This document shows positions 1 through 42,735 of a stretch of 42,735 nt of DNA, piece by piece. Under the pieces are notes generated by a model, which did not search any database, had not been told where the DNA came from, and saw only the letters and a program-made list of their open reading frames with translations. Numbering within the stretch: the stretch's first letter is position 1; every line of letters starts with the position of its first letter. The position numbers and the translations under genes were made by a program. The stretch is from a virus. The DNA lies in IMG/VR virus record IMGVR_UViG_3300043331_000306, positions 1 to 42,735 of that record. The stretch is one strand, 5' to 3'.

Positions 1-78
1 ACGGTGGTAGTAAGCGCGATTGTGTAAGCGCTGACGCTCAGCACGAGTCGTCGGTAGGTTGAGGATCGGCTCGATCAC
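1..78 (-). CDS. hypothetical protein, 5-prime part only
   Basis: A leftward gene begins with GTG at 76-78 and runs off the left edge; 26 codons are visible, starting MIEPILNLPTTRAERQRLHN. The start overlaps the stop of the upstream gene (GTGA), and a GGAGG ribosome site lies 7 nt upstream inside that gene, so translation is probably coupled. The visible part is basic and rich in Arg, with no recognised domain. If the contig were circular and joined to base 42735 directly, this frame would stop after about 47 codons inside the next gene, so a clean join is not proven. Confidence 0.55.
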   Translation of the reverse strand, partial: MIEPILNLPTTRAERQRLHNRAYYHR

Positions 79-767
79 TTGCCGCCCTCCCGCTTCGCCC
101 GGTCGCCGTTCGCACGAAGGCAGTCATTGGCGCGCGTGTTCAAGCGAGTGAACCTGTCCTTATCAAACTCAGAACCCCAGAGGACTCGCAAGCACTCGGC
201 TTGGTAGTCACGCAGCAAATCATCCTTCGCCGTATCGCTGGCCGGTGTCTCCGAGAGGGACGCGGCGTAGGCGCGAATCCGATCTTCGACGACCTCCAGG
301 GCTGCGTGCTCGGCCTTATAGAAAATGGGGAACTGTCTCCGCCACTGAGAAACAATCTCCGCGCACTTCAGCGCCACCGCCCTCTCGCTGCTCGCTGTGG
401 CCGCAGGAAGGGGCGCGGCGTTGAGAAGTGAGTAGATTTCGCACATGGCGCTGTTCAATTCTGCAACTTGATCGTGGTCGTAGTTGCTCATGTTCAATTC
501 AGGCGCGCAATCCGCAATGAAACGAACAGCGTCCAGCAACTCGCCGCTCGCACTGGCCGGGGCGCTGGACTGGAGCGCATTCAGCCGGTCGATCTCGTCC
601 GCTGCTCGGTGCATCATGAAGCCGACCGGGATGAACTGGTGGCCCGTCTCGCGCCCGTCCTCAGACCACTGAATAGCGCGGACGGTGCGGTAGTCCTTCG
701 GGGTGCTGCGAAGCTGCTCGACGAGCGGCACTTCGCAGGCTTGTTGATCTGCGTCAGACTGGCTCAT
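75..767 (-). CDS. hypothetical early protein, Ead/Ea22-like helical motif
   Basis: A 230-residue protein of unknown function. Around residues 53-64 it carries the helix RAADEIDRLNAL. This resembles the short amphipathic motif (..AADEIERL..) common in Ead/Ea22-type early phage proteins, and only that motif supports a family link. The rest is Ala-rich and probably mostly helical, with a charged C-terminus. The ATG is preceded by AGGAGA at 5 nt and overlaps the stop of the upstream helix-turn-helix gene by ATGA. Its ribosome site therefore lies inside the last codons of that gene, and it is the third member of a tightly coupled leftward cluster. Confidence 0.7.
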   Translation of the reverse strand: MSQSDADQQACEVPLVEQLRSTPKDYRTVRAIQWSEDGRETGHQFIPVGFMMHRAADEIDRLNALQSSAPASASGELLDAVRFIADCAPELNMSNYDHDQVAELNSAMCEIYSLLNAAPLPAATASSERAVALKCAEIVSQWRRQFPIFYKAEHAALEVVEDRIRAYAASLSETPASDTAKDDLLRDYQAECLRVLWGSEFDKDRFTRLNTRANDCLRANGDRAKREGGK

Positions 768-1057
768 TTCAATCTCCTGTAAATCAGGATGCGCTCTAGG
801 CCAAGATAGGCAAGCACCTTACCGGCAGGTTCGCGCTGTCCCAGAAGAATGTCACCGAGATGGCTTTTTGATATTCCGATCAGCGAGGCGAGCGCAGCCT
901 GTGATCCTTCATACGCTGCTTCCTCTCTAAGTTCGTCCCTTACGTCGGCGGCAGTTAAATCCTCTCCGATAGTGGCGATCCTATGCTGTCGTCGGTACTT
1001 CGCCGTCGCCGCACTACGGCGCTGCTCTTTGGCACCGGAAGGATTGCGTGCAGCCAT
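764..1057 (-). CDS. small helix-turn-helix DNA-binding protein (paralogue 2)
   Basis: A 97-residue protein with a basic N-terminus (residues 1-30, many Arg/Lys) followed by a Cro/XRE-like helix-turn-helix at about residues 50-80 (GSQAALASLIGISKSHLGDI) and the C-terminal motif LGLERILIYRRLK. The same C-terminal motif ends the next gene upstream, so the two look like tandem paralogues. It starts at ATG 1057 with AGGAGG 5 nt upstream, overlapping the previous stop by one base (TGATG). A role as repressor or Cro-like regulator is inferred from the fold and small size. It is one candidate for the protein that binds the dispersed 17-bp palindrome. Confidence 0.75.
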   Translation of the reverse strand: MAARNPSGAKEQRRSAATAKYRRQHRIATIGEDLTAADVRDELREEAAYEGSQAALASLIGISKSHLGDILLGQREPAGKVLAYLGLERILIYRRLK

Positions 1058-1263
1058 CAGAGCCTCCTGTATGTGACGATGCGCTCTAGGCCCATGCGAT
1101 GCAGGACTAGATCACTCGGGTTGTCCTTCTCCCCGCTGACCAACCGGCTCATGTACCCGTGATCCACGCGCAGGACTCTCGCCGCAGGACGGATGCCGCC
1201 ATGCTGTTTGACGAGTTCGATGGCGCGCTTCTGAATCGGTCTACTGCGGCTATCGTTGCTCAT
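1057..1263 (-). CDS. small helix-turn-helix DNA-binding protein (paralogue 1)
   Basis: A 68-residue protein with a helix-turn-helix spanning the segment GGIRPAARVLRVDHGYMSRL and ending MGLERIVTYRRL, very like the end of the next gene. Two starts are possible: ATG 1278 overlaps the 17-bp palindrome and has no ribosome site, while ATG 1263 has GAGG 6 nt upstream and is chosen here. The palindrome therefore ends 14 nt before the start codon, the usual place for an operator or leader element of an autoregulated gene. The product is probably a transcriptional regulator; what it binds is inference. Confidence 0.75.
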   Translation of the reverse strand: MSNDSRSRPIQKRAIELVKQHGGIRPAARVLRVDHGYMSRLVSGEKDNPSDLVLHRMGLERIVTYRRL

Positions 1264-1277
1264 GTTGTCCTCACTCA

Positions 1278-1294
1278 TGTACCAAATTGGTACG
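1278..1294. repeat. 17-bp dispersed palindrome, copy 1
   Basis: TGTACCAAATTGGTACG, matching the consensus TGTACCAAATTGGTACA except for the last base. It fills most of the 31-bp gap between the 55-residue gene to the right and the helix-turn-helix gene to the left, 14 nt before the start of the latter. It is the only copy with a mismatch in the 17-bp core. Confidence 0.9.
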
Positions 1295-1462
1295 CTACTT
1301 ATGTGCGTTGTAGTATGCTTTCAGTGCCCGGCGTCGCAGCTCCTCATCCTCTACCGCCAGCCTGAGCAGCCCCTCGATCAACTTCCCCTTCTTCCCCCAA
1401 GGGACGAAGCGTCGAAGACGAGCCTCGAGCTCGCTTGGAATCTCAAAGCCCGTCTTAGCCAT
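1295..1462 (-). CDS. 55-residue protein, possible ribbon-helix-helix
   Basis: A short leftward gene starting ATG 1462 with GGAGG 8 nt upstream and ending TAG directly beside the 17-bp palindrome. The protein begins MAKTGFEIPSELEARLRRFV and continues with two charged helices ending LKAYYNAHK. The pattern of a short strand (FEIPSELEARL) followed by two helices resembles ribbon-helix-helix (Arc/CopG) DNA-binding proteins, but this is a pattern judgement. It lies directly upstream of the two helix-turn-helix genes, so it may belong to the same regulatory cassette. Confidence 0.65.
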   Translation of the reverse strand: MAKTGFEIPSELEARLRRFVPWGKKGKLIEGLLRLAVEDEELRRRALKAYYNAHK

Positions 1463-1465
1463 CGC

Positions 1466-1696
1466 TCAGCCCTCCTCGGGGAAGTACCAGCAGGCACGCT
1501 CGTCGTCCGGCTTGCCGCGCGGTACGACTCCGCGATAGTAATGACTGTGACCATGGAAAGGGAAGATCACCAGGTTCAATCCTCCATCGCCGACAGCGCA
1601 GACGAGCGCGGGATGCTTGCGTCCGACAGGTGCCATCGGAGGATCACCCTCGCCCTGTTGGTAGACTACGTTGTCACCTACTTTCACTTCTCTCAT
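1466..1696 (-). CDS. hypothetical protein, possible small beta-barrel
   Basis: A 76-residue protein beginning MREVKVGDNVVYQQGEGDPP. The start at ATG 1696 has GGGAG 6 nt upstream; the longer alternative at 1711 has none. The sequence VKVGDNVVYQ...ALVCAVGDGGLNLVIFPFHG alternates short strands and turns, as in small SH3-like barrels found in other phage early proteins. The C-terminus is aromatic and acidic (ACWYFPEEG). It is followed within a few bases by the 55-residue gene. No function is assigned. Confidence 0.65.
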   Translation of the reverse strand: MREVKVGDNVVYQQGEGDPPMAPVGRKHPALVCAVGDGGLNLVIFPFHGHSHYYRGVVPRGKPDDERACWYFPEEG

Positions 1697-1787
1697 CTCA
1701 TTCTCCCACATAGGGCGGACTCGTGTGAGTCGGGCTTACCCCTCTCCTCGTGCTGACTGTACACAGTTCACACGATTCCGCTATTGC

Positions 1788-2288
1788 TTACCGACGACGC
1801 GCCGGAGCCGGCTTGCCCCTGGTCGCAGCGGGCTTGGCCGGAGCGGGGCGGCGAGCGGCAGCGGGAGCGGGTGCTTCCTCCTCCGTCGCAGCAGCGCCGC
1901 TCTCATCCGTCAGACGCGGCAGGACGAGTCGGTTGTACACGTTCCCGTTCTCATCCGGGTCGCTCAGCCGCAGCTCCAACTCCGCGGTCGCACCGGGGAA
2001 GTCCTCCACCTCGAAGCCGTCACCATCGTGAGGGATGTTGAAGGCGACCAGGAAGCGCTTGAGCATGCGCGCTTTGAAGGCTGCCTTTCCCTCGTCGTCC
2101 TCTGCTTTTGGCAGGGAGATGAAGTGCGACACGTTGGGAGAGTCCATGTGCTCGTCGATGCCGATGCTGATGCGGATGTCGGGCTTCTCTTCCCGATACG
2201 TTGCTTCGGCGATCGTGAGCTGGTAGCGTCCCGGCGGGACAGGTTGCGGCTCGTGTACGTCGGTCAGGTTGACTTCTAGTCTTGGCAT
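1788..2288 (-). CDS. DUF669-like protein, probable single-strand DNA-binding partner of Sak4
   Basis: A 166-residue protein. Residues 1-120 have the DUF669 look: a hydrophobic N-terminus, then PVPPGRYQLTIAEATYREEK, then alternating strands. Residues 130-166 form a low-complexity Ala/Pro/Arg tail ending PAPARRR. DUF669 genes usually sit beside phage RecA-like ATPases and are thought to bind or load single-stranded DNA, and here the upstream gene is such an ATPase. The basic tail differs from the acidic tail of typical SSB proteins. It is separated from the ATPase gene by about 65 bp with no evident promoter, so co-transcription is likely. Confidence 0.65.
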   Translation of the reverse strand: MPRLEVNLTDVHEPQPVPPGRYQLTIAEATYREEKPDIRISIGIDEHMDSPNVSHFISLPKAEDDEGKAAFKARMLKRFLVAFNIPHDGDGFEVEDFPGATAELELRLSDPDENGNVYNRLVLPRLTDESGAAATEEEAPAPAAARRPAPAKPAATRGKPAPARRR

Positions 2289-2353
2289 TGCAATTGCTCC
2301 ATTGTAATGAGGGACTTTCGTCCATAGACTGGGCTACGCCCAGCTAGTTGTGG

Positions 2354-3193
2354 TTATCGCTTGCCAGGCTTGCGTGGCTTGAGTTCCTCCAGTTCATTTA
2401 GGATCAGTGCTCCGATGCCCTGCTGCGTGAGGTCGTCGTTGAAGTCGAGCGTTACATCTACGACCGAGGGCATACCGTTGAAGCTGCAGCGGGCAGCAGG
2501 GATGTGCTTGTCCTTCACTGTGGTGACAGTGAAGAGCGGCTTCCCATCGTCCTTCACCTCCCCCTCGCAGAACCACACGTCGGAGAAGAGGAGGGGAATC
2601 TTCGTGCGGAGACGACCAGTCATCATCAGCTGGTAGTATGTGCGCTGAGTCTTCCTGTCCTGCCACGCTTCGTAGTGGCCAGTGCACAGCACAGTTTTCC
2701 CCATGCTGGCTATCGTCCGCATGATGTTGGTGAAGGAGACCATCTGAGGGCCGTAGTCGTCCTGCTCCGGCCACTGCCCCGGCCGACCATTGATAGTCAG
2801 CACGTAGTCCATGATGATGTCGAGCAGCGAGGTAGCCGAGTCGATGGCGATGGACTTGTACTTGTTGAAGAAGCCACTCGTCCGACGCTTGTCGAAGTCC
2901 CGCTCCCATTCCTCATAGGTGGTGGCCTTCGCACTCATCACCCGAGGGCCACGCTTGTGCGCTCCGTCCTGAGTTTTCTTGAGCGACACCACGTCGAGGT
3001 TGATATCCTGAGGGAGGAACTGTTCGTACTCGATGTCGTGGCCCCTCAGCGTGAGGAGGGAGTTTGGGTCGAAGCAGTAGGCGAAGCACGGCCTGGGCAG
3101 CGTGAGTATCTGACTCGTCTTCCCTCCACCCATGTCACCGTAGAGGAAGAATCGGTGCGGCTCATCGTGTGCGACTTGACTGGCATTAGGCAT
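2354..3193 (-). CDS. Sak4-like RecA-fold single-strand annealing ATPase
   Basis: A 279-residue P-loop ATPase. Walker A is GDMGGGKT at residues 19-26 and Walker B is SIAIDS at 114-119, followed by a long helix and a conserved TGHYEAWQD segment around 170. Length and motif order match Sak4/AAA_24 phage recombinases, which promote homologous strand annealing with an SSB-like partner. The DUF669-like gene lies just downstream and a Cas4/RecB-like nuclease lies upstream, giving a plausible recombination module. The start has GGAG 7 nt upstream. Some members are annotated simply as AAA ATPases, so the recombinase role is inferred from family and context. Confidence 0.82.
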   Translation of the reverse strand: MPNASQVAHDEPHRFFLYGDMGGGKTSQILTLPRPCFAYCFDPNSLLTLRGHDIEYEQFLPQDINLDVVSLKKTQDGAHKRGPRVMSAKATTYEEWERDFDKRRTSGFFNKYKSIAIDSATSLLDIIMDYVLTINGRPGQWPEQDDYGPQMVSFTNIMRTIASMGKTVLCTGHYEAWQDRKTQRTYYQLMMTGRLRTKIPLLFSDVWFCEGEVKDDGKPLFTVTTVKDKHIPAARCSFNGMPSVVDVTLDFNDDLTQQGIGALILNELEELKPRKPGKR

Positions 3194-3210
3194 GTTGTAG
3201 CTCCGTTGGT

Positions 3211-3444
3211 TTAGTTAGTACGCAAGTCTACGTTGGCCACTGGTACTCCATCTTCCACATACGCAGCAGCCGCAGTGATCACCGCTTTCACATGCTCGCC
3301 CTCACTCGCGTTACTCATCATGTGGAAGCCATCGTTGTTCACGACGAGGAGGATATAGGTTACCTGCAAGCCGAAGACTGGGATGAGGGCCGCGGCCATA
3401 TCAGCGCGCAGCTTGTGGAGTTGTTCTTCAGTTGGAGTCGGCAT
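3211..3444 (-). CDS. hypothetical protein
   Basis: A 77-residue protein with an N-terminal helix (EEQLHKLRADMAAALIPVF) and a strand-rich middle (VTYILLVVNNDG). It starts ATG 3444 with GAGG 7 nt upstream and overlaps the previous gene by 17 bases. No domain is recognised. It is co-directional and tightly packed between the ATPase gene and other small genes, so it is probably a real early gene. Confidence 0.6.
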   Translation of the reverse strand: MPTPTEEQLHKLRADMAAALIPVFGLQVTYILLVVNNDGFHMMSNASEGEHVKAVITAAAAYVEDGVPVANVDLRTN

Positions 3445-3649
3445 GGCGTGCCCTCGGTGGCTCAGGTATATCGTTGAGTGTAGTGCTCACTGACACACGG
3501 ATGCGACGAGTGCGTTCGTAGATCTTATAGTCTCCTATTCCCATCAGCTCTACTTCAGTCTCAAGCGCAGCTCGATCTCCCTCGATTGTTTTCACTCTCT
3601 CGAGGCAGGGATAGCCATTCGTGTCCAGCGGTAGGATGAGGTAGTCCAT
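3428..3649 (-). CDS. hypothetical protein
   Basis: A 73-residue protein starting MDYLILPLDTNGYP. ATG 3649 is preferred over GTG 3652 because GGAGG lies 5 nt upstream of it and the ATG overlaps the stop of the preceding gene as TGATG. The N-terminal half alternates strand and turn; the C-terminus is basic and disordered. No family is recognised. Confidence 0.6.
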   Translation of the reverse strand: MDYLILPLDTNGYPCLERVKTIEGDRAALETEVELMGIGDYKIYERTRRIRVSVSTTLNDIPEPPRARHADSN

Positions 3650-3813
3650 CACTTCCTCCCCTTGGCTTTGCTCGCCCGGCGCTTATGGCCGAAGATGGCG
3701 ACACCGATGGTGATGCTGGTGCCATTGAGAGTGAGACCTTCCACCCTCGCGCCGTAGACTTTGTTGGGCTCCATCTGCTTCGGAGCGCGGACTACTTTGT
3801 AGCGAACCTTCAT
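3649..3813 (-). CDS. 54-residue basic hypothetical protein
   Basis: A short gene from ATG 3813, with GAGG 6 nt upstream, to TGA 3649. It encodes 54 residues beginning MKVRYKVVRAPKQMEPNKVY and ending with a Lys/Arg-rich tail (HKRRASKAKGRK). Strand-rich with a central TLNGTSITIGVAIFG segment. The stop overlaps the next start by one base. The basic tail would suit nucleic-acid contact, but that is speculation. Confidence 0.65.
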   Translation of the reverse strand: MKVRYKVVRAPKQMEPNKVYGARVEGLTLNGTSITIGVAIFGHKRRASKAKGRK

Positions 3814-3846
3814 GTTGTACCTCGTCGGTTGATGTGAGACGTGCGC

Positions 3847-4866
3847 TTATCTTCTCATGATCCTGTCGAGCCCAAGCACGTCGAACGGCTCCCAGAAGTC
3901 GATCTTGAATCCCTGCGGTGGCTCCTTCAGCCTTGCTGGATTGGGTACGCTGCGGCAGACCTCGAGGAACGCACACGGCCCATAGCGACCCATGCAACTC
4001 ATATCGTTGCGAGGGAACGCAGTCATGTGTGTGGGTGCAGCTTCGCTCCCATCTAGTCGGTCGTACTCGGAGAGGATTCGGTTCGTCCAGTCTCGCAGCT
4101 CCCACACGAACTGCTCGGTTCCGCTCGTGGAGTGGGCGATAGGTATGAACTTGAAACGGTCATGAACTTGCTTATGTACGAGTGCAGCATCGACCCATAG
4201 TTGCTTGGCCGGCTGCTTCTCTCCGACTCGGTCGGCATAGAGGTAGGTCTCCACTTGGCTGTTGGGTGAGAAGCTGTCGATGTAGTCCTGTCGGAAGCCA
4301 CCGTCCTTTTTGTAGGCCGTTGTAGTCTTATGTTCGATGAGCAGCGGTTGGTTCTGCTGGAGGTGTAGGATGCGCTCGTCCTTCCGGCCGATGAGCCAGA
4401 TGTCGTCCCGGTCAGGGAAGATGGGGACAGCGAACGGCTGCTCGGAGGAGAGCAGCTTCATCCGATCGAGCATCGGGCGCCGCTCGGTTATGTAGTTGAG
4501 CAGCATCTCGGCGGCGATGGCAGGAGTGCGCGGCTCCCACTCCTCGGTGAGTTGAAGCGACATCTCCGGTGGCCCACCCTCCTCCACCCACGTAGCCATG
4601 AAGGCTTCGTAGGCTGCGGCGAGTAGCTTCCTGTCATCGCGCAGTTTGGAGTGGAACTGCCACACGACTCCCATTGCTGAGTGCCAGGCGCTGCCGAAGA
4701 TGAGCGGCTTCCGAAGCTCCGTTGTGGAGAAGCCTCGGATGTGGCGGAGGTAGAAGTAGCGAGGACACTTACGGTAGTCCGTAAGCATCGTGTTGTCCAG
4801 GTAGAGTCGCTCGACTTCCTTAGCGACTGGCTTACTCTCGGACTTTGATTTCGATTGTGTACTCAT
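3847..4866 (-). CDS. Cas4/RecB-like PD-(D/E)XK nuclease with probable 4Fe-4S cluster
   Basis: A 339-residue nuclease. RecB-family landmarks appear in order: His62 (GSAWH), Asp163 (GRKDER), the E-x-K pair Glu178/Lys180 (IEHKTT) and the QxxxY motif at 204-208 (QVETY). Cys34 (YRKCPR) plus Cys291, Cys298 and Cys304 match the one-plus-three cysteine layout that holds a 4Fe-4S cluster in Cas4 and AddB. The enzyme probably resects DNA ends for recombination together with the Sak4-like ATPase downstream. The ATG has only a weak ribosome site and lies 34 bases inside the previous gene, so coupled translation is likely. There are no CRISPR genes nearby, so a CRISPR role is not suggested. Confidence 0.85.
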   Translation of the reverse strand: MSTQSKSKSESKPVAKEVERLYLDNTMLTDYRKCPRYFYLRHIRGFSTTELRKPLIFGSAWHSAMGVVWQFHSKLRDDRKLLAAAYEAFMATWVEEGGPPEMSLQLTEEWEPRTPAIAAEMLLNYITERRPMLDRMKLLSSEQPFAVPIFPDRDDIWLIGRKDERILHLQQNQPLLIEHKTTTAYKKDGGFRQDYIDSFSPNSQVETYLYADRVGEKQPAKQLWVDAALVHKQVHDRFKFIPIAHSTSGTEQFVWELRDWTNRILSEYDRLDGSEAAPTHMTAFPRNDMSCMGRYGPCAFLEVCRSVPNPARLKEPPQGFKIDFWEPFDVLGLDRIMRR

Positions 4867-5134
4867 AGTATTGTCCCGCTTTGTAGATGAGCAGATTGAG
4901 CCGCTGGTGTTGTGCGGCGAAGATGGCGCACGCGATGGAGCAGAGGGAGCTCAGGGAAGTGAGCACGATGTAGTCGCTCGAGTCGCTATCCCTCAGCGCC
5001 TTCGCCATGAGGCGCGCGCTCTGATTGATGTCGTTCTTGTTCAGTGGCCCATCGGTGCAGTAGACGAGCTCACCGTAGCGCTGGGCTGCGCTGTAGTCGT
5101 AGCCACCCTTGTTTAGAACGTAGACCTTAGGCAC
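4832..5134 (-). CDS. hypothetical protein
   Basis: A 100-residue protein starting at GTG 5134 with AAGG about 6 nt upstream. It has an alpha/beta look (MPKVYVLNKGGYDYSAAQRY, then SSDYIVLTSLSSLCSIACAI, then LNLLIYKAGQYYEYTIE). The alternation of buried strands and helices suggests a small Rossmann-like or flavodoxin-like fold, but no catalytic motif is visible. Its 3-prime end overlaps the nuclease start. It is the first gene left of a 17-bp palindrome, which lies 38 nt upstream. Confidence 0.6.
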   Translation of the reverse strand: MPKVYVLNKGGYDYSAAQRYGELVYCTDGPLNKNDINQSARLMAKALRDSDSSDYIVLTSLSSLCSIACAIFAAQHQRLNLLIYKAGQYYEYTIEIKVRE

Positions 5135-5172
5135 GGAGAGCCTTTGGAGGGAGAGAGGAAAGAGGACAGTGA

Positions 5173-5189
5173 TGTACCAAATTGGTACA
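5173..5189. repeat. 17-bp dispersed palindrome, copy 2
   Basis: Exact TGTACCAAATTGGTACA in the 90-bp gap between two leftward genes. Here the symmetry extends outward: CAGTG on the left and CACTG on the right give arms of 14 bases with one mismatch. Confidence 0.95.
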
Positions 5190-5224
5190 CCACTGCCTCT
5201 CTCGTGCCAGCTGCCGGCGCCGAC

Positions 5225-5671
5225 TTACTTGCCCGGCGTGCGGAGGGACTTGAGCAGTTCCTGCTTTTGCTCCGGCGACATCTTGCCGAGCAGGTCCTGC
5301 ACCTTCTCCGCGGCCGACTTGCGCTCGCGGCCACCCACGGTCATCTTCCACTGGGCCACTTTCTCGGGGATTTCCTTGTCGGGCACTTCCCCCTCGATGC
5401 AGCGGCGCAGCATCGCCTGGAGACGGATGACCGCCTGATCCAGGAAGACGCCGTAGACGACTGCTTCGCCGAACTTCTCCACCGCCTCGTCGAGGTTCGA
5501 GCCGAAATCGTACTGCGTGGAGACGACACGATCCGACTTCGTCGTGCGCGCTTCCACCGTCATCGGCATCTGCGGGGAGTTGTCCTCACCGTTTCCCTGA
5601 GCGGCCGCAGGAGCGGCTGCACGGGGAGCGGGCTTGGCGGGTACTGCGGGCTTGCGAGGTTGCGTTGCCAT
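5225..5671 (-). CDS. hypothetical protein with Pro/Ala-rich N-terminus
   Basis: A 148-residue protein. Residues 1-30 are Pro/Ala/Lys-rich and probably disordered. The middle (EARTTKSDRVVSTQYDFGSN) looks strand-forming, and the C-terminal half is helical, ending with an MSPEQKQELLKSLRTPGK helix. AGGAG lies 7 nt before ATG 5671. It is the first gene after a TTGACA promoter at 5727-5755 with a hairpin in the leader, so it is likely well expressed. A short helix of the type (M/L)SPEQ..xLL also ends the protein at 7857-8183. Function is unknown. Confidence 0.65.
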   Translation of the reverse strand: MATQPRKPAVPAKPAPRAAAPAAAQGNGEDNSPQMPMTVEARTTKSDRVVSTQYDFGSNLDEAVEKFGEAVVYGVFLDQAVIRLQAMLRRCIEGEVPDKEIPEKVAQWKMTVGGRERKSAAEKVQDLLGKMSPEQKQELLKSLRTPGK

Positions 5672-5700
5672 GCTGTTGCTCCTGTCGTAAGTTGATGAAC

Positions 5701-5719
5701 CGTTCGCTCTTCACGAACG
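5701..5719. other. short inverted repeat in a leader
   Basis: CGTTCG, a 7-base loop and CGAACG form a perfect 6-bp stem. It lies just downstream of the leftward promoter at 5727-5755 and about 30 nt before the start of the next gene, so it would be in the transcribed leader or at the initiation point. No T-run follows it, so it is not a terminator. Confidence 0.5.
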
Positions 5720-5726
5720 TGCCGCC

Positions 5727-5755
5727 ATTTTGGACTCACTTTTGTTGCGTGTCAA
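5727..5755 (-). promoter_or_regulatory. leftward sigma-70-like promoter
   Basis: On the minus strand, TTGACA (5750-5755) is followed after 17 bases by CAAAAT (5727-5732). The -35 box matches consensus fully, the -10 box in four of six bases. The -35 extends to TTGACACGC, shared with two rightward elements at 12726 and 22167 with identical spacing. It would drive the gene starting at 5671. Confidence 0.6.
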
Positions 5756-5789
5756 CATGTTTTCGTAGTGGCTTGGGTTGTTTTTTTAG

Positions 5790-6296
5790 TCAGACCGCCT
5801 GAGCCAGCGCGCGTTCCACTACCGAGCGAGTTTGCTCACTCTCCCAGTGCTCCTCGGGGATGCGGCTCAGGACAGTGCGAACAGTTTGCAGTCTCCGTTC
5901 GCCTTCGTTGGTGTAGTCTTTGAGGAGCGCCTCGATGAAGGGCAGCTTGGAGTAGCCGGTGACGATGTAGTCCCACGGCACCAGCCCCTCGGTGTCCTTG
6001 GGAGTGGTGCGATCGTGCCTCACAGTGACCTTGAGTCCGATGTTAGGGTCGGTCAGTTCGCGCAGCGACCGCTCGATGTCGTCGGGCAGAGCGACAGGCT
6101 GAGGCTCAGCACCCTCATCGAACATCTCCTGCGCTGTGTCCCACTGCTCGAGCAGAGATGTGAGGACGAAGACGATACAACGAGCAGGGCTATGCTCAGT
6201 GACTCCCGGTCGCAGCTGTTCATGAACCTTACGGACGAGAGTCATTGTCTCCGTGTTGATGGAGATAGTGATGCGATCGTTCTTAGCTGTGGTCAT
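5790..6296 (-). CDS. hypothetical protein, possible ribbon-helix-helix N-terminus
   Basis: A 168-residue protein. The N-terminus (DRITISINTETMTLVRKVHE) is a strand followed by a helix, and a second helix follows with ARCIVFVLTSLLEQW. This order resembles ribbon-helix-helix DNA-binding proteins. The remainder is a mixed domain with an acidic linker and two C-terminal helices. The ribosome site AGGAGG is 5 nt before ATG 6296, one of the best in the window. The DNA-binding idea rests on pattern only. Confidence 0.65.
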   Translation of the reverse strand: MTTAKNDRITISINTETMTLVRKVHEQLRPGVTEHSPARCIVFVLTSLLEQWDTAQEMFDEGAEPQPVALPDDIERSLRELTDPNIGLKVTVRHDRTTPKDTEGLVPWDYIVTGYSKLPFIEALLKDYTNEGERRLQTVRTVLSRIPEEHWESEQTRSVVERALAQAV

Positions 6297-6309
6297 AGCG
6301 GCCTCCTGT

Positions 6310-6597
6310 TCAGTGCACCCACGGTTGAGCGTCGCGGTAGATGCGCCACGAGCGCGGCTTGTTGAGCAGCGTGTGAGGGAAGTTAACCTCCCCCTCGTCC
6401 TGCTTCCAGAAGTACCCCGGCGGCAGCGGCTGCTTCCAGGGGCGGTCGTAGGGTAGGCCGACGTGGTTAGCGGCGGTGGCCATAGTCACATTCCGCGGAG
6501 TGCGGACACGCAGTGGCGGTCGAGCGGGTTGGGCGACAGGCTGTCGGCGAAGCCGAGCCCAGAGGTTGGTGAAGAACTGCCGAATGCTAGCGAACAT
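6310..6597 (-). CDS. hypothetical basic/aromatic protein
   Basis: A 95-residue protein starting MFASIRQFFTNLWARLRRQP. ATG 6597 is chosen because AGGAGA lies 9 nt upstream; the longer open frame to 6966 covers two other small genes. The N-terminus is a strongly amphipathic, positively charged helix that could associate with membrane or nucleic acid. The rest is rich in Pro, Trp and Tyr (YDRPWKQPLPPGYFWKQDEG). No family is recognised. Confidence 0.65.
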   Translation of the reverse strand: MFASIRQFFTNLWARLRRQPVAQPARPPLRVRTPRNVTMATAANHVGLPYDRPWKQPLPPGYFWKQDEGEVNFPHTLLNKPRSWRIYRDAQPWVH

Positions 6598-6677
6598 GAT
6601 GCGGTCTCTCCTATGTGAGTGCACGACGCGAGCCGTGCGGTTTAGTTGCTGAGTCCAACGCTTGGTGCGACCCACGA

Positions 6678-6836
6678 CTACACCTGGTAGTAGCGATGGT
6701 CGTTTAGTACACGCTTGACTGTCTCCGGTCGCATGTCGTTGAGGAGAGCGTAGAGTACACGCTCCTGCTCCTCGTCCGTGAGCCCGGCTATGTAGGCGTA
6801 GGCGAAGTCCGAGTTGGGTATGCGCTGTTGTGGCAT
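6678..6836 (-). CDS. 52-residue hypothetical protein
   Basis: A short helical protein beginning MPQQRIPNSDFAYAYIAGLT and ending HRYYQV. GAGG lies 5 nt before ATG 6836, and the gene starts just after the stop of the next small gene upstream. The acidic DEEQERVLYALLNDM helix suggests a compact helical bundle. About 80 bp without a gene follow it. Confidence 0.6.
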   Translation of the reverse strand: MPQQRIPNSDFAYAYIAGLTDEEQERVLYALLNDMRPETVKRVLNDHRYYQV

Positions 6837-6838
6837 GG

Positions 6839-6958
6839 CTACCTCGAGTGTCGTTGCAGCATGATCTGAGTGTTCTGTAGCTCAGTGATGAGCTGTTCCA
6901 GCAGCTCGTTCTGCCTGCGCAGCAGTTCGAGTAGTAGTTCTTCCTGAGATGGTAGCAT
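6839..6958 (-). CDS. 39-residue leucine-zipper-like peptide
   Basis: A 39-residue product from ATG 6958 (GAGGAG 7 nt upstream). Apart from the first few residues it is one amphipathic Leu/Glu/Gln helix (EELLLELLRRQNELLEQLIT) with heptad spacing, so it should form a coiled-coil dimer. It could be an oligomerising peptide or act on a host coiled-coil protein; nothing more can be said. Confidence 0.6.
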   Translation of the reverse strand: MLPSQEELLLELLRRQNELLEQLITELQNTQIMLQRHSR

Positions 6959-6962
6959 GTTG

Positions 6963-7205
6963 TCACTCCTCGTGTCGGATGACGAAGGGCATCCGTTCCC
7001 CTTGGTTGATGAACTGAGCGACGAGCGGTATGTGCCGGCAGGTGTTGTGGAACTTGAAGCCCTGGCAGTCACACTTGAGCCGACCAGCTGGCCGCGTCAG
7101 CTTACGCACGACGTAGCTAGCAGCCGGCTCCTTCCCGCCGAGGAACTTGGTCACACCGTAGTCGCCGCTGGGTGTGAGGCGGATGTAGTACTCAGCGGTT
7201 GGCAT
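6963..7205 (-). CDS. SWIM-type zinc-finger protein
   Basis: An 80-residue protein starting MPTAEYYIRLTPSGDYGVTK. Cys45-Asp-Cys47, then Cys56-Arg-His58 (CDCQGFKFHNTCRH) match the SWIM pattern C-x-C-xn-C-x-H, a zinc-binding fold seen in nucleic-acid or protein-binding proteins. The N-terminal half is strand-rich. The longer frame to 7301 is rejected because its extra part lies over the preceding gene. The ribosome site is weak, and the start lies 14 bases inside the preceding gene. Confidence 0.7.
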   Translation of the reverse strand: MPTAEYYIRLTPSGDYGVTKFLGGKEPAASYVVRKLTRPAGRLKCDCQGFKFHNTCRHIPLVAQFINQGERMPFVIRHEE

Positions 7206-7374
7206 GGTCGTCCCAGTCCTGTTCGATCCACTGCTCCCACAGGTCGAGCGCGGCGTCAAGGATGAGAGCAAGCACCACGCAGATGAACGCGGCGAGTACA
7301 CCGATGGCGAGGTATTTCACACCGAACTCAGGCAGGCGCCCGAACACCTCGAGTAGCACGTCGTAGCTGGTCAT
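7192..7374 (-). CDS. small single-pass membrane protein
   Basis: A 60-residue protein with one hydrophobic segment at about residues 20-44 (VKYLAIGVLAAFICVVLALI) and a very acidic C-terminus (WIEQDWDDHANR). ATG 7374 has GAGG 5 nt upstream and overlaps the previous stop by ATGA. It is an early gene, far from the holin, so a lysis role is not suggested; superinfection exclusion or inner-membrane interference would be typical but is speculative. Confidence 0.65.
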   Translation of the reverse strand: MTSYDVLLEVFGRLPEFGVKYLAIGVLAAFICVVLALILDAALDLWEQWIEQDWDDHANR

Positions 7375-7673
7375 GGCAGCCTCATCACTTTGTACTCATG
7401 CCGAGCGTGCTGGCGCGCGATCTCATCGGCGACGGCCTTGCCAGTCACGTCCAGCGTGAGGTCTGCGTCGATCTGATGGATGCGCGGAGTCGCCACGTTT
7501 GGGTTGAACTGGAACTCGATACGCAGCAGTTCGTCGACTGTGTTGGCGAGCTTGATGCTGACACAGCCGAAGGCGCGCTGCACGAGGGCGAGCTTCGTCG
7601 GCTTCTTCTGGAACGACTCGAAGCGGCGCAGCTCAGCCATGCTTGCGAAGGTACGTCCGTGTTTCTCGATCAT
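7371..7673 (-). CDS. hypothetical protein
   Basis: A 100-residue protein starting MIEKHGRTFASMAELRRFES. ATG 7673 is chosen over 7703 because AAGGAG lies upstream and the ATG overlaps the stop of the previous gene (ATGA). A central KLANTVDELLRIEFQFNPNV segment and a terminal helix (KAVADEIARQHARHEYKVM) suggest a mixed fold. No match is recognised. Confidence 0.6.
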   Translation of the reverse strand: MIEKHGRTFASMAELRRFESFQKKPTKLALVQRAFGCVSIKLANTVDELLRIEFQFNPNVATPRIHQIDADLTLDVTGKAVADEIARQHARHEYKVMRLP

Positions 7674-7864
7674 GTTTGCTTCTCCTTTCGTGTCATCTCC
7701 CATTTGGGAGTGTCCACTCGTTCGACTACGCGAGTGTGCTGATGGTTCATCTTCTCTACGAGCCAGCGACCGTGATCGCAGACACTCGAGAAGTCGTCGC
7801 TGCCGATGGAGTCCACCCAGTTGCCAGCGGGTGCGAGGGTCTGTAGCCAGAAGCGCTTACTCAT
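7670..7864 (-). CDS. hypothetical protein
   Basis: A 64-residue protein starting MSKRFWLQTLAPAGNWVDSI. ATG 7864 has GGAGG 6 nt upstream; the stop overlaps the next start by ATGA, and its last codons (RKEKQT) carry the ribosome site of that gene. The WVDSIGSDDFSSVCDHGRWL region is strand-like and aromatic. Function is unknown. Confidence 0.62.
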   Translation of the reverse strand: MSKRFWLQTLAPAGNWVDSIGSDDFSSVCDHGRWLVEKMNHQHTRVVERVDTPKWEMTRKEKQT

Positions 7865-8183
7865 CGCCTGCCTCCTTCTCCAGTGTGGACTTCAGGATCG
7901 CCAGCTGCTCCGGGCTCAGCCGCTTCAGCCAGTCCTGTATGCTGGCTTGCTTGCGTGAGCGCGCACCAAGTGCAGCCTCCTCGGCCGCGACGGAGTCGAA
8001 GTCGTGGTATCCCTTGCGGAACCAGGCTCCGGCGGCGAGTGCTGCGCGCACGTCTGCCTCCGTCCATGCTCGGTCGGCCCACACAGCGATCGTGATGGAC
8101 TTCTTCGGAGTGATGCGCTCCGAGCGTTGGCCGCTTGCGACTGTGCAGCGGCGAGGGGCTGGGAATGTGAGACGTGAGGTCAT
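7857..8183 (-). CDS. hypothetical protein
   Basis: A 108-residue protein starting MTSRLTFPAPRRCTVASGQR. ATG 8183 is chosen because GGAGG lies 9 nt upstream; the longer frame to 8243 lacks one. The middle (TEADVRAALAAGAWFRKGYH) and the C-terminal helix (LSPEQLAILKSTLEKEAGDE) are clear helices. The C-terminal SPEQ helix resembles the end of the protein at 5225-5671, hinting at a shared short module. It overlaps the next gene by 8 bases. Confidence 0.62.
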   Translation of the reverse strand: MTSRLTFPAPRRCTVASGQRSERITPKKSITIAVWADRAWTEADVRAALAAGAWFRKGYHDFDSVAAEEAALGARSRKQASIQDWLKRLSPEQLAILKSTLEKEAGDE

Positions 8184-8209
8184 GTTATCAGTCCTCCAGT
8201 TCGCGTTCG

Positions 8210-8317
8210 TCAGGCTCGGGCGGCCAGGGTTCGCTTGGCCCACTCGCGCTCAGTCTCATCGTCGTCGCCATCGAAGGGGTCTTCGTCAGGCGGGTAGCGG
8301 GGGTCGATGGAGTTCAT
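8210..8317 (-). CDS. 35-residue acidic peptide, tentative
   Basis: A short frame from ATG 8317, overlapping the stop of the upstream membrane-peptide gene as ATGA, to TGA 8210. The product starts MNSIDPRYPPDEDPFDGDDD and is strongly acidic. No own ribosome site is visible, so expression would depend on coupling. It fills an otherwise empty gap between two good genes. Small acidic phage peptides can mimic DNA, but at this size that is only a thought. Confidence 0.4.
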   Translation of the reverse strand: MNSIDPRYPPDEDPFDGDDDETEREWAKRTLAARA

Positions 8318-8457
8318 CGCGGCAAGTGCGCTACGATAACGAGCGCAGCTCCGAAGTTGGCCGCGGTGAGCATCAACGTGATCGTCAACTTCACGTCGAG
8401 GTCTCGCTTGATGAGGCGCAAGCCAAGCATGAGTTGCTCGAATTCAGTTTGTGGCAT
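8314..8457 (-). CDS. 47-residue membrane peptide
   Basis: Starts ATG 8457 with GGAGG 6 nt upstream and encodes 47 residues beginning MPQTEFEQLMLGLRLIKRDL. After a charged N-terminal helix comes a hydrophobic segment (LTITLMLTAANFGAALVIVA) long enough to cross a membrane. It is probably a small inner-membrane protein of unknown role. Confidence 0.62.
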   Translation of the reverse strand: MPQTEFEQLMLGLRLIKRDLDVKLTITLMLTAANFGAALVIVAHLPR

Positions 8458-8473
8458 GTTGTACCTCCGTTGT

Positions 8474-8523
8474 GAGCGACATCGCTCGTGTAGCCCACTC
8501 GCAGCGAACTGAGAATGGGCTAC
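8474..8523. other. two adjacent inverted repeats
   Basis: GAGCGA-CA-TCGCTC (8474-8487) and GTAGCCCA, an 18-base loop and TGGGCTAC (8490-8523) lie side by side between two leftward genes. Neither is followed by a T-run in the direction of transcription, so they look more like an RNA processing or attenuation element than a terminator. Confidence 0.55.
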
Positions 8524-8531
8524 CCGCGCGC

Positions 8532-8741
8532 TTACGCCTTCACGCTGAGCGTCACGCCGATCGCCTTGGGCGCGGAGCCCGGAAAGGCGGTCTTGCGGAC
8601 GTAGAGCGTGCCGATCTTCGCGCCCTGAGTGGCGTCGATCGCCTCGCCGGCGTCGTTGACCTCCTGGTACACGAGCGCGCCCTTGGTGTCACGCGACAGC
8701 AGCATGTTGATCGACAGTCCGTTCGTTTGCGTCTTGGCCAT
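8532..8741 (-). CDS. small conserved-type phage protein
   Basis: A 69-residue protein starting MAKTQTNGLSINMLLSRDTK. ATG 8741 has GGAGG 5 nt upstream; the longer frame to 8795 lacks one. The C-terminal pattern IGTLYVRKTAFPGSAPKAIG followed by VTLSV recurs in many small hypothetical phage proteins, in my recollection. It is strand-rich, and its function is not known. A promoter at 8801-8829 precedes it and paired hairpins follow it, so this gene may be expressed at a high or separate level. Confidence 0.68.
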   Translation of the reverse strand: MAKTQTNGLSINMLLSRDTKGALVYQEVNDAGEAIDATQGAKIGTLYVRKTAFPGSAPKAIGVTLSVKA

Positions 8742-8796
8742 GTGGCCCTCCGTTGTAGTGAAACAGCCCAGCGAGCCCAATGCCCACTGGTGCATC

Positions 8797-8858
8797 GTCC
8801 ATCATTTCATGGACGCGCATAGTTTTCAAGCACACTCCGGGTTATTTTTGTAGTGTGC
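8797..8858. other. two inverted repeats around the 8.8-kb promoter
   Basis: GTCCAT-CATTTC-ATGGAC (8797-8814) overlaps the proposed -10 box, and GCACACT, a 15-base loop and AGTGTGC (8830-8858) lies just upstream of the -35 box. Such placement suits operators or transcript leader structures. Their sequences are unrelated to the 17-bp palindrome. Confidence 0.5.
8801..8829 (-). promoter_or_regulatory. leftward sigma-70-like promoter
   Basis: On the minus strand, TTGAAA (8824-8829) and AATGAT (8801-8806) are separated by 17 bases. It would drive the 69-residue gene starting at 8741. The match is moderate (five of six and four of six). Confidence 0.45.
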
Positions 8859-9036
8859 GATCGGGCTCCGCTGGTGTACCAATTTGGTACACGAGTTTGC
8901 ACCCATTCCGCTCAGCTACGTCCTTTGGCCGCTCGCCAGGCGGCACGAGCAGAGGCTCGCCGCGTCCCTTGCACGACAGGAGTACGAGCTGCCCACGCAT
9001 GGTGCGGTAGCAGTAGACTTCGCGTGGATCGCTCAT
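8842..9036 (-). CDS. hypothetical protein containing a 17-bp palindrome in its coding sequence
   Basis: A 64-residue protein starting MSDPREVYCYRTMRGQLVLL. ATG 9036 has AAGGAG 5 nt upstream and overlaps the previous stop by ATGA, so it is well supported. Strand-rich, perhaps a small barrel. Near the C-terminus the residues VYQIGT are encoded by the dispersed 17-bp palindrome. This is the only copy clearly inside a gene, and the last residues (PAEPDRTLQK) may be tolerated extension rather than conserved protein. Confidence 0.65.
   Translation of the reverse strand: MSDPREVYCYRTMRGQLVLLSCKGRGEPLLVPPGERPKDVAERNGCKLVYQIGTPAEPDRTLQK
8875..8891. repeat. 17-bp dispersed palindrome, copy 3
   Basis: Exact TGTACCAATTTGGTACA (the reverse complement of the A-centred form), flanked by G and C so that symmetry extends to 19 bases. 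It lies within the 3-prime end of the gene at 8842-9036 and about 45 bp upstream of the proposed promoter at 8801-8829. Confidence 0.95.
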
Positions 9037-9242
9037 TGGAGCTCCTTGAGTAGTTGACGGGCATCCTCCATCCTGCGAAAGGTCTCACACCAGCAGATGC
9101 CGACGGAGTGATCGCAGCTCTCTCCTTGGGTGAGAGTGGTCAGCTCCTCAAGCAAGTCGCGGACGGAGGTCTTGAGGTCGTTGAACTGCTGCTCACTCCC
9201 GCCGGGGTAGATGGAAGCATGGTAGATGGTGTCGTCGCTCAT
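9033..9242 (-). CDS. hypothetical protein
   Basis: A 69-residue protein starting MSDDTIYHASIYPGGSEQQF. ATG 9242 has GGGGAGG 5 nt upstream and overlaps the preceding stop by ATGA. It is helical through VRDLLEELTTLTQ, then has a Cys/His/Trp-rich patch (ESCDHSVGICWCETFRRMED) that could bind a metal, then a terminal helix. No family is recognised. Confidence 0.62.
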   Translation of the reverse strand: MSDDTIYHASIYPGGSEQQFNDLKTSVRDLLEELTTLTQGESCDHSVGICWCETFRRMEDARQLLKELQ

Positions 9243-9376
9243 TTCGGCCTCCCCCAAGGCAGCTGAGGCCCACGCTTGCGCTTGCCAAGCATGAGCTTGC
9301 CGTCTTTCTCGATCACCTCGTGAGTCGCCACTGCTCGCGCGGTGCGCTTGTTTCTGCGTTTGTTCTGCCGGCTCAT
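9239..9376 (-). CDS. 45-residue very basic peptide
   Basis: ATG 9376 overlaps the previous stop (ATGA) with GGAGG 6 nt upstream, and the TGA at 9239 overlaps the next start. The product begins MSRQNKRRNKRTARAVATHE and ends with KRKRGPQLPWGRPK, so both ends are Arg/Lys-rich. It probably contacts nucleic acid. Confidence 0.6.
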   Translation of the reverse strand: MSRQNKRRNKRTARAVATHEVIEKDGKLMLGKRKRGPQLPWGRPK

Positions 9377-9600
9377 GTCGTCCTCCACGCCAGAGGCGTC
9401 CAGTTGATCTTCGGGTAGACCTTGGGCTTCGGCCCGACGTGCGGCCGCACAGCTACCGTGGCCACAGTGTCGTTGACGAGTTGGACGTTGCGAACGCGCC
9501 TGCCGTAGTTCACGCGAACTTTCGGCTTCGGAGCGCGCTTGAGCGCACGCCGCTTGCGCGCCGTAGCACGCAGTTGGTCGATGCTAGTGAGTCGCTTCAT
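9373..9600 (-). CDS. basic hypothetical protein
   Basis: A 75-residue protein starting MKRLTSIDQLRATARKRRAL with a strongly basic first half and a Pro/Val strand-rich second half. GGAGG lies 8 nt before ATG 9600; the stop overlaps the next gene. Co-directional with several other small basic proteins, so a nucleic-acid role is plausible but unproven. Confidence 0.6.
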   Translation of the reverse strand: MKRLTSIDQLRATARKRRALKRAPKPKVRVNYGRRVRNVQLVNDTVATVAVRPHVGPKPKVYPKINWTPLAWRTT

Positions 9601-9603
9601 AGC

Positions 9604-9819
9604 TCATCCCTCCACTTTGAGAAAGCGTCCATCGGGTTGCTTCTTGTACCGCTGCCCATGCCCAGTGCCGAGCGAGCCGATACCGAAGTCCGCCCAGTTC
9701 TGCGGTGTCATCAGTCCCCACGGCCCCATGCGAGTGCGACCGTCGATGAACTCATCGCCGATCTCATCGCCGAAGTCATCCTCGCTGGGCACAGCGCCCA
9801 TCCAGTACTTGTCGGGCAT
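9604..9819 (-). CDS. hypothetical protein
   Basis: A 71-residue protein starting MPDKYWMGAVPSEDDFGDEI, rich in Gly, Asp and aromatic residues, with a basic C-terminus (RYKKQPDGRFLKVEG). ATG 9819 has GGAGG 8 nt upstream. No domain is recognised. Confidence 0.6.
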   Translation of the reverse strand: MPDKYWMGAVPSEDDFGDEIGDEFIDGRTRMGPWGLMTPQNWADFGIGSLGTGHGQRYKKQPDGRFLKVEG

Positions 9820-9822
9820 GGC

Positions 9823-9993
9823 TCAGCCCTCCTTCACCACGGTCAGCGACAGTACATACTGCCCGTCGTTGAGCCGCATCGTGACTGAGCCAGTCTCGAG
9901 CAACTCCGCGAAATACTCAATCGCTTCATCACGGATGTGCTCTTGATCGCTCTCAGGAAGCGACTCAAACCAGGTGCTTGCGTCGACTTGCAT
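9823..9993 (-). CDS. 56-residue hypothetical protein
   Basis: ATG 9993 has AAGGAG 7 nt upstream. The protein begins MQVDASTWFESLPESDQEHI, is acidic and helical in its first half, and ends with a strand hairpin (TMRLNDGQYVLSLTVVKEG). Its stop lies 3 bases before the next start. Function is unknown. Confidence 0.62.
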   Translation of the reverse strand: MQVDASTWFESLPESDQEHIRDEAIEYFAELLETGSVTMRLNDGQYVLSLTVVKEG

Positions 9994-10020
9994 GTTGTTA
10001 CTCCTTTCGTGTATGAGCGG

Positions 10021-10080
10021 GCACGATTACCCACTCAGCGCACATCATAACATGAGCGAGCGTAGATTGCACGATTACCC
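10021..10080. repeat. 12-bp direct repeat in a gap
   Basis: GCACGATTACCC occurs at 10021-10032 and again at 10069-10080, 48 bp apart, in the short gap between two leftward genes. The repeat could be a pair of protein sites. No convincing promoter was found with it. Confidence 0.6.
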
Positions 10081-10388
10081 TACAAATGTTCTCGCGCTGG
10101 TCGGCGGCAGGCTGAGCAGACGGCTTCACTCGCTGTGTTCGCTCCATCACTCGAGGCCATCCAGAAAGCTCCGTCGCACGGCATCTTCGCCGCCGCGACT
10201 GCGCGGCCCGCGCGCACCTTATCGCTGAACTCCCTGCACGCATCACAGTTCACGATGTCGTAGCTCGCGCGCGTGTGCTGACAGGTTGGGTTGAACTCAA
10301 TGAGCGGAGCGGCCGTGGGCGGCTGCGGCGATGGCGGCTGCCAGGCGCCCTTGCTCCACCAGGGGAGTTTTGTGAGATCAACTGTCAT
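10080..10388 (-). CDS. Cys-rich putative zinc-binding protein
   Basis: A 102-residue protein starting MTVDLTKLPWWSKGAWQPPS. ATG 10388 has AAGGAG 6 nt upstream and overlaps the previous stop; the GTG further upstream is less likely. Cysteine pairs occur at CQH, CDAC, and CSAC near the C-terminus, with a lone Cys in MPCDG, suggesting one or two zinc sites. A Pro-rich N-terminus precedes them. Function is unknown. Confidence 0.6.
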   Translation of the reverse strand: MTVDLTKLPWWSKGAWQPPSPQPPTAAPLIEFNPTCQHTRASYDIVNCDACREFSDKVRAGRAVAAAKMPCDGAFWMASSDGANTASEAVCSACRRPAREHL

Positions 10389-10672
10389 GCCGTTCTCCTT
10401 TTCCACTTCAAGTGTATCGCGTCGATGTCTACTCCCGTCATGGGCAGGCTCTCAGCGCGCTCCTGATGCTTGCGTTGCTCCGCTACCTCACGGCGGCGAG
10501 CTTCACAGCGCTTGCAGTCCCGGCTGAGTTTCCCTCCAGGGAGGGTAGTGAATGAGGCTTCAGGCAGCCAGTGTGAGCCGGTTGGACACCAGCGCTCGTT
10601 TGGTGCCGCGTTGGACTCAGGCGGCGAGAGCGCGTCGGCGAGGGCGGCGATGTCGAGGGGCTGGCTGCTCAT
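10385..10672 (-). CDS. putative zinc-finger protein
   Basis: A 95-residue protein. The core RWCPTGSHWLPEASFTTLPG then KLSRDCKRCEARRREV resembles the small treble-clef zinc module seen at the N-terminus of some phage HNH endonucleases and as stand-alone proteins, although the first knuckle has only one Cys. The last third is a basic helix. AAGGAG lies 5 nt before ATG 10672, and the stop overlaps the next gene by ATGA. No HNH motif follows, so no nuclease call is made. Confidence 0.6.
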   Translation of the reverse strand: MSSQPLDIAALADALSPPESNAAPNERWCPTGSHWLPEASFTTLPGGKLSRDCKRCEARRREVAEQRKHQERAESLPMTGVDIDAIHLKWKRRTA

Positions 10673-11292
10673 GCTAGCTCCTTCTGCAATCTGCGCATCT
10701 CTTTCATCTCCGCTGGGCTCATATTCTCCGGGTCTTGAGTGCTGCGGAACTTGAGCTCATCGTAGCGCAGCCGCCGCGGATCAACGCGCAGGCTCTTCCT
10801 GAGCTTCTCGGCCGCCGCTCGTCCATCACTCGCCTCGACCTGCGCCACGAGTCGCTCATGATGTGCAGCGAGCTCGTCGGCAGTCGGAGGGCGAGTGTGA
10901 CCATCGGGGCCTTGGCCGTCGCCTTGTGGCATTAGCCTGAGCTTTCCACCACTGAACGCAGCTGACAAACCGGCGCTGACGCGCTCCATCTGCCCACGCA
11001 TTACCAGTCGGCTCGTTTGCATCTTATGCTGGACTGGACTGCGGCGGTAGCTCGCGGTGGTGTCGAGGTATGCGAACTCATCTGGCTCTGCGACTAGGCC
11101 AGCCTGCACAGCGGCCTCGCATAGTTCAGTGATCGCAATACGGATAGCCTGTGCGAGGCTCAGGTTCGGTATATCTCCCGCGACCATCTTCGTGATGGCT
11201 ACGCAAACCATGACCTCGCGCGGTAGTAGCCTGATCTTGAACGACTCGCCCGCGACTAGCCCAACGCGGCGATCTTGGAACGTCGTGTTCAT
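10669..11292 (-). CDS. hypothetical early protein
   Basis: A 207-residue protein starting MNTTFQDRRVGLVAGESFKI. Residues 1-65 are mixed strand and helix with a segment (LSLAQAIRIAITELCEAAVQ) that looks like the second half of a small DNA-binding or dimerisation domain. The rest is Gly-rich linker and a long charged C-terminal helix. It is the second gene of the leftward operon and overlaps the first by ATGA. Early position suggests a takeover or regulatory role, but no family is recognised. Confidence 0.62.
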   Translation of the reverse strand: MNTTFQDRRVGLVAGESFKIRLLPREVMVCVAITKMVAGDIPNLSLAQAIRIAITELCEAAVQAGLVAEPDEFAYLDTTASYRRSPVQHKMQTSRLVMRGQMERVSAGLSAAFSGGKLRLMPQGDGQGPDGHTRPPTADELAAHHERLVAQVEASDGRAAAEKLRKSLRVDPRRLRYDELKFRSTQDPENMSPAEMKEMRRLQKELA

Positions 11293-11474
11293 CCCAGCAC
11301 CTCTCTCGCTTGCACCACTAGTGCTCTCGCACTCTCTATCTTCACCAGCAGCATTCCTCGTAGTGCTGTATCCTGAAACTCGCTTATTCGCCTATGCGCT
11401 ATCTCCAAATCGTCTAGCGCCTCGTCGAGCCTCATACTCGCTCTCGCAGCTTGCTTCGGCATACTATGATGCAT
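11289..11474 (-). CDS. small helical protein, first gene of the leftward operon
   Basis: A 61-residue protein starting MHHSMPKQAARASMRLDEAL. ATG 11474 has GAGGAG 6 nt upstream; GTG 11477 is less likely. It is almost entirely helical (LDDLEIAHRRISEFQDTALR and on) and should form a coiled coil. It is the first gene after the strong leftward promoter at 11508-11536. Confidence 0.62.
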   Translation of the reverse strand: MHHSMPKQAARASMRLDEALDDLEIAHRRISEFQDTALRGMLLVKIESARALVVQAREVLG

Positions 11475-11507
11475 CACTCTCTCCTCTCATGTGAACCTGC
11501 TGAGTGC

Positions 11508-11536
11508 ATCATACGCTGAGTGCGAATCCATGTCAA
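11508..11536 (-). promoter_or_regulatory. strong leftward sigma-70 promoter
   Basis: On the minus strand, TTGACA (11531-11536, six of six) and TATGAT (11508-11513, five of six) are separated by exactly 17 bases, the best promoter match found. The first gene starts 34 bp beyond the -10 box. The -35 box lies within a repeated ATGTCAAATGTC unit of the large inverted repeat, so a protein bound there could control the promoter. Confidence 0.75.
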
Positions 11537-11775
11537 ATGTCCTATGTCAAATGTCATGTCATGTGTCAGGTTGGCAGGGTCGTCTCGTTCGATTTGCTGG
11601 AGAGTGAGTGCGTGGATGAGTGAGTTTGTTTATTACTTTTTTTTATTTTTTTTTTTCAAACTACAAACTCACTCGGAACTCACTCAGCACGCAGCCCACT
11701 CGTCTCCAGCCGAGCAGAAGGGGCTGCCAACCTGACACATTCCACAGACATTTGCCACATGCCATTTGCCACATA
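11528..11775. repeat. large imperfect inverted repeat around a T-rich core; candidate replication origin
   Basis: Two arms of about 100 bp face each other. Outer parts hold two copies each of an iteron-like unit, ATGTCAAATGTC on the left and, inverted, ATGTGGCAAATGKC on the right. GTGTCAGGTTGGCAG at 11563-11577 is matched perfectly in reverse complement at 11724-11738. Inner parts share CTGGAGA and GAGTGAGTTTG, the latter perfect against CAAACTCACTC. The centre is T8-A-T11. No gene lies in 11475-11990. Iterons plus an AT-rich unwinding tract are typical of origins; a bidirectional control region is the main alternative. Confidence 0.8.
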
Positions 11776-11795
11776 GTGCTATCCATGCCCACTCG

Positions 11796-11812
11796 TGTAC
11801 CAATTTGGTACA
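11796..11812. repeat. 17-bp dispersed palindrome, copy 4
   Basis: Exact TGTACCAATTTGGTACA in the divergent gap, 20 bp right of the large inverted repeat and about 180 bp before the first rightward gene. No gene overlaps it. Confidence 0.95.
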
Positions 11813-11916
11813 TCAGCGTACCTGTATGAGCTCAGCCAGGCGCCCGCGCTCGCCGCGACAGCTGCGCTGTATATTCATACACCTACAGCTGCCGCCACGC
11901 TGATAGGAAAATATCA

Positions 11917-11946
11917 TTGGATAGTCGCACGTCACGCGCGTCTAAT
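11917..11946 (+). promoter_or_regulatory. rightward promoter candidate
   Basis: TTGGAT (11917-11922) and TCTAAT (11941-11946) are separated by 18 bases, 44 bp before the start of the gene at 11991. The -10 box matches five of six bases, the -35 only three. A 6-bp stem, ACGGTC-AACTTC-GACCGT, at 11953-11970 follows in the leader. Confidence 0.45.
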
Positions 11947-11990
11947 GGGCGCACGGTCAACTTCGACCGTATGACAAACGGAGACACAAC

Positions 11991-12455
11991 ATGGCAACGC
12001 AGAAACATGATTCGCAAGTAGTGACGATGAAGACGCGCATCGCGGAAAACGAGCCGCAGGCCGAGACATCCCTGACCATCGTTTGGGATGACGAAGCGGC
12101 CGCGCGCAGCTTCGCAATCCGCGCGGTGAAAGTCGCGGCGCAAGCGTTGATGCGCGCCGCTGGGGACATCCCCGCTGAATTCACCGTCAGCGTCAGCGAA
12201 CTGGCGAAACGCGAGCGCGGCGGATTCGCGGCGAAACCCAGCGCGAACAACGCAAAGCGCATGATGGCGAAACTGGACGACGCGGAGTATCGCGCCGCGC
12301 TTCTCGCCATCGGGCTGAACGTGCGAGAGGCCGACCGACTGGTCGCGGCGCGCAAGGTCAACGCTGCGATGTCGGCGCCTGTCGGCAACGAAGCGCGCGC
12401 CGCTGCACGCAAACCCAGCGCGCCCGTCGTCACCAAGCCGACGCGCAACAAGTAA
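11991..12455 (+). CDS. hypothetical protein, first rightward gene
   Basis: A 154-residue protein starting MATQKHDSQVVTMKTRIAEN. GGAGA lies 6 nt before ATG 11991. The first half includes a domain-like segment (ETSLTIVWDDEAAARSFAIR); the second half is helical and Ala-rich with a basic tail (KPSAPVVTKPTRNK). It is a single-gene unit: its own promoter candidate and a leader hairpin precede it, and a strong terminator follows. Standing alone opposite the early operon, it resembles an early DNA-binding or control protein in position, but no family is recognised. Confidence 0.68.
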   Translation: MATQKHDSQVVTMKTRIAENEPQAETSLTIVWDDEAAARSFAIRAVKVAAQALMRAAGDIPAEFTVSVSELAKRERGGFAAKPSANNAKRMMAKLDDAEYRAALLAIGLNVREADRLVAARKVNAAMSAPVGNEARAAARKPSAPVVTKPTRNK

Positions 12456-12474
12456 CCAAGTAGTTAACTCGCGG

Positions 12475-12502
12475 GGCGACTCGAAAGGGTCGCCTTTTTT
12501 TT
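12475..12502 (+). terminator. rho-independent terminator
   Basis: GGCGAC, an 8-base loop and GTCGCC form a perfect GC-rich stem followed by eight T residues, 20 bp after the stop of the 154-residue gene. It should isolate that gene from the late operon. Confidence 0.88.
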
Positions 12503-12550
12503 GTCCTCCGATTGTAACGTACTATAACAATCTAGTTGACACTATCAACT
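12501..12550 (+). promoter_or_regulatory. rightward promoter candidate with inverted repeat
   Basis: TTGTCC (12501-12506) and TATAAC (12523-12528) are separated by 16 bases and lie just after the terminator. AGTTGA-CACTA-TCAACT (12534-12550) lies at the likely start of transcription and could be an operator. The unit is placed to start the late rightward operon. The rest of the gap to 12725 contains no gene. Confidence 0.45.
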
Positions 12551-12725
12551 AACCGCGCGCCGCTCGTGCGCGTGTCGCTCTCAGCCCATCAAATTGTCGT
12601 CCCCCAGTCACCCCCTTTTGCCCTCCGCGTCGGGGGGTCGAACCCACTTCCCAAACGCACATAGTTTTCTAGTTTCCGGAATTGGGGCACTTCGTGCCAA
12701 CCGCTAGCAGCGAGCTAAATGGAGC

Positions 12726-12754
12726 TTGACACGCTCGCCGCGGCGGGGGACAAT
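12726..12754 (+). promoter_or_regulatory. TTGACACGCT promoter-like element before small terminase
   Basis: TTGACA (12726-12731), a 17-base spacer and GACAAT (12749-12754), ending 7 bp before the proposed ATG of the small terminase. The flanks GCTTGACACGCT and ACAATCGCCG recur with identical spacing at 22165-22200. A transcript from here would be nearly leaderless for the terminase gene. Confidence 0.5.
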
Positions 12755-12761
12755 CGCCGCT

Positions 12762-13295
12762 ATGAAGCTACTTCCACAAGCACCAGCGGAGTTGGGAGAT
12801 GTGAACGAAGCGCACGCCGATGCCATCGAGCGAGCGCGCGAGCATCTCAACACGCCGCAGCGTGGTCGGCCGGTTGGAGTGCTGAACGGCCAGGGCAAGC
12901 AGCCGATGATCCTGCTCAAGAAGCTCTCCCTTCGACATAAGCAAGCTCTGAGTTTGACGCTGCAGGGGATGAGCCGGGAGGACGCGGCCGAGGCTACCCA
13001 GTTCACGCCGGAGTACATCACGTTTCTCCTGCGCCAGCCCATCGCGCGCGACTACATCGCTCACATCAATCAGGTGGAAGAGACGCGACTGCAAGCGCTG
13101 TTCGGCAAGTCCGTCAATGCGATGGTGAAGGGACTAGACCACGACGATCCTGACGTGGCGCTTCGGGCGGCGAAGTTGCAACTCCAAGCCACCGGGCGCC
13201 TCGAGCCCTCCGACGAGGGGAAGAAAACCGCCGAGGATGTCGTGCAAGCTATCCTCCTGGGAGTCCAAGTCAATGTTCACCAGGCGCCCAAGTAG
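12762..13295 (+). CDS. terminase small subunit
   Basis: A 177-residue protein starting MKLLPQAPAELGDVNEAHAD. A basic linker (RGRPVGVLNGQGKQ) leads into a helix-turn-helix-like domain (RHKQALSLTLQGMSREDAAE and following, about residues 57-95), then a long helical oligomerisation region. This order and its place at the head of the late operon fit a TerS that recognises the packaging site, although other genes lie between it and the large subunit. An upstream TTG at 12726 would extend the frame by 12 codons but falls inside the promoter-like element, so ATG 12762 is preferred. No strong ribosome site is seen. Confidence 0.65.
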   Translation: MKLLPQAPAELGDVNEAHADAIERAREHLNTPQRGRPVGVLNGQGKQPMILLKKLSLRHKQALSLTLQGMSREDAAEATQFTPEYITFLLRQPIARDYIAHINQVEETRLQALFGKSVNAMVKGLDHDDPDVALRAAKLQLQATGRLEPSDEGKKTAEDVVQAILLGVQVNVHQAPK

Positions 13296-13410
13296 AGCGA
13301 GCTGGATGCTAGCAGTGTGCCTGCTCGGCGTGGGGACGGTGATAGTACTCTGGCCTCCAGTGCTTGGTGTGCTGGTCTGGGCTGTTGCACTTCTAGTGCT
13401 ACTGGACTGA
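13273..13410 (+). CDS. 45-residue membrane protein
   Basis: Starts ATG 13273, inside the end of the small terminase gene, with GGGAG 9 nt upstream. After a short basic N-terminus (MFTRRPSRASW) it has two hydrophobic stretches (MLAVCLLGVGTVIVLW and VLGVLVWAVALLVLLD). Such size and topology fit a small membrane protein; a second holin is possible but nothing specific shows it. Confidence 0.6.
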   Translation: MFTRRPSRASWMLAVCLLGVGTVIVLWPPVLGVLVWAVALLVLLD

Positions 13411-13413
13411 ATC

Positions 13414-13590
13414 GTGCCCTGGACAGCGAAGGACGCGCACAAGCACACGAAGAAAGCGAGTAGTCCGCGCGCACGCGCATTGTGGGCGAAGGTCGCTAAC
13501 AAATCTCTCTCCAGCGGCGGCAGTGAAGCTAGCGCTATCCGTCGAGCGAACGCCGTCGTAGCTCGGCTCAAACGAGGTAAAGGAGGTTAG
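13414..13590 (+). CDS. 58-residue conserved-type small phage protein
   Basis: Starts GTG 13414, three bases after the previous stop, and begins MPWTAKDAHKHTKKASSPRA, continuing with RALWAKVANKSLSSGGSEAS and AIRRANAVV. This recalls a small family with the pattern W..A...HTKKA......W..VAN..L..G..E..AIR.AN, seen in phages and mobile elements. Its last codons contain the GGAGG of the next gene. Function is unknown. Confidence 0.68.
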   Translation: MPWTAKDAHKHTKKASSPRARALWAKVANKSLSSGGSEASAIRRANAVVARLKRGKGG

Positions 13591-13591
13591 T

Positions 13592-14002
13592 ATGACACAG
13601 GCAGTGCACTCAAGTCCCCCTCGTCGGCTAAACTTCCAAGCCGCGACGGACGCAGCTGTCACAGTCCCTGCAGCGGGGAATACTACTCTGCTGGAGATGG
13701 ATATCTCCCAGGTAGCGCGGGTCGCGGCGGAGATCAAGAACACCGGAGCGAACGCCTTCGACGCTTTCATCGTCAGCGGGAAAGTGGCCCCCGATGGTGA
13801 CTGGCTCACCCTGCTGAGCGCGGCGGCCGACTTTACCAGCCCCGCAGGGATAGTCGTCGATGCCAGCGGCGACCTCACCACACTCGCTGGTGGTGGAACA
13901 GGCTGGCTCATCCTCGACGTGCTCGGCTTCAATAAGCTGCGCATCCAGGCAAGCGGAGCTACGGGCGGTACGTCGGCTACTGTGAAAGCAGGAGGTGCGT
14001 GA
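13592..14002 (+). CDS. probable virion structural protein
   Basis: A 136-residue protein starting MTQAVHSSPPRRLNFQAATD. GGAGG lies 5 nt before ATG 13592. After a short N-terminal tail it is entirely strand-rich and Gly/Ala/Thr-rich (VSGKVAPDGDWLTLLSAAAD), resembling compact beta-sandwich head or tail accessory proteins. Position in the late operon supports a virion role, and its stop overlaps the next gene by one base. Confidence 0.6.
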   Translation: MTQAVHSSPPRRLNFQAATDAAVTVPAAGNTTLLEMDISQVARVAAEIKNTGANAFDAFIVSGKVAPDGDWLTLLSAAADFTSPAGIVVDASGDLTTLAGGGTGWLILDVLGFNKLRIQASGATGGTSATVKAGGA

Positions 14003-14427
14003 TGGCCGCGTTCAACAAGATTCAGGACTTCGTCGAGCAGCTGGGGCTCGCGGTTCACAACCTCAACACGCACACGCTGAAGGTCGCGCTGGTACGAGCG
14101 ACTGATCCCATCGTAGCGACCGATACGGTACTCACCGACATCACCCAGCCGACAGGCACTGGCTACACCGCGGGCGGCATCGACACGCAGAACACATGGG
14201 CCGAGAGCGGCGGTACGGGAACGCTGACCGGCACGAAAGCTGTGTGGACTGCGGGAGCCGCGGACTGGCAGAGCTTTCAGTACGTCGCGCTACACAACGA
14301 TGACGCCAGCGATCGACTGATCGGCTGGTGGGACTACGGTTCGCCGCTCACTCTGGGCAACGGGGAGACTTTCTCGGTCAAGTTCAACAACAGCGATACG
14401 ACAGGCACGATCCTGACCATCGCGTAA
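14002..14427 (+). CDS. probable virion structural protein
   Basis: A 141-residue protein beginning MAAFNKIQDFVEQLGLAVHN. ATG 14002 has AGGAGG 6 nt upstream and overlaps the previous stop. The opening, followed by LNTHTLKVALVRATDP, is typical of a family of short beta-rich phage proteins found with head and tail genes. Later strands include WQSFQYVALHNDDASDRLIG. The exact virion position cannot be told. Confidence 0.62.
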   Translation: MAAFNKIQDFVEQLGLAVHNLNTHTLKVALVRATDPIVATDTVLTDITQPTGTGYTAGGIDTQNTWAESGGTGTLTGTKAVWTAGAADWQSFQYVALHNDDASDRLIGWWDYGSPLTLGNGETFSVKFNNSDTTGTILTIA

Positions 14428-14437
14428 GGAGACAAAC

Positions 14438-14629
14438 GTGGATCTCAAGGAAATGACGGAAGAGCAACTCGACGCTGCGTTCAACGAAACGCAGGCGGTC
14501 ATCGGGAACGCTCAAGCGGCGCAGACGGCCATCGATAAGGAGCGTCGGCGGCGGCGTGCGGCAACGATGATCGAGGCGAAGCGGCGTGAGCTCGCCGCAC
14601 TCGAAGCCGACCTGGGAGAGCCCGCATGA
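14438..14629 (+). CDS. small coiled-coil protein
   Basis: A 63-residue product from GTG 14438 with AAGGAG 6 nt upstream, starting MDLKEMTEEQLDAAFNETQA. It is helical throughout with a poly-Arg patch (KERRRRRAA) and an acidic end. Its stop overlaps the next start by ATGA. Function is unknown. Confidence 0.6.
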   Translation: MDLKEMTEEQLDAAFNETQAVIGNAQAAQTAIDKERRRRRAATMIEAKRRELAALEADLGEPA

Positions 14630-14820
14630 CTCCCGGTGATCATCGCAAGCCGTGTTGCAAGCCCGAGGCGGGCAACCTCGGCCCCGTGGAGAAGTACAAC
14701 GGGCGAGACGATCTGACGTTCCAACGCTGTGGAGTGTGTGGCTGTCGGCACTTCGAGGCGGCGGTCGATCCGCTACGGCTCAACATGCGGGGCGCACAAG
14801 TTGGCGCGCAACGGGCCTGA
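14626..14820 (+). CDS. small zinc-ribbon protein
   Basis: A 64-residue protein with CC at residues 10-11 and C-x2-C-x-C-x-H at 35-42 (CGVCGCRH), enough ligands for one zinc site. The middle segment (GPVEKYNGRDDLTFQRCGVC) resembles small zinc proteins found in other phage late regions. Coupled to its upstream neighbour by ATGA. The role is unknown. Confidence 0.65.
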   Translation: MTPGDHRKPCCKPEAGNLGPVEKYNGRDDLTFQRCGVCGCRHFEAAVDPLRLNMRGAQVGAQRA

Positions 14821-15142
14821 GTCGCTCATCCGCGAGCAGATCAAGGTCAAGCGCGACGGCTTGGCCGAGAAGATCGCTCGCGTGCAGGGACGTGAGGAGT
14901 TCACCCCTGACATCCTCTACAAGTACGAGGCGGTGGTCGCTCTGTGTGATCGCGCGCTCGCTGTGCCGGAAGGCAGACTGGTGGAGGTGCTCACAACGCT
15001 CGCTGTGGAGTGCCGCGAGAAACTGGACGACCCGCGGCAGGAGTTCAACGAGGTGAAGGAGGAGCGCAAGCGGGTGGCGCTCACCTTGTTCGCCGACTAC
15101 TGCCGCCGCTGGATCGCGCGGGTGGAGCCGAGTCGTGGCTGA
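14801..15142 (+). CDS. hypothetical helical protein
   Basis: A 113-residue protein if started at TTG 14801 (GGGG 8 nt upstream), beginning MARNGPESLIREQIKVKRDG. The frame is open further upstream to 14729, but that part lies fully over the zinc-ribbon gene. Charged helices (AEKIARVQGREEFTPDILYK, then KLDDPRQEFNEVKEERKRVA) suggest a helical bundle. It overlaps the next gene by 8 bases. The start is uncertain and the function unknown. Confidence 0.55.
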   Translation: MARNGPESLIREQIKVKRDGLAEKIARVQGREEFTPDILYKYEAVVALCDRALAVPEGRLVEVLTTLAVECREKLDDPRQEFNEVKEERKRVALTLFADYCRRWIARVEPSRG

Positions 15143-17054
15143 CGTCACACTAGATGCAGCGATAGACAACGAGACCGCGCGCGCTCGGCGCACGATCGTC
15201 TTCGTCAGCGCGGACGTTGGCTATTGTTTCTTCAACGACTCGGACAGTGACTTTTTCTACACGAAGACCGAGGACGGTGGCCAGTCGTGGGAAACTCCGG
15301 TTGAGATCGACACGGACACCACGATCTCCTGCGTCGCTTTCGATGTTTGGTACGATCAGTGGACGCCCGGCAATTCCGGGAGCCTCATCCACATCGTCTG
15401 GGTCGAAACAGGGGACGATGATCCTCAGTATAGGAACCTGGACACCTCCGACGACTCGTTCGGCTCTCAGGTGACGATCGTGGCTGGAGGAAGTGCTGCC
15501 GGTGGCGTCGGCACACAACTGCAAGTGACAATAGCCATCGGCGGCAACCTGTACTTCGGTGGAAGCATAGACTCTGGAACGGAACGCTTCTTCTATCGTT
15601 CCACTAATGGCGGCACTAGTTGGGGGTCTCGTGCGGAGTTGATAGAAAGCTCGGGGGACACAGCTTTGATGTTCCCGGCAGCGAACACTGGCGACAACGA
15701 GGACATCGTAGCGTGTTACTACGATCTCAACGTCGATGAACTGACGCTCAAGTGGTACGACGACTCGGCGAACAGCTGGACTGAGTCTAGCCTTGTCCAA
15801 TCTTTTAACCCCGATAACACGGACCTGCTCGGCCATGGGATGTACTCGGCAACTATTCGGCACAGCGACGGGCACATCCTCCTGACGGCGGTTACGGAAA
15901 CAGACACGGCGACATCGGATCATGTGGTGTTCGATCTCAACCGCACATCGACGGCCTTCTCGATTTTAGAGAAGACGAAGATTACCGAGAACATCGACGA
16001 CCACACGCACCCCGCGATCTTCATAGACCAATCGACGGACGACATCTATGTGGCTTACAACGGGGCGCGCGACGGATCGCAGAGTTGGCAGCTAACCACG
16101 AACGTGTACTACGTCAAGTCGACGGACGACGGCGACACTTGGAGTAGTGGTGACACTGCGTATCGAGAAGGATCAGCGGACAACATAGCGCAAGTGTGGG
16201 TGCCACCGATGGGGCCTCGGTTCTATGCTGTGTGGAGACGGGACAACAGCGTCCTGGAAGGCAACGCAGTCAACAGCATTGACCTGACCGCCACGGGAGC
16301 GTTTGCACTCGACTGCCAACCAGGCACTTTCATCGTGACAGGCGTTGCGGCGACTACAGCGGCGGGAAAGGTGTTCGACGCGCAGCCCGGCGACTTCGAC
16401 ATTACTGGAGTAGCAGCGGGAGTGGGACGCGGCATATCCATCGACGCTCAACCAGCGGCTTTCAACGTAGTGGGCTTCGCTGCCACAACGCTCATTGACC
16501 GAGCACTGAATGCTGAGCCTGGCTCGTTTGCGCTGACTGGAGTAGCTGCCACTATTGTAGCCGGCCGTGTTGTAGATGCACAGCCAGGCAGCTTCACCAT
16601 CGTAGGATTTCAAGCTGATCTGGTCTACACACCAGTCAGCGGCGCCTTCGAGCTCAATGCGGAGCCTGGCTCCTTCACGCTGACTGGAGTCGACGCATCT
16701 CCAGTTGCAGGTAGAGTACTCGACTCTCAGCCAGGCGTGTTCACTCTCACAGGTTTCCTCGCCGCCGTGCTCGCGGATCGAACACTTGACGCGCAGCCTG
16801 GAGCTTTCACCCTAACGGGGGTTGACGCAGGCTTGATATCTGGTAGGATACTCGAGGCTGCGCCAGGAGTGTTTGCTGTCGTAGGAGTCGAAGCAGGCCT
16901 GTCACCACAGAGGGCGATTGTCGCTGAGCCGGGGGCGTTTGTAGTAGTCGGCTTCGCTGCAACGCTGGAAACGTCTGGAGCGCCGCTTGCAGTTCAGCGA
17001 CGCCTGATCAGGCGGATGGCAGATCGAACGATGATTCTTGGACGAAAGGAGTGA
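15135..17054 (+). CDS. sialidase-like beta-propeller protein with ten 22-residue repeats
   Basis: A 639-residue protein from GTG 15135 (GGAG 7 nt upstream). Residues 1-380 have the BNR/sialidase propeller look, with Asp-box motifs TEDGGQSW (45-52), STNGGTSW (156-163) and STDDGDTW (329-336). Residues 390-615 are ten tandem repeats of about 22 residues, consensus DAQPGxFTLTGVxAxxxxGR. Such xxGxFxLTGxxA repeats occur in phage tail and surface proteins as I recall. The last 20 residues are basic. Host-surface binding or glycan processing is inferred; catalytic sialidase residues could not be assigned. Its position before the large terminase is unusual for a tail protein. Confidence 0.7.
   Translation: MADVTLDAAIDNETARARRTIVFVSADVGYCFFNDSDSDFFYTKTEDGGQSWETPVEIDTDTTISCVAFDVWYDQWTPGNSGSLIHIVWVETGDDDPQYRNLDTSDDSFGSQVTIVAGGSAAGGVGTQLQVTIAIGGNLYFGGSIDSGTERFFYRSTNGGTSWGSRAELIESSGDTALMFPAANTGDNEDIVACYYDLNVDELTLKWYDDSANSWTESSLVQSFNPDNTDLLGHGMYSATIRHSDGHILLTAVTETDTATSDHVVFDLNRTSTAFSILEKTKITENIDDHTHPAIFIDQSTDDIYVAYNGARDGSQSWQLTTNVYYVKSTDDGDTWSSGDTAYREGSADNIAQVWVPPMGPRFYAVWRRDNSVLEGNAVNSIDLTATGAFALDCQPGTFIVTGVAATTAAGKVFDAQPGDFDITGVAAGVGRGISIDAQPAAFNVVGFAATTLIDRALNAEPGSFALTGVAATIVAGRVVDAQPGSFTIVGFQADLVYTPVSGAFELNAEPGSFTLTGVDASPVAGRVLDSQPGVFTLTGFLAAVLADRTLDAQPGAFTLTGVDAGLISGRILEAAPGVFAVVGVEAGLSPQRAIVAEPGAFVVVGFAATLETSGAPLAVQRRLIRRMADRTMILGRKE
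16302..16980 (+). repeat. ten tandem protein repeats of about 66 bp
   Basis: The C-terminal part of the propeller protein consists of ten repeats spaced about 66 bp apart, each coding for xAxPGxFxLTGVxA plus about nine variable residues. The fifth is longer (insert YTPVSG). DNA identity between units is low although the protein pattern is clear, so they are old or selected for protein sequence only. Confidence 0.85.
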
Positions 17055-17057
17055 GTC

Positions 17058-17585
17058 ATGGACGGACGAGGGCGAGAACGGAACAGGGCAGATGCAGTGG
17101 CGGACTTCCGCGAGATGATGGCCGCGGCACTGGCCACATTGGATGGCGACTTCGACGACCGCATCAAGGAACTGCAGCAACTGCGGAGAGAGATCGCCGA
17201 ACGACAGGGCGTCGCTCACACAGTCGAGCAGGCGCAGAAGCTGAAGCAAGAAGCCGATGCTGCGGCGGCGATGGTGAGAGAGGAAGCGCAGGGCGTGCTG
17301 ACGAGTGCTCGCAACTTCGAGGCTCGCCTGCGTGAGACCGCGAGTCAGGTCGCTGCGAAGGATCGCAACGTGGCTGAGCGGGAGGCGAAGCTGGCAGGTG
17401 AATTCGCAGAGCTCGATAAGCTCAGCGCAGACTTCAAGGCCTACGAGCAGAAGACCTCCGAGAATCTGCGAGCGCGGGAGCTAACAGTGGAGGAACGCGA
17501 GCGCGCCGTGGCCAGGGCTCACACCGAGGTCGAGGAGATGAAGCGCAAGCTCACAGAGCGCCTGGAGCAGCTTCGCACGTTCTAA
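17058..17585 (+). CDS. coiled-coil protein before large terminase
   Basis: A 175-residue protein starting MDGRGRERNRADAVADFREM with AAGGAG 6 nt before ATG 17058. From about residue 30 to the end it is a continuous charged heptad coiled coil (KELQQLRREIAERQGVAHTV and on; Glu/Lys/Ala/Arg). It could be a scaffold, packaging accessory or structural spacer. A separate scaffold candidate exists at 22705, so the call stays open. A 17-bp palindrome follows 4 bases after its stop. Confidence 0.65.
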   Translation: MDGRGRERNRADAVADFREMMAAALATLDGDFDDRIKELQQLRREIAERQGVAHTVEQAQKLKQEADAAAAMVREEAQGVLTSARNFEARLRETASQVAAKDRNVAEREAKLAGEFAELDKLSADFKAYEQKTSENLRARELTVEERERAVARAHTEVEEMKRKLTERLEQLRTF

Positions 17586-17589
17586 CTCG

Positions 17590-17606
17590 TGTACCAAATT
17601 GGTACA
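17590..17606. repeat. 17-bp dispersed palindrome, copy 5
   Basis: Exact TGTACCAAATTGGTACA filling the 30-bp gap between the coiled-coil gene and the large terminase gene, ending 9 nt before ATG 17616. Outer bases ACTCG and CAAGT extend the symmetry with one mismatch. Confidence 0.95.
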
Positions 17607-17615
17607 CAAGTGACC

Positions 17616-19217
17616 ATGACACCAGAAGCTAGAGTCATCGAGACCCTCTTCCACGTCGTCGATAAGAGGACGCAGGAAGTCGTGCAGTTTGCGTTGAACG
17701 AAGCTCAGCGTCGTGTGGACGAAGCGTGGTCGCATCGTATGCTCATTCCGAAAGCGCGCCAGAGGGGTATCTCCACATACTTCCTGGCGCGCTCTGCTGT
17801 TCGCTGTATGGGCAGACCGAATACCAGCGCAGTCGTCATCTCGCATGAGTCGGAAGCGACTGAGCGTATGTTTGCTCGGGTTAAGTTCTTCCTCGACACG
17901 ATGAAAGGGCCGAAGCCAGTCATCAAGAACAACTCCCGGCATGAGCTGACCTTCCCGAAGACCAACTCTACCTTCTGGATCGGTACGGCAGGAAGTCGGA
18001 AGTTCGGTCGTGGCGATACAGTCACCGACCTCCACTGCTCCGAGATAGCCTACTGGCCTGACGCTCGCTCCCTGATGGCTGGCTTGCTACAGGCAGTTCC
18101 GAAGACTGGCTGCGTATCGGTGGAGTCGACTGGGAATGGAATGGGGAACTGGTATCACAACGCCTGTATGAGGGCGGCGAAGGGACAGTCCAGCTTCGGC
18201 CTCGTGTTCCTGCCGTGGCACGAGGAGCCTCAGTACAGGCTGCAACTGGAGCCAGAAATCGCTGATGCCCTGATGTCCAACCTGCGCGAGGATATCGAGG
18301 AGCCAGAGCTAGTCCAAGCCTACGGCCTGGATGCTGGGCAACTGGCCTGGCGAAGGATGGTGTTGGAGGATGAACTCGAGGGCAGCCTGCGAGACTGGAA
18401 GCAGGAGTACCCGAGCTGCCTCGATGATTGCTTCCAGATGGCAGGTGGTGGTATCTTCACCAACATCCGCTATGTGGAGACATCACAGTGGAAGAGGCAC
18501 GATCAGTGGATGCACGTACTGGAAGGACACCCGAAGCCTGGACACATGTACGTGCTGGGAGGTGACGTAGCGGCTGGAGTCGGCGCGGACTCGAGCGTGA
18601 TGGAGATCTTCGACCTCATGGAGCAAGAGCAGGTCGGGGAGTGGGTGTCGAATAAGATCGAGCCAGATGTCTTCGGCGCGCGAGTTGTCGCCATGGCCAA
18701 ACACTTCAACGAAGCATACATCTGCGTCGAGAGCAACAATCATGGGATACTGACCCTGGCCACCATCCGAGACTTGTCCTATCCCTCAATCAAAGTCTAT
18801 AGGACTCCGCGAGCGAACTCTGGCCGCGGTAAGGATGATGTGAAGAAGGTAGTCGACCTCGGCCACCGCACGAGTGGCACTAGCAAGCCATTCGTGATTG
18901 GACTACTGCGGAAGACCCTCCGAGACGAATGGACTATTCACAGCCCAATCCTCAAGTCCGAGCTATCCTCCTTCATCGAGACCGAGACAGGAGACCTGGA
19001 GGCTGCAGAGGGCTGTAACGACGATACTGTAATCGCAGCTGCAATGGCCGCCTACGTCCGAACGAAGGCCACGCTGGCTCTGATGGAGCATACTCCTCTT
19101 CAACTCCCTCAGGGGGCATCACCACACTCGCTGGATTCGATGATCGAGGAGCTTACCTCCTCCCAGCCTGGCCTTCCCTTCCCTAAGAGCATGACGGACT
19201 ACTGGCCTGGACTATGA
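17616..19217 (+). CDS. terminase large subunit
   Basis: A 533-residue packaging motor. The ATPase half has a Walker A-like KARQRGIST (46-54) and Walker B HCSEIAYW (140-147), followed by a coupling segment ESTGNG. The RNase H-like nuclease half has Asp317 (GGDVAAG), Glu372 (CVESNNHG) and Asp469/Asp470 (CNDDTVIA). All terminase landmarks are present. The frame is open back to GTG 17589, where the palindrome would be read as YQIGT; ATG 17616 is preferred, though no clear ribosome site precedes it. The next gene overlaps by ATGA. Confidence 0.93.
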   Translation: MTPEARVIETLFHVVDKRTQEVVQFALNEAQRRVDEAWSHRMLIPKARQRGISTYFLARSAVRCMGRPNTSAVVISHESEATERMFARVKFFLDTMKGPKPVIKNNSRHELTFPKTNSTFWIGTAGSRKFGRGDTVTDLHCSEIAYWPDARSLMAGLLQAVPKTGCVSVESTGNGMGNWYHNACMRAAKGQSSFGLVFLPWHEEPQYRLQLEPEIADALMSNLREDIEEPELVQAYGLDAGQLAWRRMVLEDELEGSLRDWKQEYPSCLDDCFQMAGGGIFTNIRYVETSQWKRHDQWMHVLEGHPKPGHMYVLGGDVAAGVGADSSVMEIFDLMEQEQVGEWVSNKIEPDVFGARVVAMAKHFNEAYICVESNNHGILTLATIRDLSYPSIKVYRTPRANSGRGKDDVKKVVDLGHRTSGTSKPFVIGLLRKTLRDEWTIHSPILKSELSSFIETETGDLEAAEGCNDDTVIAAAMAAYVRTKATLALMEHTPLQLPQGASPHSLDSMIEELTSSQPGLPFPKSMTDYWPGL

Positions 19218-20458
19218 GAGTTCTCATGCTCAGCAAGGAGGGAGACGGTTGCGGGATCGCCTGGCAGCTTGTGCGGGAGGGGCACTCAGTTGACTTGTGG
19301 ATTAAGCGACCAGAGTATGAACACACACTTCGAGGGGTTGTGAATAGAATACCATCCTTCAGGCCGCATGTTGCCGATGCTGACTTGGTGCTATGCGACT
19401 TGGTGGGGTTCTCCGAGTACGCACCACTATTCAAGCGCCTGGGCAAGCCTGTACTTGGATGCAGCGATATAGCGGATATGTTGGAACTCGATCGCCGCCG
19501 TGGACTGGAGGTACTCCAGCGAGCTGGCGTCGCGCTGCCGACCACGCACTACTTCGACAGCCCTCGCAGCGCTGCTACATTGAAGTGGACTCACGAACCA
19601 GGCTACGTGGTGAAGCCCAGTAACAACCTCCACGTCAGCAAGACCTACATCTGTGAGCGTGAGGATATATACAAGTGGACACTGTCCACATATGACTCAA
19701 GTCAGGAGCTGATCGTCCAAGAGCTAGTCAACGGTATAGAGGTCTCCACTGAGGGTTGGTACAATGGGAGGGACTGGATAGGCCCCTTCAATCACACCTT
19801 CGAGGAAAAGCCTCTCGCCGCCGGAGGCTCAGGAGTGATGACTGGCTGCATGGGCAATGTAGTCGTACCAGTCGAACAGCCTGACAAGCTCGTGCGTGAG
19901 ACAGTGATGCGACTGGAGCCTATGTTGAAGAAGATGTCCTACAAAGGGCCAATCGACATAAACTGCATTGTCACCGATGACAGTGCCTACGCCTTGGAGA
20001 TAACGCCACGCTTCGGCTACGATGCCATCGAAGCGCTAATCCATGGCTTCAAGGAGCCCTTTGGCGGCTTCCTCTTCGATGTAGCAACGGGGATAGCGAA
20101 GACGATGCCCCTACGTGGCTTCGACCCTCTCATCTCTGTTCGAGTCGTGATGCCTCCCTACCCTGATCAGCGGCCCAGTAAGGATATGAGGGGTAGTCCA
20201 GTGTTGGGACTCGAAGGCCCTGGTGGATCAGTCTTCCCTTGCGACGTCTACAAGGATGGATCAAAGTACCACTACGCATCAAGTGACGGAGTGTTGGCGA
20301 AGGTAGCAGCGAACGGTCGGGATGTGAGAGAAGCGCGGCGACGAGTGTACGCTAGAGTTGACGACATCGTGGCGCTCGGCGCATACTACCGCAATGACAT
20401 TGGCGCGAGAGTTGAATCCAACCTGAGCAAGCTCAAGCAACAGGGGTGGCTATCATGA
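19214..20458 (+). CDS. PurD-like ATP-grasp enzyme inside the packaging operon
   Basis: A 414-residue protein with the layout of phosphoribosylamine-glycine ligase (PurD): N-terminal nucleotide-fold start (MRVLMLSKEGDGCGIAWQLV), the GKPVLGCSDIADMLELDRRR segment, then ATP-grasp motifs YVVKPSN (131-137), GIEVSTEGWYNG (174-185), TGCMGN (210-215), YKGPIDIN (243-250) and LEITPRFG (261-268). In PurD the last motif is usually E-x-N-x-RFGDPE; here the Asn is Thr and DPE is lost, so substrate or metal binding may differ. It overlaps terminase by ATGA and portal by ATGA, so it is made with the packaging proteins. It may ligate an amino acid or amine to a nucleotide, DNA base or protein; which is unknown. 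Confidence 0.8.
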   Translation: MRVLMLSKEGDGCGIAWQLVREGHSVDLWIKRPEYEHTLRGVVNRIPSFRPHVADADLVLCDLVGFSEYAPLFKRLGKPVLGCSDIADMLELDRRRGLEVLQRAGVALPTTHYFDSPRSAATLKWTHEPGYVVKPSNNLHVSKTYICEREDIYKWTLSTYDSSQELIVQELVNGIEVSTEGWYNGRDWIGPFNHTFEEKPLAAGGSGVMTGCMGNVVVPVEQPDKLVRETVMRLEPMLKKMSYKGPIDINCIVTDDSAYALEITPRFGYDAIEALIHGFKEPFGGFLFDVATGIAKTMPLRGFDPLISVRVVMPPYPDQRPSKDMRGSPVLGLEGPGGSVFPCDVYKDGSKYHYASSDGVLAKVAANGRDVREARRRVYARVDDIVALGAYYRNDIGARVESNLSKLKQQGWLS

Positions 20459-22170
20459 GCAATGGATATCTGAATGGTCAGCCGGATGTTGAGTGGTGGA
20501 TGACTCAAATCCGAAAGGGTATGGCCTGGAGGAAGAAGTACGCACTGGAAGCTCGGTGGCCTCAGTGGAGACAGTACTATCGTGGTCAGTGGCCACGTGG
20601 CACTCTCCCTGTGAACCTGTTCTTCAGGATGCTGCGGACAGTCGTCCCGCGCATCTACTTCCGCAACCCCTCCATCTCCGTCCAACCGTCTAAGCCTGGG
20701 CTTGAGCAGCAGATGTTTGCTCGCCTCATCGAGCGCATCGACAACAGGCTCATTCGCACGATGCGAGTGAAGAATCAAATCAAGCAGATCGTCCACAATG
20801 CTTGGATGTTCGGCACTGGAGTTGGGAAGCGTGGCTTCGCACAGGAGTATCATCCAACTCCCAACATACTAGGTGGTGGTAGTGGCCCAGTAGGGCAATC
20901 AGGCGGAGTCCTTGGGCGGACAGAGTATCACGCTACCATCCGAGACAACATGCCGTGGTTCCTGGAGAATCCGACTGGAGGCTTCATCGTCCCGTTCGGC
21001 AGTCGCAACTTCAACGAGTGCCGCTGGTATGCAAGCTGGTATAGGAGACCACTTGATGATCTACAAGAAGACCCACGCTTCAAGAACACTCAGCACCTCC
21101 GCGGTAGCCATCATTCTCAGTATCGGCCGGTGGGTTTGGAGGACACTAGCGAGGCTGCAGTCAACGAGGTGGACTTGGTGGAGGTGAGAGATACGAAGAC
21201 GAAGAAGGCCTTCGTCCTCGCTCCCTACGGACAGTCAGATAAGAAGGTGCTGCAGTTCGGTGATGACACGATGCAAGTCAACGGTCGTACTCCCTTCTAC
21301 ACAGTCGTCTTCAATCCAGACGATGAGGTCTGCTGGGGTGTGCCAGACAGCCAGGTGCTGGAGCCGCAGCAGCTGGAGATGAACGAGATTCGCACGTTGG
21401 AGATGAAGCATCGTCGGCTGGCTATCATGAAGCTGCTCTACAAGCGGAAGGCTCTCGATGAAGCCTCGCTGGATAAGATACTGAACGGGGAGGTTCTCGC
21501 CGCCGTACCAGTCGATGGTGAGCTATCTGACATAGACACCATACAGGTCGCTGACATTCCCCGCGCTCTGATGCTGGCTGGGCAGGAGGTGCTGAATGAT
21601 GTTCGAGAGAACATGGGCTTCTCCAGGAACCAGTTCGGAAACTACGCTGAGGGCAGCGCTGACAGAACGGCCACGGAGTCGAAGATCATCGAGATGGCAT
21701 CGGAGATCAGGATCGACGAGCGCCGGGATGCGATCGCTGATCTGCTAGTGGATGTCTTCGAGGATATGCACGTAGATATCTTCGATCGCTGGCAGGGAGA
21801 TATTGTGGAGCAGGTCCTCGGCCCTGACGGTATCCCGCTGTGGGTAGCCTTCAAGCCCGCGATGCTCAAGGCTGCTCAGTACGAGCTGCAGATCGACCCG
21901 GACAGCGCAGTACCGGAGACTCGTGAGGTCAGAATGAACAAGGCCCTCGTGACCTACGAGCGGCTCAAGACCAACCCTCTCATCGACCCCGAACTCCTCA
22001 CGAGCTACCTCCTCCACTCTCTCCATGGAGTACAGTTCGACAACATGCTCCGAACGTTGCAACAGTTGCGCTCGAGCGGGGCTGCCGGTGGTACACCTGA
22101 AAATCCGCTCACCGCAGATCAGTACATGCAAAGGCTCGCTGCTCCGCGAAGTGGGCAACAAGGGGCTTGA
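20455..22170 (+). CDS. portal protein
   Basis: A 571-residue protein starting MSNGYLNGQPDVEWWMTQIR. ATG 20455 overlaps the previous stop and has AGGGG 8 nt upstream; GTG 20446 is an alternative. It follows the terminase and precedes scaffold and capsid genes, and has the typical mix: N-terminal helices (WPQWRQYYRGQWPRG), a stretch with VPRIYFRNPSISVQPSKPG, a long central helix region (EPQQLEMNEIRTLEMKHRRL) and an Ala-rich C-terminus. It should form the dodecameric ring through which DNA enters the capsid. Confidence 0.85.
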   Translation: MSNGYLNGQPDVEWWMTQIRKGMAWRKKYALEARWPQWRQYYRGQWPRGTLPVNLFFRMLRTVVPRIYFRNPSISVQPSKPGLEQQMFARLIERIDNRLIRTMRVKNQIKQIVHNAWMFGTGVGKRGFAQEYHPTPNILGGGSGPVGQSGGVLGRTEYHATIRDNMPWFLENPTGGFIVPFGSRNFNECRWYASWYRRPLDDLQEDPRFKNTQHLRGSHHSQYRPVGLEDTSEAAVNEVDLVEVRDTKTKKAFVLAPYGQSDKKVLQFGDDTMQVNGRTPFYTVVFNPDDEVCWGVPDSQVLEPQQLEMNEIRTLEMKHRRLAIMKLLYKRKALDEASLDKILNGEVLAAVPVDGELSDIDTIQVADIPRALMLAGQEVLNDVRENMGFSRNQFGNYAEGSADRTATESKIIEMASEIRIDERRDAIADLLVDVFEDMHVDIFDRWQGDIVEQVLGPDGIPLWVAFKPAMLKAAQYELQIDPDSAVPETREVRMNKALVTYERLKTNPLIDPELLTSYLLHSLHGVQFDNMLRTLQQLRSSGAAGGTPENPLTADQYMQRLAAPRSGQQGA

Positions 22171-22195
22171 CACGCTTGATTTCGGAGGCCACAAT
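22167..22195 (+). promoter_or_regulatory. TTGACACGCT promoter-like element before scaffold and capsid genes
   Basis: TTGACA (22167-22172), a 17-base spacer and CACAAT (22190-22195), embedded in the same flanks as the element before the small terminase (GCTTGACACGCT and ACAATTGCCG, same spacing). A transcript would start near 22202, after the start of the zinc-ribbon gene, and so would mainly boost the scaffold and capsid genes. Confidence 0.5.
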
Positions 22196-22458
22196 TGCCG
22201 ATATATGATACACAGTGTTCCAAATGCGGGGCGGTTGAGCGTGATGTCGTTCATCCCTCCAATGACCCATCTCCTCCTTGTACCAGGTGTGGAGGGGAAA
22301 CCGATCATCTGTGGGATCGTGGAGCTCCCCGCAGCAAGATATTCCACAAAGGGTGGTACGAGCATCTCTCGCATGATCCACTCTACTTTGATGATCGAGG
22401 GAAGCTGCGGGAATACTGCAAGCGGAATGACCTCGTGATGGATCAATTGGAGAGCTGA
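22195..22458 (+). CDS. FmdB-type zinc ribbon protein
   Basis: An 87-residue protein with C-x2-C pairs at Cys8/Cys11 and Cys29/Cys32, beginning MPIYDTQCSKCGAVERDVVH, the usual start of FmdB-type putative regulatory zinc ribbons (MPxYxYxCxxCG). It starts with TTG 22195, chosen because GGAGG lies 6 nt upstream and the alternative ATG lies in another frame. The C-terminal half is basic and aromatic. Its role in phage is unknown; small zinc ribbons near head genes are common. Confidence 0.75.
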   Translation: MPIYDTQCSKCGAVERDVVHPSNDPSPPCTRCGGETDHLWDRGAPRSKIFHKGWYEHLSHDPLYFDDRGKLREYCKRNDLVMDQLES

Positions 22459-22459
22459 C

Positions 22460-22708
22460 ATGAGCAAGCTTGAAGCACGCCTGGAGCGAGAAGACCCTAC
22501 CATCATCGTGAAGCTGACTCCGAATGGTATGGAGGTTCGCTTGCTCGGCTGGCAGCACAACGCTCCAGTTTCTCAACTTGCTGGCCTGGAAATCCAGGTG
22601 CAGCGGGCGATTCACCAGTGGCGAGCGAGATTCCTGCAACGAGAGTCCACGTTCGGCACACCAAGCACGCGAGAGCGTGAAGTCAACGAAGCTAGGAGTC
22701 AACAATGA
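22460..22708 (+). CDS. hypothetical protein
   Basis: An 82-residue protein starting MSKLEARLEREDPTIIVKLT, with GGAGA 6 nt before ATG 22460. A central strand pair (IIVKLTPNGMEVRLLGW) is followed by a long helix (LAGLEIQVQRAIHQWRARFL) and a charged tail. It overlaps the scaffold gene by ATGA. Function is unknown. Confidence 0.62.
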   Translation: MSKLEARLEREDPTIIVKLTPNGMEVRLLGWQHNAPVSQLAGLEIQVQRAIHQWRARFLQRESTFGTPSTREREVNEARSQQ

Positions 22709-23505
22709 GCCTGTTCATGCAGAAGTACCCTCTGATGGAAGGTGAAGGCGGCGGTGAAGGTGGAGACGGTGGAGGTGGAGGAGGGGGAGACGGCGGCAAG
22801 GGCGGAGATAAGGGCCCCGATCACTCCGAGACACTGCTCCGCGGTCTGGCCGTGGTCGCCCAAGGCATGACCAAGCTGCAGGAGTCGAATGAATCCCTGC
22901 TCACGCTCCTCAAGGAGCAAGCCGAGCGCGGTGGCAAGGGTGACGATGGCGAAGACGGCGGTGGCAGAAAAGGTGGGAATGGCTCCACTGGCCTCTTCGA
23001 AGGAGTGGACATGGAGCAACTCGATCGGCAGCAATTCGCTGCGCTCATGCTGAGCAAGTTCGAGGAGCGGCTCTCGCATCACCTGAAGGACACGCTCAAG
23101 CCCTTCGAGGAGAAGATCAGCCAGGTCAGCACTCGCGTCGAGGAGGACATGGCGAACCGTGAAGTGAACGGGATCGCGAGCAGCAAGAAGGACTTCTACG
23201 AGTGGCGGACGGAAATCGGGCAGCTGGTGAAGGATACGCCCAACCTGTCCGTCGCACGAGCCTACACGATCGCTCGCTCCGAGAATCCGGAGAAGGCGAA
23301 GAAGATGGATGAGAAGTATGCCGAGAAGAAGGAGTCGACGACCCAGGGTTTCGTGGGTCTCTCTCCTACCGGCGGTGGTGGCCGCGGCGAAGGCGCGGGG
23401 AAGTTGAAGTTCAACGAGGCAGCGGAGAAGGCGTATGCTGATGTTCTCTCCGAACTTGGCGGAGTCAGCCTCGATCAGCTTCCTGTCGTTGGTGGCAGGC
23501 ACTGA
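22705..23505 (+). CDS. capsid scaffold protein
   Basis: A 266-residue acidic protein directly before the major capsid gene. Residues 12-40 are almost pure Gly/Glu/Asp/Lys; a second Gly/Asp stretch is near 80-95. Helical coiled-coil segments follow (LSHHLKDTLKPFEEKISQVS). A C-terminal region ends LGGVSLDQLPVVGGRH. Low-complexity, helical and immediately upstream of capsid is the usual picture for an assembly scaffold. No protease gene was seen. Confidence 0.72.
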   Translation: MSLFMQKYPLMEGEGGGEGGDGGGGGGGDGGKGGDKGPDHSETLLRGLAVVAQGMTKLQESNESLLTLLKEQAERGGKGDDGEDGGGRKGGNGSTGLFEGVDMEQLDRQQFAALMLSKFEERLSHHLKDTLKPFEEKISQVSTRVEEDMANREVNGIASSKKDFYEWRTEIGQLVKDTPNLSVARAYTIARSENPEKAKKMDEKYAEKKESTTQGFVGLSPTGGGGRGEGAGKLKFNEAAEKAYADVLSELGGVSLDQLPVVGGRH

Positions 23506-23534
23506 TTTCCTCAACCTGAGCAAGGAGAAAGAAC

Positions 23535-24536
23535 ATGGCTGTCCCAACCCTCACCGAGGTACTGGACAACTTCTACACGTCCACATGGCAGCACATGAAG
23601 AGCGATGTCGCCGATCAGTACTTCGACGCGACTCCCTTCTGGTGGTGGCTGAAGGAGCATGGCAAGATTGAGCCTATCCGCGGCGGTCGCTTCGTAACCG
23701 AGCCCCTGCAGTTCGACAAGTCGGATGGAGTGCAGTGGGTCGGCAGAGGCGGAACCGTGAAGCTCAACGACTTCCAGTTCCTCTCGCTCGCCAAGTTTGA
23801 CTGGCGCTATCTCGTCGGCACGATCGTTCGCTACGGCGTGGACGATCAGCAGAACTCCGGCAAGATGGAGATCATCAACCTCGCCAACGCGAAGATGGAG
23901 AACGTCAAGAACTCCCTCATCACGGAAGGTGAGACGCGCCTATTCGGCAATACCGGAGCGATCGTCGCCGGCACGACTACCGAGGACGCCCAAGCCTTCG
24001 ACGGTCTGCAGCACCTCGTCGCCGACGACCCCACTGCCAGCGTCGAAGTCGGCGGCTTCAACCAGTCAACCAATACCTGGTGGCGCAACAAAGCGCGCAA
24101 CATGACCGGCAAGTCATTCGCCACGTTCGGCCTGAGCAACATGCGCACGCTGCTGAACGACACGAGCAACAACCTGCGTCAGGACAGCCCGGACATCATC
24201 GTCTCGGGCCAGACGCCCTACGAGTTCTACGAGGACACCGTGCTCCCCGTCTACCGAGTCACGAACCGGAAGATGGCCGACATGGGCTTCGAGAACATCC
24301 AGTTCAAGGGCCGTCCGATGGTCTGGAGTCCGAGCTGCGCCAACACTCGCATGTACTTCCTGAACACCCGGTTCATCAAGTACTTCTACGATCCGGCACT
24401 GTTCTTCGACATGACCGAGTGGAAGCCCATCCCAAGCCAGGTCAACGACCGCGTCGCTCACATCGTCACCGCCTGCGGCTTCAAGGTCAGCCGGCGCCGG
24501 TGCCAGGGCGTACTGCACACCATCGACACGCAGTAA
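23535..24536 (+). CDS. major capsid protein
   Basis: A 333-residue protein starting MAVPTLTEVLDNFYTSTWQH with AAGGAG 7 nt before the ATG. Its size, position after scaffold, and features such as WVGRGGTVKLNDFQFLSLAK (E-loop-like) and PDIIVSGQTPYEFYEDTVLP (P-domain-like) fit an HK97-fold capsid protein. The C-terminal part (RFIKYFYDPALFFDMTEWKP) is the expected A-domain region. It has no obvious cleaved N-terminal domain. Confidence 0.85.
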   Translation: MAVPTLTEVLDNFYTSTWQHMKSDVADQYFDATPFWWWLKEHGKIEPIRGGRFVTEPLQFDKSDGVQWVGRGGTVKLNDFQFLSLAKFDWRYLVGTIVRYGVDDQQNSGKMEIINLANAKMENVKNSLITEGETRLFGNTGAIVAGTTTEDAQAFDGLQHLVADDPTASVEVGGFNQSTNTWWRNKARNMTGKSFATFGLSNMRTLLNDTSNNLRQDSPDIIVSGQTPYEFYEDTVLPVYRVTNRKMADMGFENIQFKGRPMVWSPSCANTRMYFLNTRFIKYFYDPALFFDMTEWKPIPSQVNDRVAHIVTACGFKVSRRRCQGVLHTIDTQ

Positions 24537-24570
24537 GCACAGTTCGACATAACCTTCAAGGAGATCGAAC

Positions 24571-25047
24571 ATGCCTTCCGGAATCAAGCAAGCCTTTGCC
24601 TCACGCCTCACCGATGTGGATAGCGTAGCGCGCGAACAGCTCGGCGCCATCCGCTTCGAGGGGAACAAGGTCTACAAGTACGTCGAGTTCAAGAATGCCA
24701 CCGCTACGGTAGCGGCAGGAGCGGGCTCGCTGGTTGCCTACTTCGCCGCCACCGGCTACGCCAACAACAGGGTGGTGGCCGACAACACTGACGCAGACGC
24801 CGCAGTCTCGTGCGCTGGAGCTACTCTGGCAACGATCACTGGAACACTCGGTGTGTCGTACTACTGCTGGATTCAGATCAAGGGTCACATCACCCTGGAT
24901 ACAGCAGTGGGCTCCGGCGCAGCTGGCTCGCCATTCTACCTCACCTCGACCGACAAGACCGCGGCCATCATGAGCGCGGTGACGCAGCAGAAGGCCGGCG
25001 TGAGCATGAACGCGACGACTGGCGTCGTGCTCGACTGCCCGTTCTGA
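24571..25047 (+). CDS. head decoration-like protein
   Basis: A 158-residue protein starting MPSGIKQAFASRLTDVDSVA with AAGGAG 7 nt upstream. It is strand-rich, Ala/Thr/Gly-rich and lies directly after the capsid gene, as capsid cement or decoration proteins often do (segments VAAGAGSLVAYFAATGYANN, ATITGTLGVSYYCWIQIKGH). It probably stabilises the capsid surface. Confidence 0.68.
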   Translation: MPSGIKQAFASRLTDVDSVAREQLGAIRFEGNKVYKYVEFKNATATVAAGAGSLVAYFAATGYANNRVVADNTDADAAVSCAGATLATITGTLGVSYYCWIQIKGHITLDTAVGSGAAGSPFYLTSTDKTAAIMSAVTQQKAGVSMNATTGVVLDCPF

Positions 25048-25058
25048 GGAGGTGACAC

Positions 25059-25379
25059 ATGGCAGCCTACGCAGCCAGTGCCGTCGTCTCAGACGTCGCA
25101 GCCCAGGTGCTCGCCGGCACTCCCCTGCGCATCCTGCGGGGGAGGCTCAACATCACGAACTACAACCAGACGCTCGCTGAGATCACCGCGATCACGAAGT
25201 ACTTTCGTACTACTCCCACGGTGATCCTCGGCGGAGTCTTCGAGGGAGGGAACCACGTCGGTCAGTGGGTTCCCGCCTCGAAGTCGGTGAAGGCGTGGGT
25301 CACTACCACCGGCGCCCAAGTCGCCAGCGACGTGGACATCGGAGAGGTGGACTTCATCGCTATCGGGGTGGCGCCGTGA
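25059..25379 (+). CDS. small virion protein
   Basis: A 106-residue protein starting MAAYAASAVVSDVAAQVLAG, with GAGGAGG 6 nt before the ATG. Strand-rich with an Arg-rich turn (RILRGRLNITNYN). Position after the decoration-like gene suggests a further head or connector protein; the family is not recognised. Confidence 0.58.
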   Translation: MAAYAASAVVSDVAAQVLAGTPLRILRGRLNITNYNQTLAEITAITKYFRTTPTVILGGVFEGGNHVGQWVPASKSVKAWVTTTGAQVASDVDIGEVDFIAIGVAP

Positions 25380-25417
25380 GCAAGCGCGGAGGGAAGCGAC
25401 CCAAGCCGCGCTACTGA
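25376..25417 (+). CDS. 13-residue basic peptide, tentative
   Basis: GTG 25376 overlaps the previous stop as GTGA and opens a 13-codon frame, MSKRGGKRPKPRY, ending TGA directly before the 17-bp palindrome. GGGG lies 7 nt upstream. The coupling geometry is the same as for real genes here, but at this length it may be chance. Confidence 0.25.
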   Translation: MSKRGGKRPKPRY

Positions 25418-25434
25418 TGTACCAATTTGGTACA
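25418..25434. repeat. 17-bp dispersed palindrome, copy 6
   Basis: Exact TGTACCAATTTGGTACA between the decoration-region genes and the adaptor gene, ending 11 nt before ATG 25446. The ribosome site AAGG begins two bases after the repeat. Confidence 0.95.
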
Positions 25435-25445
25435 CAAGGTAGATC

Positions 25446-26135
25446 ATGGGCACCTTGACATTCACAGAGCTACAGGACGAAGTCCGAGCCGGGCTGGGGG
25501 GTCGTACTGACCTCAACGCTCGGCTCGGGCGCTTCCTCAACCTGGCACAGCAACGCCTAGCCAGGATGCACGACTTCGACGAGATGGAAACCATCTCGAC
25601 TACGACCATCAACAACACTGGAAGTGACGACGACAGGTATATCTCCCTACCAAATCTGCGAGAGGTGTACTCTATCGTGGTGATAGACGAATCCCGTAGC
25701 AGAAAGTTGAAGCAGATAAGTCCTCGCAGATGGGATAGGATGCTCCCGCTGCCGCAGTACCACTCCAGGGACATACCGTCGATCTACACCGTATGGGGAA
25801 GTGTGGTGGAAGTATTCCAACTCCCCGAGAAGGAGTACTCGGTTAGGATGCGCTGGACGAAGTGGCCAACTGATCTCAGCGCAGGAAGTGCGACGAGCGA
25901 GTTCAATCAGAAGGACGAGCTGCTGATTGAGCTGGCGATCAGTTACGCATACAGGAGTCTCGGCAAACCGGATGAGTCCGCGAAGCATGAAGGAGTTGCG
26001 CGCAGACTGTTCAGTGAAGCCGAAGACATTGATCGGGAGAAGCCTGATCTTGACCAAGTTGGAGATGCGAGGACTGGCTCCGAAGTGCAGCCGCAGGACT
26101 ACTGGCGTGATCCCTTTACGGATAGGACGCCGTGA
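25446..26135 (+). CDS. head-tail adaptor protein
   Basis: A 229-residue protein starting MGTLTFTELQDEVRAGLGGR. The N-terminal helices (DLNARLGRFLNLAQQRLARM) and central strand region (DDDRYISLPNLREVYSIVVI) match the gp4/gp6-type adaptor proteins that extend the portal in short-tailed phages. The C-terminal helix carries a ELAISYAYRSLGKPDESAKH segment. Its place between capsid and tail genes supports the call. The 17-bp palindrome lies just upstream. Confidence 0.7.
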   Translation: MGTLTFTELQDEVRAGLGGRTDLNARLGRFLNLAQQRLARMHDFDEMETISTTTINNTGSDDDRYISLPNLREVYSIVVIDESRSRKLKQISPRRWDRMLPLPQYHSRDIPSIYTVWGSVVEVFQLPEKEYSVRMRWTKWPTDLSAGSATSEFNQKDELLIELAISYAYRSLGKPDESAKHEGVARRLFSEAEDIDREKPDLDQVGDARTGSEVQPQDYWRDPFTDRTP

Positions 26136-26848
26136 GTACCAGTCATAACTGGCAGAAGAAGTCCTTTCCGTCTAAGCTCTGGTCGGAGTATCTCACTCAT
26201 CTCCGCCTACCAGGGACGACCGGCAACTATGCCAGTACGCCAGATAGTACTGTAGCATCTGTAACAGGGGATATTGACATCAGAGCGAGAGTGGCGATGG
26301 ATGACTGGTCGCCGACTACCGAGATGGCCTTCGTAAGTAAATGGCAGGATAATCCAGATCGAGGGTATCTATTCGTCGTAGATATCGGCGGCGCTCCACG
26401 CTTGTATGCCTCACCTGATGGTGACCTCTTCCCAAGCGTGTCGACTGACGTTCCGGGCTTCGAGGATGGCTCAGCACACTGGATTCGAGTTACGCGTCGT
26501 GTGTCGGATGGACTCACTCAGTTCTTCACGTCTGATGGTGGAGAGGTATGGGCTCAGCTGGGGACTGATAAGATACTCAACGCTGGTGGTGGCATCTTCG
26601 ACACCGAATCTCGTTTGATGGTAGGAGCCAGGAATGTCGGCACCTACAACATGATCGCAGGCAAGATTTTCTACGCTGATGTTCGTAAGGGCATTGATGG
26701 CCCAATCGTTGCGAAGTTCGACCCAGGCCGTTTCCTACCTGGAGAACTAACGGCTGAGATGGCCACAGGCGAGGTGTGGACGATTCATCAGTCAGGCTCT
26801 CCTACGTCTAGGATAGTCTTTCCCAGAGAGTTCGCCCAGGAGATATAG
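26132..26848 (+). CDS. lectin-like (LamG/concanavalin fold) protein
   Basis: A 238-residue protein from GTG 26132, overlapping the previous stop as GTGA. The strand pattern DIDIRARVAMDDWSPTTEMA ... FVSKWQDNPDRGYLFVVDIG ... HWIRVTRRVSDGLTQFFTSD is typical of LamG or concanavalin A-like domains, which bind glycans. In the tail region this suggests a receptor-binding accessory, or a capsid surface lectin. The assignment rests on pattern only. Confidence 0.62.
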   Translation: MSTSHNWQKKSFPSKLWSEYLTHLRLPGTTGNYASTPDSTVASVTGDIDIRARVAMDDWSPTTEMAFVSKWQDNPDRGYLFVVDIGGAPRLYASPDGDLFPSVSTDVPGFEDGSAHWIRVTRRVSDGLTQFFTSDGGEVWAQLGTDKILNAGGGIFDTESRLMVGARNVGTYNMIAGKIFYADVRKGIDGPIVAKFDPGRFLPGELTAEMATGEVWTIHQSGSPTSRIVFPREFAQEI

Positions 26849-26849
26849 A

Positions 26850-27173
26850 GTGAGCGACGAGAACGGAGACGTGAAGATCATCACCAAGTGGTTCACCATC
26901 ACTGGGAAGAAGATGGCGGAGCTCATTACTGTGCTCAGCTTAGTCGTGCTGGCCGTGCTGACCTATGTAGTATGGGAGCTGAAGACAGAGGTAGCCATTC
27001 AGAGCGATCAGCACAACGCTGGGATGAAGATAGTAGCAGCTGCCATCAGCGATAGCGCTGTGTCTCAGCGGGAGTTCATGTGCATCATCTCGAGGGAGCA
27101 GGAAGATCGCCGCCGCGCTCTGGAGACAGGAGAGTGCCGCCGCGCCGCAAGACTAGGTACTAGACAACCGTAG
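26850..27173 (+). CDS. membrane protein of the lysis region
   Basis: A 107-residue protein from GTG 26850 with AGGAG 7 nt upstream. Residues 21-43 (KMAELITVLSLVVLAVLTYV) form one transmembrane segment; the C-terminal half is a charged helix with one Cys (MCIISREQEDRRRALETGEC). It lies directly before the holin, so a spanin-like or holin-antagonist role is possible. The single N-terminal anchor and long helix resemble an i-spanin, but no partner lipoprotein was found. Confidence 0.62.
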   Translation: MSDENGDVKIITKWFTITGKKMAELITVLSLVVLAVLTYVVWELKTEVAIQSDQHNAGMKIVAAAISDSAVSQREFMCIISREQEDRRRALETGECRRAARLGTRQP

Positions 27174-27181
27174 GAGGCCTC

Positions 27182-27712
27182 ATGCCAATTCCAGCCATCT
27201 TCGCCGCTCTCGCTAAGGCCGGACTCGGCCTGCTCGGGAACGCCGTCCTCGCCAAAGGTAAGCAAGTCATCGAGGACAAGATTGGAGTGAAGATTCCCGA
27301 CGACCCAGCCGAGCTGCAGAATCCCGCTGTGGTGAAGGAGCTACAGCAGGCTCAGTTCGCGCACGAGGAGTTTCTGATCAACGCCGCCATCAAGGAGAAG
27401 GAGTTGGAGCTGGCGGCAGAGGAGAAGCAGGAAGGAGAGCGTACGAAGCGCTGGTTGGGGGATATGCAGAGTGATTCGTGGCTGTCGAAGAACGTGCGCC
27501 CGATTACACTGGTCTATTGGACAGTGGCTCTCACTCTGCTCATCATTCTCGACTCAGCGCTGGATGTGTTCAAGGTTGATCCGCTGTGGATCGACCTCAT
27601 CAAGATTTCCTACCTCACAATTCTCGGTGCATACTTCGTGATCCGAGGACTGGAAAAGGGAACCTCGATGGTGACGAAAGTGATGGAGAAGCGCAATGTC
27701 TCTCGCCGCTGA
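27182..27712 (+). CDS. three-segment holin (GTA_holin_3TM-like)
   Basis: A 176-residue protein with AGGAGG 4 nt before the ATG. Hydrophobic segments lie at about residues 5-25, 107-127 (ITLVYWTVALTLLIILDSAL) and 133-155, separated by a charged amphipathic helix. The DSWLSKNVRPITL motif before the second segment is characteristic of the GTA_holin_3TM family as I know it. It would permeabilise the inner membrane to release or activate the endolysin encoded next, which overlaps it by 17 bases. Confidence 0.78.
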   Translation: MPIPAIFAALAKAGLGLLGNAVLAKGKQVIEDKIGVKIPDDPAELQNPAVVKELQQAQFAHEEFLINAAIKEKELELAAEEKQEGERTKRWLGDMQSDSWLSKNVRPITLVYWTVALTLLIILDSALDVFKVDPLWIDLIKISYLTILGAYFVIRGLEKGTSMVTKVMEKRNVSRR

Positions 27713-28055
27713 GCAGGCTGCCTTCCTGCTGGACTTCTGCAAGCTGGTGCAGTTTGCCACTGAGCGTGGCTTCACTGTTACTCCTGGTGAGCTGCAGCGT
27801 CCAGTGGAGATGCAGAAGATCTATGTGCAGACTGGTCGCAGCCAGACCATGGACAGTAGGCACGTACGCAAGCTGGCCGGCGACCTCAACTTCATCAAGG
27901 GCGGCAGGCTCGTCTACGACTACGACGAGCTGGAGCCAATCGGCCGCTACTGGGAGAGCCTCAGTCCGAAGAACCGCTGGGGCGGGAACTTTGACAGGGA
28001 CTGGGATCCTAATACAGGTTGGAAGGATCTGCCTCACTTTGAGAGGGTCGCATGA
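27696..28055 (+). CDS. endolysin, peptidase M15 family
   Basis: A 119-residue enzyme with the zinc-binding pattern of VanY/L-alanyl-D-glutamate peptidases: His56 (DSRH), Asp63 (LAGDLNF) and His114 (PHFE), plus RWGGNF at 94-99. The usual SxHxxGxAxD motif is changed to SRHVRKLAGD. It should cleave peptide cross-links of peptidoglycan. There is no signal sequence, so it depends on the holin encoded just upstream. GGAG lies 7 nt before ATG 27696, inside the holin gene. Confidence 0.8.
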   Translation: MSLAAEQAAFLLDFCKLVQFATERGFTVTPGELQRPVEMQKIYVQTGRSQTMDSRHVRKLAGDLNFIKGGRLVYDYDELEPIGRYWESLSPKNRWGGNFDRDWDPNTGWKDLPHFERVA

Positions 28056-29071
28056 CTTCATTCACTGATACCTGGAACGCTGGCTTCGAGGCCCTGCCGC
28101 CGGATACTGTCGAGGCTGCGAGTCAGGGTGCGCTCAGGATTCGACGGCATAAGCTAGCCGTACGCGAGCGGCTGGCTGTATGCCACTCCTGGGCTGGTGA
28201 TGCTCATGATGGGAAGCTGCTTGTGGGACGCTTCCGGCCCAGTGGAGGCGATCCTACACTGGAGACGGGGGACGGCGGGTTCTACACTAAGGTGGTCAGC
28301 AGCGTCAATGAGTTGTTCTACAAGGACGATGCTGGAACAGTGCAACAGCTCACGCGCGCTGGCCGACTGATTCCATTCGCTGATCCTACCGACCCGACTA
28401 AGCGCGTCAAGTTCGATCTCAGTGGGTTGACGACTGGAGTCGAGCGAGAGTTGAAGGTCCCCGACTACAACATCACCCTCGGGAATTGGTCAACAGGTGA
28501 TGTGAAGCTGACGCTGAAGACTACAGCCGATACTGGCTGGGTGATGATGAACGACGGCTCGATTGGAAGCGCAGCCAGTGGAGCGACCACTCGAGCAAAC
28601 GCCGACACGGAGGCGTTGTACACGCTGATCTGGAACAACATCAGTGATACGTGGGCACCAGTGGCAGGCGGTCGTGGTGGGAGTGCGGCGAGTGACTTCG
28701 CTGCTGACAAAGCACTCACACTGCCACGCACGCTCGGTCGCGCGCTCGCAGTCAGTGGCAGTGGAGCCAGTCTCACAGCTAGAGCGCTTGGTGAGTTCCT
28801 GGGTGTGGAGACTCATCAGCTCACGGAGGCTCAGACACCTGTCAAGAGTCACGCGCACGGTGCTGGGTCGTTGACCGGAACGGAGTCGCCAGCTGTATCA
28901 GTCGGTAACGCTGGAGGCATAGCAAATAACATCACTGGTGGTGGTAACATTGGAACCACTAACCTGACCATCTCTATCAGCGGCAGTACCGCAGCTGCCT
29001 CAGATGCTACTGCCAGCGCTCACCCCAACATGCAGCCTTCGTCCTTCCTCAACGTGATGGTGAAGCTGTAA
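28052..29071 (+). CDS. tail collar fibre protein
   Basis: A 339-residue protein overlapping the endolysin stop by ATGA. Residues 170-260 hold the tail collar-type sequence (WVMMNDGSIGSAASGATTRA, then LYTLIWNNISDTWAPVAGGR, DKALTLPRTLGRALAVSG), and residues 260-275 a HQLTEAQTPVKSHAHGAG stretch typical of fibre ends with metal-binding His. The C-terminus is Gly/Ser/Ala-rich. It is probably a receptor-binding fibre or part of one. Confidence 0.78.
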   Translation: MTSFTDTWNAGFEALPPDTVEAASQGALRIRRHKLAVRERLAVCHSWAGDAHDGKLLVGRFRPSGGDPTLETGDGGFYTKVVSSVNELFYKDDAGTVQQLTRAGRLIPFADPTDPTKRVKFDLSGLTTGVERELKVPDYNITLGNWSTGDVKLTLKTTADTGWVMMNDGSIGSAASGATTRANADTEALYTLIWNNISDTWAPVAGGRGGSAASDFAADKALTLPRTLGRALAVSGSGASLTARALGEFLGVETHQLTEAQTPVKSHAHGAGSLTGTESPAVSVGNAGGIANNITGGGNIGTTNLTISISGSTAAASDATASAHPNMQPSSFLNVMVKL

Positions 29072-29373
29072 TGCCACGAGTTTCTCCAGTCGCTCCTTCT
29101 ATTGCGATCAACCTGGATCGCATTAAGGATCATGAGCTGAGAGCGCAGATAGATGGCATCTTTCGGCAGCTCACTCATATCCTCTCAGGTATTCGCCGCG
29201 ACGTGGCACTGGTCGATCACCAGTACGTCAGCCAGAACGCGCAGCCGACTCCGGAGGAAGGAGAGCTGCTCGTGTGGAAGGATGCTGATGCAGGAGCTGG
29301 GCAGCCAGAGGCCTATCTCGTGACGAAGCAGAATGGCGTGGTCTACACTTTCGCATCCGTGGAGACTGTGTGA
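29071..29373 (+). CDS. small tail-associated protein
   Basis: A 100-residue protein starting MPRVSPVAPSIAINLDRIKD, overlapping the fibre stop by one base. N-terminal helix (HELRAQIDGIFRQLTHILSG), then strands (GELLVWKDADAGAGQPEAYL). This resembles small proteins found between fibre and tail-knob genes. The exact role is unknown. Confidence 0.58.
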   Translation: MPRVSPVAPSIAINLDRIKDHELRAQIDGIFRQLTHILSGIRRDVALVDHQYVSQNAQPTPEEGELLVWKDADAGAGQPEAYLVTKQNGVVYTFASVETV

Positions 29374-31142
29374 CGTACGAACTCAAAGTCGAGGGCGATA
29401 AAGAAGAGTGGCAGAAGACCTCTATAGCCAGCCTGATAGGCGGCTTGAATGTACTTGAGCGCTCTGATCAGATTGATCCCAGCGAGTCTGTCACCTGCAG
29501 GAATGTAATCCTGAAGAGTGGGAAGGTCTACCAGGATACGGGCTATACCACCTTCGGCGATGCTGTAGTAGGAACGCCACAGGCGGACTACCAGTTCTTC
29601 AAGAAGAATGGCACGAGTGAGTTGATGCTCGTGACTACTGCGACTGTATATCGCTTCTCAGAGACAGTTGATCAGTGGCAGTACGTTAAGGGAACGGCTG
29701 GGACGACTACTACTGCGCAGGCGAACGCTGGTGCGACCTCAGTTACAGTGAACAGCATCGTCGGTTTCTCCGACAATGACAGGATCGGGATCACACTTGA
29801 CGATGGGTCTCAGCATAAGACCGCAGTGAATGGAGCGCCAGCAGGTAGCACCATCACCTTTGACGATGCGATCCCTGCTGGACGCAACGCTCCGAATGGT
29901 ACGGCAGTTGTGCGAGCAGTCGTACTCACAGGCGACTTGGATCGCACAGTCATCATGGACACTGTAGCCAGTCATGACTGGTTCGTGTTCACGAATGGAG
30001 TGGATATTGTCAAGCGGTATGACGGCATGGACTGTGTGGATGTGCCGAACCTGCCGTCAAGTGGCAATACTATCTGTCAAGCTCTACGAGTGTACAATAA
30101 GGCGCTCTTCCTGCTGAACACAACTGAGGGTGGAACAGCACACCCACAGAGAGCTCGTCGAAGTGACATTGGTGATCCGACAAACTGGACTACTGGCACA
30201 GCCGGCTTTGATGATCTATTCGATGACTCCGATCACATCAAAGCGGGAGAGATACTTGGGCCGTATCTGATCGTGTACCGCGATCGGTCAATCGAACGCG
30301 GCCAGTTCATCGGCTCAGGTGGAATCAACTACCACTTCGAGTCGATGATTAAGGGGGAGGGAGTTCCTTCGTCGCAGTGCATTGTGGACATGGGGGACTA
30401 CCATACGTTCATAGGGCACTCGAACATCTACGACTACCGCGGCACCTTCGATATTGAGCCGCTAGCGGATGATGTTCACTCGAAGTTCTTTGGGCCTGAG
30501 GCAGACGTCAATCCTATCGCGAGGAAGCGAATCTTTGCCTTCTTTGTTGAAGAGTTGAATGAGCGCTGGTTCTTCTTCCCAAGCACCAACTCGGAGAACT
30601 GTGACATCCTGCTGAGGAATAACATCAGCGAAGAGAACTTCGCGGAGCGGCGGTTTGCTCATGCTTTCGTCGGCTACGGATTCTATACGAAGCAAGAGAC
30701 GGATGACTGGGCATCGCTAGTAGGAGATTGGGCTGCTCAGACCTGGGTCTGGGGTACGGCGGCACTCAGTGCAGATGCTCCAACGACACATCTGTGTTCG
30801 GTTGGAACGCAGGTTTACGAGTACGATTACTTCCACACCACCGACGCTGGAGCAGCTATCAGCTATGTGCTGGAGACTAAGGACTTTCTCTTGCCGGAAG
30901 CGGTGTTCCGTTTCGACAGCATCGAGGGGTACTTGCGCGGCTCGAACGTTCTGATAGAATACAGCACGGATGGTGGAGAGAACTGGAACACGCTGGGAAC
31001 TGTGAACAACACGCTGAATAGAAGGTTTGCTGAGTTCGTCCAGTTTGTAACGGATAGAGTTCGCTTTCGGTTTAGCGGCAGCGATACTCAATTCATGTTG
31101 AGTTTCTTCGAGTTCTACTGGCGCTGGGAAGCGCCGCGTTAG
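29370..31142 (+). CDS. tail stabilisation/knob-like protein
   Basis: A 590-residue protein from GTG 29370, overlapping the previous stop. It starts with IASLIGGLNVLERSDQIDPS, the usual beginning of short-tail stabilisation proteins (they carry a GGLN....L.P.E....N motif), and continues as a long strand-rich, propeller-like domain (SHDWFVFTNGVDIVKRYDGM; AGEILGPYLIVYRDRSIERG). A small Ig-like insertion at about 115-185 (TAQANAGATSVTVNSIVGFS) is likely. Similar proteins cap the portal or adaptor channel in P22-like phages. Confidence 0.72.
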   Translation: MTYELKVEGDKEEWQKTSIASLIGGLNVLERSDQIDPSESVTCRNVILKSGKVYQDTGYTTFGDAVVGTPQADYQFFKKNGTSELMLVTTATVYRFSETVDQWQYVKGTAGTTTTAQANAGATSVTVNSIVGFSDNDRIGITLDDGSQHKTAVNGAPAGSTITFDDAIPAGRNAPNGTAVVRAVVLTGDLDRTVIMDTVASHDWFVFTNGVDIVKRYDGMDCVDVPNLPSSGNTICQALRVYNKALFLLNTTEGGTAHPQRARRSDIGDPTNWTTGTAGFDDLFDDSDHIKAGEILGPYLIVYRDRSIERGQFIGSGGINYHFESMIKGEGVPSSQCIVDMGDYHTFIGHSNIYDYRGTFDIEPLADDVHSKFFGPEADVNPIARKRIFAFFVEELNERWFFFPSTNSENCDILLRNNISEENFAERRFAHAFVGYGFYTKQETDDWASLVGDWAAQTWVWGTAALSADAPTTHLCSVGTQVYEYDYFHTTDAGAAISYVLETKDFLLPEAVFRFDSIEGYLRGSNVLIEYSTDGGENWNTLGTVNNTLNRRFAEFVQFVTDRVRFRFSGSDTQFMLSFFEFYWRWEAPR

Positions 31143-31151
31143 GAGACGGCC

Positions 31152-32018
31152 ATGGCTGAAATCAGTTCTTACGGAGGTGGAAGAAGCTCAGGTTCGTTCG
31201 CCAGCAATCAGATGAACACTGGCGAGACGATGGTCAACCTGCTGTTCGGGACTGTCCCTGAAGCGCTGCTCAGGACTAGCGGGCTACTCACTCCTGAGCA
31301 AGAAGCGACGCTGAGGGCTCTCCTGTCGAGGCTCGGGACTGGAGAGGGAAGCGTTCCGTATGAAGGGGAGCTGGTGGCTCCCGCCAGCGACTTGGAAGGT
31401 CTGTCCCTGCAAGCACTCGAAGAGAGGATCATGCAGCAAGCGACTGGAGAGTCGCCACAGGCTTCCGCAGAGACTGCGCTGCGCGATCTGATCGAGCGTG
31501 GCGGAGGTCCAGTCGACTTCGAGGAATACTACCGCTCCAGCATCCGAGACCCGCTGGTGCAGGAGTTCCAGGAGAGGATCCTGCCGGAGCTGACGCGCCG
31601 CTACGGTAGCAGTGGAGCCTTTGGATCAGATCGCATGACAGCGGAGCAGCAGGCTGCAGAGCGGCTCACCAAGACCCTCGCCGGAGCGCGAGGAGAGCTC
31701 GCGTTTCGTACACAGGAGTCGGCTGCCGATCGTCTGCTGAAGGCCATCGGTGCTGCGCCAGGGCTCGAGGGCGGTGGCGCGGACACCCTGCTCAAGCTGA
31801 TGCAAGGAGCAGCGCTGCCACGACAGCTGCAGCAAGCTCGACTCACTGCAGAGTACGGTGAGTTCCAGCGGCAGCAGGCGCAGAAGTCTCAGCGAATCCA
31901 GCAGATTCTCACTGCGCTTGGAGTGAAGACGAAGGAGAACATCCCGCAGAACATCCCCGGTACGAAAGGGATTTTCACCGAAGTACTCGGGATGGGTGGC
32001 GGAGGGGGATTCTTCTAA
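31152..32018 (+). CDS. internal virion protein, small
   Basis: A 288-residue protein starting MAEISSYGGGRSSGSFASNQ with AGGAG 6 nt upstream. Mostly helical and Gln/Ala/Leu/Glu-rich (AEQQAAERLTKTLAGARGEL; LPRQLQQARLTAEYGEFQRQ), with a Gly-rich end (GMGGGGGFF). Such proteins are packed in the capsid and ejected with DNA in short-tailed phages. It is the first of three in a row. Confidence 0.65.
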   Translation: MAEISSYGGGRSSGSFASNQMNTGETMVNLLFGTVPEALLRTSGLLTPEQEATLRALLSRLGTGEGSVPYEGELVAPASDLEGLSLQALEERIMQQATGESPQASAETALRDLIERGGGPVDFEEYYRSSIRDPLVQEFQERILPELTRRYGSSGAFGSDRMTAEQQAAERLTKTLAGARGELAFRTQESAADRLLKAIGAAPGLEGGGADTLLKLMQGAALPRQLQQARLTAEYGEFQRQQAQKSQRIQQILTALGVKTKENIPQNIPGTKGIFTEVLGMGGGGGFF

Positions 32019-32023
32019 ACTGG

Positions 32024-32040
32024 TGTACCAATTTGGTACA
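32024..32040. repeat. 17-bp dispersed palindrome, copy 7
   Basis: Exact TGTACCAATTTGGTACA filling the 34-bp gap between two internal virion protein genes and ending 12 nt before ATG 32053. The ribosome site GAGG lies in between. Confidence 0.95.
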
Positions 32041-32052
32041 TGAGGATACATC

Positions 32053-33222
32053 ATGCCAGATCCACTAGTCAACGTCCCGAAGATCTCTCCTGAAACCGGA
32101 GAGCATCTTCTGAGCAGAGTCATGGACAGAGAAGCTCAGCGCCAGCAAAGGAAGACGGTGGTGAACTTCTTCGAGGCTATCCAAGCAGCTGGCAGCCGCG
32201 AGCGAGCTCTGGACGTGGTGAGGAATTACTCTACGGAGTTCCGTAATGAGAAGGACATCACCACTGCGTTCAGGGCGGTGGATGAGTTCTATCCCGAATC
32301 ATCGAGGGAGGTGAAGCAGGTCACTGTGTACAACGCACAGGGACAGCCGACTACTACCTTCATGTCAGCGCAAGAGGCTGTGGGACTCACGCCGGAGGAG
32401 GTGGTGCGACGCTTCGGAGAGGGAGCATCGCTGACCAAGCCAGACATGGCGGACTTCTACAGTCAGCCAGATGAGAAGGGGGCTGTGCAAGTACTTGGTC
32501 GGTTCCCTGTCAGTCAGCGGCCCCAGGGTGCAGTCACGCTGCCTGAGCTGACCGCGGCCAGGCAATTCCGAGCGGAGGAGCGGGCGGATAAGCGCTTTGC
32601 GCTGAGCGAGGAGAAGTTCAGATCGTGGTTTGATCTGGCAGAGAAGCGCTGGATGGAGTCGCTGAAGAAGCTCGGCGGGACTGCAGAGGACAAGGATCGA
32701 ACCTTCGCTCGGCAGATTCTCAACGATGCGACCAGACTCACGCTCACATCCCTTAATGGTCGAGTGCTGGCAGATGGCTCCTTCTTCCTGGGAGACGACA
32801 ACAGAGTGGATATTTGGGAGAAGCGACTGCGCTACATCTCGAATGCGATGGAGTCGAATCCAGAGCTCTCTCCCAATCTCGCGCTGAAGCTGGCGAACGA
32901 TGCGGCGAAGCTGTATCCGCTCAAGTCGACTGATCCGCTCGCACCGAAGGAAGAGCCACCGAAGCCTGCAGCGGAGAAGCCAGGGGGGCTCAGCCGAGCA
33001 GTGGATGCAGTCAGCAGAGCGGTTGGCTTGGGCGGAGAGAAGAAGCCAGCAGCGAAGCCTGGAGAGAAGAAACCCGCTGTCGAGCAAACGCCAGCGCAGC
33101 AGATCAAGCAGCGAGCGACAGAGATTACAGGTCGCGCTGATCTGACTGATGATCAGAAGAAAGCTGCGCTCGCCAAGCTGCGTGAGATCGCTCGCAAGAA
33201 CAACGTCAAGGTGGATTTCTAA
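32053..33222 (+). CDS. internal virion protein, medium
   Basis: A 389-residue protein starting MPDPLVNVPKISPETGEHLL with GAGG 7 nt upstream. Helical throughout, with charged segments (EERADKRFALSEEKFRSWFD) and a Lys/Pro/Ala-rich linker before the last helix (EPPKPAAEKPGGLSRAV; KKPAAKPGEKKPAVE). The end (DLTDDQKKAALAKLREIARK) is a compact helical module. It is probably ejected with DNA. The stop overlaps the next start (TAATG). Confidence 0.66.
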   Translation: MPDPLVNVPKISPETGEHLLSRVMDREAQRQQRKTVVNFFEAIQAAGSRERALDVVRNYSTEFRNEKDITTAFRAVDEFYPESSREVKQVTVYNAQGQPTTTFMSAQEAVGLTPEEVVRRFGEGASLTKPDMADFYSQPDEKGAVQVLGRFPVSQRPQGAVTLPELTAARQFRAEERADKRFALSEEKFRSWFDLAEKRWMESLKKLGGTAEDKDRTFARQILNDATRLTLTSLNGRVLADGSFFLGDDNRVDIWEKRLRYISNAMESNPELSPNLALKLANDAAKLYPLKSTDPLAPKEEPPKPAAEKPGGLSRAVDAVSRAVGLGGEKKPAAKPGEKKPAVEQTPAQQIKQRATEITGRADLTDDQKKAALAKLREIARKNNVKVDF

Positions 33223-36200
33223 TGCCACTCGATCTGTCGGATGAAGCGCTGGGGCTGCCGACTGCACCGGCGGCCAAGAAAGGGAACGGCCTCGATCTGA
33301 GCGACGAGGCTCTCGGCCTGCCGCCAGTCGAGACGAAGCAGCCTCGCAGTGGACTAGGCATCCTGCCAGGCCCGCTCGGTATCCTCCAGCAGAAGCTCGC
33401 GCCGGAGGTGCAGGAGGAGATGCGCGCTGCCTGGGAGGGACTGTGGAGTATGGGTAGTGCAGCCTACGGTGGGCTCAAGGGAGTGTTCAAGGGCGGAGTT
33501 GCAGCTACAGCTGGACTACCGTTCGGAGAGGTCTTCAGGGAAGAGTTCGACTCCACCGTAGAGAACGCAGCGGAGATATACAAGCCGCTGTCGCCCGAAG
33601 GTCCTACGCTCACGCATAAGCTGGGGGATATGCTCACTCGAGCTGTGCAGTCGAGCGGAGACTTCGTGATGGAGAAGGGACTGCCGCTTCCGGGGCCGCT
33701 AGGTATACTACAGCAGCGGGGAATGGTGAAAGGCCCTGGAGCAGGATCACCGGCCGCGGCAGCTGGGACGCAAGCCCTCGTCACCCTGGCAATGCTGGCA
33801 GCTCCGCTCGGTCGCAGGCAAGCGAAGGCTGGAGTGCCTCATCTCCCAACGTGGGAGGAGTTTGCAGGGAAGTATCCCGAGGCGGCGAAGGCGATCGACG
33901 CTAGCTCCCTCGGTGCTGTTCGCTGGCAGGAGGTTCGTGGCGCTAGCATCGCTGACATTGTAGGGAAGCAGATGGATGCAGAGCTCGGACTCAAAGGTGA
34001 GGCGGCGAAGCTACCCTTTGAGACAAAGGCTGCAATGGTGTTCGACAAGGTAGCGCCGAACGTCCCGCTGGGCGAGAAGCTGCAAGCTGTGCGAGCATTG
34101 AAGAGGAAGATCACTGAGCTCGACGCGGCGAGAGTTTCGTTCTCCCAGCAGCGTGGACTGCCGGCTCCCTCGGCACTCGAGGGCCCTATCACCGTGACGA
34201 AAGATGGCGTAGCGCTGACAGCGGAGCAAGCGCGTGCGCTAGAGCAAGAGTGGAGGACGAAGACTCCTTCACAGCGCGCAGACGAGTTGGGCATCAGTGT
34301 CGTCGGGCAGCTGAAGAAGCAAGCGAACAACGTGCTGAAGCATGAGCCAGGCTCTCCAGAGTACAACATGGAGATGTCTGCGATGGAGCGCATGTGGAAG
34401 CAAGCGTTTCCAGATGAGTACCTTGGGAAGCGGAGCGAAGCCCTGGACGCATTCATCAACTTCCGCGGCGACATGAGCTATCCACAGATACTTGAGAAGC
34501 TCGGCCCGGCGCGCTCCGAGGTGAAGGCAAGAGCGCGAGCGTGGAGGAAGATGGAGGAGGGAGCCATCGACATCGAGGGGATGGAGTATCTCCTCAACTC
34601 GTTCCGCGATCTGCCCAATCAGCCAGTTCTCAAGCGCGCTACCATTGTCGGTCAGCTGAACAGGCAGGGAGTCCCGGAGGCGGAGAAGCAGGCCGTGCTG
34701 CGCGCACTCCGTGACAAGGATACGATCACGCAGAAGGAGCTAGTCGGGAATGTAGCGATGGATATACTGCCGCTCAAGCCGGAGAAGATCGAGCTGCAGC
34801 CGTGGGACATCTTGGATGATGCGCCAGCGGAGTTTAAGATAGGGATTCGTCCTGGCACTGCAACCATCCGCGTCTGGGAAGGGCCAGTCAAGCACGGCAT
34901 CGAGACGAATCATCCAGAGATCTACGGCGACAGCGGGATCGCGCATACGCGCTTCTTCGATCGCGCTGGGACGAGGAGCATCGCCGAGATTCAGAGTGAC
35001 CTGATGCAGGGTGGGCTGAGTGCTCCTCAGCCACCGCGAGCCATCATGGATGCGATGGGTACAGTGGCTATGGGCCTGGAGCGTGGAGACTTCACTGTTC
35101 GTGATGTCGCTACGCAGGGAGGCTTCTTCCAGACGGTTAGAGAACAGTTGTATCTCAGCGAGACGAGAACACTGGACTATAAGCCAGATGCGCTAGTTGT
35201 AATGATCGACCGCAAGATCAAAGCGCTGGAGAAGGAAGTACCAACTGACACTGCAATCCGCCAGCGCATCCAGCCACTCGAGAAACGCTGGTATGAGCGC
35301 ATCATCATGGAGGAGAACAGGCTCGCAGCGCAGGAGGGAGTGATGAGGATGCGTGTGCCTACGCCTGAGACAGTGGCGAAGGTGGAGTTTTTCCCTACCA
35401 ACCGTGTTCAAGGAGAGCATAAGCTTAGCACACCTATAGTCGATCCAGAAAGCGGAAAGACTATAGTTAGAGCTCTTGTCACTGACTATGGGTCTGTCCT
35501 ACCTCTATTGGAAGATGGTAGCACTCTAGTCTCTGGCGGCAGGCCCAGGCTAGTAGCAGAAATAGATAAACAAATCCCTCGACAAGTTGCGCCCGCTCAC
35601 CAAACCATCCTCGACTTCTACAAGCGCGACGTGGCCGCCTTCGCTCGCGCTCGCTACGATGCCAAGGTAGTCGCGGACGAGTTCAACAACACCTGGCTCG
35701 AGTGGTCAGTCAAGCCTGAGGATGCGACGAAGAAGATCCCTGCCTTCGGAGGTCGGCAGCGTGGCGCTATCGACATCCCCGACTGGGAGGCCGTACAGAA
35801 AATGCGCCAGGCTGGAGCGACCGCAGCTCAACGCACAGCCGAGCGTGGGTGGGGAGTGCCGACTCCGGCCGACGATCAGCTCTACCAGAAGACTCAGAAG
35901 GCCTTCGAGGATAGTCGAGCGGCTGAGGTGGAGGGGCATAAGATCACTCTGGCCGGAGCGCTCAAGCGGCTGCGCCAGGAGACCGTGGCGCACGACTACG
36001 ACTTGCGCGTCGAACTCGAGCGCGCTGGCCCCTACGGAGACAAAGCAGTCCAGCGACTAGCTCTGCAGAACGGAGCGACGATGGCGGCGAAGTCTCGCAT
36101 GGACGCTATCAACGAGAACGTGTTCTCGAACCTCACTAGCGCCGAGAAGCGAAGCGTGGACGAGCTGATGAGGCTGCGTCGCATCATCGAGATTGACTCG

Positions 36201-38570
36201 TATAAAGGAGTAGGGAAGCACAAGCATCCGGAGGGAATTACTGGGCCGGAAGCTGAGGCCGTCGCGCTTCGGATGAAGAGAGAGCTGGGGGATGAACAGT
36301 TCGCTAAGATCTATGATGCGACGAATAGGGTCATGGCGGAGTACAAGGGCATCCTCAATCGCCGCTTGGAGAATGGACTGCTCAGTGAGGACAGCTACCT
36401 AAAGCTGATCCACTTCGACTACAGCCCTACGGAGTTCATCGACCTCATCGACCCGATGCAGACCTACACGGTGAAGGGGCAGAAGATCAGCGTGCGAACG
36501 AGCGGCGTCCCCTACCTCGAGCGTGGGAAGAAAGGCCGCGTGGTGATGGACAGCCAGCTCCTACTGGCCGAAGCGCTCGTCCGCTCCGAGAACGCGATCT
36601 TCAAGAACGATACGCTGAAAGCGCTGCACGAGTTGGCGAAGCAGGCTCCGGATAATCAAGTGGTGAGTCTGCCGAAAGCGAGTCTCATCGGCAAGGCTGG
36701 CACGGACAAAGCGTACATGAAGACTACGCCGAAGGGACAGGTGGCACTCGGCGTTCGCTTTGAGGGACGACAGGAGTTCGTCCTCATGCGAGACGACCTG
36801 GCGGAGCAGTTCGTGCGGCGGCCACAGATCATGTCTGAGTTCGTCAACACGATGGCGAGGATTGCGTCGGGCAGTGCGGTGGTCAAAGCGACTGCGACGA
36901 CCTACAATCCTACGTTCATCGTAGCGGGCTTGCCGATGGACGTACTCCATACGTGGCTCGCTTCCAGCACATACAGCCGACACTTCCCGAAGTTCGTCGG
37001 ACAGATGGGAGGTGACCTCATAGCCACGGCGAAGGATGCCTGGACAAAAGGGCCGGAGTATCAGCAAGCTCTGCGTGAGGGCTTGGGCTCTGCGTTCATG
37101 ACTCACGAGGGCCGTGGCTTCACCGGCATCACGGAGAAGACAGTGAGCATAGCAGAGCGCCAGATGATGCCGCGCTTCGACAGGCTCAAGTCTGCACTGT
37201 CTTACATGAATGAAGCAGCGGACATTTGGGTGAGGATGGCGCACCGCCACAGGCTCATCAGTCAGGGATTGCCGAGCGAGCAAGCAACTGGAATTGCACG
37301 CAATAGGCTGGACTACTCCGCCGGCGGCGAGTTCACTCGCGCAGTCGACACGGTGATTCCCTATACGAACGTCGCAGTCCAGGCGCTAGCGAAGGTGGCG
37401 AAGCAAGCCAATCGCGACCCAGCAGACTTCGCCACGAAGCTGGCCTGGGCGGGAGGAACTATTGCTGCGTGGCAGATGGCGAACATGATTTCCAGTCCGG
37501 AGACATGGCAGCAGATACCAACGGACGTGAAGCTGCGCTACCTCCCAATTACCTTTGGCGATCAGTGGTACATCCTGGACGCTGATGGAAACAAGCGCTA
37601 TGTGTATATGCCAGGAGTGCGCCTCGATGCAGTCGTCGAGCCCCTCTCGGCGACTCTCGTCGCAGGGTTGGAGAGTGCAGAGTTCGGCCGACCGCCAGAC
37701 AGGATCATTACCGAGGCTCTGCAGAACACGAACCCTGTGTTCGAGTTTGCTGCGCCGCCGACTATCGAGGCGATCAAGACCTACATGTCGAACTACGACG
37801 CCTTCACAGGTCGGCCGATCAGCCCTCAGTTCGGTCAAGTCAAGCCGGAGGATGAGGGCACGACCTTCGGCCGCGGTCAGCCGCCAGCGCTACTCTCTCA
37901 GCATATCAGCGGAGCAACAGGGCTTTCGGCCCCGCGCTTGGACGCGGCAGCAAGGAAAGTGATGAACACAAACAACTTGTATCTCGCTCTGGCAGGCTGG
38001 GGATACAAGCAGGTCTTCGGCGAGGTAGACCCACGCACAATGAGTCAGTCGACGGAGGAAATGCTGCTGAGGAATCCAGCAGTGCGTCCGTTCGTTCGAC
38101 TCACGAATCCGTCCACACGGTACTTGCGCGACATTGAGGAGCGGAGGATGGAGGAGGGTTCGCGGCGCAAGCAGATGACGGACAGCATAGATGACTTGCT
38201 CTTCCAGGTGAGGAAGGGGCAAGCGAACATCGAGCAGGTTCGCACCTACATCAACAATCAGCCAGCAGAGGAGAGGGAGTGGCTGTCGCAATATGCAGTG
38301 GTCGGGCACCGCGTTAAGGAGATCATGAACCGCTACGGTGCGAGTGAGGGGATACCGAATGAGAGCTGGTGGAGAGCGGTAGCGACACTCCCGCCGAGAG
38401 CTCGAGCGCAGGAGTTTTACGCACAGTGGCTTAGCGCAGACGCAGCGGACAGGCGACGGATGCAGGGGATTGCGCAGACCCTCCACAACGCAGGTGCAGG
38501 GTTCTGGAGTGAGAACTTCCAGCGCGAGCTAGCTAAGGAGCGGCAGCTCCTCGGAACGGAGCAACGCTAG
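33222..38570 (+). CDS. giant internal virion protein (1782 residues)
   Basis: The largest gene in the window. The N-terminus carries LDLSDEALGLP twice (residues 3-13 and 24-34). A central region near 570-590 contains GIAHTRFFDRAGTRSIAEIQ followed by SDLMQGG, as in large polyvalent proteins. The C-terminal third (ALSYMNEAADIWVRMAHRHR; IPYTNVAVQALAKVAKQANR) resembles ejected phage proteins of the LPD38 type as I recall it. It is probably an ejected core protein that helps DNA across the envelope. No lytic transglycosylase motif was confirmed. Residues about 727-790 are encoded by visibly more AT-rich sequence. Confidence 0.75.
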   Translation: MPLDLSDEALGLPTAPAAKKGNGLDLSDEALGLPPVETKQPRSGLGILPGPLGILQQKLAPEVQEEMRAAWEGLWSMGSAAYGGLKGVFKGGVAATAGLPFGEVFREEFDSTVENAAEIYKPLSPEGPTLTHKLGDMLTRAVQSSGDFVMEKGLPLPGPLGILQQRGMVKGPGAGSPAAAAGTQALVTLAMLAAPLGRRQAKAGVPHLPTWEEFAGKYPEAAKAIDASSLGAVRWQEVRGASIADIVGKQMDAELGLKGEAAKLPFETKAAMVFDKVAPNVPLGEKLQAVRALKRKITELDAARVSFSQQRGLPAPSALEGPITVTKDGVALTAEQARALEQEWRTKTPSQRADELGISVVGQLKKQANNVLKHEPGSPEYNMEMSAMERMWKQAFPDEYLGKRSEALDAFINFRGDMSYPQILEKLGPARSEVKARARAWRKMEEGAIDIEGMEYLLNSFRDLPNQPVLKRATIVGQLNRQGVPEAEKQAVLRALRDKDTITQKELVGNVAMDILPLKPEKIELQPWDILDDAPAEFKIGIRPGTATIRVWEGPVKHGIETNHPEIYGDSGIAHTRFFDRAGTRSIAEIQSDLMQGGLSAPQPPRAIMDAMGTVAMGLERGDFTVRDVATQGGFFQTVREQLYLSETRTLDYKPDALVVMIDRKIKALEKEVPTDTAIRQRIQPLEKRWYERIIMEENRLAAQEGVMRMRVPTPETVAKVEFFPTNRVQGEHKLSTPIVDPESGKTIVRALVTDYGSVLPLLEDGSTLVSGGRPRLVAEIDKQIPRQVAPAHQTILDFYKRDVAAFARARYDAKVVADEFNNTWLEWSVKPEDATKKIPAFGGRQRGAIDIPDWEAVQKMRQAGATAAQRTAERGWGVPTPADDQLYQKTQKAFEDSRAAEVEGHKITLAGALKRLRQETVAHDYDLRVELERAGPYGDKAVQRLALQNGATMAAKSRMDAINENVFSNLTSAEKRSVDELMRLRRIIEIDSYKGVGKHKHPEGITGPEAEAVALRMKRELGDEQFAKIYDATNRVMAEYKGILNRRLENGLLSEDSYLKLIHFDYSPTEFIDLIDPMQTYTVKGQKISVRTSGVPYLERGKKGRVVMDSQLLLAEALVRSENAIFKNDTLKALHELAKQAPDNQVVSLPKASLIGKAGTDKAYMKTTPKGQVALGVRFEGRQEFVLMRDDLAEQFVRRPQIMSEFVNTMARIASGSAVVKATATTYNPTFIVAGLPMDVLHTWLASSTYSRHFPKFVGQMGGDLIATAKDAWTKGPEYQQALREGLGSAFMTHEGRGFTGITEKTVSIAERQMMPRFDRLKSALSYMNEAADIWVRMAHRHRLISQGLPSEQATGIARNRLDYSAGGEFTRAVDTVIPYTNVAVQALAKVAKQANRDPADFATKLAWAGGTIAAWQMANMISSPETWQQIPTDVKLRYLPITFGDQWYILDADGNKRYVYMPGVRLDAVVEPLSATLVAGLESAEFGRPPDRIITEALQNTNPVFEFAAPPTIEAIKTYMSNYDAFTGRPISPQFGQVKPEDEGTTFGRGQPPALLSQHISGATGLSAPRLDAAARKVMNTNNLYLALAGWGYKQVFGEVDPRTMSQSTEEMLLRNPAVRPFVRLTNPSTRYLRDIEERRMEEGSRRKQMTDSIDDLLFQVRKGQANIEQVRTYINNQPAEEREWLSQYAVVGHRVKEIMNRYGASEGIPNESWWRAVATLPPRARAQEFYAQWLSADAADRRRMQGIAQTLHNAGAGFWSENFQRELAKERQLLGTEQR

Positions 38571-38710
38571 CTTGCTATCCACGTAGCGATTGTTTTCCAA
38601 AACAGGAAGCGGCGACGTAGTACTGGGGCGCAGGCTACTACAGCCCCACGCTTGACTACGAAGCCAGCGCAGATGTTGTTGTAGGTAACGCGGTAGAGTC
38701 CATCACGCAT
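38567..38710 (-). CDS. 47-residue conserved-type phage protein
   Basis: A leftward gene from ATG 38710 to TAG 38567, beginning MRDGLYRVTYNNICAGFVVK and continuing RGAVVACAPVLRRRFLFWKT. I recognise the pattern M.DG.YRVTY..ICAGFVV..G....CAP.LR....W from other phages, where it has no known function. No clear ribosome site precedes the ATG. Its stop codon and that of the giant gene share the palindrome CTAG. Confidence 0.7.
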   Translation of the reverse strand: MRDGLYRVTYNNICAGFVVKRGAVVACAPVLRRRFLFWKTIATWIAS

Positions 38711-38822
38711 ATTGGTAGGAGGGCTCGAAGCTTCTTACGCATGCCTCACTCCGGGTTGCGAGAGACTTGGTTCCACGCGGCCCAGTATCTCTAGCTAAGG
38801 CCCTCCCGTGATTGAACAGTGG

Positions 38823-38839
38823 TGTACCAAATTGGTACA
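38823..38839. repeat. 17-bp dispersed palindrome, copy 8
   Basis: Exact TGTACCAAATTGGTACA, directly abutting the stop codon of the DUF3987-like gene and 112 nt before the 47-residue gene. Outer bases AGTGG and TCACT extend the symmetry with one mismatch. Nothing else was found in 38711-38839, including no convincing terminator between the converging transcripts. Confidence 0.95.
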
Positions 38840-40039
38840 TCACTTCTTGGGCTTCCACTTGTAGACCTTATCCCCACTCTTTAGCACAGTCACGTCCACC
38901 ACGTTCATCTGGATCATCAGCTCTTCGATGGCCTTGAACTCCGCGGCGCCAACGTCCCTGTAGAATTTACTGAGGATGTCGGCGCGGCTCACAGCGGTCA
39001 TGGACTGCACGTAGTCGAGAACCCGCTGAGCGTCGATGGCACCCTTAGCGCGGCCAAGCCCACCGAAGGTTCGATGCATCTTCAACTCCGCCGCCTTCAG
39101 TAACTTATTCGCCCGGTCGAAGTCCTGCAAACTCATCCTCATCGTGTCGCCTCGACTCGCACTCAGTACCATCATCAGTTTCCGAATGTGCGTAGCTCGG
39201 CGTTCAGCATAGTACGCGAAGCGAGGATCATCGACTGGATAGTCCCCTCGCTTCAGCGCAGCGTCGTACTCAGTGTACCATCGCACGTAGGCTTGCTCTC
39301 CACTCGGATCGAATTTGAACTCCCCAGCCAGCGTATTGATGCGAGCCAGGTCGGCCACAAGCGCCTCGCGTAGTCTCATCTGATGCGATGTCAGGACATG
39401 CTTGGGTGAGGTGAAACCTTTCTGCTCCTCGCAGATGTAGATGTTGCGACTGGTATAGCCGCCACCAATCGCTTCCTGTGGCAGGATAGACTGCAGCCAG
39501 TCCGGCGCTGTCGCTCCGCAGAAGTTGAAGCACACACCGTTGACGAAGTCTCGTCCTCGTCCGATAGTTTCGTATGTCCACTTATCTTTGCAGTCATACC
39601 AGTCAGTCAGGTTGGATAGGAACTTTAGATCATTCTGTCCGAGGAACACGCTGAGCTCTTCACTAAAGCCGGTGATGCTACAGTGCCACCTGATGCGCTT
39701 CATTGAGGGATCGTTGAAGGACTGAGCGTTGTCCTTCATCAGTTTGATCAGTGCCTCACGAGTGGTCGCTTCCGCTGCCATGACGACACCAGCTACTTCG
39801 CTCAGCAAGTCCTTCCCGATTCCCAAAGCTACACCCTTACGAGTGCGACCGGAGGGACCTACAAGGACGACATACATGTTGGGGTAGATAGTCTCAAAGC
39901 CCCAGTGGAAGTACACCTTTCGCTGGAGCGCGGCGGCAATCAGCGAGAGACCAATCCAAGTATGATATGAGGTAGGCGGCTCACTCCCTTTCGTGTATTC
40001 CAGATAACCGCTTATCCAGTCCGAGACCTGGCGTGGCAC
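38840..40039 (-). CDS. DUF3987-like replication ATPase
   Basis: A 399-residue protein from GTG 40039 with GGGGA 5 nt upstream. It has a P-loop GPSGRTRKG (61-69), a variant Walker A of the DUF3987/YfjI family, near an N-terminus (WISGYLEYTKGSEPPTSYHT) typical of such proteins. Further motifs include a GFSEELSVFLG segment near 125 and a Cys-containing FCGATAPDWL stretch. A winged-helix-like C-terminus (RADILSKFYRDVGAAEFKAI) follows. These proteins often replace a helicase or primase partner in phage replication modules; here it follows the DNA polymerase, which supports a replicative role. Confidence 0.75.
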   Translation of the reverse strand: MPRQVSDWISGYLEYTKGSEPPTSYHTWIGLSLIAAALQRKVYFHWGFETIYPNMYVVLVGPSGRTRKGVALGIGKDLLSEVAGVVMAAEATTREALIKLMKDNAQSFNDPSMKRIRWHCSITGFSEELSVFLGQNDLKFLSNLTDWYDCKDKWTYETIGRGRDFVNGVCFNFCGATAPDWLQSILPQEAIGGGYTSRNIYICEEQKGFTSPKHVLTSHQMRLREALVADLARINTLAGEFKFDPSGEQAYVRWYTEYDAALKRGDYPVDDPRFAYYAERRATHIRKLMMVLSASRGDTMRMSLQDFDRANKLLKAAELKMHRTFGGLGRAKGAIDAQRVLDYVQSMTAVSRADILSKFYRDVGAAEFKAIEELMIQMNVVDVTVLKSGDKVYKWKPKK

Positions 40040-40065
40040 GCTGTTCCCCGTTGTCGTGACTGTTG

Positions 40066-41646
40066 TTAACGAATACCGAGGGCTTTTTTAACTGCACTGC
40101 GAAACTCTCGATCTGAGTGGCACTCTGGTATCTCCTGCATCCCCGTTGGATTCATCTTCGGGTCGAAGCCTCCCCAGTTCCAGCCTACCTTCGTATCAGT
40201 TGGGATGGTGAAGGAGCGACCGTTGTACTCCATTGTGGGGGAGATGTAGTCGTCGATAGCCTGGGAGATACGCCAGGCTTCAGGAGAGTTGAGTAGGCGC
40301 TTCGGAAACTGGTAGAGGACGGAGTCATGCGTTTGTGCGAGCAGGTCTACGTTCGCCTTCACGCTGATGCTCTCATCCTCGTAGCTGTCACACATTCCTT
40401 GATTGATGGAGTCCACTACCGTGGATTGAGGGATTGCGCTGTAAGCAGACTTCCACAGATCCTTCCCCCACTGGTCAAGAAAGCGGATGCGGCGGCCGAA
40501 GCAGTTGACCAACATCCTGTCGTTTCGAGACAACTGCTGCTTCACCCATTCATGGAATTGAGTGCGGATGCCGACGTAGACTCGGTGGTAAGCAGTGATG
40601 ATCTGCTTAGCTTCGTTCTCCAGTATCTCATTCATGAGGGCGAACATACGGTACTCTTCATCGTAGTTCAAACCGTGGTTCGCTTTCTTCCCCGCTTGCC
40701 TCACACTCATAGTGCGCGGCATGAATGGATGCCATGGTTTCAAGCGTGGATTGCTCAACCTCAGCGCACGAATCTCCTCTTCGTCGTTCCTCATGCCGAT
40801 GAGCTTGTGTTCCTCCCGGACGAGCGCGGCGACGGCTTCCTCTTTCGCTTCCTTTCTCAACTCGTAGGAAAGACGCTCGATGGTCATCATAGTGCCAGTG
40901 TACAAGTGAGGGTCGATGCCATTCTGGACTACGTGCAACATCCGAGCGTCACCGGACAAGTAGGCGACGACCACCCACTCCGCTTGCCGCTTATCCTTCT
41001 CGATGAAGAAGTAATCGTCGTCCGCTACGAGGAACTTCTTGAACGCCGGGTCGAGAGCTTGAAGGTTGCAGCCAGTGTCAAAGACAGTCTTGCCCGAGGA
41101 GAGGCGACCGAATTTAGTTCCTCGTGGATTGTAAGCTCCCCGAAGACGGTTGTCTGAGTCGAATTGGATTTCAAGGTAACTGCTGCGGAGTTTGTCGTAT
41201 CCGCGTATCTGCTGGATAAGACTCGCTTCACGGAGTCCCTTACGCTGTGAAGTACCTCGCGCAATTCGTTGTAGTGCTCGATCGTCAGCGGTGACTGAGC
41301 CATCCCTCCCCTTGTACGGCGGAATCCCTTTCTCGACGTAGAAGTAGTTTTGGACTTGCTTAGGACTGTTCGGATTGATTTCATAGCCGACGATCTTGTA
41401 GAGCTCCTCGAGCGCTGTGTCCCTTGCCTTGGCGATGTCATTGCTGGTCTCCTGTAGAGCGGCCCGATCGACCTTGATCCCACGAGTCATCATGAACATC
41501 AGCGGCTCATACAGCCGGATGGTCATGTCGTAGGCAGGGCGGAAGCCCTCCTCGTTTAGGTCATTCCAGAAGGCGTTGCGACACTCGAAGGTGCAAGCTG
41601 CGTCGATGGCGTTGTAGACGTAGAGTTTGTCGTCAGGAGTTCTCAC
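40066..41646 (-). CDS. family A DNA polymerase, with the last part of a split exonuclease domain
   Basis: A 526-residue protein from GTG 41646. Polymerase motif A is DKRQAE (218-223), motif B RQAGKKANHG (316-325) and motif C QTHDS (438-442). Two residues are unusual: a His at the position usually Phe or Tyr in motif B, and Ser instead of Glu after HD in motif C. Its N-terminus (YVYNAIDAACTFE) carries the ExoIII Tyr11-x3-Asp15 motif, while ExoI and ExoII lie in the upstream gene. GTG overlaps that gene by GTGA and has AAGGAG 5 nt upstream, so it is translated on its own. Confidence 0.9.
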   Translation of the reverse strand: MRTPDDKLYVYNAIDAACTFECRNAFWNDLNEEGFRPAYDMTIRLYEPLMFMMTRGIKVDRAALQETSNDIAKARDTALEELYKIVGYEINPNSPKQVQNYFYVEKGIPPYKGRDGSVTADDRALQRIARGTSQRKGLREASLIQQIRGYDKLRSSYLEIQFDSDNRLRGAYNPRGTKFGRLSSGKTVFDTGCNLQALDPAFKKFLVADDDYFFIEKDKRQAEWVVVAYLSGDARMLHVVQNGIDPHLYTGTMMTIERLSYELRKEAKEEAVAALVREEHKLIGMRNDEEEIRALRLSNPRLKPWHPFMPRTMSVRQAGKKANHGLNYDEEYRMFALMNEILENEAKQIITAYHRVYVGIRTQFHEWVKQQLSRNDRMLVNCFGRRIRFLDQWGKDLWKSAYSAIPQSTVVDSINQGMCDSYEDESISVKANVDLLAQTHDSVLYQFPKRLLNSPEAWRISQAIDDYISPTMEYNGRSFTIPTDTKVGWNWGGFDPKMNPTGMQEIPECHSDREFRSAVKKALGIR

Positions 41647-42713
41647 GCGTTCTCCTTAATGTTGTCGAAGCGCACCATGTTCTTCCAGTACGCTTGGTTG
41701 CCACAATAGAGTGAGCCCAGGAAGTCAAGCGACTTCAGCATCTCCGGGAACATCACGCTATGAGCAATCATTGTATCCTCGATCATGTCAGGAGTCAATG
41801 GCTCCACGATCACTCCGACCCGAGTCGCTAGAAAATGTATGTCGAAGATACCGTTTTGGAATACCTTGACTATCTTGCGATTCCCCAGCACACGAGCCAT
41901 CCCCTTCCACAGAGCTACCTCCTCGGCCTCGTCGAAGACGTTGTGGTAGAAGGGGAACGACATGGCCTGTGTCGGCGAGTCCGCGAGGGCGATGGCTGAG
42001 ACTTCATAGTTGACGACTTCAATATCAACCGAGAAGCGTGGGCAGGAGTTAAAGTAGTCGAGCCACTCAAGAGCATTTCTAATACCGCTCGGGAGGAGTA
42101 TCTCGCGCTCAGGGCGGCGGAGCTCAGGAGTCGTCGCCTCTTCCTTGATCTTCCTGAGGTCGTTGGTCGTATAGTAGCGTTGGATGTAAGGGCTAATGCG
42201 ATCACCGCTCTTCTTCTTAGGACCGCCACCGTAGAGTGAGGACGCTGGGTGAATGATGGGGATAGCCTTCGCACATGAGAGCTCAGGCCGCGTCTCCACC
42301 ACGTAGCCACGTATCCGATTGATTCTCCACGGAGGAGCTTCGCCACAGATCGCAGCGAGAGCGGGGTTGCCAGCCGGAACCAGTATGTTTGCCTTCGTCC
42401 TGTTAAGTTCATCGATAAGCTCATTGACCCATACCCTCCCGGCTTCAGTGAATCGCATCGTGCGTTCGTCGAAGTACGGACTTATGTCATTGCCAGGCGG
42501 CTTCTCCTTGACTACGTTCGTGATGTAGATGTCGTGGCGAAGTATCCCGGCCGAGTGCAAGCACTGGTCGAGGACACCTCCGGCGGGGCCAACGAAGGGA
42601 CGGCCGAGCTTCGCCTCGATTGTCCCAGGAGCCTCACCGATCAGTGCGATACGAGCGTTGAGGTCGCCCTCAGGCCCGACGAGCGTGCGCGCTGCTTGAG
42701 GGAAGAAGCTCAT
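41643..42713 (-). CDS. uracil-DNA-glycosylase-like domain fused to the first part of a 3-prime exonuclease
   Basis: A 356-residue protein from ATG 42713 (AGGGG 5 nt upstream); GTG 42728 would add five residues, and numbering here is from that GTG. Residues 27-175 have the UDG family 4/5 pattern: GEAPG (31-35), GRPFVGPAGG (42-51) and HP at 160-161. The Cys pair that begins the iron-sulfur site in family 4 is absent. Residues 225-361 carry ExoI Asp235-x-Glu237 (SVDIEV) and ExoII Asn292...Asp296 (QNGIFD), then stop before ExoIII. It could act in proofreading or uracil handling at the fork, presumably paired with the polymerase encoded next. Confidence 0.85.
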   Translation of the reverse strand: MSFFPQAARTLVGPEGDLNARIALIGEAPGTIEAKLGRPFVGPAGGVLDQCLHSAGILRHDIYITNVVKEKPPGNDISPYFDERTMRFTEAGRVWVNELIDELNRTKANILVPAGNPALAAICGEAPPWRINRIRGYVVETRPELSCAKAIPIIHPASSLYGGGPKKKSGDRISPYIQRYYTTNDLRKIKEEATTPELRRPEREILLPSGIRNALEWLDYFNSCPRFSVDIEVVNYEVSAIALADSPTQAMSFPFYHNVFDEAEEVALWKGMARVLGNRKIVKVFQNGIFDIHFLATRVGVIVEPLTPDMIEDTMIAHSVMFPEMLKSLDFLGSLYCGNQAYWKNMVRFDNIKENA

Positions 42714-42735
42714 TTGTGCCCCTGGCACTGAACAT

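Follow-up and report, generated by a model that had tools for sequence, protein, structure and literature searches.

A PurD-fold protein encoded between terminase and portal in uncultured phages, and its relatives lacking the active site

Why should a phage encode a PurD-like ATP-grasp protein between its large terminase and portal genes, and would an enzymatic activity suffice to account for the gene being there? The locus lies in a stretch of DNA (hereafter the window) that makes up an entire virus record (42,735 bases). An earlier note, made from the sequence alone, had drawn attention to the gene and assigned it to the packaging segment. We have followed up this proposal by profile searches, structure prediction and comparison of related loci.

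The gene and its predicted fold

The ORF and its position were as described in the earlier note (Table 1). The PurD-like ORF (414 aa) begins with ATG and ends with TGA, and its G+C content at the three codon positions (0.60/0.42/0.64) resembles that of the adjoining genes. The 3′ end of the terminase gene falls 4 bases inside the ORF and the portal ATG generates a second 4-base overlap, with the stop codon (junction sequences ...CTATGAGAG... and ...ATCATGAGCAATGG...), so that the overlaps reported on both sides are indeed present; with the portal start placed at the GTG at 20446, as in the mechanical ORF list, the downstream overlap would measure 13 bases. The portal protein has 272 related stretches in IMG/VR and no match among 50,697 phage records. 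Together with its weak recognition, this places the phage in an uncultured lineage.

Table 1. Genes and sequence elements considered in this study (positions in the window; residue numbers refer to the PurD-like protein)
Feature	Coordinates	Strand	Remarks
Large terminase subunit, directly upstream of the PurD-like gene	17589..19217	+	PHROGs phrog_2, E=2.6e-18
PurD-like ATP-grasp protein	19214..20458	+	TIGR00877 E=2.8e-20, below cut-off; AlphaFold2 pLDDT 93, PurD fold
K134 codon	19613..19615	+	Position of the family's ATP-binding lysine; invariant in 36 homologues; present in 23% of site-lost copies
FNHTFEEK, residues 192-199	19787..19810	+	In place of PurD DHKR; invariant; deleted or changed in site-lost copies
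TGCMGN, residues 210-215	19841..19858	+	In place of PurD TGGMGA
D248-x-N250	19955..19963	+	Absent from PurD; invariant in intact copies
EITPRFGYDA, residues 262-271	19997..20026	+	Altered metal motif; subfamily hallmark E-x-T-x-R-x-G
Portal protein of uncultured lineage, directly downstream of the PurD-like gene	20455..22170	+	Weak match to phrog_332 head-tail adaptor
Major capsid protein	23535..24536	+	phrog_9953 major head protein, E=1e-36

The match to TIGR00877 (the NCBIfam purD model) scores 72.5 bits, below the curated equivalog cut-off of 288, and the Pfam domains GARS_A and GARS_C score 27.6 bits (against 27) and 28.9 bits (against 34.8), respectively. PurD chains in the PDB are retrieved at E=1.4e-14 with the single sequence and at E=1.5e-29 with a profile of 36 viral homologues. 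AlphaFold2 yields a model (pLDDT 93.2, pTM 0.91) whose best 15 PDB matches are all PurD/GAR synthetases, with TM scores of 0.72-0.78 by query length; further matches to PylC, PurK, PurT and biotin carboxylase point to the ATP-grasp fold. Query coverage by the top hit in a library of predicted viral structures is poor (TM 0.46). Structure prediction, which the earlier note had recommended as a check, is thus in line with its assignment. Relative to PurD/GAR synthetases (TIGR00877; PDB 2yw2, 2ip4, 3lp8), the protein shares the whole fold, the domain order and the C-terminal domain with YRxDIG, at approximately 20% identity, whereas the DHKR, TGGMGA, E-x-N and RFGDPE motifs are changed. The predicted fold is thus that of PurD, whereas the family is not. 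Score, motifs and context rule out an ordinary PurD or an auxiliary purine gene, and uphold the earlier opinion that this is not a stray metabolic gene.

A subfamily with altered motifs

Alignment of 36 viral homologues revealed 53 invariant columns, indicating that the motif pattern reflects more than chance. The lysine, glutamate and arginine of the ATP-grasp nucleotide and metal site (K134, E262 and R266) are invariant in the window protein and all 36 homologues. EIT and RFGYDA stand where PurD has E-x-N and RFGDPE, exactly as initially read, and T264, D270 and A271 are invariant as well. Similarly, FEEK and TGCMGN take the places of DHKR and TGGMGA; within the latter segment G211, C212, G214 and N215 never vary and T210 and M213 nearly never. 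The corresponding family-wide readings are FEEK, TGCxGN, E-x-T and RxGYDA. At the TGCMGN position, homologues from archaea, bacteria and the bog/lake phages read TGE(M/Q)GT. Since the phosphate-loop region is also altered, the window protein reading VVKPSNNLHVSKT where PurD is glycine-rich, the claim that the domain order and most motifs are kept holds for the fold but was generous as to the motifs. The low TIGR00877 score and the replacement of DHKR, TGGMGA and RFGDPE by strictly conserved alternatives suggest that the substrate is not that of PurD.

The E-x-T reading might be taken for a peculiarity of this one protein. However, E-x-T-x-R-x-G is common to homologues from Halarchaeum, Roseomonas and the bog/lake phages, as are an E-H-K and a D/N-x-N segment; this identifies E-x-T as a subfamily hallmark and rules out its being a defect of one protein. 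The window gene is a member of a distinct E-x-T subfamily of PurD-fold ATP-grasp proteins, found also in other phages and on a few cell plasmids. The cellular homologues (Halarchaeum WP_123078225, Roseomonas WP_207415351 and Sphingomonas WP_187715999), labeled either “phosphoribosylglycinamide synthetase C domain-containing” or hypothetical, share the hallmark and carry TGEMGT, a conserved E-H-K and a D/N-x-N segment; they differ in having no phage context and in lacking the STEGW, NHT and TGCxGN motifs. Homologues with PurD activity, free of packaging genes, would have spoken against the initial proposal; free-standing homologues do exist, but they have the same non-PurD motifs. The bog/lake phages, represented by MW202796 (ct2os315) and 49 IMG/VR loci, also encode full-length members with an intact site, but are unrelated phages in which the gene comes after virion genes of ejection type and at a large distance from terminase and portal. 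The homologue in the Sphingomonas daechungensis plasmid NZ_CP060781.1 (L049 7489-8789) is divided between two adjacent ORFs, and a SET-domain gene on the opposite strand immediately adjoins it. The annotation of MW202796.1 misses a PurD-like gene of the E-x-T type that is complete and specifies 443 aa (L043 20001-21332, L043 being MW202796.1 from 42140); its close relatives in 49 IMG/VR loci lie beside ejection-type genes.

PurK and PurT are ATP-grasp enzymes that likewise lack the Asn of E-x-N. Judging from the alignment and by analogy with these enzymes, the metal site may have shifted so as to use D248 and N250 together with E262, the first two residues being possible replacement ligands for metal or substrate. 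The joint loss of D248, N250, E262 and R266 in the relatives described below agrees with such a shift.

Genomic position and loss of the active site

Scans anchored on the ligase returned 42 and subsequently 80 viral loci; in almost all of these the terminase lies upstream and the portal downstream where the contig extends that far. Scans anchored on the capsid and portal genes sampled the lineage independently of the ligase. Whether recovered through ligase, portal or capsid queries, loci from a diverse uncultured phage lineage have the PurD-like gene between TerL and portal, which bears out the claim that it is a stable part of this segment. In a more distant clade the gene order is retained with other genes inserted, and in L085 the PurD-like gene comes after the capsid gene. 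The 4-base overlaps are common among relatives, not universal. In some more distant relatives (L084, L085, L088, L254, L255 and the bog/lake lineage) the gene is located elsewhere, usually still near virion or ejection genes, indicating that not every phage with the gene links it directly to terminase or portal. The idea that the ligase has an obligate partner next to it was rejected, as most ORFs in the gaps flanking intact copies are unrelated to one another; the exceptions are a HAD-like ORF, marked by (I/L)DFDGV(I/L)HSY, in three loci (L036 9345-9779, L120 3266-3700 and L040 7624-8004) and a single family within the distant L075/L078/L079/L080/L082/L084/L089 clade. The HAD-like ORF follows the ligase in some phages and precedes it in another.

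The 96 distinct proteins encoded between terminase and portal occur in two states. K134, E176, K199, N250, E262 and R266 are all present in 63 of these proteins, and 65 count as intact if E176 is allowed to vary; about a third (approximately 30) have lost the active site. Many relatives thus occupy the same slot without an active site, a situation unlike that of PurD, and the enzymatic role put forward in the earlier note falls short as a full explanation. In site-lost copies R266 is mostly replaced by G, E262 is variable and the FEEK-TGC segment either carries changes or is missing. Catalytic residues are nearly or wholly gone (D248, R266 and G268, 0%; E262, 3%; N250 and T264, 10%) while residues of the fold core are largely retained (G185, 97%; G245, 93%; L238, 80%; G181 and W182, 77%). 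A shifted acidic metal ligand was considered and rejected: inspection by eye of alignment A4, where the E262 column reads R, K, N, S, D, S, R, G, Q, D, K, E, A, D, revealed no conserved acid adjoining it. The site-lost proteins of L133, L134 and L136 are approximately 350 aa long and miss a large part of the first ATP-grasp half.

All the same, site-lost frames are open and lie in the same slot. Pairs of site-lost genes with unsaturated synonymous sites give dN/dS values of 0.04-0.22, against 0.06-0.18 for intact pairs, values that are rough because synonymous divergence is high; still, the persistence of open frames of approximately 390 codons over such divergence leaves little doubt that the site-lost form is under selection. 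An alignment of 14 site-lost members has 26 invariant columns of its own, and the AlphaFold2 model for a site-lost clade (pLDDT 90.6) has PurD structures as its best structural matches. No intact second copy was found in eight site-lost records of 33-44 kb, each of which carries a single copy. The site-lost relatives therefore combine the traits by which viral pseudoenzymes are recognized, i.e., loss of catalytic residues, purifying selection and a predicted fold that is kept; the window copy is intact. Their retention under selection suggests that the protein is kept for more than catalysis. Site-lost proteins mostly diverge faster than TerL and portal, a trend that could reflect arms-race evolution. 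The PF13148 primase, tried as a marker, did not cleanly separate intact from site-lost genomes.

Since outgroup homologues are intact, site loss is the derived state. On a tree of TerL plus portal, about 10 label changes are needed, at least 6 of them by well-supported (starred) branches; the tree of the PurD-like gene needs 2 and joins long branches, with the corresponding warnings. The active site was lost at least twice and possibly many times, and gene exchange between phages is possible. Seven rows of the terminase-portal tree form a clade in which the gene is reduced to a short N-terminal remnant or missing altogether. Remnants in the terminase-portal gap (L127 3222-3605, L129 4416-4790 and L111 3370-3951) resemble the N-terminal domain only, as though just this domain had been retained; the matches are weak (L111, E=3e-4; L127, E=1e-3), the L129 ORF being similar to that of L127.

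Possible roles of the protein

The simplest account of the intact and site-lost states would be an enzyme that also binds a component made along with it. We assign a probability of roughly 0.45 to the reading in which the protein is a ligase in the window's clade and has, besides, a fold-dependent, non-catalytic role in packaging or head formation that persists where catalysis was lost. The strictness with which intact copies are conserved speaks for catalysis in them, the selection acting on site-lost copies for a role needing the fold only, and the constant terminase-portal slot makes packaging and head proteins the first candidates for binding. In the window's clade the protein would most likely be an active carboxylate-amine ligase that depends on ATP, does not use phosphoribosylamine and glycine as its substrates, and has its metal site probably shifted to D248/N250/E262. 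The second role in the lineage would be tied to co-made head or packaging proteins and probably consist in binding one such component. It would explain why relatives devoid of catalytic residues keep the protein, its place and its selection; the clade left with a remnant or nothing suggests that this role, too, is dispensable. We also propose, tentatively, that a PurD-fold enzyme was captured as an assembly or packaging component by a whole uncultured lineage, with ATP-dependent ligation linked to head building in some phages and a dead part or binder in others.

A metabolic enzyme fold has become fixed in the packaging operon of a wide uncultured lineage, in intact and dead forms under similar selection. 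This provides a natural series for studying how enzymes turn into non-catalytic viral parts; if the capture proposed above is true, a conversion from enzyme to structural protein has been caught at intermediate stages in one genomic slot. The finding points to a ligase substrate linked with head assembly, and cautions against annotating viral genes of this kind automatically as “purD” or as auxiliary metabolic genes, since either label would mislead. Reuse of inactivated enzymes as viral structural proteins, the fold being likewise kept after site loss, is a theme of PMC11410667 and has been described for eukaryotic viruses, whereas here intact and site-lost forms share one slot in one phage lineage. 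Among open-licence papers we found no published account of a PurD-like enzyme between terminase and portal. Phage ATP-grasp enzymes have been described as RNA ligases and R2K peptide ligases (PMC7824862) and as members of amidoligase sets (PMC3890496, PMC6209634). The sets with ATP-grasp, amidoligase and GATase in LUZ24-like UFV-P2 (PMC3890496) and TC6 (PMC6209634) are likewise phage-encoded, with an unproven amide-ligase role; unlike the window gene, the UFV-P2 ATP-grasp protein (291 aa) is an early product within a three-enzyme set. The relevant passages of these three papers and of PMC9503650 describe no PurD-like protein at the terminase-portal position. Searches of the window ORFs, many small ones excepted, against Pfam and PHROGs revealed no amidoligase or glutamine amidotransferase partner in the record, which may be incomplete.

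Several alternatives bear on the same data. One, which we consider unlikely, is that of an auxiliary metabolic enzyme making a small molecule, derived from a nucleotide or an amino acid, for the infection, with the late operon providing only timing and the site-lost copies in decay. The invariance of active-site residues in 65 of the 96 proteins, the complete loss of the gene in some relatives and the existence of cellular homologues away from phage genes (alone in Halarchaeum, beside a type III PKS and an aminotransferase in Roseomonas) would all fit. Decay, however, would not keep 340-405 intact codons with dN/dS of 0.04-0.22 across divergent genomes, and would not be expected to produce a 12-member site-lost clade with invariant residues of its own.

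A conflict gene, too, might evolve fast at the protein level, give up catalysis and be lost often, the intact form modifying or consuming a host immune signal or target and the site-lost forms serving as binders or decoys. In PMC9503650 and PMC5512222, enzymes encoded near terminase and portal are proposed as packaged effectors. Against such counter-defence, which we judge rather improbable, the motifs of intact copies are very strictly conserved over large divergence, no MuF or portal fusion was seen and no PurD-like immune substrate is known. More improbable still is that the ligase modifies some component of the virion, be it the capsid, the portal or an ejected protein, and has no separate structural role: the late, packaging-linked position and the proximity to ejection-type proteins on the L255 contig and among the bog/lake phages are in favor of this, but site-lost relatives persist with no intact copy found in the eight records. 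Finally, some phages have modified bases to which amino acids or amines are attached, but DNA hypermodification of this type, suggested in the earlier note, has very little likelihood given the existence of site-lost relatives and given that the window ORFs searched include no partner resembling a thymidylate synthase, a hydroxymethylase or a base kinase.

Two further ORFs were noted elsewhere in the window. One (41643-42728, minus strand) fuses a uracil-DNA-glycosylase domain (E=1.7e-19) to a 3′-5′ exonuclease domain and adjoins a separate ORF for a family A DNA polymerase (40066-41646); the polymerase is seemingly split, with the glycosylase attached to the exonuclease part. The other (33222-38570, plus strand) specifies a 1782-aa protein with a weak match to LPD38 (large polyvalent protein), possibly an ejected virion protein.
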